Shown: in pieces, positions 1-64,000 of the stretch
Position numbering within the stretch: position 1 is the stretch's first letter
Layout: every line of letters begins with the position of its first letter
Assembly: GCA_003402705.1 (NCBI GenBank)
Contig: QQNF01000002.1
Location: forward strand, 1-64,000
Direction: 5' to 3'
Length of the DNA stretch: 64,000 nucleotides
DNA from: Verrucomicrobiota bacterium
GTDB taxonomy: Bacteria > Verrucomicrobiota > Verrucomicrobiia > Verrucomicrobiales > V1-33
Notes under the pieces: generated by a model
Database searches by the model: none
What the model was told of the DNA's origin: nothing
Seen by the model: the letters and a program-made list of their open reading frames with translations, nothing else
Program-made: the position numbers and the translations under genes

Positions 1-1
1 C

Positions 2-1708
2 ATCACCGACTTCGATCCGCTAAACGACATCATCGATCTATCAGCACCCTTCTGGGGCATGACCGGCGACGCCCGCGCCTACATCGCCGTCCGCCTCGAC
101 ACCAATTATTCGACCCCGGTCCCAACCCTCGACAGCGTGCTCGTCGTCACCCGCCCAGATGGCAGTAAACAGGAAATCGTCCTGCGCAAACTCGTCCTCG
201 GCAGCACCCAGCTCATCCGCCTCATCGCTGAAGGCAACATCCGCATGGGCGGCCTCAGCATCCCCACCACGGTGCAGCTCACCATGGCCCCCGGCTCGAC
301 CGGCGCGCCCATCAGCGAATCGCTCGACGAATCCTTCGCCCTCACCGTCACCCGCAGCGGTGCAGGCACCTCCGCCGCCCTCGACGTCCCGATCGGCTTC
401 TTCGAACAGGCCCTCGGCGGCCGCTTCCTCATCGAGGGAGCCACCTCCAACCAGGGCAAACGCTCGGTCGTCAGCTTCGCCCGCGGTCAGACGAGTAAAA
501 CCCTCACCGTCCGCCCCATCCCCGACCTCGAAACCACCGGCACGTCCAACATCGAAGTCGCCGTGCTGCCCCATTTCCGCTATGCGGTCGCTGGCGCGGG
601 TGTTTCACAAACCATCGGCGACAACCCGATGGTCTGGCTCGAAGTCATGCAGGAAAGCGCTGTCGCCAATCCTGCCCAACCCGCGAGTGTGCGAATCCAC
701 CGCAGCGGTAGCACTTCGCAAAACCTCACCGTAGATCTCCAACTCGACGGCACCGCAGAAAATGGCGTCCACATCCAGGAAGTCTCCAGCACCCTAACTA
801 TACCAGCCGGCCAAAGCAGCCGCGATCTAACTATCCCCGCACGCGCCGCCGGCCTCGCTGCCGGACCCAGGGTCGCCCTCATCCGCCTCGCCTCGCGCGA
901 ACAGTATATGTTAGGAAACCCCCACGAAGCCCTGATCTTCGTCGGCAATACCGCCGCGGAAACCCACGGTGCCGGGTTCGACCGCTGGCTCCACGCCTCC
1001 ACCAACGGCGTCATCTCCCGCCACGCCGATCTCCAGAAGCTGGCTCCGGGGAAAATGAGCAATTACGTGTTAGCCTACGCCTTTAGCCTCGCCTCCGTGG
1101 ACGATCTCGGCAAACACGGCATCTCATTCAATGTAGTCGCAGGCCGCCCGGAACTCAAAGCCCCGGGCCAATTCAAAGCCGCCGACCTCCGCTGGAGTGT
1201 GCAGTCCACCGCCACTCTCGGCGATTGGGAAAATGCGAACGGAAATTTCACGCGAGTCCCCGACCCCGCCGGGCTAAAACTCGTCGGTCAACCGCTCTCC
1301 GCCGCCGATAAGGGCAGATTCTACCGCCTCAACTTGACCCTCGACCCCGGTCAGCTCGTCGGCGACACCATCACTGCCACAACCGGCAGCCCCGACTACG
1401 GCATGACCGGCAACTGGAATGCCGATCCCGCCACCGGCCAACTCACAAGCTCCAGCGGCAACGCCGGCGAGACCAACCGCATCATCGCCAACATCACCGG
1501 TCCGGTGGACGTCGATTTTGAAATGGAAATCATCGGCGGAAATGGCAGCGACACGCTGGTGCTCTACATCGACGGCGTCAGGCAAACCACGACCCAGGGA
1601 CAATCCGTTAGTTATCGACAAGCTCTCACCGGCACCGCATCCCACCTCTTCATGTGGGAATTCACCCGCGGCTCCGGCAAGGCGGTCATCCGCAATCTGG
1701 CGCAATGA
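2..1708 (+). CDS. Large surface/secreted Calx-beta-like protein, C-terminal part (5' end outside window)
   Basis: The frame is open from the second base of the window, so the ATG at 59 is internal and the N-terminus lies to the left. The first residues (ITDFDPLNDIIDLS) resemble the end of a type I secretion target region as found in large repeat-containing exoproteins. Two stretches look like Calx-beta repeats: one around DESFALTVTRSG, the other from ASVRIHRSGSTS through GTAENGVHI to TIPAGQSSRDLTIPA. The last ~120 residues form another beta-rich segment ending FTRGSGKAVIRNLAQ. No catalytic motif is visible. It is probably an extracellular or outer-surface adhesin-like protein, but the function cannot be fixed from this fragment. 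The stop codon overlaps the next start (ATGA), suggesting co-transcription with the lipoprotein downstream. Codons end mostly in C, unlike the G-ending + strand genes to the right. Confidence 0.75.
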   Translation: MTDFDPLNDIIDLSAPFWGMTGDARAYIAVRLDTNYSTPVPTLDSVLVVTRPDGSKQEIVLRKLVLGSTQLIRLIAEGNIRMGGLSIPTTVQLTMAPGSTGAPISESLDESFALTVTRSGAGTSAALDVPIGFFEQALGGRFLIEGATSNQGKRSVVSFARGQTSKTLTVRPIPDLETTGTSNIEVAVLPHFRYAVAGAGVSQTIGDNPMVWLEVMQESAVANPAQPASVRIHRSGSTSQNLTVDLQLDGTAENGVHIQEVSSTLTIPAGQSSRDLTIPARAAGLAAGPRVALIRLASREQYMLGNPHEALIFVGNTAAETHGAGFDRWLHASTNGVISRHADLQKLAPGKMSNYVLAYAFSLASVDDLGKHGISFNVVAGRPELKAPGQFKAADLRWSVQSTATLGDWENANGNFTRVPDPAGLKLVGQPLSAADKGRFYRLNLTLDPGQLVGDTITATTGSPDYGMTGNWNADPATGQLTSSSGNAGETNRIIANITGPVDVDFEMEIIGGNGSDTLVLYIDGVRQTTTQGQSVSYRQALTGTASHLFMWEFTRGSGKAVIRNLAQ

Positions 1709-2622
1709 ACACCCGCACCCTGCGAGTTTTTCTCACCTTGATTGTCCCCGCTCTCGCCGCCTGCGGTCCGAAGACGAAGACGGAAACCAGGACCCCCGAA
1801 AAGCCCAGCGCGCTCGTAACCGTCGGCTCGATTTCCATCGACCAGCAGGACCTCGATCATCACCTCCAGGAAAAGCACGGCGGACGCAGCGACGAGCAAA
1901 CCCGCCGCATTGCCCTCGAAGAACTGACCCTCCGCGCCCAGCAAAACCAAGCCGCACTCGATGCGGATCTCGACAAGGACCCCGCCGTACGCGCCGAGAT
2001 GGCCCGCGTTCTCGCCACCCAATATCGGGAAAAACTCCTCGCTCCCCAACTCCGCGAACTCGCCAGCCAACCCATCACCGAAGCGCGCCTGCGCGAACTC
2101 TATCAGGAAAACGAACCCCGATTCCGCTCCAACGAAAAGCGCCAGATCGCCGTGCTTTGGCTCAATCCCAACAACGACGCCGAGCGCACCGCGCAATACC
2201 TCGAAAAACTCAACTACGCCCGCACGTGGGCCACCACCGCCGACCTCAAGGACCAACCCGGCCAGGGATTTTCCGTGCTCTCGGTCGATCACTCCGAGCA
2301 CCAGGCCAGCCGTTACAAAGGCGGCATCGTCGGCTGGCTCGAAAGCACCGGCAGCATGGACCAATGGACCAAAGCCGTCGCCGAGATCGCCTTCTCACTC
2401 ACCGAACCCGGCGAAGTCAGCCAAGTCATCTCCCGGCCCGAAGGCATGTTCCTGGTCCGCTACATGGACCGTAAACCGGCCATCCTCCGTCCGTTAGAGT
2501 CCGTGACCCGCGAACTCGAACAATCCGAAAAACAACGCTTGCGACAGGAACTCGAAGCTGGGTTTCGAAGAACCCTTGATGAAAAGTATCCTTCACAACG
2601 GACAAATCCGCCACAGCCCTAG
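1705..2622 (+). CDS. Parvulin-type peptidylprolyl isomerase lipoprotein (SurA/PpiC-like)
   Basis: The start at 1705 gives a lipoprotein signal peptide with lipobox LAAC at residues ~16-19 (MNTRTLRVFLTLIVPALAAC), so the mature protein is probably anchored in the outer or inner membrane facing the periplasm. After the anchor comes a SurA_N-like helical segment (ISIDQQDLDHHLQE, then the LYQENEPRF helix) and a parvulin-like domain (AVLWLNPNN ... GGIVGWLEST ... IAFSLTEPGEVSQVI ... GMFLVRYMDRKP). That order is typical of periplasmic folding factors for outer-membrane or exported proteins. The gene overlaps the preceding surface-protein gene by 4 bp, and the pairing suggests a dedicated folding factor for that exported protein (inference). 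Family assignment is good; isomerase activity is not certain because the parvulin domain looks divergent. Confidence 0.75.
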   Translation: MNTRTLRVFLTLIVPALAACGPKTKTETRTPEKPSALVTVGSISIDQQDLDHHLQEKHGGRSDEQTRRIALEELTLRAQQNQAALDADLDKDPAVRAEMARVLATQYREKLLAPQLRELASQPITEARLRELYQENEPRFRSNEKRQIAVLWLNPNNDAERTAQYLEKLNYARTWATTADLKDQPGQGFSVLSVDHSEHQASRYKGGIVGWLESTGSMDQWTKAVAEIAFSLTEPGEVSQVISRPEGMFLVRYMDRKPAILRPLESVTRELEQSEKQRLRQELEAGFRRTLDEKYPSQRTNPPQP

Positions 2623-2823
2623 GTCCGCGCATCACCCTCCCGGGCGATGGTCCACATGAAGCAACACCACGTCCACGACGCGATGGAAGATTCAATGTGT
2701 TCATGCTGTCGGATCGGACGAACAAGAATCCGCCGGAAATCCTCCGTAACCGCCGCCGCGGGTCCGAGTTTCCCGGCATCGAGAAGTCAAGGTTTTGGAG
2801 GGGACGTGTTGGGAGAAGGGGGG
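2623..2823. other. Intergenic segment at a GC-skew switch
   Basis: This 200-bp gap separates two + strand genes with C-ending codons from a convergent minus-strand gene, and marks where the + strand changes from C-rich to G-rich. No tRNA, terminator hairpin with U-tract, insertion-sequence end or convincing DnaA box (TTATCCACA-like) was seen. Its role is discussed as a finding. Confidence 0.5.
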
Positions 2824-3735
2824 TTATGGTGATGGTTGGAGTTTGAGGATGGCGGTGGCCATGGAGCGGCCGAGTTGGAGTTGGCCGGCGGTGTTGTAGT
2901 GGACGGTGTCGGGGAGGAGGGGGAAGTTGTCGGTGGGGATCATGCGGGTGCCGGGGATGGCGTCGGGATGGCCGGAGGCGGCGTCGGCGTGGGATTGGCT
3001 GGTGCGGATTTCGGAGCGGTGGGTGAAGCGCGGGAGAGGTGGGTCGTGGGGGAGGACCTGGCCGAAGACGAGGGGGACTGGGGTGTTCTGGTTGGTGTCT
3101 TGTTCGAGGCGGTGTTTGAGGAGCCGGAGGGAGGCGGCATAATTGGTGGCGGAAGTGGGGTGTTTTGCGTCCTGCTCGCCCTGCATCCAGAGGAAGCCGC
3201 GGATGGTGAAGGGGGTGTTCTGGTGGCGGAGGTGGTTGAGGGCGGCGAGGAACGTGCGGCGCATGGCGAGGTAGTGGAGGCCGGTGTTGGGGTCGGTGGG
3301 GGAGGTGCCTGGGTAGAAGGTTTTGCGGTTGGGGGCTGGGGGTAAATCCAGCCATGTGGTGCCGTCCCAGCCGGCGTGGAGAGGTTGGCCGCTGAGGGCG
3401 AATTTGACGATGAGGACATCGCGGTTGGGGGAGGCGGCGGTGATGGTGGAGGCGAAGCTGATTTCGGGGCCGAACTGGGTGGTGCCGGGGGAGCGGGTGC
3501 GGCCGGGGGTGAGTGGTTCGAAGGTGGAGCCGTTCCAGAATGAGGCGTTGGGGACGGGTTGGCGCTGCGGACCGGGGCGACCGGCGCCGGTGCCGGAGCC
3601 CTGCACGTTGGACTGACCGGCCACGACACAGAGGTCGGCGGGGCGCGGGGCGGGAGGGGCGGGGTCGGCGGCGCGGGAGAGTTGAGTGGAGATGAGGAGG
3701 GAGAGGAGCGGGAGGAGGAGGGAACGGCGGCGCAT
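2824..3735 (-). CDS. Secreted SASA-type carbohydrate esterase (sialate O-acetylesterase-like)
   Basis: The product begins with a clear Sec signal peptide (MRRRSLLLPLLSLLISTQLSRA) followed by SGNH/SASA family blocks. These are block I with the nucleophile serine in VVAGQSNVQGSG (~residues 37-48), the GFLWMQGEQDA block (~residues 157-167), and the C-terminal DTVHYNTAGQLQLG block carrying the catalytic His and probably the Asp. This matches the DUF303/CE6-like esterases that remove acetyl groups from sugars or hemicellulose. The ~303-residue length fits a single-domain member. It acts in the periplasm or outside the cell. It is a single minus-strand gene, divergent from the giant CotH/LamG gene. 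The exact substrate cannot be told. Confidence 0.85.
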   Translation of the reverse strand: MRRRSLLLPLLSLLISTQLSRAADPAPPAPRPADLCVVAGQSNVQGSGTGAGRPGPQRQPVPNASFWNGSTFEPLTPGRTRSPGTTQFGPEISFASTITAASPNRDVLIVKFALSGQPLHAGWDGTTWLDLPPAPNRKTFYPGTSPTDPNTGLHYLAMRRTFLAALNHLRHQNTPFTIRGFLWMQGEQDAKHPTSATNYAASLRLLKHRLEQDTNQNTPVPLVFGQVLPHDPPLPRFTHRSEIRTSQSHADAASGHPDAIPGTRMIPTDNFPLLPDTVHYNTAGQLQLGRSMATAILKLQPSP

Positions 3736-3884
3736 GAGAGGTGTGTGTGGCGGGAAGGGGGGAGGAAGGCAATGCCGCGAGTCCGTTTTGGGGGGCCGTG
3801 AAGCCGGGTGAATGAGATTGCCATGGAGGCCGGGAAGCGGGTAGATGGGAGGTTGTCGGTTTTCAACTTTCCTTTGTTTTGCCC

Positions 3885-6800
3885 ATGCAACTGCGCCTGT
3901 TTTCTGTAGGCCTCGCGTCCTTACTGCTGATGTCTGTGTCGGTGCGAGCCGGGCTGGTGGCGTACTGGCCGTTCAAAGATGCGGCGACGCTGGGGAATGA
4001 TCCGGCTGGCGGGACGGTGCTGACGTCGAACGGGGGAGCGGCGTACACGGCGTCTGGGAAGTTCGGGGGAGCGGTGACGCTGAACGGGACCTCGCAGTTT
4101 TTGTCAGGGACGGTGAACAACCTGCCGACGGGGAACAGTGCGTACACGCAGTCGGCGTGGATCAAGCCGACGTTGCTAGGGCCGCGGGGGATTGTGGGCT
4201 GGGGGAATTTCGGGGCGACGAGGCAGGTGAATGCGCTGCGGTTGTCTGACAGCGGGAACGGGTTCCGACATTACTGGACGGGAGCGGACCTAGATGCGAC
4301 GGGGCTGACGACGACCTTGAACAACGGGAGTTGGCATCATGTGGCGACGACGTGGGACGGCACGACGCGTCGGATTTTTCTGAACGGGGTGCCGGTGGCG
4401 CAGGACACGCCTGGGGCGAACGGGGCGACGGCGGCGAATTTCCGGATCGGGTCGACGAATGGTGGAGAGTTTTTCAGCGGGGCGATTGATGATGTGGCGT
4501 TGTACAATCATGCGCTGACGGCGACGGAGGTGCAGTTGCTGGCGAGCGGGGCGTCGCCGCTGCCGCCGCTGGCTCCGACGGGGTTGGCGGTGGATGATCT
4601 GACGATCCGGCCGGAGACGGTGACGGGGGATTTTCTGTCGACGATCATGAGTGCGGACCCTAACGAGGGTGAGGCGCACAGTTTCAGTCTGGTGAGTGGG
4701 CTGGGGAGCGAGGAGAACGGGAATTTTGCGATCGTCGGGCATCAATTGCGGGCGAACGCGGTGTTTGCGGGGCTGACGGGGGTGCCGCAGCGGATCCGGA
4801 TTCGGAGCACGGATGCGGCGGGGTTGTGGGTGGAGGCGTCTTTTGTGCTGATGGTGGTCCCGAAGACGCGGGGGATGGTGATCAATGAGATTCACTACAA
4901 CAGTGCGGACAACCGGGTGAGGAATTCGTTTGTGGAGCTGTACAACGACGGGGTGGCGGCGGTGGATTTGTCAGGGTGGAGGCTGAGCGGCGGGGTGGAC
5001 TATCTGATTCCTGGTGGGACGGTGGTGGCGGCGGGCGGGTATCTGGTGATCGCGGAGGATCCGGCGACGATGCAGAGTTATTTCGGGAAGACGGCGCTGG
5101 GGCCGTGGAACAATGCGGTGGTGGTGTACGCGGACGGGTCGAAGGAAGTGACGGGGTTGTCGAATGACGGGGACAACGTGAGGCTGCGGGATGCGGCCGG
5201 CAAGATTGTGAGTGAGGTGGATTACGAGAATCGGTCGCCGTGGCCTGCGGAGGGGAATGGCGAGGGGTCGTCGATCGAGCTGATTCATCCGATGCTGGAT
5301 GCGAGTCACGGGAGCAACTGGCGGGCGGCGAAGCTTGTGCCGCCGGCGGTGTTTACGACGTATGTTGGGTTTGGGGGGACGTGGCGGTGGCGTCGGGGGG
5401 TGCAGGGGGATACGGGTGAGCCGGCGGTACCGTTCACGGCGTGGCGGGCGCGTGTTTTTGTTGAGCCGGTGCCTGCGGCGGCGAATGCGCAGTGGCAGAG
5501 CAACGTGGCTCCGTTAGGGTTCGGGGACAATGACGGGAACGGGGCGAACGGGACGGCGGAGAATACGACGAACCTTGCGGACATGAATGGCGGGACGCTG
5601 TACACGTCGGTGTATTTGCGGCGGACGTTCACGATCGCGGCGGGGAAGATTCCGCAGGCGGTGCAGGTAAATGTGCGGTGTGATGATGGTTGTGTGGTGT
5701 GGATCAATGGGGTGTATGCGGGGGCGGTGCGGCCGAATGCGGCGATTGGGACGGGGCATCATTTCTATAACACGATGGCGACGAATGCGCCGGATCCGGT
5801 GGCGACTTTTGGGATGACGCCGGTGTCGGCGTCGGCGGTGAATCTGGTGGAGGGGGAGAATGTGATCGCGATTCACGCGATGAACACATCTGCGGCGAGC
5901 AATGATTTTCAGATTGATGCGGAGGTGAAGGAGGCGGCATTGACTGGGGATGCTGGGTCGCCGGGGGCGCGGAATTTCAAGTATGCGGAGGTGGCGGCGC
6001 CGGCGGTGCGGCGGGTGGGGCATTTGCCGGAGCGGCCTAAGTCATCGGACTCGATTGTGGTGACGGCGAGGATTACGGATCCGCAGGGGGTGGCGTCGGC
6101 GACGATGAGTTATCAGCTGGTGGCACCCGGGGCGTTTATTCCGGCGACGCTGCCGAAGGCGGTGAGCGGTGGGAATTTTGTGAATGTGACGGTGCCGCTG
6201 GCGGCGAATCCTGCGTTTGAGGATCCTGCGAACTGGGTGGTGGCGGCGATGCGGGATGACGGGACGCGAGGGGATGTGCTAGGCGGTGACGGGATCTGGA
6301 CTGGGGTGATTCCGCCGCAGGGGAACCGGACGCTGGTGCGGTACCGGGTGACGGCGGCGGACAACGGGGGCGCGTCGGCGCGGGTGCCGTATGCGGGGGA
6401 TCCGTCACTGAACTTTGCGTGTTTTGTTTATGACGGAGTGCCTGGGTACGAGGGGACGAGTGCGGCGGACCTGCAGAAGCTGCCGGTCTATCATTTTCTG
6501 ACGCGGAAGGCGGATTACGATCAATGTGTGGCGTACGACAACAATGCGTCGCAGCGGCTGACGGCGGGGACGAGCTGGAATTTCGAGAACTGGGAGGCGT
6601 GTTTTGTGTGTGACGGGGTGGTTTATGATCACATCCCGTATCGGTTGAAGGGGGCGAACGGGCGGTACACGGCGAGCGGGACGGGAGGTGCGGGGAATGG
6701 GAAGCGGGCGTTCAAGTTCCTCTTTCACAAAGGGTATGAGTTTGATGCGATCGATCAGAACGGGAATCGTTATCCTGAAAAGTGGTCGACGATGATCACG

Positions 6801-9107
6801 GAGAACCTGTGGGAGAACCGGGCGAGTTATACGTTTTCGCTGAATGAGATGGTGAATTTCCATCTGTTCAACGAGCTGGGGATTCCGGCGCCGCGTGGGC
6901 ACTGGTCGCATTTCCGGACGATCATGCAGACGGGGGAGCAGCCGACGAAGTGGGCGGGGGATTTCTGGGGGTTGATGTGGGTGCACGAGGATTACGACCG
7001 GCGGTTTCTGGCGGCGCACGGGTTGAAGAAGGGGAACCTTTACAAGCTGACGCGGGACGGGGTGAGCGGGCTGCTGCAGTTCCGTTATCAGTCGGCGTTC
7101 GGGCCGGCGGACGGGAGTGATCACGATGAGATCTACAACCAGTTGAAAGGGACGAGCACGCCGGCGTACATTCAGGCGCGGGTGAATCTGGATCTGTGGT
7201 GCCGCTATCATGGGTTTGCGGAAGCGATCCGGCATTACGATTACTGGCCGAACGGGGACAACAACGGGGCGTGGTATTTCTATCCGCTGTACAATGCGGC
7301 GAACAACAACAAGGGGCAGATGTACTATCTGCCGAACGATCTGGATGCGACGTGGGGGCCGACGTGGAACAACGGGCATGACATTGTGCACAACGCGCTA
7401 TTCAACGACAGTGCGAGCTCGGGCGGGGATGCGTCGACGAATCCGACGCTGTGGCCGCGGTATTTCAACCAGGTGAGGGAGATCCGGCGGCTGCTGTGGC
7501 AGCCTGATCAGATCAATCCGCTGATTGACGAGTTTGCGGCGGTGATCCGGCCGATTGTGAATGCGGAGTTCGTGCGTTGGCATCCGGGGAACGGGGCTCC
7601 GGCGGTGACGGGGAACTTCGGCGGATTGTTCGGGCCTAACGATTCGACACTGAATGCGAACGGGCAGCTGGCACTGAATGCGTATGTGGCGGGGATGAAG
7701 GATTTTGCGTTTGATGCGAACAACAATGGGGGGACGTGGCCTGGGGGGAATGTGGCCGTGGGCGGGCGGGCGGCGTTTCTGGACACGCTGGGGAGCAATC
7801 TTGGGGAGAATGCGACGAAGTATCCTGCGGTGCCGGTGATCAGTTACAGCGGGCCGGTGGGGTATCCGGTGAATGATCTACGGTTCACGACGACGGCGTT
7901 CAGCGATCCGAACGGGGATGCGTTTGCGGGGATGCAGTGGCGGGTGGCGGCGGTGAATGCGTCCGGGGTGTGGACGGCTGGGGAGCGGCGGCTGCTGGAG
8001 ATCAATGCGAGTCACGACAGCGGGGAACGGGGCGTGTTTGCGGCGGAGTACAAGTATCCGGTGACGGCGTGTGTGCCGGGGCAGCGGTACCGGGCGCGGG
8101 TTAGGATGAAGGATGCGACGGGGCGGTGGAGTTTGTGGAGCAATGCGTTGGAGTTTACGGCTGGGGTGTTTGATCCGTCGGCGTATGCGGGGCAGGTGGT
8201 GGTGAGCGAGCTGATGTATCATGCGGCGGATCCGACCCTTGCGGAGCGTGCGGCGGCGGCGGCGCTGAGTCCGGCGCAGGTGTGGAACGATGACAGTTTT
8301 GACTATGTGGAGCTGAGGAATGTGAGTGCCGGGGCGATTGACCTGACGGGGTTCGAGTTCACGTCGGGGTTTGACTATGTGTTTCCCGCGGGATCGGTGA
8401 TGGGTCCGGGAGCGAGTCTGGTGGTGGTGGCGAATGCGGATGCGTTCCGGGTGCGGTATGGAGCGGGGCGGCCGGTGGCGGGGGCGTGGAATGCGAAGGA
8501 CCGGCTGAGCAATGCGGGGGAGACCCTGACACTTCAGTTCGGGCAGGCGGTGCCTGCGGTGTTTTCGTTCGCGTACAGTGATAATGGTGGGGCGGGGTGG
8601 CCGGTGGAGCCTGATGGCAGCGGGGCGAGTCTGGTGAGGATCGAGCCTGAGAATCCGGCGCGTGATCCGGCGGTGGGGTGGAACTGGCGGGTGGGTGCGG
8701 TGCCGAGTCCGGGGGTGGACGACCGGGTTGGTTATGCGGCGTGGCTGGGCGGGGCGGCGGAGCCGGATGCGGACGGGGACGGGCTGGCGAATGTGGCGGA
8801 GTACATGCTAGGGGGGAGCAATGCGGGGGATTCGTCTGCGGTGGTGCCGGAGGGCGGGCTGGCGGCGGTGACGGTGGGCGGGGTGGAGGAGACTTACATG
8901 ACGCTGAGTGTGCGGCTGGTGAACGGGCGGGAGGATTTCCGGGTCCGGGCGGAGTTTTCAAGGAACCTTGCGGCGTGGCCGTTTGCAGGGGTGCAGATCG
9001 CGGCGAGGGACAATGGGGACGGGACGCGGACGGAGTTGTGGCGGAGTCCGGATCCGGTGATGCCGGGGAAGAGGCGGTTCGGGCGCGTGAGGTTCACGCC
9101 GCGGTGA
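3885..9107 (+). CDS. Giant exported LamG / lamin-tail / CotH-kinase protein
   Basis: I chose ATG 3885 rather than an in-frame TTG at 3879 because it gives a good signal peptide (MQLRLFSVGLASLLLMSVSVRA). The order is as follows. A LamG/concanavalin-like domain lies at ~residues 25-215 (GLVAYWPFKDA ... GSWHHVATTWDG ... DDVALYNHALT). A first lamin-tail domain starts near 330 (VINEIHYNS ... FVELYN ... LSGWRLSGG). A jelly-roll-like segment follows at ~510-690. A CotH-type kinase fold covers ~868-1230 (YHFLTRKADYD, IPYRLKGANGRY, KRAFKFLFHKGYEF, WGLMWVHEDYDRRF). A second lamin-tail domain lies near 1438-1560 (VVVSELMYHA). A calcium-loop-like DADGDGLANVAEYMLG sits near 1627. CotH proteins phosphorylate proteins in spores and exoproteomes; in Verrucomicrobia and Planctomycetes such proteins are surface or secreted with unknown targets. 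The gene is intact, about 1740 codons, and strongly G-ending. Confidence 0.85.
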   Translation: MQLRLFSVGLASLLLMSVSVRAGLVAYWPFKDAATLGNDPAGGTVLTSNGGAAYTASGKFGGAVTLNGTSQFLSGTVNNLPTGNSAYTQSAWIKPTLLGPRGIVGWGNFGATRQVNALRLSDSGNGFRHYWTGADLDATGLTTTLNNGSWHHVATTWDGTTRRIFLNGVPVAQDTPGANGATAANFRIGSTNGGEFFSGAIDDVALYNHALTATEVQLLASGASPLPPLAPTGLAVDDLTIRPETVTGDFLSTIMSADPNEGEAHSFSLVSGLGSEENGNFAIVGHQLRANAVFAGLTGVPQRIRIRSTDAAGLWVEASFVLMVVPKTRGMVINEIHYNSADNRVRNSFVELYNDGVAAVDLSGWRLSGGVDYLIPGGTVVAAGGYLVIAEDPATMQSYFGKTALGPWNNAVVVYADGSKEVTGLSNDGDNVRLRDAAGKIVSEVDYENRSPWPAEGNGEGSSIELIHPMLDASHGSNWRAAKLVPPAVFTTYVGFGGTWRWRRGVQGDTGEPAVPFTAWRARVFVEPVPAAANAQWQSNVAPLGFGDNDGNGANGTAENTTNLADMNGGTLYTSVYLRRTFTIAAGKIPQAVQVNVRCDDGCVVWINGVYAGAVRPNAAIGTGHHFYNTMATNAPDPVATFGMTPVSASAVNLVEGENVIAIHAMNTSAASNDFQIDAEVKEAALTGDAGSPGARNFKYAEVAAPAVRRVGHLPERPKSSDSIVVTARITDPQGVASATMSYQLVAPGAFIPATLPKAVSGGNFVNVTVPLAANPAFEDPANWVVAAMRDDGTRGDVLGGDGIWTGVIPPQGNRTLVRYRVTAADNGGASARVPYAGDPSLNFACFVYDGVPGYEGTSAADLQKLPVYHFLTRKADYDQCVAYDNNASQRLTAGTSWNFENWEACFVCDGVVYDHIPYRLKGANGRYTASGTGGAGNGKRAFKFLFHKGYEFDAIDQNGNRYPEKWSTMITENLWENRASYTFSLNEMVNFHLFNELGIPAPRGHWSHFRTIMQTGEQPTKWAGDFWGLMWVHEDYDRRFLAAHGLKKGNLYKLTRDGVSGLLQFRYQSAFGPADGSDHDEIYNQLKGTSTPAYIQARVNLDLWCRYHGFAEAIRHYDYWPNGDNNGAWYFYPLYNAANNNKGQMYYLPNDLDATWGPTWNNGHDIVHNALFNDSASSGGDASTNPTLWPRYFNQVREIRRLLWQPDQINPLIDEFAAVIRPIVNAEFVRWHPGNGAPAVTGNFGGLFGPNDSTLNANGQLALNAYVAGMKDFAFDANNNGGTWPGGNVAVGGRAAFLDTLGSNLGENATKYPAVPVISYSGPVGYPVNDLRFTTTAFSDPNGDAFAGMQWRVAAVNASGVWTAGERRLLEINASHDSGERGVFAAEYKYPVTACVPGQRYRARVRMKDATGRWSLWSNALEFTAGVFDPSAYAGQVVVSELMYHAADPTLAERAAAAALSPAQVWNDDSFDYVELRNVSAGAIDLTGFEFTSGFDYVFPAGSVMGPGASLVVVANADAFRVRYGAGRPVAGAWNAKDRLSNAGETLTLQFGQAVPAVFSFAYSDNGGAGWPVEPDGSGASLVRIEPENPARDPAVGWNWRVGAVPSPGVDDRVGYAAWLGGAAEPDADGDGLANVAEYMLGGSNAGDSSAVVPEGGLAAVTVGGVEETYMTLSVRLVNGREDFRVRAEFSRNLAAWPFAGVQIAARDNGDGTRTELWRSPDPVMPGKRRFGRVRFTPR

Positions 9108-9125
9108 GGTTAGTTGAGGTTAGGT

Positions 9126-9749
9126 TCAGCGGCTGGCGGGTGCCTTGGGGGGAGGCGTGCCGAGACGGCCGGCCATGAGGGAACGCCATGGTGGGCCGAG
9201 CCCGTTGCGGTCGTTGAGTTCGCTGCGATGGACGGCGGATTCGTTGAGGGGATCGGCGTCGGCGGCGATGCGGACGAGGAATCGAGCGAGGAGGGCCTGG
9301 CGGTCGGAGGTGGCCGGGGACGAGGATTTCCGTTCGGCGGCGCGGACGAGGAAATCGGTGAGGACGCGGAGGTTTTCGTCGGGCGGCGGGAGGTTGGGGG
9401 ATTGGCCTTCGTTCCAGCGGAGGGCGGCGCGGGCGACGGAGGCGTTGCCGGGGTCGATGTGGAGAGCGAGAGTGAGGAGACGGCGCGCGGATTCAGCGGC
9501 GGCGGTATTTCCTGTGAGGATGGCCGGGGAGAGCGAGGCGGCGGCGTAGCGGGCGAGCCATGTGGCGATGCGTTCGCATTCTGGCTGGAGGAGTGCGGTG
9601 AGTTCGTGGGTGAAGATGGCGAGCCGGATTTTCGGCTGCGGGAAGGGAGCGGGTTTGGGCGTGGGGAGAGCGTCGGCCTTCTGGGCGGCGGCGTGTGGTG
9701 CGGCGGCGAGCAGAGTGAGGGCGGCGGAGATCCGGAGGAGGCGTTTCAC
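9126..9749 (-). CDS. Exported protein of unknown function
   Basis: The start is a GTG at 9749, overlapping the stop of the upstream MBL gene (GTGA), so the two are probably co-translated. The product has a signal peptide (MKRLLRISAALTLLAAAPHAAAQ) and ~185 mature residues rich in Ala, Leu and Arg. These include a helical stretch that looks like one or two TPR-type hairpins (SARRLLTLALHIDPGNASVARAAL - written in two parts: SARRLLTLALHIDPG, NASVARAAL). I do not recognise a family. It may be a small periplasmic scaffold. The overlap with the metal-dependent hydrolase is the only hint at function. Confidence 0.65.
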   Translation of the reverse strand: MKRLLRISAALTLLAAAPHAAAQKADALPTPKPAPFPQPKIRLAIFTHELTALLQPECERIATWLARYAAASLSPAILTGNTAAAESARRLLTLALHIDPGNASVARAALRWNEGQSPNLPPPDENLRVLTDFLVRAAERKSSSPATSDRQALLARFLVRIAADADPLNESAVHRSELNDRNGLGPPWRSLMAGRLGTPPPKAPASR

Positions 9750-10723
9750 AGGATGACGGGGTGGCCTTCGTCGAGGATGCGGACGTGGTTTTCGAGGCCG
9801 CGTGCGGAGGTGGCGGCGAGGAGACGTTCGAGGGGTTCGTGCATGGGTTCGCCGCCTAGCGGATAGGTTCCGTAGTGCATGGGGACCATGTGGCGGGCGT
9901 TGAGATCGCGGAAGGCGTCGAGGGCTTCTTCGGGGTTCATGTGGACCTCGCGGCCGCTCATGGCTTTGTAGGCGCCGATGGGGAGGATGGCGAGGTCGAT
10001 GGGGGCGGCGGTACCGATTTCGGTGAAGCCGTCGAAGTAGGCGCTGTCGCCGCAGTGGAAGACGGTGCGGCCGGAGGAATTGCGGATGAGGAAGCCGCCG
10101 AAGCTGCGGTGGACATCGTGGACCATGCGGGCACCCCAGTGTTTGGTGGGGGTGAAGGTGATTTCGAGCGGGCCGATGCGGGTGGTGGCCCAGTGCTGCA
10201 TTTCGATGATTCTGCCGAAGCCGGTGCGGCGGACGAGTTTACCGACGCCTGTGGGGACGATGATGGGCTGGCCCTGGCCGATGCGGCGGAGGCCGCCGAG
10301 GTGGAGGTGGTCGAAGTGGGCGTGGCTGACGAGGACGGCGTGGATGGGTGGGAGGTCGTCGATTTCGAGGCCTGGGTGGCGTACGCGTTTGATGAAGCCG
10401 AGCCAGTTGGACCAGACGGGGTCGACGAGGACGTTGAAGCCCTCGGATTGAAGGAGGAAGGAGGCGTGGCCGATCCATGTGATCTGGAAGTCGGAACCGT
10501 TGTGGCGGAGGAGGTCTGGGCGGTTAGGGGCTCCGCCGCGGAGGGAGAAGAGCTGGGGGAGGAGGACGCGGCGTGCGAAGTGGTAGTTGCGTCCGGCCCA
10601 GCCTTGCTGGGGGAGGAGGCCGACGCGCTGGCCTTTGGCGGAGCCGGCTCCGATGATGGGGAGGGCGGCGTCGGCTGGGGAGAGTGGCCCTTGGGCGTCT
10701 GGTTGGTGAGGTGAGTCGGGCAC
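9746..10723 (-). CDS. MBL-fold metal-dependent hydrolase (NAPE-PLD / UlaG-like)
   Basis: This is a metallo-beta-lactamase-fold hydrolase with an intact metal site: TWIGHASFLLQ, VSHAHFDHL (HxHxDH), TKHWGARMVHDVHRSFGG, FHCGDSAYF (metal Asp) and MVPMHYGTYPLGGEP (last metal His). That pattern fits the NAPE-phospholipase D/RomA-type branch, which cleaves phosphoester or lactone bonds. The frame is open further upstream to 10882, but that extension is Pro/Arg-rich and would overlap the divergent membrane-protein gene, so I prefer a GTG at 10723 (LVPDSPHQ region); no strong ribosome site confirms it. The downstream exported protein overlaps it by 4 bp. Cytoplasmic; substrate unknown. Confidence 0.75.
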   Translation of the reverse strand: MPDSPHQPDAQGPLSPADAALPIIGAGSAKGQRVGLLPQQGWAGRNYHFARRVLLPQLFSLRGGAPNRPDLLRHNGSDFQITWIGHASFLLQSEGFNVLVDPVWSNWLGFIKRVRHPGLEIDDLPPIHAVLVSHAHFDHLHLGGLRRIGQGQPIIVPTGVGKLVRRTGFGRIIEMQHWATTRIGPLEITFTPTKHWGARMVHDVHRSFGGFLIRNSSGRTVFHCGDSAYFDGFTEIGTAAPIDLAILPIGAYKAMSGREVHMNPEEALDAFRDLNARHMVPMHYGTYPLGGEPMHEPLERLLAATSARGLENHVRILDEGHPVIL

Positions 10724-10820
10724 GAGCTGGTGGAGTATGCAGCGGGAGGTGCGCGGGTGCAAGGAGGCTGGGAGGGGCTTGCGTGGAGGCGGTGCGTGGT
10801 GGAGTGGGGGCGAAACGAGT

Positions 10821-11840
10821 ATGGACGAAACTGAGAATCCTGATGAGCCGCCGGCGGTGCCGCGGGTGGTGGCGGTGATCAATGCGCTGGGGATGGATGC
10901 GGTGGCGGTGGCGCTGGTGTGGATGGCGGTGTTTGCGAGGGCGACGGGGACGAAGCTGATTCTGGCGGAGTATGGGGTGCTAGGGGTGGCGGTGTGGGCG
11001 GTTTATGTGCTGGACCGGGTGCTGGACGGGGGGAGTGGGGCGCTGGCGGTGAGGCGGGCGCGGCATGATCTGGCGTGGCGGTGGCGTCGGTGGCTGGTGC
11101 CGGTGGTGGTGGTGGCTGGAGGATTGGCGGTGTGGGTGGCGTTGAGGGAATTGCGGGTGGTGGTGGTGGAGAGTGGGGTGCGGCTGGCGGTGGCGGTGGC
11201 GGCTTATTTTCTGCTGACGCTGCTGTCGCGGCGGAAGGGAGCGGGGAATGCGGGGCCGCTGTGTGTGATGGGTGTGTTTGCATTTGTGCTGATGCAGGGG
11301 CCGCCGTCGCAGGAGCCGGTGGCGCAGTTGTGGCGGCCGGTGCTGGGAGGTTTCTGCCTTGCGGGGATGTATCTGGTGCTGCGCGGGAAGGGGGATCGGC
11401 CGGCGGCGTGGATCCTGCCGCGGAAGGCGTTAGGGGCGTGGCTGTTTGCGTTCGGGTGTGCCCTGGCTCCGCATGCGCACATTGAGGCGTGGCGGGATCT
11501 GTTGGGTGGGAACGAAGTGCTGATTTTTGCGTCGGTGTGCCTGCTGAACACCCTGCTGATCCGTCTGGTGGAGGGGGGCGGGGCTGGTGGGGAGGAGCGG
11601 TCGCTGGCGCGGATTTATCCGGGGATGGCGCTGACGGTGGCGGTGGGCGGGGTGATGCAATGGGTGCACGCGGATCGATGGGCGCGGCCGTTGTTTGCGG
11701 CGGCGGCGGTGGCGGCGGGACTGCTGGTGTTGCTGTGGGTGGTGCGGCGGCGACTGCCGGGCGGGCTGGTGCCGTTGCTGGCGGATGCGGCGGTGCTGTT
11801 GCCCGGGGTGGCGGTGATGGTGCTGGTGCCGGGGCGGTGA
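10821..11840 (+). CDS. Polytopic membrane protein, possibly UbiA-superfamily-like
   Basis: The start at 10821 (MDETENPDEPPAVPRVVAV) removes an unlikely basic extension and leaves ~98 bp to the divergent MBL gene. The 339-residue protein has about eight or nine hydrophobic helices. An early YVLDRVLDG motif after the second helix is reminiscent of the first Asp-rich prenyl-diphosphate site of UbiA-type prenyltransferases (NxxxD-like, here shortened). A second Asp motif typical of active enzymes is not evident, so this could be a degenerate member or an unrelated membrane protein. No neighbour gives a pathway link. Function unknown. Confidence 0.6.
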   Translation: MDETENPDEPPAVPRVVAVINALGMDAVAVALVWMAVFARATGTKLILAEYGVLGVAVWAVYVLDRVLDGGSGALAVRRARHDLAWRWRRWLVPVVVVAGGLAVWVALRELRVVVVESGVRLAVAVAAYFLLTLLSRRKGAGNAGPLCVMGVFAFVLMQGPPSQEPVAQLWRPVLGGFCLAGMYLVLRGKGDRPAAWILPRKALGAWLFAFGCALAPHAHIEAWRDLLGGNEVLIFASVCLLNTLLIRLVEGGGAGGEERSLARIYPGMALTVAVGGVMQWVHADRWARPLFAAAAVAAGLLVLLWVVRRRLPGGLVPLLADAAVLLPGVAVMVLVPGR

Positions 11841-11883
11841 GGGCTCTGGGTTTGTCAGGGTTCAGGAGTTGCCAGGAGAACGA

Positions 11884-13254
11884 TCAGGGTTGTGCGGAGG
11901 AGAAGCAGTAGAGGTGCTGATGGCCGCGGAGGAAGAGGTCGGGGCCGGCGATCGCAGGGGAGGCTTCGAAGGCTTCGTCGAGTTTGGCGGAGTGGACGAT
12001 GTCGAGTTTGTCCGAGGCTTTGGCGACGACGACGTTGCCATCGCGGCCGGTGAAGTAGATGTGGCCTGCGGCGGCGACTGGTGAGGAATAGATGCCGTTC
12101 ATGCCGGGGATGCGTTCGGCTTCGAGGAGGGTTTTGCCGTCTTTGGCGTTGAGGATGGAGAGATAGGCGTCGTTGCCGGAGTGGAAGTAGAGACGGCCGT
12201 CGGTGAGGAGCGGGGAGGGGACGTAGGGCGTGCGTTTCTCGTGTTTCCAGAGGACGGATGGTGAGTCGGTCAGGTCTCCGGTGCCGCCGAGGCGGATGGC
12301 GAGGAGGGCTGCGCCGCGGAAGCCGCTGATGGCGTAGAGGACGCCGTCCTGAACGATGGGCGTGGGGATGACGTTAGCGGTCATGCCGCCGCAGGACCAG
12401 ATTTCCTTGCCGGACTGGAGGTCGTAGGAGCGGATGCGGTTAGTGGCGGTGACGATGACCTGCTGGCGGCCGTCGTGGGAGACGATGAGCGGGGTGGTCC
12501 ATGTGGTTTCCTCTTCGCGTTTGGTGCGCCAGAGTTCGGTGCCAGTGAGTTTGTTGAAAGCGGCGATGAAGTCATCGCCTTCGTGGTCCCAGTTGACGAC
12601 GATGGTGTCGCCGCTGAGGGCTGGGGAGGTGCCTTCGCCGAAGGCGTTGCGGGTCTGCATGCGGCCGAGGTCTTTGGACCAGATGAGTTTTCCTTCCATG
12701 TCGAGGCAGTGGAGCCCGCGGCTGCCGAACCATGCGTAGACGTGGGTGCCGTCGGTGACTGGGGAGTGTGAGGAGAAGCCGTGGTCGCGGTGATGGCCTT
12801 CGTGGGGGAGTTCTTCGCGGAGGGATTTCTGCCAGAGGGTTTTGCCGTTGGAGCGGTCGAGGCAGAGGAGGACGAACTGGTGGATTTCGGAGGGGGCTTC
12901 GCCGCGCATGGAGCCTGGTGCGCCGCGGCCGCGCTGGCGGGGTGGGCCTTGAGGGGCGGGTGCGGGGGGAGCGGCGGGAGGTGCGTCGGTGGCGGTGCGT
13001 TCGGTTTTTTTGCCGCTGGGGATGGCGGTCTGGATGAAGATGCGGTTGCCCCAGACGATGGGGGAGGATGCGCCGGAGCCGGGGAGGGAGGCTTTCCAGC
13101 GGAGGTTGGTTTTTTCGTCGAACTTGGTGGGTGGAGTGGCGTCGGGTGCGGTGCCGTTGTGGGCTGGGCCGCGCCATTCGGGCCAGTTGGTGTCGGCGGT
13201 GGCGGTGGCGAGGAGTGCGGAGAGAAGGGTGGAAGCGAGCAGGATGGACTTCAT
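11884..13254 (-). CDS. Exported PQQ-like beta-propeller repeat protein
   Basis: Starting at ATG 13254 gives a signal peptide (MKSILLASTLLSALLATATA) followed by WPEWRGPAHNGTAPD, the usual opening of Verrucomicrobia/Planctomycetes PQQ-propeller (BamB/quinoprotein-type) proteins. Propeller repeats are seen as LRWKASLPGSG, RSNGKTLWQKSL, MEGKLIWSKDLG, LTGTELWRT, LQSGKEIWSCGG and NAKDGKTLLEAE, each containing the G-x-x-W-type blade motif. A Pro/Ala/Gly/Arg-rich insert (~residues 95-120) interrupts the first blades. No dehydrogenase calcium or PQQ ligand set can be recognised, so it is more likely a periplasmic binding or scaffold propeller than an active quinoprotein dehydrogenase. It is a lone minus-strand gene ending ~43 bp from the convergent membrane-protein gene. 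Confidence 0.8.
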   Translation of the reverse strand: MKSILLASTLLSALLATATADTNWPEWRGPAHNGTAPDATPPTKFDEKTNLRWKASLPGSGASSPIVWGNRIFIQTAIPSGKKTERTATDAPPAAPPAPAPQGPPRQRGRGAPGSMRGEAPSEIHQFVLLCLDRSNGKTLWQKSLREELPHEGHHRDHGFSSHSPVTDGTHVYAWFGSRGLHCLDMEGKLIWSKDLGRMQTRNAFGEGTSPALSGDTIVVNWDHEGDDFIAAFNKLTGTELWRTKREEETTWTTPLIVSHDGRQQVIVTATNRIRSYDLQSGKEIWSCGGMTANVIPTPIVQDGVLYAISGFRGAALLAIRLGGTGDLTDSPSVLWKHEKRTPYVPSPLLTDGRLYFHSGNDAYLSILNAKDGKTLLEAERIPGMNGIYSSPVAAAGHIYFTGRDGNVVVAKASDKLDIVHSAKLDEAFEASPAIAGPDLFLRGHQHLYCFSSAQP

Positions 13255-13362
13255 GGCGGGGATGATGGGGTGGATTGGGGGGAGGAGCAAGGCGGGCGGG
13301 GGGAGTGATTGCGTGGATTTCCCGCTGTCCGGAGCGGTGATGTGATGGAAGGGAGAGGGGCT

Positions 13363-13794
13363 ATGAAATTGCCTGCGTTGCCTGAAGATCCTGCTGAGTT
13401 TGCCCGTCGCGTGATGGAGGGGGCGAAGTTCCCGATGCTGGCGACGGTGGATGGGGGGCAGCCGAGGGTGCGGCCGGTGTCACCGGTGAAGGTGGATGGG
13501 TTCACGGTGTATGTGGCGAATCTGCGGCGGTATGGGAAGACGGCGGAGATCGAGGCGAATCCGCTGGTGGAGTTGTGTTATCTGGACGGCAATCACGACC
13601 AGGTGAGGATCACGGGTCGGGCGGAGGTGCTGAACGATGCGGCGGTGATGGAGGAGATCTGGAACGGGAATCCGCTGCTGCGGCGGTATCTGGGGAGTCC
13701 TGACAATCCTGAGCTGGTGGTGTACAGGATTGTGCCGGAGCGGGTGCGGTGCATGAAGGAATGGGCGCTGGAGTATGCGGAGGTGCCGGTGTGA
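13363..13794 (+). CDS. Pyridoxamine 5'-phosphate oxidase-like flavin/F420-binding protein
   Basis: ATG 13363 follows a strong purine-rich ribosome site (GGAAGGGAGAGGGG) and gives 143 residues. The split-barrel fold is suggested by FPMLATVDGGQPRVRPVSP, FTVYVANLRRYGKTAEIEAN, VELCYLDGNHDQVRITGRAEV and the C-terminal ERVRCMKEW. This is the pattern of small PNPOx-like proteins that bind FMN, F420 or heme and reduce small molecules. The arrangement K-x-x-x-I-E-x-N-P with a following strand is typical. It is not full-length PdxH (no PdxH C-terminal domain), so pyridoxal synthesis is unlikely. Substrate unknown. The stop lies just before the 63-bp repeat. Confidence 0.8.
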   Translation: MKLPALPEDPAEFARRVMEGAKFPMLATVDGGQPRVRPVSPVKVDGFTVYVANLRRYGKTAEIEANPLVELCYLDGNHDQVRITGRAEVLNDAAVMEEIWNGNPLLRRYLGSPDNPELVVYRIVPERVRCMKEWALEYAEVPV

Positions 13795-13805
13795 GGGGGA
13801 TGGGG

Positions 13806-13868
13806 GCAGATCTCGCGAGCAGGCCGTCTTGTCCTAGCGGCAATCAGGAGAGGGCACTTGCAATTCCA
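13806..13868 (+). repeat. 63-bp dispersed repeat, copy 1
   Basis: The segment starts GCAGATCTCGCGAGCAGGCC and ends GGGCACTTGCAATTCCA. It recurs in the same orientation at 15087-15148 with scattered substitutions. The two copies bracket a low-GC gene and a hairpin array. Confidence 0.75.
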
Positions 13869-13895
13869 AGCGTATCGTCGATAACTGATTCCGTA

Positions 13896-14696
13896 ATGAT
13901 CAGCCGGATCAATTTGTGCTTCTGTTGGCTGTCCTTAGTCGCTGTGGGAGCAGCCTGCTCCCAGACGTTGATGGAATCTAAGCCTAGGCCGTTGGTTGAA
14001 GATGCGGCTATAGAGTACCTTGGTGGTGAGGGCGGGAATCTTGAGCGCCTTGTGGGATGTGACGATCACAAATGGCGGAATGGCGGCTTTATGTTTCTGG
14101 CTGGAGAGTCTGTCCCGTTGCCGGTTGGAGGTCTCGTTGAGCGTATCATTTTGGACGTGAGTCCGGGAATCGCCTTCATGCTTTTCAGCAGTTCGATCGA
14201 TGTGCTGACAAATACCTACGAACCGGGCTACGTTCCTCCGAGTTATCAGGTGATGGTTTGGACAAAAGGCAATGGGTGGCGGGCAGCTCTCGGTGACGAT
14301 GGCAAGCCGACGGTTCTTTGTGGGGAGCTGGTATCCATTCGCACGCGGGAGGGTCGAAAAGAATACGGCTTTTGCTGGTATGGTCGCGGCCGCGGTGCCC
14401 AACTCGGTGTGGATGTCGTGACAGTGGTTGATGGAAAGATGAAGGTGGTGGACACGAATCGTCGCGATCTGGATGATTTCGATGGTGAGGATCCACCGCC
14501 AGCGAAAGACCTGGATTTAACGGAGGCGACGTTTCAATGGGAGTGGATCACGCTATCTGGGCTCGTGAACGGCAAGCCTTGGCGGGATGATGATATGCCT
14601 GCTTCGAAGGAAGAGGTCGAGGGACTGGTGAGCAAAACGCCACCGATTACCAAGAGAGATTTTGTGGCGTGGGTGAAGGCAAAGGGGAAGAAGTAG
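13896..14696 (+). CDS. Exported protein of unknown function, atypical composition
   Basis: ATG 13896 gives a hydrophobic signal segment (MISRINLCFCWLSLVAVGAA) followed by a Cys at 21; the sequence before it is a poor lipobox, so lipoprotein status is uncertain. The mature ~245 residues show VGCDDHKWRNGGFMFLAGE, YQVMVWTKGNGWRAALGD, LVSIRTREGRKEYGFCWYG and a C-terminal helix ending FVAWVKAKGKK. I recognise no family. Codon use is mixed, with many A/T-ending codons, unlike the strongly G-ending neighbours, which suggests recent acquisition. It starts 28 bp after one copy of a 63-bp repeat and is followed by a hairpin-rich region and the second copy. Confidence 0.65.
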   Translation: MISRINLCFCWLSLVAVGAACSQTLMESKPRPLVEDAAIEYLGGEGGNLERLVGCDDHKWRNGGFMFLAGESVPLPVGGLVERIILDVSPGIAFMLFSSSIDVLTNTYEPGYVPPSYQVMVWTKGNGWRAALGDDGKPTVLCGELVSIRTREGRKEYGFCWYGRGRGAQLGVDVVTVVDGKMKVVDTNRRDLDDFDGEDPPPAKDLDLTEATFQWEWITLSGLVNGKPWRDDDMPASKEEVEGLVSKTPPITKRDFVAWVKAKGKK

Positions 14697-15086
14697 TGAA
14701 ACAGGGAGAGAGGGCGGCAGGCCGAGTGCGTTGGAAGGGGCGAGTGTTTTCGGGCGGGATTTTGAGGGGGGGAACCCCTACGGGGTTCTGTGTTATTGTT
14801 TTTTGGGCCGGGGGTGCCGAGAGTGGCTCGCGGGACCCCCGGTTATTGATAGGTCGTCCCTACGGGACGCGAGGGTTGGCGGTGGTCGGGGTGGTCGGGG
14901 TGGTGAACCCAGAGCGGTGCTCTGGGCTGGTATGGGGCGTTCCTACAGAACGCGGGTGACGGCGGTGGTGGTGGACCCAGAGCGGTGCTCTGGGCTGGGA
15001 TGCGGTGTCCCGTTGGGACACGGGGCGGAGGTGAATGGTGCGAAGTGGAGGCGGGTCTTGGGGTGGGAGGTCGATTCAGGCCCGGT
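14697..15086. repeat. Array of short palindromes in gene-free DNA
   Basis: This stretch holds no credible gene. It contains two hairpin types. A CCCTACGGG-centred type gives perfect stems at 14772-14788 (GAACCCC-tac-GGGGTTC) and 14855-14869 (CGTCCC-tac-GGGACG), with related stems at 14937-14953 (GCGTTC-N5-GAACGC) and 15005-15021 (GTGTCCC-gtt-GGGACAC). The second type, ACCCAGAGCGGTGCTCTGGG followed by CTGG, occurs at 14907-14930 and again at 14975-14998. The regular alternation resembles REP/BIME-like nonautonomous repeats. Confidence 0.75.
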
Positions 15087-15148
15087 GCAGATCTGGCGGG
15101 TAGGCCGGCTTTGCTCGGCGGCGATCAGGAGGGGGCACTTGCAATCCA
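15087..15148 (+). repeat. 63-bp dispersed repeat, copy 2
   Basis: Same orientation as the copy at 13806-13868: it starts GCAGATCTGGCGGGTAGGCC and ends GGGCACTTGCAATCCA. It lies directly before the 66-bp tandem array. Confidence 0.7.
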
Positions 15149-15164
15149 CTGGATGGAGACTTTT

Positions 15165-15344
15165 GCACTGAAGTCACAGCCAGGATGGCCGTGCCACTTT
15201 GCATGTTCGCCCTGCCATGATGAGACATTGGCAGTGAAGTCACAGCCAGGATGGCCGCGCCACTTTGCTTGTTGGGCCTGCCATGATGAGACATTGGCAT
15301 TAAGGTCACAGCCGGGATGGCTGTGGCACTTTGCTTGATGGGGA
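15165..15344 (+). repeat. 66-bp tandem repeat, 2.7 units
   Basis: Units begin at 15165, 15231 and 15297, an exact 66-bp period. Each unit has a core AAGTCACAGCCAGGATGGCC, then GTGCCACTTTGC, then TGCCATGATGAGACATTG; the third unit stops after the core. There are no variable spacers. The core also occurs singly at 24425-24463. Confidence 0.85.
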
Positions 15345-15349
15345 GGGAG

Positions 15350-16114
15350 TCAGATGTTGGCGGCGTGGGCGAGGAGGCGGCGGTATTCGGTGAGGATGGT
15401 TTGGACGGCGATGATGGCGGCGTCGACACGGAGGTGGAGTGGGGCGAGGCCGGGGGTTTCGAAGACGATTTCGAGGGCGCGTGGGCGTTGTTCGGGTGGG
15501 GCGCTGAGGATGCCTGGGTAGCCTTCGCGGATGATGCCGCGGTCGGCGCGGAAGCCGTCGATGACTTGGGCGTGGTTGCGAGGGAGGAGGGAGGAAGCGG
15601 CGTGGAGGGCTGGTTCGAGGAGGTGGGCGCTGAGGAGGGCTCCGCTGACGAAGCCGTAGAGGCCGTCGGAGGTATCGTCTTCGTGGAGTGCGATGATGAC
15701 GTCGTAGCGTTCGGCGCGGAGTTCGGCTTCGAGGTGTTGGACTTCGGGTTGGGAGGAGCCGTTCCAGAATTCGCGATTGAGGTCGAGTCCGGCGAGGGAG
15801 TGTCGGGTGCCGGCGGCGAGGCCGGTGGGGTTGCATTCCGGGAAGAGGTGGAGTTCGAAGCCTGACAATTCGGGCGGGCTTAGGCGGGCCCAATTGGCGA
15901 GGGCGTGGCAGGCGGCGGTGCCTGAGGGTTCGTCGCCGTGGATGCCGCCGAAGACCCCGGCTTTGAGGAGATCGCCTGCGCCGTGGACCGGGGGGCAGGT
16001 GATTTTGGGGAGATGGGGTGTGTGGGGGGATGCGGGCAGGGGGTGGCGGGCACGCGGGGCGCGTGCTGGCCACGCGGGTGACCGATCCTTGTGTTCCATG
16101 ACGGGCGCGACCAT
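15350..16114 (-). CDS. Succinylglutamate desuccinylase / aspartoacylase family metallohydrolase
   Basis: This is a zinc carboxypeptidase-fold (M14-like) deacylase of the AstE/AspA family. Visible motifs are GVFGGIHGDEPSGT with the HxxE zinc ligands, LFPECNPTGLAAGTR, GLDLNREFW (substrate-binding Arg), and IIALHEDDTSDG with the third ligand His. A C-terminal ALEIVFETPG holds the likely catalytic Glu. Family members hydrolyse N-acyl amino acids to the amino acid and a carboxylate. With ~254 residues it is a short single-domain member. The first ~45 residues (many Pro, Arg, Ala) may be over-extended, and Met6 at 16099 is an alternative start. It ends just beside the tandem repeat. Cytoplasmic; exact substrate unknown. 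Confidence 0.75.
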   Translation of the reverse strand: MVAPVMEHKDRSPAWPARAPRARHPLPASPHTPHLPKITCPPVHGAGDLLKAGVFGGIHGDEPSGTAACHALANWARLSPPELSGFELHLFPECNPTGLAAGTRHSLAGLDLNREFWNGSSQPEVQHLEAELRAERYDVIIALHEDDTSDGLYGFVSGALLSAHLLEPALHAASSLLPRNHAQVIDGFRADRGIIREGYPGILSAPPEQRPRALEIVFETPGLAPLHLRVDAAIIAVQTILTEYRRLLAHAANI

Positions 16115-16192
16115 GGGATGGGGAAATTGGGTTGTCAGCCGGAGACCTTGGCGCGAGCGGCGTCGGCGAGGGCGGTTGAAGGGTGGTTGGGA

Positions 16193-16393
16193 TCAGGAAC
16201 CGGAGGTGCGGGGGCGGGAGTCGGGGCGGTCGTGGCCGATGCGGGTTTTTTCGTTGGATTCGATCTGGGTGACGCGGCCGTCGTGGACGGTGATCTGGAC
16301 GGAGCCGAAGCGGATGGCGCGGACTTTTTCCCGGACGACGGCGAGCCAGAGGGCTTCGTCGGGGGCGGCGGAGGGCAGGGGGTCGGTGCTCAT
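16193..16393 (-). CDS. YezD-like small protein (DUF2292)
   Basis: A 66-residue protein with the compact pattern of the DUF2292/YezD family: an N-terminal helix (EALWLAVVREKVRAIR), then FGSVQITVHDGRVTQIESNEKTR. In other bacteria, small proteins of this family occur beside sulfur assimilation or redox genes; no such link is visible here. The tail (IGHDRPDSRPRTSGS) is low-complexity. It lies 78 bp upstream of the AstE/AspA-like gene on the same strand and may be co-transcribed with it. The following 190 bp upstream hold the divergent ilvB start. Confidence 0.65.
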   Translation of the reverse strand: MSTDPLPSAAPDEALWLAVVREKVRAIRFGSVQITVHDGRVTQIESNEKTRIGHDRPDSRPRTSGS

Positions 16394-16584
16394 GGGGAGA
16401 GGGGATGGTGGGATTGCATGGCAATCGAATGTCCACTTGTCAAATGGGGATTGAGCGAGAGGGTTTTGGCGGGGAAAAGGGTGTGGGTGTTTGGGGTAAA
16501 GTCCTCGTTGTGTTTGGGGTTTTCGGGGTTAATTTGCGGGCTCATTTTTCCGAGTTACAACTATCTGCCAGCCTGAACATTCCC

Positions 16585-18432
16585 ATGAGCACGAAACCGA
16601 GCGACGCCCCGAAGACAGCAGCCACGAGTGGAGAGGGCACGAATGTTGGAGCCGTGATGCCTGGAGCGGAGGTGCTGGTGAAGTGTATGGAGAGGGAGGG
16701 GGTGGAGTTGATTTTTGCGTATCCGGGAGGTGCGTCGATGCCGATGCATCAGGCGCTGACGAAGTCGCAGCAGATTCGGACGGTGTTGCCGCGGCATGAG
16801 CAGGGGGGGAGTTTTGCGGCTGAGGGGTATGCGCGGGCGACTGGGAAGGCTGGGGTTTGCATGGGGACGAGCGGGCCTGGGGCGACGAACATGGTGACGT
16901 CGATTGCGGATGCCTATCTGGACAGCACGCCGCTGGTGGTGATCACGGGGCAGGTGCCGACGTTCATGATCGGGCGTGGGGCGTTTCAGGAGACGGACTT
17001 TTTCGGGGTGACCCTACCGATTGTGAAGCACAGTTATCTGGTGACGGATTCGAATGAGATTCCGCGGATTGTGAAGGAGGCGTTTCACATTGCGCAGAGC
17101 GGGCGGCCTGGTCCGGTGGTGATTGACATGCCGAAGGACGTGCAGGAGCGGGCGACGAAGCTGTGGTTTTCGGAGAAGGTGGAATTGAAGGGATACGATC
17201 CGAAGCGGGTGCTTGATGAGGCGGCGATTGAGGAGGCGGTGGCGATGATCATGAAGGCGGAGCGTCCGGTGATTTACTGTGGCGGCGGGATTATCAGTGG
17301 TGAGGCGAGCGGTGCGCTGCTGGAGTTCATGGAGCGGACGGGGATTCCGGCGACGTCGACGCTGATGGGCGTGGGTGGATTTCCGGAGACGCATCCGTTG
17401 TCGATCAAGTGGCTGGGGATGCACGGGTCGGTGGCGGCGAACAATGCGGCGAACGAGGCGGATCTGCTGCTGGCGCTGGGCGTGCGGTTTGACGACCGGG
17501 TGACTGGCAAGGTGGAGAAGTTCTGCGAGCACGGGACGATCATTCACGTCGATATCGACAATGCGGAGATCAACAAGAACAAGCTAGTGCGGCTGCCGAT
17601 CGTGGCGGACATCGCGGAGGCGCTGAAGCGGATCAACGAGTTGCTGGAGAAGGCGGGGTGGACGCGGAAGACGTCGGGTTGGCCGCAGTACGGCGTGTGG
17701 CGGGAGCAGGTGGATGCGTGGAAGCGGGACCAGCCGATGACTTATGAAGAGGAGCCGGGCCGGATCGCGCCGCAGTGGGTGATAGAGAAGCTGTATGAGG
17801 TGACGAAGGGGGATATTTTCATGACGACTGGGGTGGGTCAGCACCAGATGTGGGCGGCGCAGTGGTTCCACTTCGACAAGCCGCGGCGGTTGATCACGAG
17901 CCTGGGATTGGGGTCGATGGGTTATGGGTTGCCGGCGTCGCTGGGGGTGAAGTGTGCGTTTCCTGAGACGGAGGTGGTGAATATTGACGGGGATGGATCG
18001 TTCCTGATGAACGTGCAGGAGCTGGCGACGGCGATTGCGGAGAACATTCCGATCAAGTGCATCATTCTGAACAACCAGCACCTTGGGATGGTGGTGCAGT
18101 GGGAGGATTTGAAGTACAAGTCGAACCGGGCGCACACGTTCCTTGGGAAGCTGCATGCGCCGACGGACATTTATCCGGATTATGTGAAGATGTGTGAGTC
18201 GTTCGAGGTGCCGTGCGAGCGGATTTTCCTGAAGGAGGATGTGGTGCCGGCGATTGAGCGGATGCTGGCGTCGAAGACGGCGTATGTGCTGGACGTGATG
18301 GTGCCGTACACGGAGCACGTGCTGCCGATGATTCCTGGTGGGATGACGTACAAGGACATCATCACGAAGCCGATCCGGAATGCGGATGGGACGAAGGGCT
18401 TTGGCGACATCAAGGTGGCGACGGCGCTGTGA
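16585..18432 (+). CDS. ilvB: Acetolactate synthase large subunit
   Basis: Condenses two pyruvates, or pyruvate with 2-oxobutyrate, in branched-chain amino acid synthesis using thiamine diphosphate, Mg and FAD. ATG 16585 gives 615 residues, normal for IlvB plus a ~25-residue N-terminal tail. Domains in order: ThDP pyrimidine-binding (VELIFAYPGGASMP, LPRHEQGGSFAAEGYAR with catalytic Glu), central FAD domain (ERPVIYCGGGIISGEA, LGVRFDDRVTGKVEKF), and pyrophosphate domain with the GDG...NN motif (VNIDGDGSFLMNVQELATA ... CIILNNQHLGMVVQWE). The biosynthetic anabolic form is favoured by GVRFDDRVTGK and the C-terminal VLPMIPGG. No ilvN regulatory subunit follows; the next gene, 30 bp downstream, is rlmN. 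Confidence 0.95.
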   Translation: MSTKPSDAPKTAATSGEGTNVGAVMPGAEVLVKCMEREGVELIFAYPGGASMPMHQALTKSQQIRTVLPRHEQGGSFAAEGYARATGKAGVCMGTSGPGATNMVTSIADAYLDSTPLVVITGQVPTFMIGRGAFQETDFFGVTLPIVKHSYLVTDSNEIPRIVKEAFHIAQSGRPGPVVIDMPKDVQERATKLWFSEKVELKGYDPKRVLDEAAIEEAVAMIMKAERPVIYCGGGIISGEASGALLEFMERTGIPATSTLMGVGGFPETHPLSIKWLGMHGSVAANNAANEADLLLALGVRFDDRVTGKVEKFCEHGTIIHVDIDNAEINKNKLVRLPIVADIAEALKRINELLEKAGWTRKTSGWPQYGVWREQVDAWKRDQPMTYEEEPGRIAPQWVIEKLYEVTKGDIFMTTGVGQHQMWAAQWFHFDKPRRLITSLGLGSMGYGLPASLGVKCAFPETEVVNIDGDGSFLMNVQELATAIAENIPIKCIILNNQHLGMVVQWEDLKYKSNRAHTFLGKLHAPTDIYPDYVKMCESFEVPCERIFLKEDVVPAIERMLASKTAYVLDVMVPYTEHVLPMIPGGMTYKDIITKPIRNADGTKGFGDIKVATAL

Positions 18433-18462
18433 TGGGAGCAGGCGGGTTGCCTGCGATGAGCT

Positions 18463-19578
18463 ATGGAATCTGACACTGCGAAACCGACATCCGTTGCTGC
18501 CGGGGTAGCCCGCTCGGCTTTGACGGGCATGCTGCCTGACGAGCTGGTGGCGGAGCTGGAGTCGTGGGGTGAGCGGAAGTACCGTGCGGCGCAGATTCTG
18601 GAGTGGGTGTTTGAGCGTCGGGTGGGTTCGTATGAGGAGATGACGAATCTGGGGAAGGAATTGCGGGCGAAGCTGGAGGCGGCGCACCCGCTGCAGACGC
18701 TGACGGTGGCGAAGGTGCAGGGGGCGCAGGATGCGACGCAGAAGTTTCTGTTCCGGCTGCGGGATGGTCGGTACGTGGAGAGCGTGCTGATTCCGGCGAA
18801 CACTGGTTATGACGGGACGCAGAGCGACCGGCGGACGCTTTGTGTGAGCAGTCAGGTGGGTTGTGCGTACGACTGCAAGTTCTGCGCGAGCGGGCTGGCG
18901 GGGTTCACGCGGAATCTGGAGGCGGATGAGATTGTGGAGCAGGTGCTGCTGGCGGAGCGGCATGCGGGGAAGCGGATCGACAATTTGGTGTTCATGGGGA
19001 TGGGGGAACCGCTGGCGAATTTCACGCGGCTGACGAAGGCGCTGAGGATTCTGAATGCGCACTGGGGATTGAACATCGGGGCGCGGCACATGACGGTGTC
19101 GACGAGTGGATTGGCTCCGCAGATTCGGAAGCTGGCGGATTTTGAGATTCCGGTGCGGCTGGCGATCAGCCTGCATGGAGCGACGGATGAGGTGCGGGAG
19201 CGGATCATGCCGGTGAACCGGAAGTATCCGTTAGCGGAATTGTTCGGGGCGCTGGAGTATTTCGGGTCGCGGCGGAAGCAGAAGGTGACGCTGGAGTATA
19301 TTCTGATCGAGGGGGTGAATGATGCGCCGGAGCATGCGGCGGCGCTGGTGCGGCGGGCGCGGGCGGTGGGTGCAAAGGTGAATCTGATTCCTTATAACAC
19401 GGTGGAGGGGTTGCCGTGGGTGCGGCCGACGGAGGCGGTGCAGGAGGCGTTTCTGGGGGTGCTGGCGCGTGCGGGGGTGCCGGCGACGCTGCGGCGGGAG
19501 AAGGGGCACGACATTGACGCGGCGTGCGGGCAGCTGCGGCTGCAGCAGGAGGTGGCTGAGGGGACGGTGGTGATGTGA
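18463..19578 (+). CDS. rlmN: 23S rRNA (adenine-2503-C2) / tRNA-37 methyltransferase
   Basis: A radical-SAM methyltransferase that methylates A2503 of 23S rRNA and A37 of some tRNAs. The [4Fe-4S] motif CAYDCKFC places ligands at Cys134, Cys138 and Cys141. The two methyl-transfer cysteines are Cys127 (TLCVSSQVGC) and Cys355 (GHDIDAACGQL). Further family blocks are NLVFMGMGEPLANF, HMTVSTSGLAPQI, ISLHGATDEVRERIMPVN and YNTVEGLPWVRPTE. The 371-residue length is typical, and Cys355 favours RlmN over the antibiotic-resistance homologue only weakly, since both share it. It starts 30 bp after ilvB on the same strand and ends 4 bp from a convergent gene. Confidence 0.93.
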   Translation: MESDTAKPTSVAAGVARSALTGMLPDELVAELESWGERKYRAAQILEWVFERRVGSYEEMTNLGKELRAKLEAAHPLQTLTVAKVQGAQDATQKFLFRLRDGRYVESVLIPANTGYDGTQSDRRTLCVSSQVGCAYDCKFCASGLAGFTRNLEADEIVEQVLLAERHAGKRIDNLVFMGMGEPLANFTRLTKALRILNAHWGLNIGARHMTVSTSGLAPQIRKLADFEIPVRLAISLHGATDEVRERIMPVNRKYPLAELFGALEYFGSRRKQKVTLEYILIEGVNDAPEHAAALVRRARAVGAKVNLIPYNTVEGLPWVRPTEAVQEAFLGVLARAGVPATLRREKGHDIDAACGQLRLQQEVAEGTVVM

Positions 19579-19582
19579 GGGG

Positions 19583-21724
19583 TCAGGCCGGAAGGCTGGC
19601 GACGAAGGATTTGAATTCCGGGGTGTCGCGGATGGGGGCGAAGTCGGTGTCGCCATCAAGCTTTTCTCGGGTAAGCGCGTAGCCCGCTGTGATGGCTCTA
19701 TGGAGCCATGACAATGCCGAGGTCGAGTCTTTCCGGAGCGATTCAAGACACGCCATGTTGTAAAGCGCGGCATGGTTGTCCGGTTGGAGTGAGAGGGCGG
19801 ATGAATATTTCTGGGCGGCAGCCGAGAATAGATCGTCGGCCTCCGGCGCGTTTGTTTGCTGGGCTTGGGCCGCAAGAACAGCTCCCCAGTCAGTTAGAAT
19901 TCTTACATTGTCAGGTTTGATGGCGTGAGCATTCTTGAATTTCTCAGCCGCCTCAGCTTTCATCTTCACGGATTCAAGGCCGACCTTTTGCATTGAGTGA
20001 TCTTTTAGTGCTAGTCCCCAGTTGGCCAGTGCTTCGTGTGATTCCGGATTCATGGAGACGGCATCGCGATACTTTTGTATGGCGGCCGCGAACAGCGCGT
20101 CCGCTTCGACGCCTGTTTTGAGTTGCGCCTGGGCAGCAAGGGCTGTACCCCAGTTCGTGAGTGCCTGATGGTTCCTCGATTTAATGGCAATTGCGGCTTC
20201 GTATCTTCGCCCGGCTTCGGCGTAGATGGTATCCGACTCACTTCCTCCCTTTAGTCTAGCCTGAGCGGCGAGAGCTAGCCCCCAGTTGTTGAGCACTTCG
20301 TGTGAGGCGGGGTTTGCGTTGATAGCCATCTGATACTTCTGGCAAGCGTCGGCGCACAATTTGTAGGCATCGTCGCCTAGTTTTTGCTTTGCCTGATCAT
20401 AGAGGGCGAGTCCCCAGTTGTTGAGGGCTTTGTGATCGTCTGGTTTGAAGGCAATGGCTGCCCGATACTTTTCATTGGCAGCGGCGAAAAGGGTGTCGGC
20501 TTCTGTGCCGGACGATCCGGCTCCTTTTTTTGACAAATCATCTGCGAGGTAGCGCAAGTACAACGCTAATTGCGCGGTGCCGTCTTCATCAAGCATTGCG
20601 GCGTAGCGGAGCGGAGTGGAGGAGTCTTCATTGGTAAATGGTGCGAAGCGGAGCGGAATTGAGGAGTCATCATTGGCAGACGGCGCATCTGAGTGCGGGG
20701 CAGGCACTACCTTGGCTCCGAGCTGGCGGGGGTGGTCGCTGACGAGGCTCAGGATGGAGTCGGTGAGGTCATTGTATTCCCGTGTGATGATTTCGCGCGG
20801 GTAGTCGCGGAGGAAGACGGTTTCGAAGAGGGATAGCCGTGGGTGGTAGGAAATGGCGTGGTCGGGACGAACGAGGAGGGTGCGCTCCATGGCGCTGAAG
20901 CGTTCTTCCTTCTTTTCCATGTCGCCGGTGGGGACGGGAGTGGCGACGAGGAGGGATGGCTTTTTGCCGAGTCGGGCAGAGTGGGCCGTATCGGAGATGT
21001 CGTCGTCGTCGTCCCACTGCTCGGTACGGGGGCCTGGTTTGAGGCCGACGACCTTGAGGAATTCTGCGGTGCCACTGATGTTCTGGTCGTTGAGGCCGCA
21101 GAAGATGACGAGGCGGTCCGCGAGGGGGCCGATGCAGAGGCCGCTTGTCTCGGTGAACCCAGTGCGGCTGTCGATGAGGATGTAATCGTAGGGAGTGGGC
21201 TGGGGATCGCCGTCGAGTTCCCTTGCCCACTGGAACTGGTGCCGGAGGAAGATTTCGCGGAGGACGTTGCCTGTTTCGGCGAGGTCGTCTGCGGTGAGGC
21301 TGGCGATGTCGAGGGCGGCGAGGCGAGCAGTGTAATCCCGTTCGTCGCTGGCGCAGAGGACATCGAGGCGGGTGCGTTGAAAGCGGGGATTGCGGGGCGG
21401 GGCGAACTTTTCTGATTTAACGGCACGAAGGTATGTGGCGAGGACGGGCACTTCCGGGCGGGTAGGGCTACCGGACTGCCAACGTGCGAGCGGGAGCACG
21501 TCGGTGAGAAGGTCCAAGACATCGGGTTGGTCGTCGGGGTGAGGCTCGAGCTCGTCATTCCGTCGGAGGAAGCCGCTGACGCCGGGGGCTTCGAGGTCAA
21601 GGTCGACGATGAGGACGTGACGCCCCATGGTGTGGAGCGTGTATGCGACGTTGAGGAGGGCCATGCTGCGGCCCACGCCACCCTTGTAAGAGTAGAAGGT
21701 GAAGGTGTGCGGGCGAGGGGTCAT
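19583..21724 (-). CDS. KGGVGR-motif ParA/MinD-like P-loop ATPase with C-terminal TPR array
   Basis: ATG 21724 overlaps the upstream stop (ATGA). Residues ~7-350 form a SIMIBI-class ATPase. It has a deviant Walker A FYSYKGGVGRSMALLNVA (residues 10-27), HVLIVDLDLEAPGVSGFL (Walker A' Asp region), YDYILIDSRTGFTETSG (Walker B) and a long insert. The KGGVGR variant replaces the usual KGGxGKT with Arg and is characteristic of a subgroup tied to NTP-dependent biological conflict systems. A low-complexity linker carries a near-duplicate (NDDSSIPLRFAPF / NEDSSTPLRYAAM). Then come about six TPR-like units of 44 residues built on LNNWGLALxxQA ... KYxxAIxxxPxxHxA, ending with a GYALTREKLDGDTDF cap. Codons are less G/C-biased than the neighbours. 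Third gene of a coupled cassette; likely a signal-sensing NTPase, but no function is proven. Confidence 0.85.
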   Translation of the reverse strand: MTPRPHTFTFYSYKGGVGRSMALLNVAYTLHTMGRHVLIVDLDLEAPGVSGFLRRNDELEPHPDDQPDVLDLLTDVLPLARWQSGSPTRPEVPVLATYLRAVKSEKFAPPRNPRFQRTRLDVLCASDERDYTARLAALDIASLTADDLAETGNVLREIFLRHQFQWARELDGDPQPTPYDYILIDSRTGFTETSGLCIGPLADRLVIFCGLNDQNISGTAEFLKVVGLKPGPRTEQWDDDDDISDTAHSARLGKKPSLLVATPVPTGDMEKKEERFSAMERTLLVRPDHAISYHPRLSLFETVFLRDYPREIITREYNDLTDSILSLVSDHPRQLGAKVVPAPHSDAPSANDDSSIPLRFAPFTNEDSSTPLRYAAMLDEDGTAQLALYLRYLADDLSKKGAGSSGTEADTLFAAANEKYRAAIAFKPDDHKALNNWGLALYDQAKQKLGDDAYKLCADACQKYQMAINANPASHEVLNNWGLALAAQARLKGGSESDTIYAEAGRRYEAAIAIKSRNHQALTNWGTALAAQAQLKTGVEADALFAAAIQKYRDAVSMNPESHEALANWGLALKDHSMQKVGLESVKMKAEAAEKFKNAHAIKPDNVRILTDWGAVLAAQAQQTNAPEADDLFSAAAQKYSSALSLQPDNHAALYNMACLESLRKDSTSALSWLHRAITAGYALTREKLDGDTDFAPIRDTPEFKSFVASLPA

Positions 21725-22413
21725 GTGACGACAAGTTCCCGGCTGGGCCAATGGGCCAAGTAACGAGGTGTGCTCGGACGAGTCATCGTGGCGTCGGTGA
21801 GCTTGCTGGAATCTGGAAGTGTTGGGTTGGCCTCCTTTTGGTACTGCGTCCGGAAGACATCGAGATGCCATGTTTTTGAGGCGAGTGCCTCGGTGAATTC
21901 CAGTTCGATGCGTGCGTCCGGGTTATCGTCGGGGCGTTTTGCCATGCAGAACTCGGCGGCGGCGCGCAGCACGAGGCGATCGCGGTGCTGAGGATGGGCG
22001 GCATCGGCGATGAGGGCGTGTTCGCGTGCTGCGGGGTAATCCTTGGCGGCGATTCTGTCGCGAGCGGACTGGACGTGTTTTTCGCAGATGGCTGCGAGGT
22101 TGCGGGTGATGAGGCTGAGAGGGCTGTACTGGATGTCACCCGAGTCGTCCAACCACAAGGACCAGCCGAATTGTGCCGGCTGAGGGTCGAGTTTGGTGAT
22201 ATCGTCGAGGGCGACGCGTTCTTCGAAATCGGCCATTTCCGCCGTGACGGGATTGATCAGTTCATTTCCGGCGAGCAGATACGGGGGGTAAAGAACGGTA
22301 TCGGAGTCTGGATTCCGGAAGATGGCAGAGAGGACGCGCGGCAGCGGGGGCTGCTTGGCGGGCACCTCTGAGCAGCCGATGACTTCGAGTGAGGTGACGG
22401 GATACGACTTCAT
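21721..22413 (-). CDS. Unknown protein of the KGGVGR cassette
   Basis: Its ATG at 22413 directly follows the stop codon of the upstream gene (TGAATG) and its own stop overlaps the ATPase start (ATGA), so all three are almost certainly translated as a unit. The 230-residue product has no signal peptide or membrane span. The first half (TSLEVIGCSEVPAK ... FGWSLWLDDSGDIQYSPL) looks beta-rich. The second half is helical with a TPR-like pair (ARDRIAAKDYPAAREHALI, DRLVLRAAAEFCMA). I do not recognise the family. Position and helical content suggest an adaptor linking the ATPase-TPR protein to the upstream putative effector (inference). Confidence 0.75.
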   Translation of the reverse strand: MKSYPVTSLEVIGCSEVPAKQPPLPRVLSAIFRNPDSDTVLYPPYLLAGNELINPVTAEMADFEERVALDDITKLDPQPAQFGWSLWLDDSGDIQYSPLSLITRNLAAICEKHVQSARDRIAAKDYPAAREHALIADAAHPQHRDRLVLRAAAEFCMAKRPDDNPDARIELEFTEALASKTWHLDVFRTQYQKEANPTLPDSSKLTDATMTRPSTPRYLAHWPSRELVVT

Positions 22414-23232
22414 TCAGGAGAGATACTGCTGCATGATGAAGTCTGTTGCGGCGTCTCGCAAAGCGTGAATTTGCCCTTGGTCGGGGATGGCGGGGCGGGA
22501 ATAAGATTCGATCCGCACGCCAGCACGGTGCAGCTTAGCCAGTTCCGGGGGTGCCATGCCGTCCGGAACGAGCACCGCGCAGAGGTGGGGGGAGAGGTCG
22601 ACGTGACCTTGAATTCGGACCTCGTGGATGCGGTCCAATCCGTGATCGTCGATGATGGCGGGACCGAGGCCGTGAGGGTCCGGCAGAGTGGCGTTGCAGG
22701 CGGGGCACGTGTAGTAGCGGTCGCCCGAGAGGTAGGATTCGATGCTGTGGAAGCATTTGGCTAGCAGGTCTTTGAGATACTCGCGGCAATCCGGAACGGG
22801 CAACTCGTGGTCGCGGACGAACTGGACGGGATCGGTTCCCGGGGGCAGGGAGAACCTTCCCATGCAGCCTCCCGAGTCGAAGGGAGTGGCAACGGCCGAG
22901 CCCGCTGAAGAAACGGTGAGTTCGGCCTTAAAAATGAAGGCGACCTCCTGCTTTGGGAACGCTGCGGCACCGAGATAGAGGAATACATGGTTGGTGGATC
23001 CGAGAACTTGGTCGACGTCGCGGGAATTCCGGTTTCTTGCGTCATTGGATTGAAGTGCACCTGCGGCGATGATCCCACGGAAGGCTTTGTCATTGGTGGA
23101 GTGCGTGAGAGGCATCCGGGTCGCGGCGGCGGTGGCGGCGGCAGCCGAGGTGGGATCCTGGGTGCAATGTTGGGCGAGATTGCCTCGCAGGCGGGCGAGG
23201 TTTTCTTGTTGCTGTTGGGGGGTGGCAGCCAT
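22414..23232 (-). CDS. Putative ADP-ribosyltransferase-like protein, first gene of KGGVGR cassette
   Basis: A 272-residue cytoplasmic protein with a Gln/Ala-rich N-terminus (~40 residues). It then shows PLTHSTNDKAFRGIIAAGAL (His44-Ser-Thr), which resembles the first block of DarT/PARP-type ADP-ribosyltransferase folds (H-x-T ... G-I-L-x-x-G-x-L). Tyr86 in HVFLYLG would fit the second position and Glu204 in RIHEVRIQGHVDLSP the third (H-Y-E). A CPAC pair (Cys176, Cys179) interrupts the domain. This assignment is by eye and remains a hypothesis; no close family was recognised. If correct, it would be the effector of the cassette. It starts 93 bp downstream of the ldhA stop on the same strand; no macrodomain antitoxin is adjacent. 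Confidence 0.7.
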   Translation of the reverse strand: MAATPQQQQENLARLRGNLAQHCTQDPTSAAAATAAATRMPLTHSTNDKAFRGIIAAGALQSNDARNRNSRDVDQVLGSTNHVFLYLGAAAFPKQEVAFIFKAELTVSSAGSAVATPFDSGGCMGRFSLPPGTDPVQFVRDHELPVPDCREYLKDLLAKCFHSIESYLSGDRYYTCPACNATLPDPHGLGPAIIDDHGLDRIHEVRIQGHVDLSPHLCAVLVPDGMAPPELAKLHRAGVRIESYSRPAIPDQGQIHALRDAATDFIMQQYLS

Positions 23233-23324
23233 CGCGTTCTGGGCAAGGTGAGGGAAGCGATAGAGTGGCGGCAGCCGGTGGGCAAGAGACTTTGCCTGAC
23301 GTTGCGAATTGCGGTGAGGGGTGT

Positions 23325-24332
23325 TCAGGTGAGGGAGGTGCCGTCGAGGAAGGGTTGGTGGTTGGCGAGGTGGGAGATGTTGGTGGCGGTGACGCGGGCG
23401 ATTTCTGAGAGGGCTTCGTGGGTGAGGAAGGCCTGATGGGAGGTGATGAGGACGTTAGGGAAGTTGAGGAGGAGGGAGAGTTCGTCGTCGAGGAGGAACT
23501 GGCCGGAGAGGTCCTCGAAGAAAACGCCTTCTTCTTCTTCGTAGACGTCGAGGGCGACGCCGCCGATGCGGCCGGATTTGAGTGCGGCGATGAGGGCGGT
23601 GGTTTCGATGAGTTTGCCGCGGCTGGTATTGACGATGAAGGCGCCTTTTTTGAGGCGGTTCATGGAGTCGGAGTTGAGGAGGAAGCGGGTATCTGGGAGG
23701 AGGGGGACGTGGAGGGAGATGATGTCGCTAGAGGCGAGGAGGTGGTCTGTGGAGGTGTAGGTGATCTGGTGGGTGGTGGCCCATGAGTGGTCTGGTGACT
23801 GATCGGAGGCGAGGACGTTAGCGCCGAAGCCGCGGTAGATCTGGGCGGTGAGGCGGCCGATTTTGCCGGTGCCGATGATGCCGACGGTTTTGCCGTGGAT
23901 GTCGAAGCCGACGAGGCCAGTTAGGGAGAAGTTGAGTTCGCGCACGCGGTTCCATGCGCGGTGGATCTTGCGGTTTAGTGTCAGGAGGAGGGCGACGGAG
24001 TGTTCGGCGACGGCGTGAGGGGAGTAGGCGGGGACGCGGACGACGGAGAGGCCGAGGGATTTGGCGGCGGGGAGGTCGACGTTATTGAAGCCTGCGCAGC
24101 GGAGGGCGATGAGGCGGACGCCGTGGGAGGCGAGGATTTCGAGGGTGGGGCGGTCGGCCTGGTCGTTGACGAAGAGGCAAACGGTGGAGGCACCGGCGGC
24201 GGTGGCGGCGGTTTCTGCGGTGAGTCTGAATTCGTGGAATCGCCAGATGAGTTGGTCGGCGGCCTGGGCGTGGGTGAGGTATTCGCGGTCGTAGGGTTTG
24301 GTGTCGAAGACTGCGACGGTGTGGTCTGGCAT
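23325..24332 (-). CDS. ldhA: D-lactate dehydrogenase (NAD-dependent, LdhA type)
   Basis: Reduces pyruvate to D-lactate with NADH, a fermentative electron sink. The protein follows E. coli LdhA closely over its length: VAVFDTKPYDREYL, VCLFVNDQADRPTLE, IALRCAGFNNVDLPAAK, VRVPAYSPHAVAEHS, LNRKIHRAWNRVRELNFSL, the NAD site GKTVGIIGTGKIGRL, and VNTSRGKLIE with the substrate Arg. It continues with ALDVYEEEEGVFFED with the catalytic Glu region, and LITSHQAFLTHEAL with the proton-donor His. The 335-residue length is normal. The stretch upstream of its start (24333-24497) carries a copy of a dispersed palindromic repeat. Cytoplasmic. Confidence 0.93.
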   Translation of the reverse strand: MPDHTVAVFDTKPYDREYLTHAQAADQLIWRFHEFRLTAETAATAAGASTVCLFVNDQADRPTLEILASHGVRLIALRCAGFNNVDLPAAKSLGLSVVRVPAYSPHAVAEHSVALLLTLNRKIHRAWNRVRELNFSLTGLVGFDIHGKTVGIIGTGKIGRLTAQIYRGFGANVLASDQSPDHSWATTHQITYTSTDHLLASSDIISLHVPLLPDTRFLLNSDSMNRLKKGAFIVNTSRGKLIETTALIAALKSGRIGGVALDVYEEEEGVFFEDLSGQFLLDDELSLLLNFPNVLITSHQAFLTHEALSEIARVTATNISHLANHQPFLDGTSLT

Positions 24333-24424
24333 GGGGGTGGAGGTTAGGGTTGGGTTGAGAGAGCAGGCGGGTTAGAAGCAAGGCTGGGATGGCTTGGAGC
24401 GGGGTGAGTTCATGGACTTCTGGA

Positions 24425-24463
24425 TTGAGGTCACAGGCGGGACGCCCGTGCCACTTTGCCTGG
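24425..24463 (+). repeat. Single copy of the CACAG...GTGCCACTTTGC palindromic repeat
   Basis: Contains GAGGTCACAGGCGGGACGCC followed by CGTGCCACTTTGCCTGG, and is followed at 24480 by a GAGACATTG like that in the 66-bp tandem units at 15165-15344. A weaker relative (AAGGCCGGGACGGCC) is at ~59120. Confidence 0.7.
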
Positions 24464-24497
24464 TGCGGAGGGATTTTTGAGACATTGCTTGGGTGGG

Positions 24498-24773
24498 TTA
24501 GCGACTTGCGCGGAGGGTGGAGCGGAGGGAATCGATTTCGTCGAAGAGGGAGAGGGTGAGGTGGAGGGCGGCAATTTCCATGCCGTAGGCGGTGCGGAGG
24601 TGTTCGATGCGGTGGAGGCGGTGGATGGTGGCGTCGTCGAAGGCTGGGGAGTCGGCGGGGTGGGTGGTGGCTGGGGTGAGGAGCCCGTGGGCGTGGTAGT
24701 GGAGGACGGTGGTGTGGGAGAGGCCGGAGAGTTGAGCGATGAGGTCGAGGGAGGAGGAGTCGGGCGGGTTCAT
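24498..24773 (-). CDS. MerR-like chaperone modulator (CbpM-like)
   Basis: ATG 24773 overlaps the cbpA stop (ATGA) and gives 91 residues. The sequence has a MerR/CbpM-type helical core: IAQLSGLSHTTVLHYHAHGL (HTH-like, with the H-Y-x-x-x-G-L wing typical of MerR proteins), DATIHRLHRIEHLRTAYGM and a coiled C-terminus (LSLFDEIDSLRSTLRA). In enterobacteria CbpM binds the J-domain of CbpA and inhibits it. Gene order and translational overlap here match cbpA-cbpM. Sequence identity to E. coli CbpM is too low to be sure by eye, so a small MerR-type regulator remains possible. Confidence 0.75.
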   Translation of the reverse strand: MNPPDSSSLDLIAQLSGLSHTTVLHYHAHGLLTPATTHPADSPAFDDATIHRLHRIEHLRTAYGMEIAALHLTLSLFDEIDSLRSTLRASR

Positions 24774-25708
24774 GGGGTGGCGGGTGTGGGAGTGGAGGCG
24801 GTGCGGAGTTGTTCCCAGAGCGAGCGGGATTCTGGGGTTAGGGATTCGGGGAGGGTGATGTGGAGAGTGATGAGGAGGTCGCCGCGTTCGTTGGATTTGG
24901 GTTTGGGGAGCCCGCGGCCGCGGACGCGGAGTTGGTGGGTGTTCTGGGTGCCTTGGGGGATGCGGAGGCGGATGGGGCCGTCGAGGGTGCGGACGAGGGA
25001 TTCTGCGCCGAGGACGGCGTCCCATGGGGGGATTTCGAGATCGAGGAGGAGGTCTGAGCCGCGGGAGGAGAAGTCCGGGTGGGCGGCGTGGCGGACGCGG
25101 AGGTAGAGGTCGCCGGGGGGAGCGCCGCTGGCGCCGGGTTCGCCTTCGCCGGGGATGCGGAGACGGCGGCCGTCGGTAGCGCCTGGGGGGATGCGGACTT
25201 CGAAGTTGCGGGAGGAGGTTTTGCCGGTGTGGCGGTCGATGGATTGGAGGGAGAGCGGGCGGGAGGTGCCGTGCATGGCTTCCTCGAGGGTGACGAGGAG
25301 ATCGCCTTCGATGTCGCTGCCGCGGGTGGGGGCGTGGGATGATTGGGCGTGGCGGGAGTGGGCGTGAGGGAAGCCGTAGGGAGTGCCTGAGGCGAAGTAT
25401 TGTTCGAAGAAGTCGCTGAAGCCGGTGCCGGTGAAGTGGAAGTCGCGGTCGCTGGCGGTAGAGTGCGGGGTGTCGGGTTCGGGCGGGAGGGATTTGAGCT
25501 GATCGTAGCGGGCGCGTTTTTCGGGGTCGCTGAGGACCTCGTGGGCTTCGTTGATTTCCTTGAAGGTGGCTTCTGCGGAGGATTTGTCAGTGGCGGTGTC
25601 CGGGTGGTGGATTCTGGCGAGCTTGCGGAAGGCCTGTTTGATGTCTGCGGGGGAGGCGTCTGAGGGGATGCCGAGGGTAGCGTAGTAGTCTTTGAAGGAG
25701 GCGGGCAT
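24770..25708 (-). CDS. cbpA: DnaJ-family co-chaperone (CbpA-like)
   Basis: ATG 25708 (MPASFKDYYATLGIPSDAS) starts the J-domain directly; the frame is open further upstream but that part is low-complexity. The J-domain (residues ~5-70) contains HHPDTATDKSS, the conserved HPD that stimulates DnaK ATPase. A short G/F-like linker (TGTGFSDFFEQYFASGTPYGF) follows. Two C-terminal beta domains come next (LVTLEEAMHGTSRPLSL, VRIPPGATDGRRLRIPGEG, LYLRVRHAAHPDFSSRGSDL, QLRVRGRGLPKP). No zinc-finger CxxCxGxG repeats are present, so it is class B (CbpA), not DnaJ. It overlaps the downstream CbpM-like gene by 4 bp, implying coupled production of chaperone and modulator. Cytoplasm or nucleoid. Confidence 0.9.
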   Translation of the reverse strand: MPASFKDYYATLGIPSDASPADIKQAFRKLARIHHPDTATDKSSAEATFKEINEAHEVLSDPEKRARYDQLKSLPPEPDTPHSTASDRDFHFTGTGFSDFFEQYFASGTPYGFPHAHSRHAQSSHAPTRGSDIEGDLLVTLEEAMHGTSRPLSLQSIDRHTGKTSSRNFEVRIPPGATDGRRLRIPGEGEPGASGAPPGDLYLRVRHAAHPDFSSRGSDLLLDLEIPPWDAVLGAESLVRTLDGPIRLRIPQGTQNTHQLRVRGRGLPKPKSNERGDLLITLHITLPESLTPESRSLWEQLRTASTPTPATP

Positions 25709-25901
25709 GAGATTGGAGGGGAGGGGTACGTATCGGCGGGTGGGTGCCTTCCTTGAGACTGGGGTGGGGGGCGGGTGGCGGAGGGAGGTAGCTAGCGCGT
25801 TTCGGGTTGCGGACGGGCGGGCGGCGGCGAATGGATGGTGGGGTATGAGCGACATGATCCGGGCGTCTGAACGGGGAATCGGTCCGGAGCCCTGATGTGT
25901 T

Positions 25902-27080
25902 ATGGGCAATCCGGTAAAAATGGCGGCAATTGCTGCGAGTCTTGTTTCCACGGCAGCCGGAGGTGATCCGCCGGTGGTGACGGCGGTGCCTGCTGAGGCG
26001 GCGACGATGCTGGGGGAGAAGCTGGAGAATCTGGGATTGCTGTACAGGAACGAGAGTGATCCGGTGCTGCAGGAGCTGTGGTTTCTGGGGCGGTATCACG
26101 GGCAGTATCATCTGGCGGAAGGGAGCAACGGGCGAGATGAGGACTGGGAGAACCGGCGGTTTCGGATAGGGGGGCAGGCGCGGTTGTTGAGGAATCTGAC
26201 AGTGCATGCGCAGATGGTGAGCGGGAGGGAGATGGATCCGATTTACAATGGGTTCACGGAGCTGTGGGCGGGGTGGCGGTTCAGCGAAGCGGTGACGCTG
26301 ACGGTGGGGCAGCAGAAGCACCGGTTCACGCATGACCGGAATGTTTCGAGCCGTTACCTCAACTACTTTGAGCGGGGGATGCTGACGAACATGTTTGCGC
26401 TGGATTACACGCCTGGGGTGACGTTGTCAGGGAAGGCGGGGGAGTGGGGTTATTATGCCGGGGTATTTTCGAATGCGACGACGAGCGACAAGTGGAGTGC
26501 GTTTACGGAATTGGATTCCGGGTGGTCGTTTCTGGCGTCGGCGACGCTGGATCTGGGGCAGGCGTTCGGGGCGGACACGGCGCATTTGAACGTGGGGTAT
26601 GTGCGCAGTGATGCGAACGGGAACGCGACGAATCTGAACTGGTTTGACAACGGGGTGGCGGCGGCGCTGATTCTGACGGAGGGGCCGTTTTCGCTGGTGG
26701 CGGAGGCGACGGCGGGGTTAGGGAGCGTGGCGGGGGCGAATGATTTCGGGATCAATCTGCAGCCGACGTGGTTCATTACTGACAAGCTGCAATTGGCGAC
26801 GCGGTATCAGCTTGCGGTGAGTGATGAGGACAACGGATTGTCGGCGCAGCGGCGGTATGAGCGCGCTGCGGGGATGAGCACGGGTGACTTGTATCAGGCG
26901 GTGTATGCCGGGCTCAACTATCATGTGGCGGCGCACCGGATCAAGCTGATGAGCGGGATGGAGTATGCGACGCTGGGAGGTGAGGACTGCTGGACGGTGT
27001 CGGTGATGCTGCGGGTGTTCTGGGGGCCGCACTCGAAGGGGCCGTTTCCGATGGCGCAGATGCTGAAGGGGACGTTCTGA
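25902..27080 (+). CDS. Outer-membrane porin (OprO/P-like)
   Basis: Start ATG 25902 (or Met7 at 25920) gives a short signal peptide ending near AAGG. The mature protein alternates short aromatic-containing beta strands, e.g. ELWFLGRYHGQYHLAEG, ENRRFRIGGQARLLRNLTVHAQ (split here: ENRRFRIGG, QARLLRNLTVHAQ), FTELWAGWRFSEAVTLTVG and QKHRFTHDRNVSSRYLNYFE, and ends in VSVMLRVFWG. This is the usual look of phosphate-selective or general porins of the OprO/P superfamily in Verrucomicrobia. It likely forms a trimeric channel for anions or small solutes; selectivity cannot be read. No pho-box-like regulator site was recognised. It is a single gene between divergent cbpA and the nitrilase-family gene. 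Confidence 0.8.
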   Translation: MGNPVKMAAIAASLVSTAAGGDPPVVTAVPAEAATMLGEKLENLGLLYRNESDPVLQELWFLGRYHGQYHLAEGSNGRDEDWENRRFRIGGQARLLRNLTVHAQMVSGREMDPIYNGFTELWAGWRFSEAVTLTVGQQKHRFTHDRNVSSRYLNYFERGMLTNMFALDYTPGVTLSGKAGEWGYYAGVFSNATTSDKWSAFTELDSGWSFLASATLDLGQAFGADTAHLNVGYVRSDANGNATNLNWFDNGVAAALILTEGPFSLVAEATAGLGSVAGANDFGINLQPTWFITDKLQLATRYQLAVSDEDNGLSAQRRYERAAGMSTGDLYQAVYAGLNYHVAAHRIKLMSGMEYATLGGEDCWTVSVMLRVFWGPHSKGPFPMAQMLKGTF

Positions 27081-27141
27081 CGGAACGGTTGCGGGGAAGG
27101 CAGGTGCGGGGGAGTGTGGGTTTTGCTGCACCCGTTTTTTT

Positions 27142-27960
27142 ATGATGAAGAATGCCGAGATTTCAGCTGTTGGGGAAGTGGTGGCGCTGCAGACGGACAT
27201 TGTGTGGCAGGATCGGGAGGCAAATCTGGGGGTGGGGCGGGCGATGCTGGAGGAGGCGAGGCCGGGGCGGGGTGCTCTGGTGGTGCTGCCGGAGATGGCG
27301 TTGTCCGGGTTCAGCATGGATCCGGAGCGGTCGGCGGATGACGGGAGCGGGGTGCGGGCGCTGGGGGAACTGGCGCGGCGGTATGGGGTGACGATGGTGG
27401 CTGGGGTGGCGCGGTGGCGGGAGGATGGGGCGGCGAATGAGGCGGTGGTGCTGGGGCCGGATGGTCGGGAGATGGGGTCGTATCGGAAGCTGCATCCGTT
27501 TTCGCCGCCGGGTGAGGGGTTGGTGTGGCGGGCTGGGGAACGGATTGAGTTGTTCCGGTGGGGTGGGTTCACGGTGGCTCCGGTTGTGTGTTATGATCTG
27601 AGGTTTCCGGAGATTTTCCGTGCGGCGGCGGAGGCAGGGGCGGATTGTTTTGTGGTGGTGGCGAACTGGCCGTCGCGGCGGACGCATCATTGGTCGCTAT
27701 TGCTGCGGGCGCGGGCGGTGGAGAACCAGGCGGTGGTGATCGGGGTGAACCGGTGCGGGACGGATCCGGCGTTTGTGTATGAGGGGGCGAGTGCGGTAAT
27801 TGACGAGCAGGGGGTGGTGCTTGGGGAGGCTGGGGCGGGGGTGGAGGTGGTGCGGGCGGCGGTGGATCACGAGGCGGTGGCGGCGTGGCGGGAGGCGTTT
27901 CCGGCGTTGCGGGACCGGCGGGATGTGGCGGCGATACGGGTGGGGAACAGAATGGAATAA
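27142..27960 (+). CDS. Carbon-nitrogen hydrolase (nitrilase/omega-amidase superfamily)
   Basis: Hydrolyses a non-peptide C-N bond, most likely an amide. The catalytic triad is intact: Glu in VVLPEMALSGFSM, Lys in GSYRKLHPFSP and Cys in APVVCYDLRFPEIF. Other family blocks are VVVANWPSRRTHHWSLLLRARA, NQAVVIGVNRCG and AVIDEQGVVLGEAG. The NRCGTDP stretch and the overall length (272 residues) favour the YafV/Nit2-like omega-amidase branch, which removes 2-oxoglutaramate-type transamination side products. ATG 27142 is followed by another Met; either may be used. It ends 39 bp before the helicase gene on the same strand. Cytoplasmic. Confidence 0.85.
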   Translation: MMKNAEISAVGEVVALQTDIVWQDREANLGVGRAMLEEARPGRGALVVLPEMALSGFSMDPERSADDGSGVRALGELARRYGVTMVAGVARWREDGAANEAVVLGPDGREMGSYRKLHPFSPPGEGLVWRAGERIELFRWGGFTVAPVVCYDLRFPEIFRAAAEAGADCFVVVANWPSRRTHHWSLLLRARAVENQAVVIGVNRCGTDPAFVYEGASAVIDEQGVVLGEAGAGVEVVRAAVDHEAVAAWREAFPALRDRRDVAAIRVGNRME

Positions 27961-27998
27961 GCGCGTGCATCCTTGCGTGGATGGGGCGAAGGGGAGGA

Positions 27999-29453
27999 AT
28001 GTCATTTTCCACACTGGGCCTTGCGCCCGGCATTCAGCAGGCGGTTCAAGAGACCGGGTACACTGATCCGACCCCGATTCAGGCAGCGGCGATTCCACCG
28101 ATTCTGGCGGGGCGGGATCTGACGGGGATTGCGCAGACGGGGACTGGCAAGACGGCGGCGTTCACCCTGCCGATTCTGACGCGGATGGTTTCGGAGCCTG
28201 CGGCGCGTGGGACGAGGACGCTGGTGCTGGCCCCGACGCGGGAGCTGGCGGCGCAGATCATTGAGAATGTGAGGGAGTACGGGAAGCATCTGGGGATCCG
28301 GAGTGCGGCGATTTTTGGTGGGGTGGGGGAGAAGCCGCAGATTGACGCGTTGCGGTCGGGGACGCCGATTATTGTGGCGTGCCCGGGGCGATTGCTGGAT
28401 CTGATGAACCGCGGGTGTGCTGATTTTTCGAATCTGAAGTATCTGGTGCTGGATGAGGCGGACCGGATGCTGGACATGGGATTTCTGCCGGACATCCGGA
28501 GGATTGTGGCGAAGCTGCCGAGGGAGCGGCAGACCTTGTTGTTTTCGGCGACCCTGTCGCGGGAGATTGAGACCTTGAGTCGGGATTTTCTGAGGGATCC
28601 TGAGACGGTGGAGATTGGGAAGCGGAGCAATCCAGCGGCGACGGTGGAGCAGGTGTTCTGCGAGGTGCAGAAGGCGCGGAAGCCGGCGCTGCTGTCGCGA
28701 TTGCTAGAGGATCCGGCGATGAGCATGGTGCTGGTGTTTACGCGGACGAAGCATGGGGCGGACCGGATTGTGAGGCAGCTGGATCGCGAGGGGATCCGGA
28801 CGGCGGCGCTGCATGCGAACCGTTCGCAGAATCAGCGGCAGCGTGCGCTAGCGGATTTCAAGAATGGGGCGGTGCGGGTGCTGGTGGCGACGGACATTGC
28901 GGCGCGTGGGATTGACGTGGATGGGATTTCGCACGTGGTGAATCTGGATTTTCCGCCGCAGGTGGAGGATTACGTGCACCGGATTGGGCGGACGGGTCGT
29001 GCGGAAGCAGCTGGGCATGCGATCAGTTTCATTTCTGGGGAGGATCGGGATGCGGTGCGTGCGCTGGAGCGAGCGACTGGGAAGGTGATGCCGCGGATGC
29101 TGCCTGAGGGGTTTGATCCCGGGGACACGCGGGAAGAGGGGCCGCCGCCGGCGCAGCGGCAGCAGCGAGGTGGGCGGAGTGGGCAGGCGTCGCGTCCGCC
29201 GCGTGGCGGGGGATATGAGCAGCGAGGGCCGCAGGGTGGCCGTGGTGGGAGCGGGGGGAGTGGCGGCCGGGCGAGCCAGCCGTCGCGTGCGCCGTCGCCG
29301 CGGAGTGAGGGGCCTCGGAGTGAAGGGCCGAGGAGTGAAGGGCCGCGGAGTGAAGGGCCGCGGAGTGAAGGATTTCGGAGTAGTGAGGGAGGCGGGAGTG
29401 GGGCTGGGGAGGAGCGATCGACATTGCGCGGGCGGAGGAGTCGGCGTTTTTGA
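27999..29453 (+). CDS. DEAD-box RNA helicase (RhlE-like)
   Basis: ATG 27999 follows a good ribosome site (GGGGAGGA) and starts MSFSTLGLAPGIQQAVQETG. Helicase motifs are complete: Q-motif (PTPIQAAAIP), I (AQTGTGKT), Ia (PTRELAAQI), II (LDEADRMLDMG), III (LLFSATLS), IV (VLVFTRTKHGADR), V (VATDIAARGIDVDG) and VI (YVHRIGRTGR). It remodels RNA duplexes, typically in ribosome assembly or mRNA decay at low temperature. The ~110-residue tail is disordered, Arg/Gly/Ser-rich, and includes five consecutive PRSEG units encoded by a 15-bp tandem repeat (~29311-29385), probably an RNA-binding tail. The MITE-like element follows 42 bp after the stop. Confidence 0.92.
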   Translation: MSFSTLGLAPGIQQAVQETGYTDPTPIQAAAIPPILAGRDLTGIAQTGTGKTAAFTLPILTRMVSEPAARGTRTLVLAPTRELAAQIIENVREYGKHLGIRSAAIFGGVGEKPQIDALRSGTPIIVACPGRLLDLMNRGCADFSNLKYLVLDEADRMLDMGFLPDIRRIVAKLPRERQTLLFSATLSREIETLSRDFLRDPETVEIGKRSNPAATVEQVFCEVQKARKPALLSRLLEDPAMSMVLVFTRTKHGADRIVRQLDREGIRTAALHANRSQNQRQRALADFKNGAVRVLVATDIAARGIDVDGISHVVNLDFPPQVEDYVHRIGRTGRAEAAGHAISFISGEDRDAVRALERATGKVMPRMLPEGFDPGDTREEGPPPAQRQQRGGRSGQASRPPRGGGYEQRGPQGGRGGSGGSGGRASQPSRAPSPRSEGPRSEGPRSEGPRSEGPRSEGFRSSEGGGSGAGEERSTLRGRRSRRF

Positions 29454-29760
29454 GGTGGTTGAGTGGATGGGTGAAGGGGGACTGTGATGGACTGGGTGCA
29501 GCCCGTCTTACAGATGGTATCTTCTGATTTTGTGGGAAGGAAGGAGGACACAGCCGCTCTGCGGAGTTGGCGGGCACGGGTCTTTTTCCCGATTCCTGTG
29601 TTGCTCGTCGGTTGCAAATCCTGATTCGCGCCCTCCTCGCGCCGTGGACTCGGGAAAAATCCCGCGTCCATGAGACACCATCTGTAAGACGGACTACACG
29701 AGGTGCGGCTGCGGATTTTCGTTGGTGCATTGCGGTCCCCCTGTTTATGCTGGGTGAAGC
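29454..29760. other. Gene-free stretch holding a MITE-like element
   Basis: 307 bp without a gene; nearly all of it is the inverted-repeat element described separately. No separate promoter or RNA was identified. Confidence 0.6.
29495..29700. mobile_element. 206-bp MITE-like palindromic element with 28-bp terminal inverted repeats
   Basis: The left end (29495-29522) and the reverse complement of the right end (29673-29700) match at 24 of 28 positions, including a perfect 16-bp core CCGTCTTACAGATGGT (29503-29518) against ACCATCTGTAAGACGG (29677-29692). A second inner pair, TTTTTCCCGA and TCGGGAAAAA, lies further in, so the whole unit can fold. There is no ORF. Half elements occur at 56949-56994 (43 of 46 bases match 29647-29692) and, more diverged, at 59047-59082. 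No target-site duplication was established. Confidence 0.8.
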
Positions 29761-30780
29761 ATGGATGATACAGCGACACCGACGCCGCGACTGGAGCGGG
29801 AGATGGTTCAGGAGGCACTTGAGGGCCTTGCGGAACTTGTTGTGAGGGGCGTGCGAGCGAGTGCGGATCCTGGGGAGGCGGCTGGGAAGGCGGGGGCTGG
29901 GTTGCGAGCACTCGGGGCGTGGGTGGAACGATTGGCTGGTGAGGGGAGTGTGGCGGGGAATGTGCGGCGCGAGCCGATGCATTTGCGGGCGGAGGTGCCT
30001 GTGGAGACTGGGCGGATGAGTGTGGGGATTCCGTCTGCGGTCGGGGTGCTTGATCCTGGGGATTTTCCGGAGGCGTTTGTGGTGACGAAGGAGCCGGAGG
30101 AGGAGGCAGCGCTGGCGGAGGGGGATTCGTTTCTGATGGTGGATGGACCGTGGGGACCGGTGGTGGTGCCGGAGGAGGTGGCGGTTCGAGTGGAGGTGGC
30201 TGGCGAGGGTGCGGTGGTGGAAGTGCCGGCGGCGGCGGAGATGTTAGAAGCGGCGGAGGAATTAGAGGAGGCGACGGTGCCTGTGGTGGTGGCTGAGGTG
30301 ACGGCGGAAGCAGCGGAGGTGGAGACGCCCGTGGCGGAGGTGGCTGTGATGGTTTCAGAGCCGGAGCTGAAGGTGTCTGTGCCTGAAGAGAAGGCTGTGG
30401 AGGCGAGGCCTGAGGTGGTTGCGCCGTTGGTCGCGTTGGAGCCGGAGGTGAAGTCTGTGGCTGGAGAAGTTATGGTGGTGGAGAAGACGCCTGAGGTGTT
30501 TGTGCCACTGGCGGTGGTGGAACCGGAGGTGAAGTTGACTGTGCCTGAAGAGCCGATGGAGGCGGCGATGTCCGAGGTGGTGGTGCCGCCTGTGGTGGAG
30601 GGGACGGAGGCGAAGGCGCCAATTGAGGTGGGGCGGGAAGCGGTGGAGTGGCGGATGCCGGAGACGGTGGTGGTGGCGCCTCCGGGTCGTGGGCCACGGG
30701 TGGTGATGAGGCTGATGCTGCTGGTCTTGCTGGTGGTGGTGGGGTGGTTGGCTTACAAGGCGGTGGAGCTGAAGGGGTAG
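29761..30780 (+). CDS. Val/Glu-rich protein with C-terminal membrane anchor
   Basis: A 339-residue protein of unknown function. The first ~65 residues are helical (LEREMVQEALEGLAELVVRG). A Tyr-free middle of ~220 residues is built from Val, Glu, Ala and Pro in loosely repeated phrases (PEVVAPLVALEPEVKS, PEVFVPLAVVEPEVKL). A single hydrophobic helix (VVMRLMLLVLLVVVGWLAY) then sits at the C-terminus with only ~7 residues beyond it. The shape suggests a tail-anchored inner-membrane protein with a long acidic cytoplasmic or periplasmic spacer, somewhat like TonB or FimV-type spacers but without their motifs. It is 32 bp upstream of the GYF_2 membrane protein. Confidence 0.6.
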   Translation: MDDTATPTPRLEREMVQEALEGLAELVVRGVRASADPGEAAGKAGAGLRALGAWVERLAGEGSVAGNVRREPMHLRAEVPVETGRMSVGIPSAVGVLDPGDFPEAFVVTKEPEEEAALAEGDSFLMVDGPWGPVVVPEEVAVRVEVAGEGAVVEVPAAAEMLEAAEELEEATVPVVVAEVTAEAAEVETPVAEVAVMVSEPELKVSVPEEKAVEARPEVVAPLVALEPEVKSVAGEVMVVEKTPEVFVPLAVVEPEVKLTVPEEPMEAAMSEVVVPPVVEGTEAKAPIEVGREAVEWRMPETVVVAPPGRGPRVVMRLMLLVLLVVVGWLAYKAVELKG

Positions 30781-30812
30781 TGACGCCGGGTAGGATTTTT
30801 CAATGAATTGCT

Positions 30813-31733
30813 ATGATGGATTACTATTACGCTGACGCATCCGGGCAGCCGGCCGGGCCGGTTGCGTTTCAAGTATTGTGCCAGTGGCTGGCGTCGGGGA
30901 ATCTGCTGCCGACGGTGCAGGTGGTGGAGGCAGGGGGGACGGTGTGGCGGCCGCTGGATACGCTGATCATGCTGAGGTACACGGGAGCGGACGGGCAGGC
31001 GGCGGGGCCGGTGCCGCTGGAGACCTTGTTGAGGCAGCGTGCGGCGGGGAAGCTGCAGTCGGACAGTTGGGTGCTGCCGGAGAATGCGTCGCAGTGGGTG
31101 CCGTTGAATGCGGTGGTGCCGGCGCATTTGCAGCCAGTGCCGGTGGCGGCTGGGCCGGCGAGGTCGGGGGCGCGGCAGATCAGCCGGAACGTGCGGCCGG
31201 TGCAGGGGGCGCGGGGGTTAAGTCGGCAGGTGTATGTGCTGGTGGTGGTGGGGTTGTCGCTGCTGCAATTGAGTTTTGTCGGGCTGGTGATTTACCGGTT
31301 GCTGAGTGCACCGATGGAGATGGCGAATCGGGATGCGATGGGTTCGCTGGCGATGCTGGTGGGGACTGGGAGTGTGGTGCTGGGGGTTGTGGGCGGGATT
31401 GCGGTGATGGTGATGACGGGGTTGAGGATTGTGAATATCGGGTGGTCCGGGTGGCTGGTGCTGCTGATGCTGGTGCCGGTGGCGTCGTTTTTGCTGGTGA
31501 TTGCGTGTCTGCTGCTGCCGGCGCGGTATGCGGAGCACGGGAAGACGGACAGCGGGACGGCGATGGGAGCGGCGCTGATGGCGTTGACGCTGGTGGCGGC
31601 GGTGGGGGGCGGAGTGCTTGTGTGGCGGACGTATTCCGGGCCGCTGATGAAGCGGTTCGGGGCGGAGGTGCAGGAGGCGCGGAACCGTGCGGGGGTGATG
31701 GAGCCTGGGGTGCCTGCGGAGCCGGTGCGGTGA
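30813..31733 (+). CDS. Membrane protein with two GYF_2 (DUF4339) domains
   Basis: Two GYF_2-type modules occupy residues ~3-45 (DYYYADASGQPAGPVAFQVL ... VWRPLDTL) and ~55-105 (YTGADGQAAGPVPLETLL ... SQWVPLNAV). GYF_2 modules are thought to be protein-interaction domains binding proline-rich partners. After a basic linker come about four hydrophobic helices (VYVLVVVGLSLLQLSFVG; GSLAMLVGTGSVVLGVVGG; WLVLLMLVPVASFLLVIA; ALMALTLVAAVGGGVLVW). The protein probably sits in the inner membrane with the GYF modules in the cytoplasm. It may bind the Val/Glu/Pro-rich upstream neighbour (inference from adjacency). The alternative start Met2 at 30816 is equally possible. Confidence 0.75.
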   Translation: MMDYYYADASGQPAGPVAFQVLCQWLASGNLLPTVQVVEAGGTVWRPLDTLIMLRYTGADGQAAGPVPLETLLRQRAAGKLQSDSWVLPENASQWVPLNAVVPAHLQPVPVAAGPARSGARQISRNVRPVQGARGLSRQVYVLVVVGLSLLQLSFVGLVIYRLLSAPMEMANRDAMGSLAMLVGTGSVVLGVVGGIAVMVMTGLRIVNIGWSGWLVLLMLVPVASFLLVIACLLLPARYAEHGKTDSGTAMGAALMALTLVAAVGGGVLVWRTYSGPLMKRFGAEVQEARNRAGVMEPGVPAEPVR

Positions 31734-31740
31734 GGCGTGG

Positions 31741-32079
31741 TTAGTCGGGGAGGCGGTCGAAGTGGAACTGGCAGCAGCCGAGGTCGAGGATGTTGCCGTT
31801 GCGGGCGAGTTGGTGGCGGAAGTTGGCGGCGAGGGAATAGATGTGGTGCTGGCCGTGTTTTTCCATTTCGAGGAGACTGGCTTTGCGGAGGACGCGGAGG
31901 TGTTTGGAGACGTTGTAGGGGGTGGCGCTGAGGTGTTCGCATAGTTCGCTGACGGTGCAGGGGCCGGCGATGAGATGGCGGACGAGGCGGAGCCGGGTGG
32001 GTTCGCCCAGGGCCCGCATGGCGGCGAGGCAATCGAAGGGCTGGGGGTCGGGGCGGCGCGGCATGGGTGGGATTACCAT
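31741..32079 (-). CDS. ArsR-family winged-helix transcriptional regulator
   Basis: A 112-residue metalloregulator-type repressor. The ArsR core is AMRALGEPTRLRLVRHLIAG (helices 1-2), CTVSELCEHLSATPYNVSKH (recognition helix region) and LRVLRKASLLEMEKHGQHHIY (wing). Cysteines occur at CLAAM, GPCTVSELC, and a vicinal CC in the C-terminal DLGCCQFHFDRLPD. The usual arsenic motif ELCVCDL is replaced by SELCEHL, so a different ligand set, perhaps including the C-terminal CC/H, is likely. It is divergent from the CobW gene with a perfect palindrome (32120-32141) between them, so it probably represses itself and the cassette. Confidence 0.85.
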   Translation of the reverse strand: MVIPPMPRRPDPQPFDCLAAMRALGEPTRLRLVRHLIAGPCTVSELCEHLSATPYNVSKHLRVLRKASLLEMEKHGQHHIYSLAANFRHQLARNGNILDLGCCQFHFDRLPD

Positions 32080-32119
32080 TCCGGGGGATGGGGTGCAAGA
32101 CGCACACGCGGAGGTTGCC

Positions 32120-32141
32120 TATTTGCTGATATTGGCAAATA
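32120..32141. promoter_or_regulatory. ArsR-type operator, site 1
   Basis: A perfect 7-bp inverted repeat, TATTTGC-N8-GCAAATA, in the 73-bp gap between the divergent ArsR and CobW genes. Its spacing and AT-rich arms fit ArsR-family operators. A second near-identical site is at 33320-33341 (17 of 22 bases shared). Confidence 0.75.
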
Positions 32142-32152
32142 AGGGCGGGAGT

Positions 32153-33274
32153 ATGGCAACGAAAGCGAGATACATCATGATCGGGGGGTTCCTCGGGGCT
32201 GGGAAGACGACGACGGTGGGGCGACTGGCGCGGTATTTGACGGCGCGTGGGTTGAGGGTGGGGCTGATTACGAATGATCAGGCGGGCGGTCTGGTGGATA
32301 CGAAGCTGCTGAGGGGACAGGGATTTGCGACGGAGGAGATTGCGGGCGGGTGTTTCTGCTGTCGGTTCAACACGCTGGTGGAGGCGGCGCAGAAGCTGGA
32401 TGAGGCTGGGAAGCCGGAGGTGTTCATTGCGGAGCCGGTGGGGAGTTGCACGGATCTGGTGGCGACGGTGACGTATCCGTTGCGGCGGCTGTACGGGGAT
32501 TCGTTTACGGTGGCGCCGCTGGCGGTGCTGGTGGATCCGGTGCGGGCGCGGCGGGTGTTCGGGCTGGAGGGAGGGGGGACGTTTTCTGCGAAGGTGGCGT
32601 ATATTTTCCGGAAGCAGCTGGAGGAAGCGGATTTGATCGTGATTACGAAGAGTGATCTGCTGGGGGCGGAGGAGCTGGAGGAATTGAGGGGTGTGCTGAG
32701 TCGGGAGTATCCGCTGGCGCGGGTGCTGGCGGCGTCGCCGCGGGAGGAGACGGGGCTGGAGGCGTTGTTTGAGTTGCTGATGTCAGGGGAGCAGGCGCGG
32801 CGGAATCCGATGGCGGTGGATTACGAGGTTTATGCGGAGGGAGAGGCGCTGCTGGGGTGGCTGAATGCGACGGTGACATTGCGGCATGCGGATGAGTTTG
32901 ATGCGAATGAAGTGCTGAGGGAGCTGGCGGGTGCGGTGCAGGGATTGCTGGCGGGAGCTGGTGCCGAGATTGCGCATTTCAAGATGACCTTCAGTCCTGA
33001 CAACAGCCTGGCGGGGGAGCTGGCGAGTGTGAATCTGGTGCGGAGTGATTATGTGGCGGAGCTGGGGATGGAGCTGGACGAGCCGGTGGGCGGGGGGCAG
33101 CTGATTGTGAATCTGCGGGCGGAGGCGGATCCTGCGGTGCTGCTGGAGGCGCTGCGGGAAGGGTTAGGGAAAGTGGTGGCGGCGGTGCCCGGGCTGGAGG
33201 CGGTGGTGGAGCATGCCGAGCATTTCCGGCCCGGGAAGCCGGTGCCGACGCACCGTGACGGGGCGGAGGGCTGA
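32153..33274 (+). CDS. CobW/COG0523-family metal-chaperone GTPase
   Basis: ATG 32153 (MATKARYIMIGGFLGAGKTT) is 12 bp after the operator. Walker A is GGFLGAGKTT (residues ~10-19). The metal site is GGCFCC (GCxCC, ~residues 62-67), AEPVGS follows, and VITKSDLL is the TKxD nucleotide-specificity motif. A C-terminal CobW_C domain is likely (residues ~235-350), and HAEHFRPGKPVPTHRDG ends the protein with several His. COG0523 proteins insert or deliver zinc, cobalt or iron to client proteins. It is the first gene of the ArsR-controlled cassette; the metal cannot be read from the sequence. 373 residues, normal length. Confidence 0.88.
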   Translation: MATKARYIMIGGFLGAGKTTTVGRLARYLTARGLRVGLITNDQAGGLVDTKLLRGQGFATEEIAGGCFCCRFNTLVEAAQKLDEAGKPEVFIAEPVGSCTDLVATVTYPLRRLYGDSFTVAPLAVLVDPVRARRVFGLEGGGTFSAKVAYIFRKQLEEADLIVITKSDLLGAEELEELRGVLSREYPLARVLAASPREETGLEALFELLMSGEQARRNPMAVDYEVYAEGEALLGWLNATVTLRHADEFDANEVLRELAGAVQGLLAGAGAEIAHFKMTFSPDNSLAGELASVNLVRSDYVAELGMELDEPVGGGQLIVNLRAEADPAVLLEALREGLGKVVAAVPGLEAVVEHAEHFRPGKPVPTHRDGAEG

Positions 33275-33285
33275 AGGGGAGTGAG

Positions 33286-33342
33286 ATGAGCGAAGAAACC
33301 GGGGATGACATGAGCCTGATATTTGCCGAACTGGACAAATAA
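33286..33342 (+). CDS. 18-residue leader ORF, translationally coupled to the permease
   Basis: ATG 33286 is preceded by a good ribosome site (AAGGGGAG) and encodes MSEETGDDMSLIFAELDK, ending TAA at 33340-33342, which overlaps the permease ATG at 33342 (TAATG). The permease itself has no ribosome site of its own, so termination-reinitiation is likely. The second ArsR operator lies within the last codons of this ORF. It is short, so coding status is inferred only from the ribosome site and coupling. Confidence 0.45.
   Translation: MSEETGDDMSLIFAELDK
33320..33341. promoter_or_regulatory. ArsR-type operator, site 2
   Basis: TATTTGC-N8-ACAAATA, with 6 of 7 arm positions paired and 17 of 22 bases identical to site 1 at 32120-32141. 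It ends on the base before the permease start codon, so it may control an internal promoter or block elongation. Confidence 0.65.
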
Positions 33343-34310
33343 TGAATGCGCTGACATGGATGATTGTGTTGTGGGTGGTGGTGGTGGCGTATGCGAATGG
33401 TGCGAATGCGAATTTCAAGGGAGTGGCGTCGCTGTATGGGAGCGGGACGTGCGGGTACGGGGCGGCGGTGCGGTGGGCGGCGGTGGCGACTGCGGCGGGG
33501 AGCCTTGCGGCGGCGGGTTTGGGCGGGGCGATGGTGAAGGCGTTTTCGGGGAAGGGGCTGGTGCCTGACGCGATGGTGGCGGAGCCGCGGTTTCTGCTGG
33601 CGGTGGCTGGCGGTGCGGGAGGAGCTGGACTGCTGGCGACGCGGTTAGGTTTTCCGGTATCGACGACGCATCTGCTGGTTGGGGCGCTGATGGGGAGCGG
33701 CTGGGTGGCAGGGAGCGTGAATGGCGGGATGGTCTGGGAGAGTTTTCTGAGACCGCTGCTGGTGAGTCCGGTGCTGGCGGTGGTGGCGGGGGTGGTGGTG
33801 CATGCGGTGGTGCGGAGGGTGAGTCGGGAGCGCGAAGGGAGGACGCGCGGACTGGAGGCGGGGCACTGGCTGAGTGCCGGGGCGGTGTGTTTTGCGCGTG
33901 GGTTGAACGACACGCCTAAGATGGCGGCGCTGATGGCGGGAAGCGGGTGGCTAGGGGGGAGCTGGGCGATGGTGCTGGTGGCAGCGGCGATAGCGTGCGG
34001 TGGATTGGTCGGGGCGAAGCGGGTGGCGGAGACGCTGGCGCACGGGATTACGGGAATGGACCCATGGGAGGGGTTTGCGGCGAATCTGGCGACGGCGCTG
34101 CTGGTCACGACGGCGAGTGTGCATGGGCTGCCGGTGTCGACGACGCATGTCTCGGTGGGGGCGCTGCTGGGGATCGGGATGGTGACGGGGCAGGCGCGAT
34201 GGAAGACGGTGCGGCCGGTGCTGGCGGCGTGGGTGGTGACGCTGCCGTGTGCGGCGGTGCTGGCGGGTGGTGCTTACGCGGTGCTGCGGCTGACGGGTGA
34301 ATTTCGCTGA
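33342..34310 (+). CDS. PiT-family inorganic phosphate (or sulfate-type) transporter
   Basis: A 322-residue polytopic permease with the duplicated PiT signature. The first half has VVVAYANGANANFKGVASLYGS (broken here as VVVAYANGANANFKG, VASLYGS) and GFPVSTTHLLVGALMGSG. The second has AVCFARGLNDTPKMAALM and GLPVSTTHVSVGALLGIG. About ten hydrophobic helices are present and no large central loop, as in bacterial Pit and CysP. Family members move phosphate, metal-phosphate complexes or sulfate with protons. Because it sits in an ArsR-controlled cassette with a CobW GTPase and a rhodanese, the real cargo may be another oxyanion or a metal-phosphate complex (inference). It starts within the stop codon of the leader ORF. 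Confidence 0.88.
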   Translation: MNALTWMIVLWVVVVAYANGANANFKGVASLYGSGTCGYGAAVRWAAVATAAGSLAAAGLGGAMVKAFSGKGLVPDAMVAEPRFLLAVAGGAGGAGLLATRLGFPVSTTHLLVGALMGSGWVAGSVNGGMVWESFLRPLLVSPVLAVVAGVVVHAVVRRVSREREGRTRGLEAGHWLSAGAVCFARGLNDTPKMAALMAGSGWLGGSWAMVLVAAAIACGGLVGAKRVAETLAHGITGMDPWEGFAANLATALLVTTASVHGLPVSTTHVSVGALLGIGMVTGQARWKTVRPVLAAWVVTLPCAAVLAGGAYAVLRLTGEFR

Positions 34311-34342
34311 AACCACGAAACACAAAGAAACCACAACACACG

Positions 34343-35062
34343 ATGAAACAGAGACACACGATGAACAAAGCTGCTGGAGTGAGAGCGCGATTGGTGATGC
34401 TGGGCGTGGTGCTGGCGGCGGGGGTTCCGGGAGTCCGGGCGACGCCGACCGGGTTGAACAACATCCCGACGGCGGACACGGTGCCGCACCGGACGGTGGC
34501 GCTGCAGGCGTTCAGCAGTATTGGGGGAGCGAATCAGTTTGCGGCGAACGGGCCGGGGCGGCATTCGTTCTGGCTAGGGATGAAGACGGGCTGGGAGTTC
34601 AAGCCGTTTTCTTTTGAGTGGGGGCTGGACAGTCCGGTGGCGCCGGGGGACGCCGGGGCGCTGCAGTATCAGGCGAAGGTGAATGTGAGTCCGTGGGAAG
34701 GCGGGCGGTTCGCGGTTGGGGTGGCGAACGTGGCGCTGACGGATCAGGATCGTTGGAGTGAGCCGTTCACGTATGCGATGGTCGCGCATGATTTCGGGGT
34801 GGTGCGGGTGCACGGCGGGTATGGATTGCAGCAGAACGGGAACAGTGCGCTGTTCGGGGTGGACCGGACGTGGAAGGTGGCGGGACGGGATCTGAATCTG
34901 AATGCGGATCTGGTGCAGGTCCGGGACGGCGATGCGTGGCTGCCGTCGGTGGGAGCGAAGTATGCGCTATCGAAGCATGTGGTTCTCGAGAGCTGGGTGA
35001 ATTTTCCTGACCGGGGGGCGGTGAGTTTCATCGCGAAGGCAAATCTGATTTTCACCTTCTGA
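34343..35062 (+). CDS. Outer-membrane-like beta protein of the ArsR cassette
   Basis: A signal peptide is present from either Met1 (34343) or Met7 (34361, MNKAAGVRARLVMLG); no ribosome site decides. The mature ~210 residues are a succession of short beta strands with aromatic ends: TVALQAFSSIG, HSFWLGMKTGWEFKPFSFEW, ALQYQAKVNVSPWEGGRFAVG, YAMVAHDFGVVRVHGGYGLQ. They close with the terminal strand AVSFIAKANLIFTF, ending in Phe as outer-membrane proteins usually do. It is probably a small barrel, 33 bp after the permease gene. With the permease it could form an outer-to-inner uptake or efflux route. No family name recognised. Confidence 0.7.
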   Translation: MKQRHTMNKAAGVRARLVMLGVVLAAGVPGVRATPTGLNNIPTADTVPHRTVALQAFSSIGGANQFAANGPGRHSFWLGMKTGWEFKPFSFEWGLDSPVAPGDAGALQYQAKVNVSPWEGGRFAVGVANVALTDQDRWSEPFTYAMVAHDFGVVRVHGGYGLQQNGNSALFGVDRTWKVAGRDLNLNADLVQVRDGDAWLPSVGAKYALSKHVVLESWVNFPDRGAVSFIAKANLIFTF

Positions 35063-35096
35063 CAGGAGATTCGAAACATTGAACTGCTATCACATT

Positions 35097-36041
35097 ATGA
35101 AAATGAACATGAGAATGAAAATGAAACTGAGTTGTCTGTTGCTGGTCCTGCTGCCTGCGGTGCTGCGTGCGGGGATCGGGCTGGTATCCGTGGCGGAGGC
35201 GAAGGAGATGATTGAGAATCCTGACGCATCGAAGCGGCCGGTGGTGCTGGATACGCGCGGGGGGTACAAGGATTATTTCCGGGGGCATCTGCCGACGGCG
35301 CATCATATCAATTTTGACACGCTGCGGGGGACTGACAAGGCGGTGCCGGTGCAGTATCTGCCGGAGGAACTGACGCGGGCGCTGCTGGTGCGGGCGGGGG
35401 TGGACCGGGAGCGGACGCATCTGGTGTATGCGACGGGGGCGGCGCTGCCGAATGACGAAGTGCTGAGCACGAGCATGGTGGTTTATGTGCTGGAGAAGGC
35501 GGGGGTGAAGGACATCCGGGTGGTGGATGGCGGGCTTGCGGAGTGGGTGAAGGCTGGGTTGAAGCCGGTGCAGGAGTATTTTGGGAATCCTGCGGGGAAG
35601 CTGCCGAAGAAGGGGGAGCCGGGGATTGCAGCGGACATCAAGGCGGTGCAGGCGCATGCGGGCAAGGCTGGCAAGCTGCTGATCGATGCGCGGCCGCTGA
35701 ATGAGTATCAGGGAGAGGACGAGATCTGGCTGAGGAAGGGGCACATTCCGGGAGCGATCAGTTTTCACTGGGCGCGGATGATGGAGAAGGACAACACGCA
35801 CAAGTTCCGGCCGCTGGAGACGGTGAAGGCGGAGCTGGCGGCTGCGGGGATCACGCCTGACAAGGATGTGATCTGCTATTGCGGCACCTCACGGGAAGGG
35901 AGCCTGCTGTATTTTGCGCTGAAGCACCTGCTAGGGTTCCCCAAGGTGCGGCTGTATGAAGGCGCGTGGAAGGAGTACGTGTGGCTAGAGGGGCAGACGC
36001 TGAAGGCGGAGACTGGCGGCAAGGCGGCGGGGCAGCCTTGA
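35097..36041 (+). CDS. Exported tandem-rhodanese sulfurtransferase
   Basis: Two rhodanese domains follow a signal peptide (MKMNMRMKMKLSCLLLVLLPAVLRA). Domain 1 (VVLDTRGGYKDYFRGHLPTA ... VVDGGLAEWVKAG) lacks the catalytic Cys (VYATGAALPND). Domain 2 (LIDARPLNEYQGEDEIWLRK, GHIPGAISFHW) has it in the loop CYCGTSREGS. This arrangement is typical of thiosulfate or mercaptopyruvate sulfurtransferases, where only the second domain is active. It acts in the periplasm. ATG 35097 gives the best signal peptide, but a TTG at 35079 has a better-spaced AGGAG and adds six residues. Last gene of the ArsR-controlled cassette, so a sulfur-containing or thiophilic substrate is likely. Confidence 0.87.
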   Translation: MKMNMRMKMKLSCLLLVLLPAVLRAGIGLVSVAEAKEMIENPDASKRPVVLDTRGGYKDYFRGHLPTAHHINFDTLRGTDKAVPVQYLPEELTRALLVRAGVDRERTHLVYATGAALPNDEVLSTSMVVYVLEKAGVKDIRVVDGGLAEWVKAGLKPVQEYFGNPAGKLPKKGEPGIAADIKAVQAHAGKAGKLLIDARPLNEYQGEDEIWLRKGHIPGAISFHWARMMEKDNTHKFRPLETVKAELAAAGITPDKDVICYCGTSREGSLLYFALKHLLGFPKVRLYEGAWKEYVWLEGQTLKAETGGKAAGQP

Positions 36042-36077
36042 TGTGAGGCGTTGTCAGCCTCCGGCTGCTGCGCGGGG

Positions 36078-37007
36078 TCAGCTCCAGAGTGGGGAGCGGT
36101 AGCGGCCGGAGGCGACGAGGGCCTTGATGGCGTCGACGACGCGGGGACGGTCGTCGGGCCATGTGACGCCGAACCATTGACTGTCGGTGGGGAGGACGCG
36201 GCAGGTGGCGGCGTTGGAGCGGATGGCGGCGTCGACGCCGAGGGGGATGTAGAATTCGGCGGACGGGCTGGAGATGGACGCGGCGAGGAAGCGTGAGAAT
36301 TCGGCACCGAAGGTGTCGAAGACGGAGGGGGTGAAGCCCCACATGTTCATGGAGACGGTTTCGTCGCCGGTGAGCGGGCGTGGGGGAGAGTCCGGGGTGC
36401 GGTTTTCTGCGCCGGAGGGGGTGCGGTAGATGTCGGTGAGTTCTTCGACGGAGGAGAGGAGACCGCTGGGGTTGACGGAGCAGAGGCCGCGGGCGACGCG
36501 GCCGTGTTCGCTGAGGGTATTGCGGAGGGGGAAGCCGACCATGCTCCATGGGGCGGGGTTTTGGTCGGGTGGCAGGGAGCGGAGGAAGGCTCCCATGGCG
36601 GCGAAGGAGGCGGTGCCGTAGTAGTCGTCGGCGTTGATGACGCAGAACGGTTCGTGGATGGCGTGGCGGGCGGCCCAGACGGCGTGGCCGGTGCCCCATG
36701 GTTTCTGGCGGGAGTCCGGGGTGGAGAAGCCTGCGGGGAGGTCGTTGAGGTCCTGGAAGACGAGATCGACGGGGAGGTGGGGTTCGAGACGGCGGACGAC
36801 GCGGTCGCGGAATTCGGATTCGCCTTCGCGGCGGATGATGAAGACGACGCGGGAGAAGCCTGCGGCGAGGGCGTCGAAGACGGAGTAGTCGAGGAGGGTT
36901 TCGCCGGCGGGGCCCATGCCGTCGGTTTGTTTGGATTTGCCGCCGTAGCGGGAACTCATGCCGGCGGCGAGGACGAGGAGGGCGGGGGGTGGCGTGAGGG
37001 AGGCCAT
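36078..37007 (-). CDS. Sugar-phosphate nucleotidyltransferase-like protein
   Basis: A nucleotidyltransferase of the GlmU/RmlA-type Rossmann fold. The N-terminus LLVLAAGMSSRYGGKSKQTD carries the LAAGxSSRxGG nucleotide-binding loop. It is followed by GETLLDYSVFDALAAGFSRV, KPWGTGHAVWAARHAIHEPF with the GTGHA loop, and CVINADDYYGTASF with the metal-binding D-D pair. A later VSMNMWGFTPSVFDTF helps define the substrate pocket. The activated sugar cannot be identified. At 309 residues it lacks the left-handed helix domain of GlmU. It starts 18 bp downstream of the dnaA stop on the same strand, so the two may be co-transcribed. Confidence 0.8.
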   Translation of the reverse strand: MASLTPPPALLVLAAGMSSRYGGKSKQTDGMGPAGETLLDYSVFDALAAGFSRVVFIIRREGESEFRDRVVRRLEPHLPVDLVFQDLNDLPAGFSTPDSRQKPWGTGHAVWAARHAIHEPFCVINADDYYGTASFAAMGAFLRSLPPDQNPAPWSMVGFPLRNTLSEHGRVARGLCSVNPSGLLSSVEELTDIYRTPSGAENRTPDSPPRPLTGDETVSMNMWGFTPSVFDTFGAEFSRFLAASISSPSAEFYIPLGVDAAIRSNAATCRVLPTDSQWFGVTWPDDRPRVVDAIKALVASGRYRSPLWS

Positions 37008-37025
37008 GAGAGGGGAGGGGGAGTG

Positions 37026-38420
37026 CTAGAGATTGCGGCGCAGACCGGTTTCGAGGGAGGTGATGCGGAGGCGGACGTTTTCGTCGGCTTTCATGCGTTT
37101 TTCGACGGTGCGGCAGGCGTGCATGACGGTGCCGTGGTCGCGGCCGCCGAAGGCTTCGCCGATTTCGTGGTAGGAGAGGCCGGTCATTTCGCGGGTGAGG
37201 TGCATGGCGGCCTGGCGTGCGAAGGCGATGGCGGCGGTGCGTTTGCGGCTGACCATGTCGGCGAGACGGATGTCGAATTCCTTGGCGGCGAGTTTCTGGA
37301 TTTTGTCGATGCTGATGCCGTTTTCGGCTTCCTGGCGGAGGAGGTCGCGGAGGAGGTCTTCGGCCTGGCTGATGGAGAGGGGCCCGTTGAGGGAGATCCA
37401 TGAAGCGATGCGGATGAAGGCGCCGTGGAGGCGGCGGACATTGCTGCGGATGCGGCCGGCGAGCCATGAGATGATGTCTGCGGGGACATCGACGGAGAGG
37501 GATTCTGCTTTTTTGCGGAGGATGGCGACGCGGGTTTCCTCGTCTGGCGGGGTGAGTTCAGCGGTGTGGCCCCATTCGAAGCGGGTGACGAGACGGGTTT
37601 CGAGGTCTTTGATTTCGCCTGGGGGGCGGTCGCTGGAGAGGACGATTTGTTTGTGGCCGTCGAGGAGGGCGTTGAAGGTGTGGAAGAATTCTTCCTGGGA
37701 GCGTTCTTTGCCTGCGAGGAAGTGGATGTCGTCGATGAGGAGGACGTCGGCCTGGCGGAAGCGTTTGCGGAAGCGGACGATGGAGTTGGTCTGGAGGGCC
37801 TGGATGAAGAGGTTGGTGAATTCCTCGCTGGTGATGTAGACGACGCGGGTTTTGGGGCGGCGAGAGGCGATGTGCCATCCGATGGCCTGCATGAGATGGG
37901 TTTTGCCGAGGCCTGAACCGCCGTAGAAGAAGAGCGGGTTGTAGGCGCGGCCGGGGCTGGTGGCGACGGCGTGGGCGGCGGCGTGGGCGAACTGGTTGCT
38001 GGCACCGACGACGAAGCTGTCGAAGGTGCGGTCGGCGGTGAGGCCGGCGACGGCGGGGAGGTCAGGTTCCTGGTCCTGGCGTGAGGAGGCGGGGTCGTCG
38101 GGGAGATTGCGGTCCTCGCGGGGGGTGGAGGAATCGCGAGGAGTGGGGGCCTCGCGAGGCGGTTGGTCGTCGACGGTGAGGGAGACGGGGGGGGATTCGC
38201 CGAGGACGAGGGTAAAGGCCTGGCGGAGAGCGGAGAGGTAATTTTCCTCGATCCAGAGGTGGTGGATGGAGTCTGGGACGGTGATGGTGACGCCTGAGTC
38301 TGAGGCGTTAAGGAGACGGGTTGAGGAGAACCAGCGGGAGAAGGCGTCGGGGCCGACGTTCTGACGGAGGTGGTCGGAAACGTGCTGCCAGAGGATGAGA
38401 AGCCGGTCTTGGGAAGGCAT
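37026..38420 (-). CDS. dnaA: Chromosomal replication initiator DnaA
   Basis: Binds DnaA boxes at oriC and opens the origin. All four domains are present: N-terminal DnaB/DiaA-interacting domain I (residues ~1-85, WQHVSDHLRQNVGPDAFSRWF), and a disordered linker (~85-130) with a repeated PRDSSTPRED pattern. AAA+ domain III follows, with Walker A YGGSGLGKTH (~166-175), Walker B VLLIDDIHFL and sensor motifs (SSDRPP, LVTRFEWG). Domain IV contains the DNA-binding signature GGRDHGTVMHACRTVEKRM. 464 residues is the usual length. No dnaN follows; instead a nucleotidyltransferase gene does. The gene is far from the compositional switch at ~2.7 kb. Confidence 0.97.
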   Translation of the reverse strand: MPSQDRLLILWQHVSDHLRQNVGPDAFSRWFSSTRLLNASDSGVTITVPDSIHHLWIEENYLSALRQAFTLVLGESPPVSLTVDDQPPREAPTPRDSSTPREDRNLPDDPASSRQDQEPDLPAVAGLTADRTFDSFVVGASNQFAHAAAHAVATSPGRAYNPLFFYGGSGLGKTHLMQAIGWHIASRRPKTRVVYITSEEFTNLFIQALQTNSIVRFRKRFRQADVLLIDDIHFLAGKERSQEEFFHTFNALLDGHKQIVLSSDRPPGEIKDLETRLVTRFEWGHTAELTPPDEETRVAILRKKAESLSVDVPADIISWLAGRIRSNVRRLHGAFIRIASWISLNGPLSISQAEDLLRDLLRQEAENGISIDKIQKLAAKEFDIRLADMVSRKRTAAIAFARQAAMHLTREMTGLSYHEIGEAFGGRDHGTVMHACRTVEKRMKADENVRLRITSLETGLRRNL

Positions 38421-39000
38421 GTGACAGGGAACGGGAGCGTGGAAGCGGAGCTGCGAGGGAGGGGGAGGGGAAGTGGCAGAGCGGCGAGGCCATGAGAGCG
38501 CTGATCAGGCCTGAATCCGGGAGGCGGCGGAGGCCGCTGGAACCGGAAGTTGAGGGCTGAGAGGGGCGTTTCATGGGGTTGTCAGGATGCCGATGCGGTG
38601 AACGATTCAGGTGTAGAGCGGAGAGGGTCCGGAACAAGAAAATTTTGTCCTGACACGGTAAATTTTTTATGAATTTCCACTTGCCTAGAGGTTTGCTAGA
38701 AGAATCTCGGTTTGGAGGGCTGAATGGTTGGGTAGGGGGGCTGAAAACTGGCCGGGATGGTGAGGGGTGGGTGGGCTGGGGGGATTTTCGTGCAGTTGTG
38801 AATCCTGGAATTTTTACAATTGGCTGCCTTGCGCCAGAAAATGGAGGGAGCGGGGATGATCCGTGGCCGCGGGAGCGGGGTGCCGAGGAATTCGAGTGAA
38901 CGGAATCGCTGTCCGGTGGTCAAAAGCGCTGGAAGGAATCTGCTTTGGTGCCTGCGCTGACTGGCGCTGGGGATCAGGAGACCTGTGAATTTCCATAAGA
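38421..39000. other. dnaA-gspK divergent intergenic region
   Basis: A 580-bp gap with no gene. It has an A/T-rich stretch (~38630-38690) with an imperfect palindrome ACAAGAAAATTTTGT near 38634. The related words ATGAATTTCCAC (~38669) and GTGAATTTCCAT (~38986) also occur. It must contain the promoters for dnaA (leftward) and the gsp operon (rightward), but I cannot name their boxes. No convincing TTATCCACA-type DnaA-box cluster was seen, so I do not call an origin here. Confidence 0.5.
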
Positions 39001-40014
39001 ATGCGCGTTGCAACAACCATTGAGAGCTCTGGCCGCCGGCATTGTCGACGCGGGTCGGCGCTGCTGATGGTGATCTGGCTGATTGCGATGCTGTCGCTGA
39101 TTATATACAGCACGGTGCGGATCGTGGCGCACGACATGGATCTGACGATTGCGCAGAAGCAGGGGTTCCGGGCGAGACAGCTTGCGGAGATGGGGATCAA
39201 CATTGCGATGAATCCGGTGGTGAAGGAGTATGATGCGGCGCTGTTGAACATGAGTGCGGAGACGAATCCGATGCTGACGGATGGGGAGACGGTGGTGGTG
39301 AAGATTCGCGGGGAGGGCGGGCGGTTTAATTTGAACCGGGTGCTGCAGAGCCAGGACCGGGTGCTGCTGGAGCGGATGTTTTCGTTGTGGGGGCTTGGGA
39401 ATGACGATGCGGACACGCTGATTGACCGGCTGATGGACTGGACGGACCAGAATGATCAGACGACGCTGAAGGGGATGGAGCGGGAGGAGTACGAGGAGCT
39501 GGGGTATATCGGGTATCCGTTCAACCGGCCGTTTTATTCGCTGGATGAAGTGCTGCTGGTGCCTGGGTTTGATGTGGTGGCGGCGAATGCGCCGGACTGG
39601 CGGGATTTTTTTACGATTTACAGCAGTGGGGGGTTGGATTTGAACGAGGCGGAGCCGAAGGTGCTGGCGGCGGCGATGCTGGCGAGCAGTTCGACGTCTG
39701 ATGCGCAGGATGACTACGGAAGGTTTCTTGAGGAGGCGACGGAGTTTGTGCAGACGAGCCGGTGGGGAGCGGACGGGATTGAGGACACGGAGGACGACCA
39801 GAAGATTCAAGACATCAATACGGGGCTGCAGATGCTGGGCATTGAGGCGACTGATCCGATGACGCTGCAGCGGTTTGGGCTGAACGAGCAGACGGTGCAC
39901 ATAGAGAGTGTGGCGACGGTGGGGGAGTACCGGAAGCGGGTGGTGCTGATTGTGCGTGGGCGGAATGCGAACCCACAGATTTTGACCCGCGAAGAAGTGC
40001 CGCTTTTCGAGTAG
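39001..40014 (+). CDS. Type II secretion minor pseudopilin GspK-like
   Basis: GspK caps the pseudopilus of type II secretion. The N-terminus has a basic leader followed by the prepilin-like hydrophobic helix (GSALLMVIWLIAMLSLIIYS, residues ~18-37). There is then FRARQLAEMGINIAMNPVV, GGRFNLNRVLQSQDRVLLER, two helical GspK-type modules with Asp-rich loops (DWTDQNDQT; DGIEDTEDDQ) typical of its calcium-binding alpha domain, and SSGGLDLNEAEPKVL. 337 residues is normal. It opens a + strand run of five secretion genes. The start at 39001 gives no leader-peptidase glycine-Phe site, so cleavage site and exact start are uncertain. Confidence 0.8.
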   Translation: MRVATTIESSGRRHCRRGSALLMVIWLIAMLSLIIYSTVRIVAHDMDLTIAQKQGFRARQLAEMGINIAMNPVVKEYDAALLNMSAETNPMLTDGETVVVKIRGEGGRFNLNRVLQSQDRVLLERMFSLWGLGNDDADTLIDRLMDWTDQNDQTTLKGMEREEYEELGYIGYPFNRPFYSLDEVLLVPGFDVVAANAPDWRDFFTIYSSGGLDLNEAEPKVLAAAMLASSSTSDAQDDYGRFLEEATEFVQTSRWGADGIEDTEDDQKIQDINTGLQMLGIEATDPMTLQRFGLNEQTVHIESVATVGEYRKRVVLIVRGRNANPQILTREEVPLFE

Positions 40015-40068
40015 CCAGCGAGACGATCCCGTGATTCGCATCCCGTTTTTTCCGAACCCCAGTCATTC

Positions 40069-41340
40069 ATGAAGCCAACGAACACCGGCAACGAGAACTC
40101 TATTCTGCTTCCTGGGGAGGACGTGTGGGAATTGTGGCGACAGACTGCGACTGGGTGGGCGCTGGCGGAGCGGCTTGGGGCGACGGCGACGCCGGCGGAG
40201 TGTCGGTTCAGCCGGGTGTTCGGGTATCCTGTGGCGGCGGCGTTTGCGGTGCCGATCCGAGCGGCGACGACGGATGGGGAGCTGCTGCCGGACATTATCG
40301 AGGTGCAGGTGGAGAAGCAGGGTTTGAAGCCGGAGACTTCGGCTGGTTGTCTGATGGATTACCGGACGGTGGAGGTGGTGGACGGGCAGACCCTGCTGCT
40401 GGCGTCGGTGCTGCATCCCGGGCGTGCGGACACCTTGCCGAGGAGTGCGCCGCAGCAGTTCGAGGTTTCGCCGTATCTGTACTATCTGCCGGACAATGCG
40501 CTGGTGATCTGGAAGGAGCTGGGGAGGCTGGTGTTCTGTGTGACGCGGGGGGATCAGCCGCTGTATTTTCATGCGTTGAACACACCGGATCTGGGGCCGG
40601 AGACGGCGCAGGAGATCGAGCAGATGCTGATGCCGCTGTACATGCAGGGGATGGCTCCGGAGCTGGAGACGATCCGGTTGTGGACGGAAGCGGTTGCGCC
40701 AGGAGCGGCGGAAGCGCTGCAGCAGGTGTTTGGGGTGCGGGTGGTGAGTGAAGCGCGGCCTGCGCCAGCGCCGCCGGTGCCGCCGTCGGGGTTTGAGCCG
40801 GTGTCGGTGGCGCTAGGGAAGCAGCGGGCGACGAAGCTGCGGCGGATTCGGAACATTGCTGGGGCGTGTGCGGCGGCGTACCTGATCATTCCGGGATTTT
40901 TTGCGGTGAAGTGGTTCATGACGCAGCGGAGCATCAGCCAGCTGCAGCGGACGGCGAGCAATCTGGAGGCGCAGTACGGGTGGGTGGAGACGACGGTGAA
41001 GCAGGAGCAGGCGATGGATTCCGCGGTGAATTTCGACAAGTATCCGATCGAGATGCTGAAGCAGGTGCTGGAGCCGCTGTATCAGCAGCAGAGCATGAAC
41101 GTGCGGGTGACGAGCATTGAGATTGAGCGTGACCACAAGACTGGCGAGGGGGAGGTGGCGGACATCACGATCAAGGGGGAGGGGCAGACGAGTCAGAACT
41201 CGATCCGCTATACGAATGTGATCAAGGCCAATCCGGCTTTGAAGGAATACGAATGGGTTCCGAAGGTTGAGGCGCCGAAGAATGGCGCGGTTCCGTTTCA
41301 GATCAAAGGCACTACCAAAAAGAAAGATGACGCAGCTTAA
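40069..41340 (+). CDS. Secretion-system inner-membrane protein, GspL/PilM-like
   Basis: A 423-residue protein with a cytoplasmic N-terminal domain (~residues 1-235), which looks like the actin-fold domain of GspL/PilM but is too divergent for motif calls. A Pro-rich linker (PAPAPPVPPSGFEP) follows, then a single transmembrane helix (IAGACAAAYLIIPGFFAV, ~265-282), a coiled segment (SISQLQRTASNLEAQYG) and a periplasmic ferredoxin-like end (VRVTSIEIERDHKTGEGEV). That topology and its place between the GspK-like and GspM-like genes identify it by position. It would link the ATPase GspE to the pseudopilus. GspE and GspF genes are not in the window. The last codons overlap the next gene by 14 bp. 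Confidence 0.7.
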   Translation: MKPTNTGNENSILLPGEDVWELWRQTATGWALAERLGATATPAECRFSRVFGYPVAAAFAVPIRAATTDGELLPDIIEVQVEKQGLKPETSAGCLMDYRTVEVVDGQTLLLASVLHPGRADTLPRSAPQQFEVSPYLYYLPDNALVIWKELGRLVFCVTRGDQPLYFHALNTPDLGPETAQEIEQMLMPLYMQGMAPELETIRLWTEAVAPGAAEALQQVFGVRVVSEARPAPAPPVPPSGFEPVSVALGKQRATKLRRIRNIAGACAAAYLIIPGFFAVKWFMTQRSISQLQRTASNLEAQYGWVETTVKQEQAMDSAVNFDKYPIEMLKQVLEPLYQQQSMNVRVTSIEIERDHKTGEGEVADITIKGEGQTSQNSIRYTNVIKANPALKEYEWVPKVEAPKNGAVPFQIKGTTKKKDDAA

Positions 41341-42058
41341 GCCCAGCGAGAAGCGGATGCTAGTCATCCTGCTCAGTGGATTGTTTCTCCTTGCCAACGT
41401 GCTTGGCTGGGCGTGGTATTCTAGTCTGACGATCCGGTCGGAGCGACGCCTTGCCGGGTTGAAGGCGAAGGTGAATTCGCTTGAGGTGTGGCGGAGGGAA
41501 GCACCGGCGGCGGAGGAGAAGCGGGCGTGGATCGGGGCCAATCTGAAGGAGTATGCGGACGAGACGGCGCGGGACACTTATCTGGACAATCTGGTGCAGA
41601 ACGACCTGCGGTCGGGGCTGGATCTGGAGTTGATTTCGCCGCGGCCGCTGGATCCGCTGATGCCGACGGACGAGCTGCCGTTCATCCGGAGCCGTTACGA
41701 GACGAAAGTGAAGGGGACGTGGACGGATGTGATGACGTTTGTGTACCGGCTGCAGAAGCCGAGCGAGTTCCGGTTTGTGCCGCGGGTGACGATGGTGCCG
41801 CGGAAGAACGAGCAGAATGATGCGGAGCAGTTTGTGGAGTGTTTTGTGACGATTGAGAAGTGGTGGGCACCGGAGAGTGCGACTGAGGACGAGTTTGCGA
41901 TGAATGAACAACCGGCGGCTCCGGTGGTCGAAGCACCTGTGACGGCGGCGGTGCCGACGCCTGAGCCCGATGCGGCGGCGGCGGCCCCAGCGGCCGAGGT
42001 GGTGCCAGCGGCTGCGGCCACTCCTGAAACTGTTAATCCTGTTAACCCCGGACAGTAA
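41327..42058 (+). CDS. Secretion-system protein, GspM/PilO-like
   Basis: ATG 41327 overlaps the upstream gene by 14 bp. The product has a short cytoplasmic N-terminus, one hydrophobic helix (MLVILLSGLFLLANVLGW, ~11-28), a coiled region (RSERRLAGLKAKVNSLEVWR) and a periplasmic ferredoxin-like fold (VKGTWTDVMTFVYRL, FRFVPRVTMVP). It ends in an Ala/Pro-rich tail (~205-243). This is the usual GspM/PilO shape, with GspL/PilN as partner. Its stop codon overlaps the start of the next gene (TAATG), so translation is coupled. Assignment is by topology and order, not by sequence signature. Confidence 0.7.
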   Translation: MTQLKPSEKRMLVILLSGLFLLANVLGWAWYSSLTIRSERRLAGLKAKVNSLEVWRREAPAAEEKRAWIGANLKEYADETARDTYLDNLVQNDLRSGLDLELISPRPLDPLMPTDELPFIRSRYETKVKGTWTDVMTFVYRLQKPSEFRFVPRVTMVPRKNEQNDAEQFVECFVTIEKWWAPESATEDEFAMNEQPAAPVVEAPVTAAVPTPEPDAAAAAPAAEVVPAAAATPETVNPVNPGQ

Positions 42059-42987
42059 TGAAACGATCCAATCTGACCATGCTATTGAGCTGCGCTGCTG
42101 CGCCGCTGGTGTGTTTGCTGTCAGTCGCCCGTGGGGCGGCGGAGACAGCACCGCCTGCTGAGGAAGCGTTTCCGCCGCGGGTTTACGATCTCGGGAGATA
42201 CGAGAATCTGCAGGCGAAGAGCCCGTTTGAGTTTGAGCTGAAGGAGCCGCCGGCGGCGGAGGCACCGAATCCGTTCGAGGGGATGGTGCTGGCTGGGTAT
42301 GTGGGATCGAACAAGAACCTGACGGTTTATCTGGTGAACACGAAGGCGAACGGGGAGCGGATTTCTGTGTACGGGGATGGGTCGCCGCGGAAGAAGGGGG
42401 ACAAGTCGGGGATACGGATTGTGGGATTGAACCGCGGGCGGACGCTGAAGCAGACGTCGGTGATTCTTGAGAAGGACGGGCAGACTGGGGAGGTGCAGTT
42501 TGATGACAAGGCGTTGTCGAACATGAAGGGAGGGGCGCCGGCGGCGGGGGCGGGGCAGCCGAATCTGCCGGGCAACATGCGTGGGCCGGGAATGAGGCCG
42601 GGAGGCACGCCGAATCTGCCCAATCAGCAGAATCAGCCGGGGGTCAATCCGGCGGGGCAGTATCAGGCACCACAGGCGTTTGTGCCGGGGCAGCCAGGAG
42701 GGGCGCAGCCGAATGCGGCGGCGGGGGCGGGGGCGAATGGGACGATGATTGTGAACGGGCAGGCGGTGCCGGTGAACAACAATGCGGCGATGGTGAATTT
42801 CCTTTCTGGTCAGGGGGCGGTGCCTGGAGGGGCTGCGCAGGTGCAGCAGGGGGTGAATGTGCAGCCGCAGGTGGTGCAACCGGCGGCGGTGGTGCCTGCG
42901 CCGCAGGCGCAGCCGGTGCAGACGCAGCAACCGGGTGGGCGTGAGAACGGACCGCCGAAGCGGCGGGTGGTGCTGCCAACGAACTGA
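42058..42987 (+). CDS. Secretion-system periplasmic protein, GspC/PilP-like
   Basis: ATG 42058 shares a base with the previous stop (TAATG). A signal peptide (MKRSNLTMLLSCAAAPLVCLLSVARGA) is followed by a beta-rich domain of ~110 residues (PFEFELKEPPAAEAPNPFEG, MVLAGYVGSNKNLTVYLVN, DKSGIRIVGLNRGRTLKQT). That matches the HR or PilP-like domains that dock to the secretin N0 region. The remaining ~150 residues are a low-complexity Pro/Gln/Ala/Gly tail (NLPNQQNQPGVNPAGQYQ), extraordinary for the family. Placed just before the secretin, it probably contacts it. The precise family (GspC versus PilP) cannot be decided. Confidence 0.65.
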   Translation: MKRSNLTMLLSCAAAPLVCLLSVARGAAETAPPAEEAFPPRVYDLGRYENLQAKSPFEFELKEPPAAEAPNPFEGMVLAGYVGSNKNLTVYLVNTKANGERISVYGDGSPRKKGDKSGIRIVGLNRGRTLKQTSVILEKDGQTGEVQFDDKALSNMKGGAPAAGAGQPNLPGNMRGPGMRPGGTPNLPNQQNQPGVNPAGQYQAPQAFVPGQPGGAQPNAAAGAGANGTMIVNGQAVPVNNNAAMVNFLSGQGAVPGGAAQVQQGVNVQPQVVQPAAVVPAPQAQPVQTQQPGGRENGPPKRRVVLPTN

Positions 42988-43046
42988 AGCGGGTGCGCTT
43001 CGATCGAGATTTCTGATTTTCCTAACTTTTTACAACTCACAACTTT

Positions 43047-46000
43047 ATGTCTCTCCGCTTCCGGCTGTTGCCGCTTGTCCTTTCGCTGCCCATGGCTGCC
43101 AATGCTGTGGAAACCGACAGATCCGCTGGAAAGCGGACGCCGATTGAGCCGCCGACTCGGGTGTCTGCGGCGCTGCGTGCGAGGATGATGGCGCAGAACA
43201 ACACGGCGATTCCACAGGTTCCGGCTGAGGCTGGGGCAGCGGCACCGGCTGGGGATCCGGTGGAAGGGAGTGTGGAGGCGGCGAAGGCTGCAGCGATTCC
43301 GGCTGGGGCACCTACTGCGACGCCTGCGGCTGGGGCGGCGGCACCGGCGGCAGCGGTGGAAGATCCGGCGGCGAGCGGGCCTGTGCCGGGGGCAGCGCCG
43401 CGGCGGCCGACGATTGTGCTTCCGGGGGGAGCGCCGTCGACGAATGCGGGGGGTGCGGCGGCGGCTCCGGGAACTGGCAGTGGCCGTAGTGGCCGAAGAT
43501 TTGGGCCTCAGGGTGGAGCGGCGCCGACGGGTGCGGCGGTGCCAGCGGGAGCGGGTGCGGCGGTGCCTGGTGGGGCGACGGTTCCGGGAGCGGGTGCGGC
43601 GGCCCCTGGAGGGAGGACGACGCCTGGTGGGGCGACGGTGCCGGGTGCTGCGCCGCGGCGGACGGGCGGGCCTGGGGCGACGCCATTGCCGGGAGCTGGC
43701 GGTGCGCTGCCATCGGCGCTGGGAGATCCTGATGCGGTGGCAGCGGATGACGACAATCCGCTGGCGGAGATTGCGTTTGTGGATGCGCCGATCAACGATG
43801 TGATTTTCAAGTACGAAGAGATCACGGGGCGGCACGTCATCCGGGATGCGGGATTGCAGGGGACGGTATCGATCACGAAGAATCCATCGGTGCCGATGAC
43901 GGCGCAGGAGGCGGAGGATTTCATCAAGGCGTCACTGATGATTCAGGGATTTGTGATTCAGCCTTACAAGGGGAACATCGACAAGATCATTCAGCTGAAC
44001 AAGCCGCCGCTGATTGAGGGGCCGTCCAACGGCGCGCCGATCTACACGCGGGAGGAGGACCTTCCGGAGGAGGACATTCCGGTGAATTTTGTGATTATCC
44101 TGAAGTACCTGCCGGTCAACGAAGCCGCGCCGTTGATTGCGCAGGCGGCGCCGACGCACACGTGGACGAAGTATGTGGCGGTGGCTTCGGCGAATGCGAT
44201 TGTGGTGCAGGAGACGGTTTCTAACATTCGGACGGTTCTGCGGCTGATCAAAGGCATTGATCTGCCGCCGGTGAAGATGGTGCATGAGTGGGTGCCGCTG
44301 GAGCGTGCATCGGCGGAGGATGTGGAGCAGATTCTGTCGACGATTCTGCAGGCGCAGTCGCAGGGCAAAACGAGCGGTGGCGGGAGTGGGTTCCGGTCGG
44401 TGGCACCGGGGCAGGCGGCGGTGAATCTGGGTGGTGGCGCGGTGCCGGGCGGTGGCGGCGTGGTGATGCCTTCAGGTTCTGCGGGTTCTGCGGCGACGGG
44501 GATCATGCCTGACGGGAATTCCGTGATGGTGAAGTCGGATCCGCGGACGAACCGGGTGTTTGTGCACGGGCCGAAGGATCACGTGGATTATCTGAAGCTG
44601 CTGATCCGGGAGTTTGACGAGCCGAGCCGGGTGAAGAACCTGCTGACGCAGCAATTGCGTTATGTGCCGGTGAATGACTTTTTCCAGATTGCGGTGACGT
44701 CGCTGGAGACATCGGGAGCGGGTACGGCGGGGCAGGGTTCATCTGGTGGTGGCGGGGCGGCTGGTGGAGCGGGAGGGGCGTCGCGGACGGGCGGGCTTTC
44801 CGGTGGTGGCTCAACGAGCAACCGGAGTGGCGGCGGTCTGGGCGGCGGCGGATTCGGCGGCAATTCGGGTGGTGGATTGGGAGGCGGAGGATTTGGTGGC
44901 GGCGGTGGTGGGCTAGGTGGCGGTGGGCTTGGGGCCGGCGGCCGGACATCGGGCGGCGGCGGGCTTTCCGGGAGTGTGACGGAGCCACCGAAGGCGCAGG
45001 CGGTTGGCAAGACTCTGCTGATTTCCGATCCGCGGACGAACAGCCTGATTGTGTCAGGGCCGCCGGATTCGATTCAGCGCGTGTCGGAGCTGATTCAGGA
45101 GATGGACCGGCGTCCGCTGCAGGTGCACATCAACGCGGTGGTGGCGCAGGTGGGGATTGATGACAACATGCAGACGAGCGTCGATTATCTGCGGCGCGTT
45201 GAGGATCTGCAGATTTTCGGTCAGGATGTGAGTGCGGCTGGATTTTTCCGCAGCAGCGGCGGCAACAACTTCATCGATCCGGGGATTCTGGACACGATCT
45301 CGAATTTCCCGACTGGGGGATCCGGGCTGAACTTGTATGCGGCGTTCGGGGAACTGTTCAACGCTTACGTCAGAGTGCTGGAGACATCTGGGAAGGCGCG
45401 GCTGATGGCGAAGCCGCACGTGACGGTGGCGAACAACGAAGTGGCGAGCATTTCGAGTGGTGAGCGGGTGCCGATTCCGAGCAATCAGCAGTCGCAGATT
45501 GTGGCGGGCGGCACGACGTCGCTGAACAGCAGCATCGAGTATCAGAACGTGGTGCTGTCGCTGCAGGTGCAGCCACTGATCAACTCGAAGAACGAGATCA
45601 CGCTGAACATCAGCCAGCTGAACGACACGATCAACGGGAGCACGCAGATCAATGGGAACGACATTCCGAACATCTCGACGCAGGAGTTGAACACGCGGAT
45701 CACGGTGCCGAACGGCGGGATTCTGGTGCTGGGCGGGTTGATTTCCGATCAGGACCGGCGTTCTGCGAGCGGGTTGCCGGTGCTGAGCAAGATTCCGGTG
45801 ATCAAGTATCTTTTCGGGTCGAACAGCCGGGTGAAACAGCGGCGCGAGTTGCTGGTGATGCTGCAGGCGCGGATCATTGATTCGTCGGACGACATGGTGA
45901 ATGTGACAGCGTCGGAGACCCAGCGCACGGTGGTTGGGCCTGATGCGGAGCGGTTCCTCAAGCCGGACCGCGACACGAGCGAACTTTCGCTGCCGGCGTA

Positions 46001-46115
46001 TGAGCGTGATGTCCCATTTGATTCCGCCGGGTACCCACCGGGGACGGATCCGGTCCGGAAGAACATCTTCCAGCGGATCGGGGAACGCCTTCGCCGCCGC
46101 GATGGGACCCAGTGA
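43047..46115 (+). CDS. gspD: Type II secretion secretin GspD-like, with extra low-complexity regions
   Basis: Forms the outer-membrane channel of type II secretion. A signal peptide (MSLRFRLLPLVLSLPMAANA) is followed by ~200 residues of Ala/Pro/Gly low complexity. N-domains come next (IAFVDAPINDVIFKYEEITG, VPVNFVIILKYLPVNEAAPL - given as two pieces: FVIILKYLPVNEAAPL, SNIRTVLRLIKGIDLPP). A glycine-rich insert lies at ~residues 564-641. A further N-domain follows (LLISDPRTNSLIVSGPPDSI), then the conserved secretin domain (VPNGGILVLGGLISDQDRR, LSKIPVIKYLFGSNS, RRELLVMLQARII). The 1022-residue length is about 350 more than common GspD. The GGxG-loop insert is interesting and is treated as a finding. 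No pilotin gene was recognised. Confidence 0.9.
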   Translation: MSLRFRLLPLVLSLPMAANAVETDRSAGKRTPIEPPTRVSAALRARMMAQNNTAIPQVPAEAGAAAPAGDPVEGSVEAAKAAAIPAGAPTATPAAGAAAPAAAVEDPAASGPVPGAAPRRPTIVLPGGAPSTNAGGAAAAPGTGSGRSGRRFGPQGGAAPTGAAVPAGAGAAVPGGATVPGAGAAAPGGRTTPGGATVPGAAPRRTGGPGATPLPGAGGALPSALGDPDAVAADDDNPLAEIAFVDAPINDVIFKYEEITGRHVIRDAGLQGTVSITKNPSVPMTAQEAEDFIKASLMIQGFVIQPYKGNIDKIIQLNKPPLIEGPSNGAPIYTREEDLPEEDIPVNFVIILKYLPVNEAAPLIAQAAPTHTWTKYVAVASANAIVVQETVSNIRTVLRLIKGIDLPPVKMVHEWVPLERASAEDVEQILSTILQAQSQGKTSGGGSGFRSVAPGQAAVNLGGGAVPGGGGVVMPSGSAGSAATGIMPDGNSVMVKSDPRTNRVFVHGPKDHVDYLKLLIREFDEPSRVKNLLTQQLRYVPVNDFFQIAVTSLETSGAGTAGQGSSGGGGAAGGAGGASRTGGLSGGGSTSNRSGGGLGGGGFGGNSGGGLGGGGFGGGGGGLGGGGLGAGGRTSGGGGLSGSVTEPPKAQAVGKTLLISDPRTNSLIVSGPPDSIQRVSELIQEMDRRPLQVHINAVVAQVGIDDNMQTSVDYLRRVEDLQIFGQDVSAAGFFRSSGGNNFIDPGILDTISNFPTGGSGLNLYAAFGELFNAYVRVLETSGKARLMAKPHVTVANNEVASISSGERVPIPSNQQSQIVAGGTTSLNSSIEYQNVVLSLQVQPLINSKNEITLNISQLNDTINGSTQINGNDIPNISTQELNTRITVPNGGILVLGGLISDQDRRSASGLPVLSKIPVIKYLFGSNSRVKQRRELLVMLQARIIDSSDDMVNVTASETQRTVVGPDAERFLKPDRDTSELSLPAYERDVPFDSAGYPPGTDPVRKNIFQRIGERLRRRDGTQ

Positions 46116-46368
46116 ACGCGGAGCCGGCCGCCGGGTTCCCTAACGGGAAATTGGCGGTCCATCCGGCCCGGAAATCGGGTGCGGGAGGCAGGCCAGTCCA
46201 CCATGTTATCGAACACAACTCACTTACCTTCAACGAATTGCTGATCGTTAAAGCATTAATAAAGGCCCCGGTGAACTTTCTTCGAACTTTTTGCACGAAA
46301 TTCTTTACATCCCCCCATGCATCTTCTAATTTCTCATTAGCCCACGCAAAAATCCCACCTCACAACCC

Positions 46369-47370
46369 ATGAAAAACAAACTGTCCATCCTCATCGGCGC
46401 GATTTCCCTCGCTGCTGCAGCCGGAGCTTCGGCCCAGACCGCGGTCACTGACCCGGTGGGCTACATCACCGTGACTGTGAACGGCAGCGCCTCCGGCCTG
46501 TCCTTCATCGCTCCGACGCTCGTCAACAAGATTGAGTTCGCTGGTGCGACATCGACGACGACCGGCACGACGATCAACTTCAGCGGCACGCCGCTGACGG
46601 CTGGTGCTTACGGCCCTGGTTTCTATGTCGAAGTGTCGACCGGCGGCGTTCCGGGGGCTTGGTCTTCGATCGCTTCGAACACCGCCAACGCGATCACGAC
46701 CACGACTGACATCAGCAATGGTCTCGCCGCTGGTGCGACCGTCCGTATCCGCAAGCATGTCACTGTTGGTGATTTCTTCGGTGCGACGAACACGGCTGGC
46801 CTGAAGTCCGGTGGTGAAATTGGTGTCGCTGACGAAGTTCGGATCCTCGACGCTACGTCGAAGGCGATCAAGAAGGTCTTCTTCTATGACGACGGTTCGA
46901 CGACCGGTTGGTACGATGAAGACTTCAACGAGGCCCAGAATCTTGCGATTCCGCCTCAGCAGGGGATCTTCATTGTGCGCAAGCTTGCGACTCCGGTGTC
47001 CTTTGTGCGTGTTGGCAGCGTAAAGACCGGTCCGACCGCTCTTCCGGTCCAAACGGGCTTGAACATCATGGCAGTGACCCGCGCGGTGGGTGCTTCCTTC
47101 ACGCTCGGAAATTCCGCTCTGAAGACGCCGACTGGCGGTGTTCAGTCGGGTGCTGAAAGTGGTGCTGCTGACTCGATCCGAATTGCTCAACCAAACGGTT
47201 CTTTGAAGAACTACTTCCACTATGATGATGGTTCGACGGCCGGTTGGTACGACGAAGACTTCAACGAAGCGACTACCGTCCAACTCAAGGAAGGGACCGC
47301 CTTCATTCTCGTCCGCAAGCCGAACACTGGGTTTGTCTGGACCGTTCCTGCTGAACCAATTGCTCCTTGA
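46369..47370 (+). CDS. Exported TIGR02597-family protein
   Basis: The signal peptide (MKNKLSILIGAISLAAAAGASA) is followed by QTAVTDPVGYITVTVNG, the typical opening of the TIGR02597 family of Verrucomicrobia and related phyla. A repeated unit appears twice: VFFYDDGSTTGWYDEDFNEA (residues ~165-184) and YFHYDDGSTAGWYDEDFNEA (~284-303), each followed by FIVRK or FILVRK. Role unknown; the protein is likely abundant in the periplasm or at the surface. Codons are C/T-ending and balanced, unlike the G-ending neighbours, suggesting high expression. The 253-bp region upstream (46116-46368) is comparatively A/T-rich with a pyrimidine-rich leader and no clear ribosome site. Confidence 0.85.
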   Translation: MKNKLSILIGAISLAAAAGASAQTAVTDPVGYITVTVNGSASGLSFIAPTLVNKIEFAGATSTTTGTTINFSGTPLTAGAYGPGFYVEVSTGGVPGAWSSIASNTANAITTTTDISNGLAAGATVRIRKHVTVGDFFGATNTAGLKSGGEIGVADEVRILDATSKAIKKVFFYDDGSTTGWYDEDFNEAQNLAIPPQQGIFIVRKLATPVSFVRVGSVKTGPTALPVQTGLNIMAVTRAVGASFTLGNSALKTPTGGVQSGAESGAADSIRIAQPNGSLKNYFHYDDGSTAGWYDEDFNEATTVQLKEGTAFILVRKPNTGFVWTVPAEPIAP

Positions 47371-47409
47371 CATTCCTCCAGGATTCATCAAAAACACTCC
47401 TATTATCCT

Positions 47410-48012
47410 ATGAAGAAACTCATCCTTCTTGCAGCTGCTCTGCTGCCTCTCGCTGCACAAGCTTCGACAGTGTCGCTTTCCACGTCCCGGACTGGTGCTG
47501 GTCTGTTCCTCTCTGGTGGAACCACGCTTGCTGGTACTGGCAGTCTGATCCGCGTCGGTTCGATCTCAAACCTTGCTGATCCGATTGGTACATTCGTGGA
47601 ATTCGGTGCAGGTTCGACCCGCACGATCATCTCGACGACCTCGAAGATCACGGGTTCGGTGTCCTCGGCCCTGCCTGAAGCCAACCACACTCAGTTCAAC
47701 GGCAGGACGATCTACATCTGGGCGTACAACGCCCCTACCGCTGGGGCGGCGACCCAACAGGCGATCTTTACGTCGACGAAGGCGTTCCCGGTGAACGATG
47801 TGTCCGGCGTGGGTGACGACGTTACGGTCTTCTCTGCCACGGAACTCACTGGTGTGGTTACGATCCCGGGCTGGAATCCAGGTCAGATCCTCGCGGGTTC
47901 TGGTGATCACACCCCTAGGTTTGTCCTCGGTACGGTGGTGCCTGAGCCAACCACGACGACCTTCTCTGGTCTGGCTGCTTTGGCTTTCATTGCCCGCCGC
48001 AAGCGCGCTTGA
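47410..48012 (+). CDS. PEP-CTERM-type exported protein
   Basis: The 200-residue product has a signal peptide (MKKLILLAAALLPLAAQA) and ends with a PEP-CTERM sorting signal: VVPEPTTTTFSGLAALAFIARRKRA (broken: VVPEPTTTTFSG, LAALAFIARRKRA), meaning PEP motif, short hydrophobic helix and basic tail. PEP-CTERM proteins are usually processed by exosortase and exported with exopolysaccharide; no exosortase gene is in this window. The central beta-rich part contains LIRVGSISNLADPIGTFVEF and YIWAYNAPTAGAATQQAIF, shared with the paralogue at 49174-49812. It follows the TIGR02597 gene by 39 bp and shares its codon style. It ends in a strong terminator. Confidence 0.85.
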   Translation: MKKLILLAAALLPLAAQASTVSLSTSRTGAGLFLSGGTTLAGTGSLIRVGSISNLADPIGTFVEFGAGSTRTIISTTSKITGSVSSALPEANHTQFNGRTIYIWAYNAPTAGAATQQAIFTSTKAFPVNDVSGVGDDVTVFSATELTGVVTIPGWNPGQILAGSGDHTPRFVLGTVVPEPTTTTFSGLAALAFIARRKRA

Positions 48013-48030
48013 TTTAAGTCAATGATTCGT

Positions 48031-48071
48031 GTTTGGGCTCGCCGGGCTTCCTGGCGAGCCCAAACTATTTT
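48031..48071 (+). terminator. Rho-independent terminator after the PEP-CTERM gene
   Basis: A 13-bp perfect stem GTTTGGGCTCGCC / GGCGAGCCCAAAC (48031-48043, 48053-48065) with a 9-nt loop and a TATTTT tail (48066-48071). It lies 19 bp after the stop of the highly expressed-looking pair, so it should end that transcript. Confidence 0.9.
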
Positions 48072-48086
48072 CCCCCCACTGGCATC

Positions 48087-49142
48087 ATGAACACTCTGCG
48101 AATTCTCAGTTTCCTTTTTGCATTTGGCGGCAGCGTATCGGGCTTAAAGGCTCAAGAGGCGGTGCCTGCGGTGCCGCCTGCGGCGGTTGGTCAGACGGTT
48201 TCCGTTCCTAGGCCTGAGTTGGAGAAGGTGTTGGGAGGGTTGAAGGAGGGGCAGAAGTTCCTGCTGGTGGTACTGACGCCGGGTGGGGTTGATGCGACGC
48301 TGACGGAATCGGCGAAGCATTTTGGGGCGGTGGAGCGTGACGATGCGATGGTGGTGTCTGCTGACGAGTCTCAACCGGCGGTGGCGGCGCTTTACGGGGA
48401 GGTGGTGCACGGGTTGCGGGTGGTGGATTTTCCGTACACGGCGGTGTTTTCGAAGGAAGGGGTGCCTTTGCTGGGGAGTGCGGCGGGGGCGCAGAGTGGG
48501 GAGGAAGCGGCGATGATGGTGGCGAAGTGGGTGGCGGACGGTGGAGAGATTGAGCGATTGCAGGCGGCGGTGGCGGCGGCTGATCCGGAGGCCAAGGGCG
48601 TGCTGCTGGCGCAGTTGATTGCGGCGCAAGGGGCGGGATTTGCGGTCTCGGTGCAGCCGGACCTTCAGGCGAAGCTGCGGGAGGCTCCGTTGAGCGGGGT
48701 GAAGGAACTGGATGCGATTCGTGGGGAGGTGGATGACTATGTGTCGAAGCGGCAGTTTCAGGAGTTGTATGACACGATCGTGGACCCGATGGCGGAGGCG
48801 ATTGGGAACGGCGATCTGGAGAAGTGTCTGGGGATTATCGGGAAGCTGATTGAGGAGCGGAAGCCGGCGGCGCTGACGCTGCAGCGGCTGGAGATGCAGC
48901 GGTTTCGGATGTGTGTGAATGGGAAGGCGTTTGACCGGGCACTGGAGTTTCTGGGCAAGGCGGAGGCCGCGGCACCGGCGTCGGCGATTGCGGCGCGGAT
49001 TCCGAAGTTTCGTGCGCAGGTGGAGGCTGCGAAGGTGAAGGCGGCGACGGAGCCGAAACCGGCTGCGGGTGAGGTGCCGAAGCCTGCGGAGGTACCGGCG
49101 GTTCCAGCAGCACCGGGCGCGACTCCTCCGGGTGCTCCTTGA
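48087..49142 (+). CDS. Exported protein of unknown function with thioredoxin-like and helical parts
   Basis: ATG 48087 (MNTLRILSFLFAFGGSVSGL) gives a signal peptide and avoids running through the terminator. The early part (residues ~40-150: LKEGQKFLLVVLTPGGVDAT, YGEVVHGLRVVDFPYTAVFS) resembles a thioredoxin-like alpha/beta layer without a CxxC pair. The middle is helical (LQAKLREAPLSGVKELDAIR, ELYDTIVDPMAEAIGNGDLE), with a TPR-like pair. The C-terminus is a Pro/Ala/Glu-rich tail. I do not recognise a family. It lies between the two PEP-CTERM-like paralogues and 31 bp upstream of the second, so it may be part of the same export module (inference). Confidence 0.7.
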   Translation: MNTLRILSFLFAFGGSVSGLKAQEAVPAVPPAAVGQTVSVPRPELEKVLGGLKEGQKFLLVVLTPGGVDATLTESAKHFGAVERDDAMVVSADESQPAVAALYGEVVHGLRVVDFPYTAVFSKEGVPLLGSAAGAQSGEEAAMMVAKWVADGGEIERLQAAVAAADPEAKGVLLAQLIAAQGAGFAVSVQPDLQAKLREAPLSGVKELDAIRGEVDDYVSKRQFQELYDTIVDPMAEAIGNGDLEKCLGIIGKLIEERKPAALTLQRLEMQRFRMCVNGKAFDRALEFLGKAEAAAPASAIAARIPKFRAQVEAAKVKAATEPKPAAGEVPKPAEVPAVPAAPGATPPGAP

Positions 49143-49173
49143 CGAAGTGGCGGTGGTGCGTTAGGGTGGTGCC

Positions 49174-49812
49174 ATGATGAAGCTGCTTCTGCTGACTGCC
49201 TGCCTTGCGTTGCCTATTTCGGCAGGGGCGACGACGGTGTCATTATCGAACACGATCTGGGGGCCGGCGGTGTTTCAGCCGGGAGGGACGACGCTGGTGG
49301 CGAACGGGTCGAAGATTCGGGTTGGGATGATCACTGATTTGACGGATCCGGTGGGGAGTTTTGTGGAGATGGGAGTTGGACAGGTTCGGTCTGTGGGGCT
49401 TGGAGCCACTGCGCGTCCGGGGAAGGTGGTGGGATCGGTGGCGCTGACGGAGTCTGAAGCTGAGCACGATAAGTTCAACAATGCGCGGGTGTACCTCTGG
49501 GTGTATAACAGCGCGGGGAGTGCGACCGCGACGGCGCAGGGGATTTTTGCGACGGAGGCGCGGTTTCCGGTGAACGATGGTCTGACCGGGTTTGGTGATT
49601 ATCTGATTGTTTCCTCGACGACTGAGATCACTGGAACGGTGGCGATTTCGGGTTGGGATGAGGCGCAGATCTTGCCTGGGGACGCGGTGAATTCGTTGCG
49701 GTTGGTGCTGGGGGCGGCGGATTTGGGCGGGACGGTGCCTGAGGTTGAGGTGAGTGGGTTGGTGGTGCTGGGAGGGATGGGGATGGGATTGAGAAGGCGG
49801 CGGCGGGGTTGA
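49174..49812 (+). CDS. Paralogue of the PEP-CTERM protein, with a degenerate C-terminal signal
   Basis: A 212-residue exported protein aligned along its whole length with the one at 47410-48012: signal peptide MMKLLLLTACLALPISAGA, then TTVSLSNTIWGPAVFQPGGT, SKIRVGMITDLTDPVGSFVE, VYLWVYNSAGSATATAQGIF and ARFPVNDGLTGFGDYLIVSS. The C-terminus GTVPEVEVSGLVVLGGMGMG followed by LRRRRRG keeps the hydrophobic helix and basic tail, but the motif is PEV instead of PEP. It may still be sorted, or be a divergent duplicate. Codons are G-ending, unlike the paralogue. It is 83 bp upstream of trpB. Confidence 0.8.
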   Translation: MMKLLLLTACLALPISAGATTVSLSNTIWGPAVFQPGGTTLVANGSKIRVGMITDLTDPVGSFVEMGVGQVRSVGLGATARPGKVVGSVALTESEAEHDKFNNARVYLWVYNSAGSATATAQGIFATEARFPVNDGLTGFGDYLIVSSTTEITGTVAISGWDEAQILPGDAVNSLRLVLGAADLGGTVPEVEVSGLVVLGGMGMGLRRRRRG

Positions 49813-49895
49813 TAAGTGGAGCGGGGTGAAAAAGGGCTTTTCAGGGTGGAGTCGGCGGCGTAGCTGAACTTGAATCCTCCCTGAACCCTATTTGC

Positions 49896-51107
49896 ATGGC
49901 TGACCTGACTACACTTCCTGATGCGCACGGGCATTTTGGCCGCTTTGGCGGCATGTTTGTGCCGGAGACCCTGATGTTCGCGCTCAAGGAGCTGGCGGAC
50001 GAGTATGATCGGGCGAAGGCGGATCCTGCGTTTCAGGCGGAATTGGACCGCTTGCTGGGCGAGTACGTGGGGCGGCCGACGCCTTTGTACTTGGCGGAGC
50101 GGTGGACGGAGAAGATGGGGGGTGCGAAGGTGTATTTGAAGCGGGAGGATTTGCTGCATACGGGGGCGCACAAGATCAACAATGCGCTGGGTCAGATTCT
50201 GCTGGCGAAGCGGCTGGGGAAGCAGCGGATCATTGCTGAGACTGGGGCGGGGCAGCACGGGGTGGCGACGGCGACGGTGGCGGCGCGGTTTGGGTGTGAG
50301 TGTGTGATTTACATGGGAGCGGAGGACATGAGGCGGCAGGCGCTGAATGTGGCGCGGATGCGTTTTCTAGGTGCGGAGGTACGGGCGGTGACGGCTGGGC
50401 AGGCGACGCTGAAGGAAGCGGTGAATGAGGCGATGCGGGATTGGGTGACGAATGTGCGGACGACGCATTACATTCTGGGGAGTGCGCTGGGTTCGCATCC
50501 GTTTCCGATGATTGTGCGGGATTTTCACCGGGTGATCGGGGTGGAGGCGCGGCGGCAGGTGCTGGAGCGGGAAGGGCGGTTGCCGGAATTGCTGGTGGCG
50601 TGTGTGGGTGGGGGGAGCAATGCGATTGGGTTATTTCATGCCTTTCTGGGCGATGAGGGGGTGCGGATGATCGGGGTGGAAGCGGGTGGTGACGGGATTA
50701 CGGAGGGTCGGCATGCGGCGCGGTTCCAAGGGGGACGGCTGGGAGTGCTGCAGGGGACGAAGACGTGGCTGCTGGCGGACGGTGACGGGCAGATTCAGCT
50801 GACGCACAGTGTGAGTGCTGGTCTGGACTATGCGGCGGTGGGGCCGGAGCACGCGTATTACCAGGACATCGGGCGGATTGAGTACACGTATGCGACGGAT
50901 TCGGAGGCGCTGGAAGCGTTTCAGGAGTTGGCGCAGGTGGAAGGGATTATTCCGGCCCTTGAGACGGCGCATGCGATTGCGCATGTGCGGAAGGTGGCTC
51001 CGGCGATGCCGAAGGAGAGCGCGATCGTGGTGAATCTGTCCGGCCGAGGGGATAAGGACGTCGCGGAGGCGTCGCGGCACATTCTCGGGGAGACGATCAA
51101 GCTCTGA
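49896..51107 (+). CDS. trpB: Tryptophan synthase beta subunit
   Basis: Condenses indole with L-serine to form L-tryptophan, with pyridoxal phosphate. The PLP lysine is Lys93 in [15 protein letters not shown]. Other blocks are the N-terminal [57 protein letters not shown] and [16 protein letters not shown] (phosphate loop). The C-terminal [12 protein letters not shown] completes the set. The 403 residues and TrpB1-type sequence ([18 protein letters not shown]) imply partnership with TrpA, but trpA is not in the next gene or the window. The gene stands alone, with the amidase gene convergent 13 bp away. Confidence 0.97.
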
Positions 51108-51119
51108 GAGTGGGAGGGA

Positions 51120-52430
51120 TCAGACGGAGGAGCGGGCGGCGCGGAAGTAGTCGGCGAGGCCTGCGGCGATGCCGGAGGCGTATTCGCGGAAGATGGAGGG
51201 ACGGGTGATGCCGGCGACCTCGCGGGAGTTTTCGTAGTCGCCGGCCTGGATTCTGGCGAAGACGTCGGCATTGTTCATGACGTAGGGTTCGAGGAAGACG
51301 ACGGGGCATTCGTAGACCCGGTTGGCGAGGAGATTGCGGATCCAGACGAAGGGGTTGTCGGCGACGGGGCGAGCGGAGTTGCCTGGGTAGCGGTAGGCAG
51401 GGAGACTGGTGGCTTCGGCCATGCGGCGGGCGACGGCGTTGCAGAGGGCGAGTTCGGATTCGGGGATGCCCTGGATGATGCGTTTGAGGGATTCGAGGCG
51501 CTGGTCGTCGAGGGTGAGTTCGCCGGGGAGGAGACAGCCGTGGGCGAGGACGTGGAGGTGGTTGGCGGAGGAGAAGCGCGGGTTGGCGGGGTCGCCGCCC
51601 CAGCTGTCGGCGTTGAAGTGGAGGCAGAGGACGAGGTCGGGTTTGAGGATGGTGTTGACGCGGCGGCCGCGTTCTCTGATTTCGGCGGTGCGGTAGAAGA
51701 GCCGTTCGCTTTCGCGGCGGAGGGCTCGGTCGGTGATGGCGGTGCCGTCCTGCTGGAGGCTGAGGCGAGCGGTTTCGAGGAGGTCTGGCGGGCGGAGAGG
51801 AGTGAGCGGGTCGTTGGAGGAGCGGACGAGGTCGACGTGAGCGCCCATGGATTCGAGGAGGGGGCGGAGGGCGGTGGCGGTGGCGAGGGTGAGGTTGCCT
51901 TCCTGGACGGGTGAGGCGTCGCCCATGCGGTACCAGCGTTCTTCCATGCGGGCCCATGGGCCGCCGATGTGGCCTGGGTCGATGGCGATGCGGAGGTCTG
52001 CGAGGGGTTTAGCGGGATTGGAGAGTGGGGGGAGTTCCGAGGCTTTGCGCCAGAAGCGGGATTCGGGTTTCGGGAGGGAGGCGGAGGAGGCGGCGAAGCG
52101 GAGCGAGTAGGGCGGGAGTGAGGCGTCGCGGGAGGCGCGGCGGATGAGGGCGGCGGCGTCGGTGATTTGGATGTGGGTGAACCATGAGCCGGGAGTGGCG
52201 GTGAGGGTGGAGTTGAGGAGTTGGGTGAAGGCGTCGCGGGTGAGGGAATCCTGGAAGGGGTCGAGGGATGACCAGTCGGGCGGGGGTGCGAGGGGGGTGA
52301 GGAACCAGGGAGGAGGGGCCGGAGCGGCGGCGGGTTTTTTGCGGCAGGCGGGGAGAGCGGAAGCCGCGACGGCGGCGGCGCGGAGGATGAGGGCGCGCCG
52401 GGAGAGGGGCCGGGGATGATTGGGTGGCAT
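51120..52430 (-). CDS. N-acetylmuramoyl-L-alanine amidase, Tat-type lipoprotein
   Basis: Cleaves the amide between MurNAc and L-Ala in peptidoglycan. ATG 52430 gives a leader with twin arginines (LSRRALILRAAAV) and a lipobox-like ALPAC, so it may be a Tat-exported lipoprotein; this is unusual for an amidase. The Amidase_3 domain (~residues 140-430) begins LRIAIDPGHIGGPWAR with the zinc His. It continues QEGNLTLATATALRPLLES with the second zinc ligand Glu, LCLHFNADSWGG with the third ligand, and VFLEPYVMNNADVF with the catalytic Glu. The ~140-residue N-terminal part is helical and unknown. The gene lies 22 bp downstream of the KDPG aldolase on the same strand. Confidence 0.85.
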   Translation of the reverse strand: MPPNHPRPLSRRALILRAAAVAASALPACRKKPAAAPAPPPWFLTPLAPPPDWSSLDPFQDSLTRDAFTQLLNSTLTATPGSWFTHIQITDAAALIRRASRDASLPPYSLRFAASSASLPKPESRFWRKASELPPLSNPAKPLADLRIAIDPGHIGGPWARMEERWYRMGDASPVQEGNLTLATATALRPLLESMGAHVDLVRSSNDPLTPLRPPDLLETARLSLQQDGTAITDRALRRESERLFYRTAEIRERGRRVNTILKPDLVLCLHFNADSWGGDPANPRFSSANHLHVLAHGCLLPGELTLDDQRLESLKRIIQGIPESELALCNAVARRMAEATSLPAYRYPGNSARPVADNPFVWIRNLLANRVYECPVVFLEPYVMNNADVFARIQAGDYENSREVAGITRPSIFREYASGIAAGLADYFRAARSSV

Positions 52431-52452
52431 GGCGCGTGGTTTGGTGAGGCCG

Positions 52453-53121
52453 TTAGGGGTCGATGGAGTTGCGGATGCCGTTGCGGATGGCGATGGCGCG
52501 GGCGGCGCGGTCGGTGATGGCGGCCCAGTCTTTGTTTGCGATGAGGTCGCGTGGGGCGAGCCATGAGCCGCCGACGGCACCGGTGAGCGGGTGGCGGAGC
52601 CAGTCGCCGCAATTGGATTCGGAGATGCCGCCGAGGGGGATGTAGTGGAGGCCGAGGTGGTGGTAGGGGGCGGCGATGGCTTCGAGGTATTTGAGGCCGC
52701 CGCAGGGTTCAGCGGGGAAGAATTTGAGGAGACGGCAGTGGAAGGCGAGGGCGTTTTCGATGTCTGAGGGGGTGCAGATGCCTGGGGCGAAGGGGAGGTT
52801 GGCGTTGCGGGCGGCGGAGACGGTGGTGGGGTTCATGCCTGGGGCGACGGCGAAGGCGGCGTCGGCGTCGACGGCTTGGAGGACTTGGTCGGGGGTGAGG
52901 ACGGTACCGAGGCCAGCGAGCATTTTGGGGAAGGCGCGGCGGATGCGGCGGAGGGCGGCGAGGGCGGCGGGGGTCCGGAGGGTGAGTTCCATGGCGCGGA
53001 TGCCGCCGGCGAGGAGGGCTTCGGCGACTGGTTCGGCGTCGTCCTCGCGATCGAGGATGAGGACGGCGGCGATGGCTTCGGTTTGGAGCTGGGAGAAAAC
53101 GGAGGATTCGCGGTCGGTCAT
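52453..53121 (-). CDS. eda: KDPG/KHG aldolase
   Basis: Splits 2-keto-3-deoxy-6-phosphogluconate to pyruvate and glyceraldehyde-3-phosphate (last step of the Entner-Doudoroff pathway), and can also act on 4-hydroxy-2-oxoglutarate. ATG 53121 (MTDRESSVFSQLQTEAIAAV) is preferred over an upstream frame that would run into valS leader DNA. The active-site Glu45 in MELTLRT and Schiff-base Lys133 in LLKFFPAEPCGG sit at the family positions. VAPGMNP, PFAPGICTPSDIENAL and IPLGGISESN complete the barrel. 222 residues is normal. No gene for 6-phosphogluconate dehydratase is nearby. Divergent from valS. Confidence 0.93.
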   Translation of the reverse strand: MTDRESSVFSQLQTEAIAAVLILDREDDAEPVAEALLAGGIRAMELTLRTPAALAALRRIRRAFPKMLAGLGTVLTPDQVLQAVDADAAFAVAPGMNPTTVSAARNANLPFAPGICTPSDIENALAFHCRLLKFFPAEPCGGLKYLEAIAAPYHHLGLHYIPLGGISESNCGDWLRHPLTGAVGGSWLAPRDLIANKDWAAITDRAARAIAIRNGIRNSIDP

Positions 53122-53237
53122 GGGTGGAAGGTATGGTGAGGGGAGGGAGCGTGCCACGGGAAAAGGGGGGCGTGGTGAGGAGCTGGGTGGTTTCGTCCCT
53201 TGCGCGTGGGAGGGGTGCCCGGTATGACGGCGGGACT

Positions 53238-55916
53238 ATGGCAGAACTGACGAAAGCTTATCTTCCGGGCGAGGTAGAGGAACGCTGGTATGCGCGGTGG
53301 CAGGAGGCTGGGTGTTTCACGGCGGATGCGGGGAGTGAGAAGCCTGGGTACAGCATTGTGATTCCGCCGCCGAACGTGACGGGGATTCTGCATTTGGGGC
53401 ATGTGCTGAACAACACGCTGCAGGACATCTTGGCGCGACGGGCGCGGCAGGAAGGGAAGGAAGTGTTGTGGCTGCCGGGGACGGATCATGCGGGGATTGC
53501 GACGCAGACGCAGGTGGAGAAGGAGTTGCGGAAGACGGAGGGGAAGACGCGACGGGATCTGGGGCGGGAGGCGTTTACGGAGCGGGTGTGGGAGTGGAAG
53601 GAGAAGTACGGCGGGATCATCATCAGCCAGCTGAAGCGGTTAGGGTGTTCGTGCGACTGGACGCGACTGAGGTTCACGATGGACGAGGGGTACAGCCGGG
53701 AAGTGCAGCGGGTGTTTGTCGATTTGTTCCGCAAAGGGTTGATTTACCGTGGGTTGCGGATGGTGAACTGGTGTCCGGTGAGCCTGACGGCATTGAGTGA
53801 CGAGGAAGTGATTCCGAAGCAGCAGAAGGGGAAGTTCTACACGATGAGGTATGAGGTGGTGGAGGAGCCGGGGAGGTTTCTGGAGATCAGCACGACGCGG
53901 CCGGAGACCCTGATGGGGGATACGGCGGTGGCGGTGCATCCGGAGGACGAGCGGCATGCGGATCTGATCGGGAAGCATGTGTGGCGGCCGTTTCCGCGGG
54001 GGCCGATTCCGGTGATTGGGGATGCGGCGGTGGACAAGGAGTTCGGGACTGGGGCGTTGAAGGTGACGCCGGCGCATGACCTTGTGGATTTTGAGATCGG
54101 GGTGCGGCATGGATTGCCGGTGAGGGACGTGCTGCATGCGGACGGGCGGATCAATTGTCCCGAGTGTCCGGAGCTGGACGGAATGGATCGATTCAAGGCG
54201 CGGGTGAAGGCGGCGGAGATGCTAGGGGAGGCTGGGGCGCTGGTGAAGGAGGAGGATTATGTGAACAATGTGGGGTACAGTGAGCGGGCGGACGTGCCGA
54301 TTGAGCCGCGGTTGTCGCTGCAGTGGTTTTTGAAGTATCCGAGAGTGGAGGAGACGGCGGAGGCGGTGGCGAGCGATGCGATCCGGTTCCGGCCGGAACG
54401 GTGGAAGAAGACCTTTGCGCACTGGATGGGTGGGTTGAAGGACTGGTGCATCAGCCGGCAGTTGTGGTGGGGGCATCGGATTCCGGTGTGGTACCGGAAG
54501 GATCGTGCGGTGGCGCTGCAGGGGGCGGAGACGCTGGATGTGGGGAACATCGAGGGGGGTGATCTGCATGTTAGCGACGTGCCGCCGGGGGATCCGGAGA
54601 ACTGGGTGCAGGACGAGGACAGCATGGACACGTGGTTCAGTTCGTGGTTGTGGCCGTATGCGACGATGGACGGGCCGACGCAGGCGAAGTTCTATCCGAC
54701 ATCGGATCTGGTGACTGGTCCTGACATTATCTTTTTCTGGGTGGCGCGGATGATCATGGCTGGGTATGAGTTCAAGGGTGAGCTGCCGTTCCGGAACGTG
54801 TTTTTCACGTCGATCATCCGGGACCGTCAGGGACGGAAGATGAGCAAGTCGCTGGGGAATTCGCCGGATCCGATTGATCTGATGGCGAAGTATGGGGCGG
54901 ACGGGTTGCGGTTCGGGTTGCTGCGGATGGCTCCGACGGGGAGTGACGTGAAGTTTGACGAGGCGCAGATTGAGGAGGGGCGGAATTTTGCGAACAAGCT
55001 GTGGAATGCGGCGCGGTTCCGGCAGATGCAGGGTGCGGAGTTGGGTGGTGCGGAGGAGGGAGTGGGGGAGCAGACGTCGGTGTTCTGTCTGGATGTGATT
55101 GCGAAGCTGGATCGGTTGCAGGTGGAGTATGCGGCGGCGCTAGGGGAGTACAGTTTCAATGCGGCGGCGCAGTTGCTGTATGATTTTTTCCGTGGGGAGT
55201 ATTGCGATCGGTTTCTGGAGGCGGCGAAGCCTGATTTGAGTGCGGAGGCGGCAGCTGGGGCGCGGGCGGCGGTGCTGCGGACGATTGATGCGGTGTACGG
55301 GAGGTTTCTGCAGCTGCTGCATCCGTACATGCCGCATGTGACGGAGGAATTGTGGTCGACGATGGGTTATGCGAGTGGCGGGAGGTTTCTGACGGTGACG
55401 CCGCTGGAGGTGCGGCCGCTGCTGGAGGGGGTGGACGCTGGGGTGGTGAGGCGTGCGGAGGAGAGTGCGGCGGCGGTTTACGAGACGGCGGCGCGGATTC
55501 GGAATCTGAAGGCGGCGTGCGGGTTGCCGGCGCGGCGGGATCTTGGATTTGTGCTGAAGCCTTCTGCGGAGCTGCCAAGTCGAGAACTGGTCACCCTTGG
55601 GGTGCTGGCGGGGGCGGGATCGATTGTGGTGGATGGGGCGTATGTGAAGGGCCGGAACACGGCGGGAGCGTTGACGCCGCTGGGGGAAGTGTATCTGCCA
55701 TTAACGGGACTCATTGATATCGAGGCAGAAAGAGCGCGACTGGGCAAGGAACTGGAAAGGGTCCAGGGGGAAGTGGCGAAGGTGGACGCGAAGCTTGGGA
55801 GTGAGAGTTTTGTGAGTCGGGCGCCTGATGAGGTGGTGGAAGAGCACCGGCAGAGACGGGCCGACTGGCTAACGCAATCCTCACAATTGGGGGAAATGTT
55901 GCGGAATCTTGGTTGA
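53238..55916 (+). CDS. valS: Valyl-tRNA synthetase
   Basis: A class I aminoacyl-tRNA synthetase charging tRNA-Val. ATG 53238 follows a purine-rich ribosome site and gives 892 residues. The HIGH motif is PPPNVTGILHLGHVLN (~residues 43-58) and KMSKS is GRKMSKSLGNSPDPIDL. The editing domain contains STTRPETLMGDTAVAVHPED (~220-240). The catalytic part continues WCISRQLWWGHRIPVWYRKD and MDTWFSSWLWPYATMDGP. The C-terminal anticodon domain (YSFNAAAQLLYDFFRGEYCD) ends in a typical ValS coiled coil (LGKELERVQGEVAKVDAKL). Length and domain order are normal. Confidence 0.97.
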   Translation: MAELTKAYLPGEVEERWYARWQEAGCFTADAGSEKPGYSIVIPPPNVTGILHLGHVLNNTLQDILARRARQEGKEVLWLPGTDHAGIATQTQVEKELRKTEGKTRRDLGREAFTERVWEWKEKYGGIIISQLKRLGCSCDWTRLRFTMDEGYSREVQRVFVDLFRKGLIYRGLRMVNWCPVSLTALSDEEVIPKQQKGKFYTMRYEVVEEPGRFLEISTTRPETLMGDTAVAVHPEDERHADLIGKHVWRPFPRGPIPVIGDAAVDKEFGTGALKVTPAHDLVDFEIGVRHGLPVRDVLHADGRINCPECPELDGMDRFKARVKAAEMLGEAGALVKEEDYVNNVGYSERADVPIEPRLSLQWFLKYPRVEETAEAVASDAIRFRPERWKKTFAHWMGGLKDWCISRQLWWGHRIPVWYRKDRAVALQGAETLDVGNIEGGDLHVSDVPPGDPENWVQDEDSMDTWFSSWLWPYATMDGPTQAKFYPTSDLVTGPDIIFFWVARMIMAGYEFKGELPFRNVFFTSIIRDRQGRKMSKSLGNSPDPIDLMAKYGADGLRFGLLRMAPTGSDVKFDEAQIEEGRNFANKLWNAARFRQMQGAELGGAEEGVGEQTSVFCLDVIAKLDRLQVEYAAALGEYSFNAAAQLLYDFFRGEYCDRFLEAAKPDLSAEAAAGARAAVLRTIDAVYGRFLQLLHPYMPHVTEELWSTMGYASGGRFLTVTPLEVRPLLEGVDAGVVRRAEESAAAVYETAARIRNLKAACGLPARRDLGFVLKPSAELPSRELVTLGVLAGAGSIVVDGAYVKGRNTAGALTPLGEVYLPLTGLIDIEAERARLGKELERVQGEVAKVDAKLGSESFVSRAPDEVVEEHRQRRADWLTQSSQLGEMLRNLG

Positions 55917-55970
55917 TAAGTAATCCTTCATGATCTTTAGTGCAGACTTGCGGGAGATTGATTGCGATTG

Positions 55971-56933
55971 ATGACAAGTTTGCTGAGAATTATTGGGATG
56001 ACGCCTGAAGCCGCGCGGCTGCTTGAGGCGGCGGGGGTGCGGGGAGTGACGCAGCTGAGTCGGGAGAAGTGCGAGCCGTTGCTGAAGCGGATGGCGCTGG
56101 TGGCGTGGCAGCGCGGGCTGGGGCAGGTGGGGCTGCCGGAGAAGGAGATACTGGCGGGGTGGATCCGGGAGGCGGCGGGGCTGCCGTCGGAAGGGGATGA
56201 GATGGACCGGCAGGTGGAGGAGATGCCGGAGGCGATTACGGAGGATGGGCCGGGGCTGTGGGTGCCGCCGGGGCAGCGAGCGGCGCTGGGAGCGACTGGC
56301 GGGGGGCGGAAGGAAGTGGAGTCGGGGGGGCGGGAGGGGCAGGGGAATCCGCGGCAGACGTGGCGGACGGTGGATCCGCAGCGATTTGCGACGATTGAGG
56401 ATTACAATGCTGGGAGGATCCCGATCAAGCCGTTGTCGAGGGAGCCGGGGGGAGCGGAGGAGGATGGGGACGAGGAGGAGGAGAGTGGGCCGGAGCGGTA
56501 TCGGGTGGAGGGCCCGTCCGGGGAGTTGTCGCGGTGGGTGAGGCGTGGGGTGGTGCATCCGCGGGGTATGCACACGTGGCTTGGGGCGGTGGTGTCGGTG
56601 GTATTTCGGGTGGCGTTGCTGGCGGGGATTGTGGCGACGGTGTGGCTGATGATCACGGTGGAGACGCCAGGGGATTATGCGATGGAGGTGGGGATTGGGG
56701 CTGGAGTGCTGGTGGTGCTGGGGGTGCTGCAGATTCATTATGCGATGCGGGCGCGGTGCCGGATCTGCAGTTGTCCGCTATATTTTTCGAAGAATTGCCT
56801 GAAGAACCGGAAGGCGCATCTGATACCCGGGTTCGGTTATGTGGTGAGTGCGGCGCTGCACCTGCTGACGTTCGGGTGGTTCCGGTGCATGTATTGCGGG
56901 ACGGCGGTGCGGCTGCGGCCGGGGCATCGCTGA
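55971..56933 (+). CDS. Membrane protein with N-terminal helix-hairpin-helix-like domain and zinc ribbon
   Basis: ATG 55971 (MTSLLRIIGMTPEAARLLEA) gives 320 residues. The first ~60 form a helical domain like the DUF4332/HhH type (LEAAGVRGVTQLSREKCEPL). A Glu/Gly-rich linker with QRFATIEDYNAGRIPIKPLS follows. Two hydrophobic helices come next (VVSVVFRVALLAGIVATVWL; GIGAGVLVVLGVLQI). A C-terminal zinc-ribbon-like module has the pairs CRICSC and CMYCG (CxxC ... CxxC). The sequence between them is hydrophobic (FGYVVSAALHLLTFGWF). Location: inner membrane with the ribbon in the cytoplasm or periplasm. Function unknown; no operon partner on the same strand beyond valS, 54 bp upstream. Confidence 0.65.
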   Translation: MTSLLRIIGMTPEAARLLEAAGVRGVTQLSREKCEPLLKRMALVAWQRGLGQVGLPEKEILAGWIREAAGLPSEGDEMDRQVEEMPEAITEDGPGLWVPPGQRAALGATGGGRKEVESGGREGQGNPRQTWRTVDPQRFATIEDYNAGRIPIKPLSREPGGAEEDGDEEEESGPERYRVEGPSGELSRWVRRGVVHPRGMHTWLGAVVSVVFRVALLAGIVATVWLMITVETPGDYAMEVGIGAGVLVVLGVLQIHYAMRARCRICSCPLYFSKNCLKNRKAHLIPGFGYVVSAALHLLTFGWFRCMYCGTAVRLRPGHR

Positions 56934-56948
56934 GCGGGAGTTGCGGGG

Positions 56949-56994
56949 GACTCGGGAAAAATCCCTCGTCCATCAGACACCATCTGTTAGACGG
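56949..56994 (+). repeat. Half copy of the MITE-like element
   Basis: 46 bp matching 29647-29692 with three substitutions (starts GACTCGGGAAAAATCCC, ends AGACGG). It sits between convergent genes and directly abuts the MenC-MenE stop codon. Confidence 0.8.
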
Positions 56995-59022
56995 CTACAG
57001 CAGGAGGGAGTGGCGGATTTTGCCGAGGGGGGAGCGTGGGAGGAGGGAGTTGGCGCGGATTTCGAGGATGGCGGCGAATGGTGGGAGGGCGGCGTTGGCG
57101 GCGGCGGTCCATGCGCGGGCTTCGGTTTCCGAGGCCTCGGTGAAGAGGATGAGGGAAGCGCCGCGGCGGGGGTGAGGGGAGGCGATGACGGCGCCGGCGG
57201 CTGGGGGCATGCCTGCGAGTGCGAGGGCGGATTCGATGGCGTCGAGGTTGACGAGTTCGCCGAGGATTTTGACGGTGCGGTCGGCGCGGCCGGAGAAGGA
57301 GAGCGAGCGGCCGTCGAGTTTGGCGCGGTCGTTGGTGAGGAACCAGCCGTCGGGGTCGAGCGGTGAGGAGAGCTGCCATGAGCCGTCTGGGGAGAGCTGG
57401 AGGAAGCCTGAGAGGAGGGGGGTGCCGCGGATGGCGAGACGGCCGTCTGGGGCGATGCGGGCGTCCCAGCAGGGGAGGAGAACGAGTTGGCAGGGGTGGG
57501 CGGCGGGTTTGGCGGTGGCGATCTGGGAGGAGGCTTCGGTCATGCCGTAGGTGGCGAGGATGGGCCAGCCGAGGTTGGCGGCGGCGGCGGCGAGCGAGGG
57601 AGGGAGTGCGCCGCCGCCGATGAGGATGGCGCGGAGAGAGGAAGGGGCGCGGCAGCCTTCGGTGGTGAGGTCGTGGAGCTGGGCGGGGACGAGGGATGAT
57701 AGTGTGGCGGAGGAGTCGGAGACGAGCGCGGTGAAGTCGTGGGGGTTCCAGCGGGCGGGCATGGGGACGACCGGTGATTTGGAGAGGAAGGCGCGGGCGT
57801 GGATGCTCATGCCGCCGACGTGGAACGAGGGGAGCGGGCAGAGCCAGAGATCGTCAGGGGAGGCGAGGAGCCATGCATTGACGGCGGCGGCGTTGGCGAG
57901 GAAGGCGTGGCGGGAGAGACAGACGATGGATGGGGTGGAGCTGGTGGATCCGGAGGTGGCGAAGGCGAGGTGGCCGTGGGGGATGGCGTTGGGGGGCGGG
58001 GCTGGGTTGAGCGGGGCGCGTGGGTTGGAGAGGAGGATGCCGGGAGCGTCTGGGTTGGAGAAGTCGGTGGGTGAATGGGAGGGTGGAGAGGGGAGAGGGG
58101 AGGAGCGTTCGAGACGCTGCCATGGGAGGTTGGCGAGGAGGAGGTCGAAGCCGAGGCCGGTGCCGGGAGGTGCTAGGAGCTGCGGGCCGTTAGAGTGGAT
58201 GGCTTCGAGGAAGGCGTCGGGTTCGAAGAGGTGGTGGGTGAGGAGACCGGCATCGAGTTGGGGGAGAGGCCAGCGGGCGGCTTCGGCGGCGGCCCATGCC
58301 TGGCCGACGGGGTGGTCCATGTAGGAAGTGAAGACGACTGGTTCGGGGCGGAGGGTCCATGCGGCCGGGTTGTCGAGGGCTGGTTTGAGGACCCTGACAT
58401 CGAAGCCGGAGGTAGCGGAGGAATTGTCAGGGAGCCGGTCGAGGGCGAGGCGGAAGGCGGTGAGTTGCTTGAGCTGGGACCATGAGGCGGGGTCCCATGG
58501 GAGGGGGTCTTCGAGGAAGTCGATGGCGTGGGCCCATGGGGCGAGGGCGAGCCATGCGGGGATGGTGCCGGTGTTGTTGGCGTCGATTCTGATGCTGAGG
58601 CCGGCGGCTGAGGCGCGGGCGAGTTTGTCAGGGAGGGAAGGGTCGTCGGAGGAGGCTTTGAGTTTGACGGAGGAGAAGCCTGCGGCGGCGAGGGCTGGGA
58701 AGTCGGCGTCGTGAGTGACGGTGGCGTGGCTTTTCGGGATGGAGAGGTTGAGGAAGAGCGAGTGGTTGGCGCGGCGGGCGGCGGCGTCGGCGGAGAGGCA
58801 GGCGAAGGTGCGTGCGATGAGCGGGGAGGAACGGCCGCGGCGGAGGAGGGAGAGTTGTTCGTCGAGCGGGGCGTCGCCGAGTTCGGGCCATGGCTGGAGA
58901 CAGGCGAAGCCGCCGTCGCGGAGGAGGAGGATGCCTTCGAGGGAGGTGCGGGAACTGCGGCGGTTAGGGCCTGCTGGGGAGCGGAGGTGGAGTGAGTAGT
59001 GGTGGATCCAGAGCGGTTGCAT
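56995..59022 (-). CDS. menC-menE: Fused o-succinylbenzoate synthase (MenC) and o-succinylbenzoate-CoA ligase (MenE)
   Basis: Catalyses two consecutive steps of menaquinone synthesis: dehydration of SHCHC to o-succinylbenzoate, then its CoA activation. Residues ~1-300 are an enolase-superfamily MenC with the expected residues: Lys120-x-Lys122 (SSVKLKAS), Asp148 (RIDANNTG), Glu171 (IDFLEDPLP), Asp195 (LALDRLP) and Lys213 (VLKPALDN). Residues ~350-675 are an ANL-type acyl-CoA synthetase: phosphate loop TSGSTSSTPSIVCLSRHAF (356-374), ATYGMTEASSQIA (490-502), FLTNDRAKLDG and SFSGRADRTVKILGELVN. The C-terminal SPLGKIRHSLL holds the adenylation Lys. The ANL half is shortish (~330 residues versus ~450). 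No other men gene is near. Both halves look intact. Confidence 0.88.
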   Translation of the reverse strand: MQPLWIHHYSLHLRSPAGPNRRSSRTSLEGILLLRDGGFACLQPWPELGDAPLDEQLSLLRRGRSSPLIARTFACLSADAAARRANHSLFLNLSIPKSHATVTHDADFPALAAAGFSSVKLKASSDDPSLPDKLARASAAGLSIRIDANNTGTIPAWLALAPWAHAIDFLEDPLPWDPASWSQLKQLTAFRLALDRLPDNSSATSGFDVRVLKPALDNPAAWTLRPEPVVFTSYMDHPVGQAWAAAEAARWPLPQLDAGLLTHHLFEPDAFLEAIHSNGPQLLAPPGTGLGFDLLLANLPWQRLERSSPLPSPPSHSPTDFSNPDAPGILLSNPRAPLNPAPPPNAIPHGHLAFATSGSTSSTPSIVCLSRHAFLANAAAVNAWLLASPDDLWLCPLPSFHVGGMSIHARAFLSKSPVVPMPARWNPHDFTALVSDSSATLSSLVPAQLHDLTTEGCRAPSSLRAILIGGGALPPSLAAAAANLGWPILATYGMTEASSQIATAKPAAHPCQLVLLPCWDARIAPDGRLAIRGTPLLSGFLQLSPDGSWQLSSPLDPDGWFLTNDRAKLDGRSLSFSGRADRTVKILGELVNLDAIESALALAGMPPAAGAVIASPHPRRGASLILFTEASETEARAWTAAANAALPPFAAILEIRANSLLPRSPLGKIRHSLLL

Positions 59023-59046
59023 GGTTAGAGACGGGTGATGGGTTCC

Positions 59047-59082
59047 GGTGCAGCCCGCATTAAAGCTGGAATCGTCTGGTTA
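59047..59082 (+). repeat. Diverged end of the MITE-like element
   Basis: Starts GGTGCAGCCCG like the left end at 29495 and continues with about 70% identity over 36 bp. The rest of the 59023-59169 gap holds a GGCCGGGACGGCC palindrome (~59118) and nothing else recognisable. Confidence 0.5.
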
Positions 59083-59169
59083 GTGGGGAGGGAAGATACT
59101 GCTTTGCTGGGGTTGAGACAAGGCCGGGACGGCCTGCTTCGGGGGGTATCCGGTGATTGAGGGGATTTC

Positions 59170-60885
59170 TCAACCACGGTCGAGTGTGCCGGATTCGGAG
59201 CCGGGGACGATGACGACTTGGCGGTATGGGATGGTCCAGTGGTGATGGAAGGCGGCGGTGGCGCAGGCGCTGCGGAGGACGCGTGGGAGAATGGAGAAGT
59301 GGGGAGCGGCGGCACCGGTGAAGTCGGCGGTGATGAGGAATTCGATGCCGGCAGGGGAGACCTCGCTGAGGTCGGCCTTGAGGTGGAGGAGTTGTTCTGG
59401 AGGGAGGAGAGTGGCGACGGCGTCGCGGACGGCGGATTCGAGGGCGAGGGGGATGGAGGTGGTGGCGTCCGGGGCGTGGCGGAGGTCGAGGAGGAAGCGT
59501 GAGAGGACGCGGAAGTTGTGAGAGAGATTGCGAGGGGAGCGGGCGAGGAAGTCGGTGGCTGGGAAGGTGCGGAAGCTGCCGCCGACGGGGAGGAGCTGGA
59601 CGGCTTCCGGGGATTGGAGGATGACCTTGCCGACGGTGCCGTCGCTGAGTTCGACCCAGTCGCCTTCTTCGGTGGGGAACCAGCGTTCGCGAGGGGAGAA
59701 GGCGCGGGAGGAGATATCTCCGAGTTCTGATAGGGGGAGGTGGAGGGTGCCGCCGGTGAGGCTAGGGTTGACGAGTTCGCATTGGAAGTGGAGGCGTTTG
59801 ACGAGCCATGGGAGCCCGCGGAGAGTGACGCGTTCGCCTTCTCTGACGGGGCCGAGGTTGAGCATGAGGCGGGCCTGCGAGTAGAAGTGGGGGAGGGTGC
59901 GGCGGCTGAGGAGGGCGAGGCCGGCGACCATGAGCATGCCGAGGGTGAGGAGGAGCCAGTCGCCTGAGGCCCAGAGGACGAGGAATCCGGCGGCGAGAGC
60001 GGCTAGGGCGGCGAGGGTGTAGAAGAAGACATCGCCGACGCGAGCGAGGAGGGCGGAGATGCCGAAGCGGCGGCGGAAGCCGCGGCGTCCGAGCCAGCGG
60101 TGGAGCCACATGAGGGAGGCGAGGACGCCGGCGAAGGCGAGGATGGCGAGGAGGAGGTTGAGGAGACGTTCGAGGACGTAGCGGCTCCAGAGGCGAGCTG
60201 CGTAGTGGCCGAAGCCCTTGCGCTGGCTCATGACGTCATCGAGGCGGCGCTGGAGGGAGATGCGTTCGGCTTTACGGGAATCGAGTTCGCGGCGGTATTC
60301 CGAGGCGAGTTCGTCGAGTTTGCGGTGGAGTTCGGAGTTGGCGGCGGAGTCTGGGTCCTGAGCGACTTCGGCCATGGTGGTGTCGAGGCCTGTCAGGGCG
60401 CGTTCGATCTGGGGGATCTCGCGATCGCGGCGGGTGATGGAGCGGCGGAGTTCGTCGAGTTCCCGCGGTTGTTTCATGATATCGTCGAGGAAGTCGAGGG
60501 CTGGCCTGACGACCTGACGGAGTTGTTTTTCGAGATCGACCTCTTTGTCGGTGGAGGTTTCGGAGTCCTGGACGCCGGTGATTTCGAGGCGGAGTGAGGA
60601 CTCGAGGGACTCGAGGGATTCGAGGATGGCGGCGGCCTCGCGTTCGAGGCGGGCTTTTTCTTCGGGGATGGGTTCCGGGGTGGAGGAGAGGCCTTTCTGG
60701 AGGACGGCGAGCTGGGCCTGGAGTTCGGCGCGGCGTTTGAGGCTATCGCGGAGGAGGACGACGCGGGGAGGGGGGAGGGATGCTGTGGTGGTGTTAGGGG
60801 GAGCGGGTGCCTGAGCGGGTGCGAGAGAGAGCGAGCCGGCGAGAGTGACGGCGGAGGCGACGAGAGCGGAGAGGGCCCTGAGCAT
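59170..60885 (-). CDS. MscS-like mechanosensitive channel protein with long periplasmic coiled coil
   Basis: ATG 60885 starts a signal peptide (MLRALSALVASAVTLAGSLS) followed by ~240 residues of predicted coiled coil (LKRRAELQAQLAVLQKGL, EKARLEREAAAILESLES, LDELRRSITRRDREIPQIE). Then come about three membrane helices (LERLLNLLLAILAFAGVL; VFFYTLAALAALAAGFLVLW; WLLLTLGMLMVAGLAL) and a MscS beta domain (LGPVREGERVTLRGLPWLVK, WVELSDGTVGKVILQSPEAV). It resembles large MscS-family members such as MscK or YbdG in layout and may release solutes on osmotic down-shock. The usual pore-helix Gly/Ala pattern is only partly visible, so gating activity is uncertain. 571 residues. Confidence 0.75.
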   Translation of the reverse strand: MLRALSALVASAVTLAGSLSLAPAQAPAPPNTTTASLPPPRVVLLRDSLKRRAELQAQLAVLQKGLSSTPEPIPEEKARLEREAAAILESLESLESSLRLEITGVQDSETSTDKEVDLEKQLRQVVRPALDFLDDIMKQPRELDELRRSITRRDREIPQIERALTGLDTTMAEVAQDPDSAANSELHRKLDELASEYRRELDSRKAERISLQRRLDDVMSQRKGFGHYAARLWSRYVLERLLNLLLAILAFAGVLASLMWLHRWLGRRGFRRRFGISALLARVGDVFFYTLAALAALAAGFLVLWASGDWLLLTLGMLMVAGLALLSRRTLPHFYSQARLMLNLGPVREGERVTLRGLPWLVKRLHFQCELVNPSLTGGTLHLPLSELGDISSRAFSPRERWFPTEEGDWVELSDGTVGKVILQSPEAVQLLPVGGSFRTFPATDFLARSPRNLSHNFRVLSRFLLDLRHAPDATTSIPLALESAVRDAVATLLPPEQLLHLKADLSEVSPAGIEFLITADFTGAAAPHFSILPRVLRSACATAAFHHHWTIPYRQVVIVPGSESGTLDRG

Positions 60886-60931
60886 GGATTGGGCGGCGCG
60901 GGGAGGGTTGGGCCGGCGCGGCCGGAGGGAG

Positions 60932-62266
60932 TCAGGTGAGGGCGTCCTGACGTTTGAGGAGGCGCTGGAGATCGGTGTCTGGGAACTCGATGTCGGCGAG
61001 GGCGATGGGTTCGTCCTTGCGGTAGGCTTTTGTGAGGATGGCGGCTTTGGCGTGATCGCCGTGGCCTTCGCCTTCGAGGGCGCAGACGGGGACGCCGCCG
61101 CCGCGGGCGTCGGCAGCGGCGCAGGTTTCGACGAGCCCGTAGACTTCATCGCCGCCGATGCCGTGGTAGATGCGGGTGCCGGCGGGGAGGTCGGTTTTGG
61201 CGTAGGCGTAGACGTCGCTGAGTTTGGAGGCGGCGGGAGCGAGGACGGGTTTATTGAGGAAGAAAGCCTGGGCGATGGCGCGCGGGGTTTCGAGCGTGCA
61301 GAGGTGATAGGGTCTGTAGAAAAGGTAGTACCAGCCGCCGTTGGCCTGTTTGGAGGCGACGGCGTTGACCTTGTAGTAATTCATGAGGAAGTGGCGGTCG
61401 GCGTCGTCCTGCCATGCGACGACATAGACACCGCCACCTGGTTCTGCGTTGACGACGTAGTCGATGTGGCCGGTGGGGCTGGAGGCGTCGAAGTCGAAGA
61501 GGTCGAGGACCTCTTTGACATCTTTTTTGGCGCTGCCGAATTCATGACCGCGCATGCCGGGCTGGAGCGGGACGAGGCCGGCTCCGTTGCCGATGAGGGC
61601 CATTTCGATATTGAGCTTGGTGCCATCGGTGTAGGCGATGCACTGGATGACGGAGAGCTTGAGATTGGCGGCGATTTCGCGTTTGGACTCTGCGACGGCG
61701 TGGCGTTCGAGGTAGCCTTTGATGTTGCCAGCCTGGACGATGCGGAAGCCCCAGAGTTCGATTTCCTCGATCATGGTGCTGAGGACACCGTGTTGGTCAC
61801 CGGCGTCGCTGGTGACGACGACGCCCTGTTTATCGGCCTCGTGTTTGAGGAGCTGTCCGAGGGCGAGATCGACCTCGGCGTTCATGAGGACGACGTGGGC
61901 TTTTTTGGCGATGGCGGCGAGGCAGAAGTGGGTGGCCGGGGCGATGGTGTTGGTGCATTCGACGAGGACGTCGAATTCGAGGTCCGGGAGGGCGAGGAGA
62001 GCGGTGGTGTCGAGGGAAGTCCAGACCTCGGATTTAGGGGTCCGAGGGGGGAGCGGGCCGGAGGTTGGGACGGGGATGCCGGAGCGGTTGGTGGAGGCGA
62101 GGCCTTTGGCGATGGCGTCTGGGGAGATATCGGTGATGAAGACGAGATCCATGCCCGGGGTGCGAGCGACCTGCCATGCGACGCCGAGCCCCATGGCACC
62201 GCATCCGACAACACCGACCCGGATATTCTTACCGGATTTTTCGAAGGCCCTGAGCTGATTGATCAA
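60932..62266 (-). CDS. NAD(P)-dependent oxidoreductase with SAF-like domain (homoserine dehydrogenase-like, DXR-like)
   Basis: The N-terminal Rossmann domain has RVGVVGCGAMGLGVAWQVAR (residues ~16-35) and VECTNTIAPATHFCLAAIAK. A central catalytic domain follows (VLMNAEVDLALGQLLKHEAD, VVTSDAGDQHGVLSTMIEEI, GNIKGYLERH, TDGTKLNIEMALIGNGAGLV). The C-terminal SAF-like part includes LSDVYAYAKTDLPAGTRI and HGIGGDEVYGLVETC. This is the architecture of the DXR-like (DRL) family and of related SAF-domain reductases. Some DRL members make 2-C-methyl-D-erythritol 4-phosphate in place of DXR in isoprenoid synthesis. I cannot tell which reaction this one performs. 444 residues is typical. It starts ~105 bp beyond a hairpin and ends 46 bp from the MscS-like start. 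Confidence 0.75.
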   Translation of the reverse strand: MINQLRAFEKSGKNIRVGVVGCGAMGLGVAWQVARTPGMDLVFITDISPDAIAKGLASTNRSGIPVPTSGPLPPRTPKSEVWTSLDTTALLALPDLEFDVLVECTNTIAPATHFCLAAIAKKAHVVLMNAEVDLALGQLLKHEADKQGVVVTSDAGDQHGVLSTMIEEIELWGFRIVQAGNIKGYLERHAVAESKREIAANLKLSVIQCIAYTDGTKLNIEMALIGNGAGLVPLQPGMRGHEFGSAKKDVKEVLDLFDFDASSPTGHIDYVVNAEPGGGVYVVAWQDDADRHFLMNYYKVNAVASKQANGGWYYLFYRPYHLCTLETPRAIAQAFFLNKPVLAPAASKLSDVYAYAKTDLPAGTRIYHGIGGDEVYGLVETCAAADARGGGVPVCALEGEGHGDHAKAAILTKAYRKDEPIALADIEFPDTDLQRLLKRQDALT

Positions 62267-62370
62267 GCGAGTGGAAAGCTGGAGGTTGGAGGGTGCTGAG
62301 CAGCCGGGAGCGGCGGGCCAGCGAGGGAAGCGGGGCGGCTACACTGAATCCGGGGCGCGTGCAAGTGCGA

Positions 62371-62403
62371 GCCTCCCGGGGAGGAGATTCGATCCCGGGA
62401 GGC
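62371..62403. terminator. Perfect 10-bp hairpin, possible bidirectional or Rho-assisted terminator
   Basis: GCCTCCCGGG-N13-CCCGGGAGGC, 34 bp downstream of the DUF1080 stop on the minus strand. There is no U-tract on either side, so intrinsic termination is not certain. Confidence 0.5.
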
Positions 62404-62437
62404 GGAGGGTGTGGTGAGCTGCGGCGGGGTGCCGGGA

Positions 62438-63400
62438 TTACTTTTTCTCGACGAGCCAGATGTTGCGGTAACGGATGGGGTTGCCGTGGTTCTGGAGGTG
62501 GAGCGGGCCGGGGTCCTTGCCGTCGCCGAGCGGGGCGGCGGTGGTGGCGTGAGGGAGTTCGACGTTGTCGTGGATGACGGTGCCGTTGTGTTTGACGGTG
62601 GTGCGGGCGTTGGCGGTTTTTTTACCGGAGGCGTCGAAGGTGGCGGCGGTGAAGTCGATGTCGTAGGCCTGCCAGACGAGTGGGGGGAGGCACATGTTGA
62701 GGTCCGGGGCTTTGATGCTGTAGATGCCGCCGCATTCATTGTTTTCGCCTTCGAGGCCGAAGGAATCGAGGACCTGGACCTCGAAGCGGCTCTGGTTGTA
62801 GAAGCCGGAGTTGCCGCGGTCCTGGCCGCGGGCTTTTGGTTTGTAGGGCAGCATGAATTCGAGGTGGATGTGGTAGCTGCCGAATTTCTGTTTGGAGTCC
62901 TGGCCTTCTTTGAGGAGTTTTTCGTCGGTCATGCCGCTGCCGTTCCATGCGTCGGTGTTGGAGCCGTCGAAGAGGATGACGGCGTCGGCGGGTGGTTTGG
63001 CACCCATGGTGGGGCTGGAGCGGGTGATTTTTTCGAGGGAATCGCTGCCGAGGGTGACCTTGCCGTCTTTGGCGGTGCCTTCGAGGGAGCCGAGGGAGAT
63101 TCTGATAGCGCTTTTGCCGTTACCGGCGGTGCCTTTGACGCGGGAGGCTTTGTTGCCGTCCCAGCCAGCGCCGGGGAGGCCGCCTGGGTAGAGGATGGCG
63201 AGGAATTTGCCATCGCCTTCAGCGACGAGCTGGAGCCCGTGTTTTTTGCCGGCGATGGTGCCAGCGTACTCGCCCTGAATGGCGAAGTCGGCGTCGGCTT
63301 TAGCGGCTTCGGCTGGGTCGATGAAGAGCCCCTTGGGTTCCTCGGCGTGGATGGGGAGGAGGGAGAGGAGGAGGGAGGAGAAGAGCAGGGATTTTTTCAT
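62438..63400 (-). CDS. Secreted DUF1080 / 3-keto-disaccharide hydrolase-like protein
   Basis: ATG 63400 overlaps the upstream NUDIX stop (ATGA) and gives a signal peptide (MKKSLLFSSLLLSLLPIHA). After ~120 residues of beta-rich lead (FAIQGEYAGTIAGKKHGLQL, GKFLAILYPGGLPGAGWDG) comes the DUF1080 domain from ~140. It shows VILFDGSNTDAWNGSG, FGSYHIHLEFMLPYKPKARG, RGNSGFYNQSRFEVQVLDSF, PPLVWQAYDIDFTAATFDAS and the terminal LHLQNHGNPIRYRNIWLVEK. The domain is a concanavalin-like glucanase fold that hydrolyses 3-keto-glycosides in some members and is very abundant in Verrucomicrobia and Planctomycetes. It acts in the periplasm or outside. Substrate unknown. Confidence 0.85.
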   Translation of the reverse strand: MKKSLLFSSLLLSLLPIHAEEPKGLFIDPAEAAKADADFAIQGEYAGTIAGKKHGLQLVAEGDGKFLAILYPGGLPGAGWDGNKASRVKGTAGNGKSAIRISLGSLEGTAKDGKVTLGSDSLEKITRSSPTMGAKPPADAVILFDGSNTDAWNGSGMTDEKLLKEGQDSKQKFGSYHIHLEFMLPYKPKARGQDRGNSGFYNQSRFEVQVLDSFGLEGENNECGGIYSIKAPDLNMCLPPLVWQAYDIDFTAATFDASGKKTANARTTVKHNGTVIHDNVELPHATTAAPLGDGKDPGPLHLQNHGNPIRYRNIWLVEKK

Positions 63401-64000
63401 GGGATGATGAGGTGGAGGTGGTCGAGACAGATCTGGCTCCATGATTCGAGCTGGTCGCGGCGGGCGGCTAGGGAATCGAGGGAGAGGAAAGAGAGGTCGG
63501 TGATGGGGGCTTCGTTGGCGGCGACGTCTGGGGAGGTTAGGTTGAAGAGGTGGACGATGCCGATGTGGACCTTGCCGACGTCATTGGAGTCGTCGTTGAT
63601 GAGGGCGACGATGTTCTGGGAGAAGGGCGAGTTGATGACGAGTTCCTCGTTCATTTCGCGTTCGACGCCTGTCATGTAGGTATCTTTTTCGAGGGAGGCC
63701 TGGGCGGCGTCTTCGGCGTTGATGTGGCCGCCGATGCCGAGGGATCCTTTGGCGGCGAGGCGTTTTTCGCCGCCTTTGGCGCCCCTGACGTAGTGGAGGA
63801 GGTGGCCGTTGTGGTGGAAGAGGGCGTAGGGGATGATCTGCTTGTGGGAGGGATCGTCTTCTGCGGCGTCTCTGGCGAGGAAGTGGTTATTGGCCGGGTT
63901 GAGGAAGGCTGGGAGGTAGCGGTCGACGTCGGTGGAGAGCCCGTTGAAGGCACCGAGATCGTCGAAGAGACGGCGGGGGATCACGAGGACGCGTTCGTCA
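63397..64000 (-). CDS. NUDIX-domain phosphohydrolase, 5' end cut by the window
   Basis: The frame stays open to the right edge (DERVLVIPRRLFDDLG), so the start lies just outside and the GTG at 63984 is internal. The ~200 visible residues contain RYLPAFLNPANNHFLARDAA, GSLGIGGHINAEDA and the NUDIX box region VEREMNEELVINSP, which matches the R-E-x-x-E-E-L core of the box. NUDIX enzymes hydrolyse nucleoside diphosphates linked to another group. The upper part resembles phosphoesterase-type NUDIX proteins of Verrucomicrobia and Firmicutes. Its stop overlaps the DUF1080 start (ATGA), so the two are coupled, though the functional link is unclear. Confidence 0.8.
   Translation of the reverse strand, partial: DERVLVIPRRLFDDLGAFNGLSTDVDRYLPAFLNPANNHFLARDAAEDDPSHKQIIPYALFHHNGHLLHYVRGAKGGEKRLAAKGSLGIGGHINAEDAAQASLEKDTYMTGVEREMNEELVINSPFSQNIVALINDDSNDVGKVHIGIVHLFNLTSPDVAANEAPITDLSFLSLDSLAARRDQLESWSQICLDHLHLIIP

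Follow-up and report, generated by a model that had tools for sequence, protein, structure and literature searches.

A strand-composition switch near the start of a Verrucomicrobiota contig is the seam of two DNA pieces evolved on opposite replication strands

The mnmG (gidA) gene is often found at bacterial origins of replication. Its position near the origin has been described in E. coli (PMC4446571). GC skew has in addition been used as a check of assemblies (SkewIT, PMC7717575; Chen et al., 2020, PMC7111523), and the misassembly or inversion cases described in this way concern closed genomes, in which the inverted segments are long and often bounded by inverted repeats. The junction described here is in itself an ordinary one. 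It is located near position 2,760 of the sequence under study and joins two DNA pieces whose evolution took place on opposite replication strands.

The window is the first 64 kb of contig C2 (G000:C2, 166,583 bases), window base 1 being contig base 1. The genome, G000, is a MAG of 4.08 Mb in 128 contigs and 75% complete, and its genome-wide skew comparisons rest on 1.39 Mb of the 4.08 Mb. As nothing of the contig precedes the window, the odd segment reaches the contig end. The features needed for the analysis are the following.

2..1708, plus strand: large protein gene, C-terminal part (~568 codons), from open reading frame and tblastn; the N-terminal part is cut by the contig start
1705..2622, plus strand: PpiC-type peptidyl-prolyl isomerase gene (Pfam PF13145, E 3.6e-11), a conserved neighbour of the large protein gene
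2623..2823, no strand: spacer between convergent genes, with the change point of the skew at 2751-2797 and congener homology ending at 2806
2824..3735, minus strand: SASA-family carbohydrate esterase gene (Pfam PF03629, E 1.6e-26), first gene of the native G-rich-strand segment
3891..9107, plus strand: Lamin-tail / LamG / CotH-domain surface protein gene (Pfam), in the native segment
37026..38420, minus strand: dnaA (Pfam PF00308, E 1.2e-69), syntenic with G001

Elsewhere in the window, a single 675-aa frame on the minus strand (56995-59022) carries an O-succinylbenzoate synthase N-terminal domain and an AMP-binding domain and, judging from these domains, resembles a MenC-MenE fusion of the menaquinone pathway.

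When measured in 200-base steps, GC skew was from -0.08 to -0.33 all through positions 1-2800 and from +0.23 to +0.61 all through 2801-6000. The best two-segment change point (one change point, 12 kb) was found at 2780, with 2751-2797 within 3 lnL units and a lnL gain of 254; the abrupt composition switch placed at ~2.7 kb by the preliminary description is thus real. The local cumulative GC skew minimum is at 2757, and the contig start is only 2.8 kb to the left of the switch. Contig C2 has a skew of about -0.2 over 1-2757 and of +0.3 to +0.45 over most of the remaining 166.6 kb contig, and the overall jump, from about -0.2 to about +0.4, falls inside the spacer of two convergent genes. The third positions of codons, in genes on either strand, carry the switch: the two plus-strand genes to the left of the junction have a GC skew of -0.61 and -0.45 at these positions. 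To the right, it is +0.47 to +0.83 in plus-strand genes and -0.67 to -0.80, on their own strand, in minus-strand genes. These values match what had been said earlier about codon endings on both strands.

Most G000 contigs keep one skew sign, at ~0.3-0.4 (1.39 Mb), near-zero stretches and some gradual changes also being present. The junction is the sole spot in the 1.39 Mb sampled at which 2.7 kb below -0.15 abut 2.7 kb above +0.3, no second abrupt reversal of comparable size was found in that sample, and C2 alone has an end of opposite sign among 40 contig starts of G000. Near-zero skew was seen in the window at 45000-48000, a block of lower G+C (0.575) that starts near the end of the secretin gene (43047-46115), and at G000:C1:59000-69000 and 79000-153000, blocks lying within strongly skewed contigs; some near-zero blocks are sharp-edged. 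They are possibly acquired or differently constrained DNA. The pattern at G000:C3:50000-97000, where within 50 kb a negative skew slowly turns positive and then negative again, does not resemble that of an origin or of a fresh inversion.

The switch runs from C-rich to G-rich and is sharp, as would be correct for a replication origin at ~2.7 kb. The "origin-like direction" noted previously therefore stands as a description. However, an origin at this position is very improbable. The same genes in G003:C401 and G001:C300, from two congeners, are not accompanied by a skew switch, skew being positive to the left of the esterase gene. In addition, DnaA boxes (TTATNCACA, at most one mismatch) do not form a cluster: there are 11 in 64 kb against 11.7 expected, with none in 1.7-5.6 kb. 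Neither origin-linked genes nor parS were found within a few kb of 2.7 kb, and C2 has no parS within two mismatches. It is contig C1 that carries mnmG, two exact parS-like sites and a skew minimum of larger scale. The cumulative skew of C1 reaches its minimum at 152,998, the skew being -0.31 in the first 79 kb, -0.12 from there to 152.5 kb and +0.34 past 153 kb, and mnmG (C1:164,731-166,623) is 12 kb from this minimum. The two sites, at mnmG, are exact copies of TGTTCCACGTGGAACA, which we take to be a parS-type palindrome, at C1:165,848 and 166,713; nothing else in 1.39 Mb matches with up to two mismatches, and the expected number of exact matches is 0.0002. The same arrangement is present in G051, a complete genome of another family, which has two TGTTCCACGTGGAACA palindromes in the same positions with respect to mnmG (L204:486-2466) and whose skew passes from negative to positive 20-40 kb from mnmG and the palindromes, on the corresponding side. 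The TGTTCCACGTGGAACA sites at mnmG, whose position is conserved in two families of the order, are likely origin-proximal parS. All these results indicate that the origin of this genome is most likely on C1, at ~153 kb, beside mnmG and the two parS-like sites, and that the switch at 2.7 kb is almost certainly not an origin.

The distance of 35 kb to dnaA had been mentioned before as an argument about the origin. In two complete genomes of the order, G051 (dnaA at 5.086 Mb) and G034 (dnaA at 0.4 kb), the gene is placed within a single-sign skew arm and, as a consequence, distance from dnaA is uninformative in this order and the argument has to be dropped. In the window, skew stays at +0.3 to +0.4 on both sides of dnaA, which is far from any skew switch. 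Two other candidates were considered. A DnaA-box cluster of G051 at 5.112 Mb was dismissed as an origin, as three of its four boxes are inside one open frame and no skew sign change is found there, and parB was rejected as an origin marker, being on C7 and unlinked to the parS-like sites. The analysis thereby removes a false origin call and indicates a likely origin site (C1 ~153 kb) in a group where dnaA is no origin marker.

Comparison with the congeners revealed that homology to the window begins at 2806 (G003:C401) and 2811 (G001:C300) and runs rightwards at 92-96% DNA identity. The esterase gene shares 92% DNA identity with both contigs, and the surface protein gene at 3891..9107 shares 92-96% in G001 and G003. 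The synteny break (2806/2811) accompanies the skew break (2751-2797), both falling in the same base range, and the piece to the left has a composition of lagging-strand type. To the left of the esterase gene, G001 and G003 have other genes, with the plus strand still G-rich save for a dip at a repeat-rich spot; in G003 the skew there is +0.29 to +0.44 over most of 5.6 kb. This congener flank encodes a 320-aa protein, beyond which, to the left, come a large ORF and a polysaccharide-deacetylase-like gene, the last two names coming from sequence inspection and not from a family search.

None of the three congeners has the left piece (1-2.76 kb), formed by the end of the large protein gene and the PpiC gene, and the PpiC gene has only 28% matches in them. 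The gene pair is adjacent in G271, G077, G160, G279, G019, G023 and others and is scattered across Verrucomicrobiales, with nothing above ~35% similarity in its own family. The best matches, of 58-63% identity for the large protein (tblastn), are in genomes of another family, f2, and homologues of this protein have an open frame of ~1,050-1,260 aa. The N-terminal part of the gene was not found elsewhere in G000, and a Pfam search with the large protein gave no match. The absence from three congeners and the best matches in another family of the order would both be expected if the pair had been gained recently from another Verrucomicrobiales lineage and inserted here. Such a recent horizontal gain is nevertheless improbable, as the homologues are without the C and A excess that is so strong in the left piece, so that a fresh insert from them would look different, and the composition of the piece is native-like. 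When turned to the C-rich strand, it is typical of G000 (Markov likelihood at the 28th-45th percentile, tetranucleotide correlation at the 26th percentile), and a foreign origin on the basis of composition was rejected for this reason. Third-position AT skew of its genes is +0.14 and +0.33. Both genes surpass every listed homologue in third-position C and A excess, in the same direction, which argues that they evolved in a strongly skewed genome, on its C-rich strand. Read plainly, the left piece was for long on the C-rich strand of such a genome and was recently moved here, or was moved only in the assembly. A long-ago transfer followed by a later move is compatible with the evidence and belongs with a rearrangement.

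We give an even chance to the positions ~2760-2806 being the boundary of a recent chromosomal rearrangement. The DNA to the right of them, from the esterase gene onward, would be native to the G-rich strand, and the left piece would have evolved on the C-rich strand and then been placed beside the esterase gene, most likely by inversion or inverted transposition into an intergenic spot that also varies among the congeners. The strand switch would then be a relic of the former location of the left piece and not the mark of an origin. We infer that the join arose in the cell and not in the assembler, and that inversion was the mechanism. A join made in the cell is favoured by the intact flanking genes (PpiC and esterase), the intergenic position, the native composition and the lack of a repeat at the seam. 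Neither an uninverted copy of the left piece nor a second breakpoint was found in the three congeners, and the contig ends first.

The evidence against a rearrangement in the cell is that the join is 2.8 kb from the end of a MAG contig and that no second join in 1.39 Mb breaks the sign, the other rearranged joins keeping it. The alternative is that the assembler attached to the end of C2 a fragment that belongs elsewhere in the genome or to a closely related strain of the sample, which we regard as a serious possibility of rather less than even probability. The contig-end position, 2.8 kb from base 1 of C2, the unique break of sign, which is the only such flip among the 40 contig starts, and the missing native flank favour this explanation: the G000 assembly lacks the gene (G003:C401:4310-5272) that both congeners have to the left of the esterase gene. 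Moreover, skew breaks are a published signal of misassembly (PMC7717575, PMC7111523), and in the congeners a dispersed hairpin-forming repeat of ~130 bases, of a type that breaks assemblies, is within 50 bases of the junction spot. However, no repeat sequence is left at the seam, the composition of the left piece fits G000, and both genes end cleanly at an intergenic seam. A recent inversion boundary and an assembly join, proposed as alternatives in the preliminary description, are exactly the two readings left.

No repeat shared by the joined pieces was detected at the seam, the spacer occurring only once in the assembly (resolved to repeats of at least ~25 bases). Searches in the genome, the congeners, 142 genomes of the order, plasmids and viral contigs gave no good match to it and a single weak peptide match (E 0.009), so that the spacer was rejected as a dispersed repeat or conserved element. 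A tblastx match to G051 at 200 kb (47% over 34 residues) did not receive support from the wider search. No RNA family was found above threshold at the junction.

The ~130-base hairpin-like repeat is present in tens of copies in G000 and G001 (for example at window 14763-14869 and, in the other congener, at G003:C401:5305-5438), and it sits at or near several synteny breaks. G001 and G003 agree in having the deacetylase block to the left of the esterase gene; on the G003 contig, G001:C359 ends where G001:C300 begins, and between the same blocks G001 has ~3 kb more than G003. In G000 this block is found 127 kb farther right, at C2 129,253-132,713. What adjoins C2:132.8 kb on the left is different in each of the three genomes (G000, G001 and G003), at a repeat, and therefore rearrangement, or assembly breakage, at dispersed repeats is common in the genus. 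Other rearranged joins in the genus keep the strand sign.

Absolute GC skew of ~0.3-0.45, at ~64% G+C, extends over most contigs in the window, G000 C1-C40, G001, G003, G010 and G011, and near-zero skew was found in G002, of the same genus, and in G004 and G005, of the same family. Loss of uracil-DNA glycosylase was rejected as a cause of the strong skew, as the enzyme is present in all 15 genomes tested. A skew of ~0.4 common to two congeners and absent from the third could mean that an extreme strand-specific mutation bias arose within one genus, a proposal to which we attach middling confidence. If true, this rise of strand bias at genus level can be studied by comparing near relatives and, with strong skew in three of four congeners, its cause could become testable. 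In a genome so strongly skewed, a single wrong-sign stretch of 2.7 kb suffices to point to a recent rearrangement or to an assembly join.

Finally, this locus can be compared with the two kinds of known system. It resembles a chromosomal origin, defined by a skew minimum together with mnmG/gidA and parS, in the direction and sharpness of the skew change, but it does not have conserved origin genes, DnaA boxes or parS and is not conserved in the congeners. With the skew cases attributed to misassembly or inversion (PMC7717575, PMC7111523) it shares an abrupt change of sign inside a replichore at a synteny break. Unlike in those cases, only 2.8 kb of the odd side are visible here, the join carries no repeat and the moved piece is absent from the relatives.
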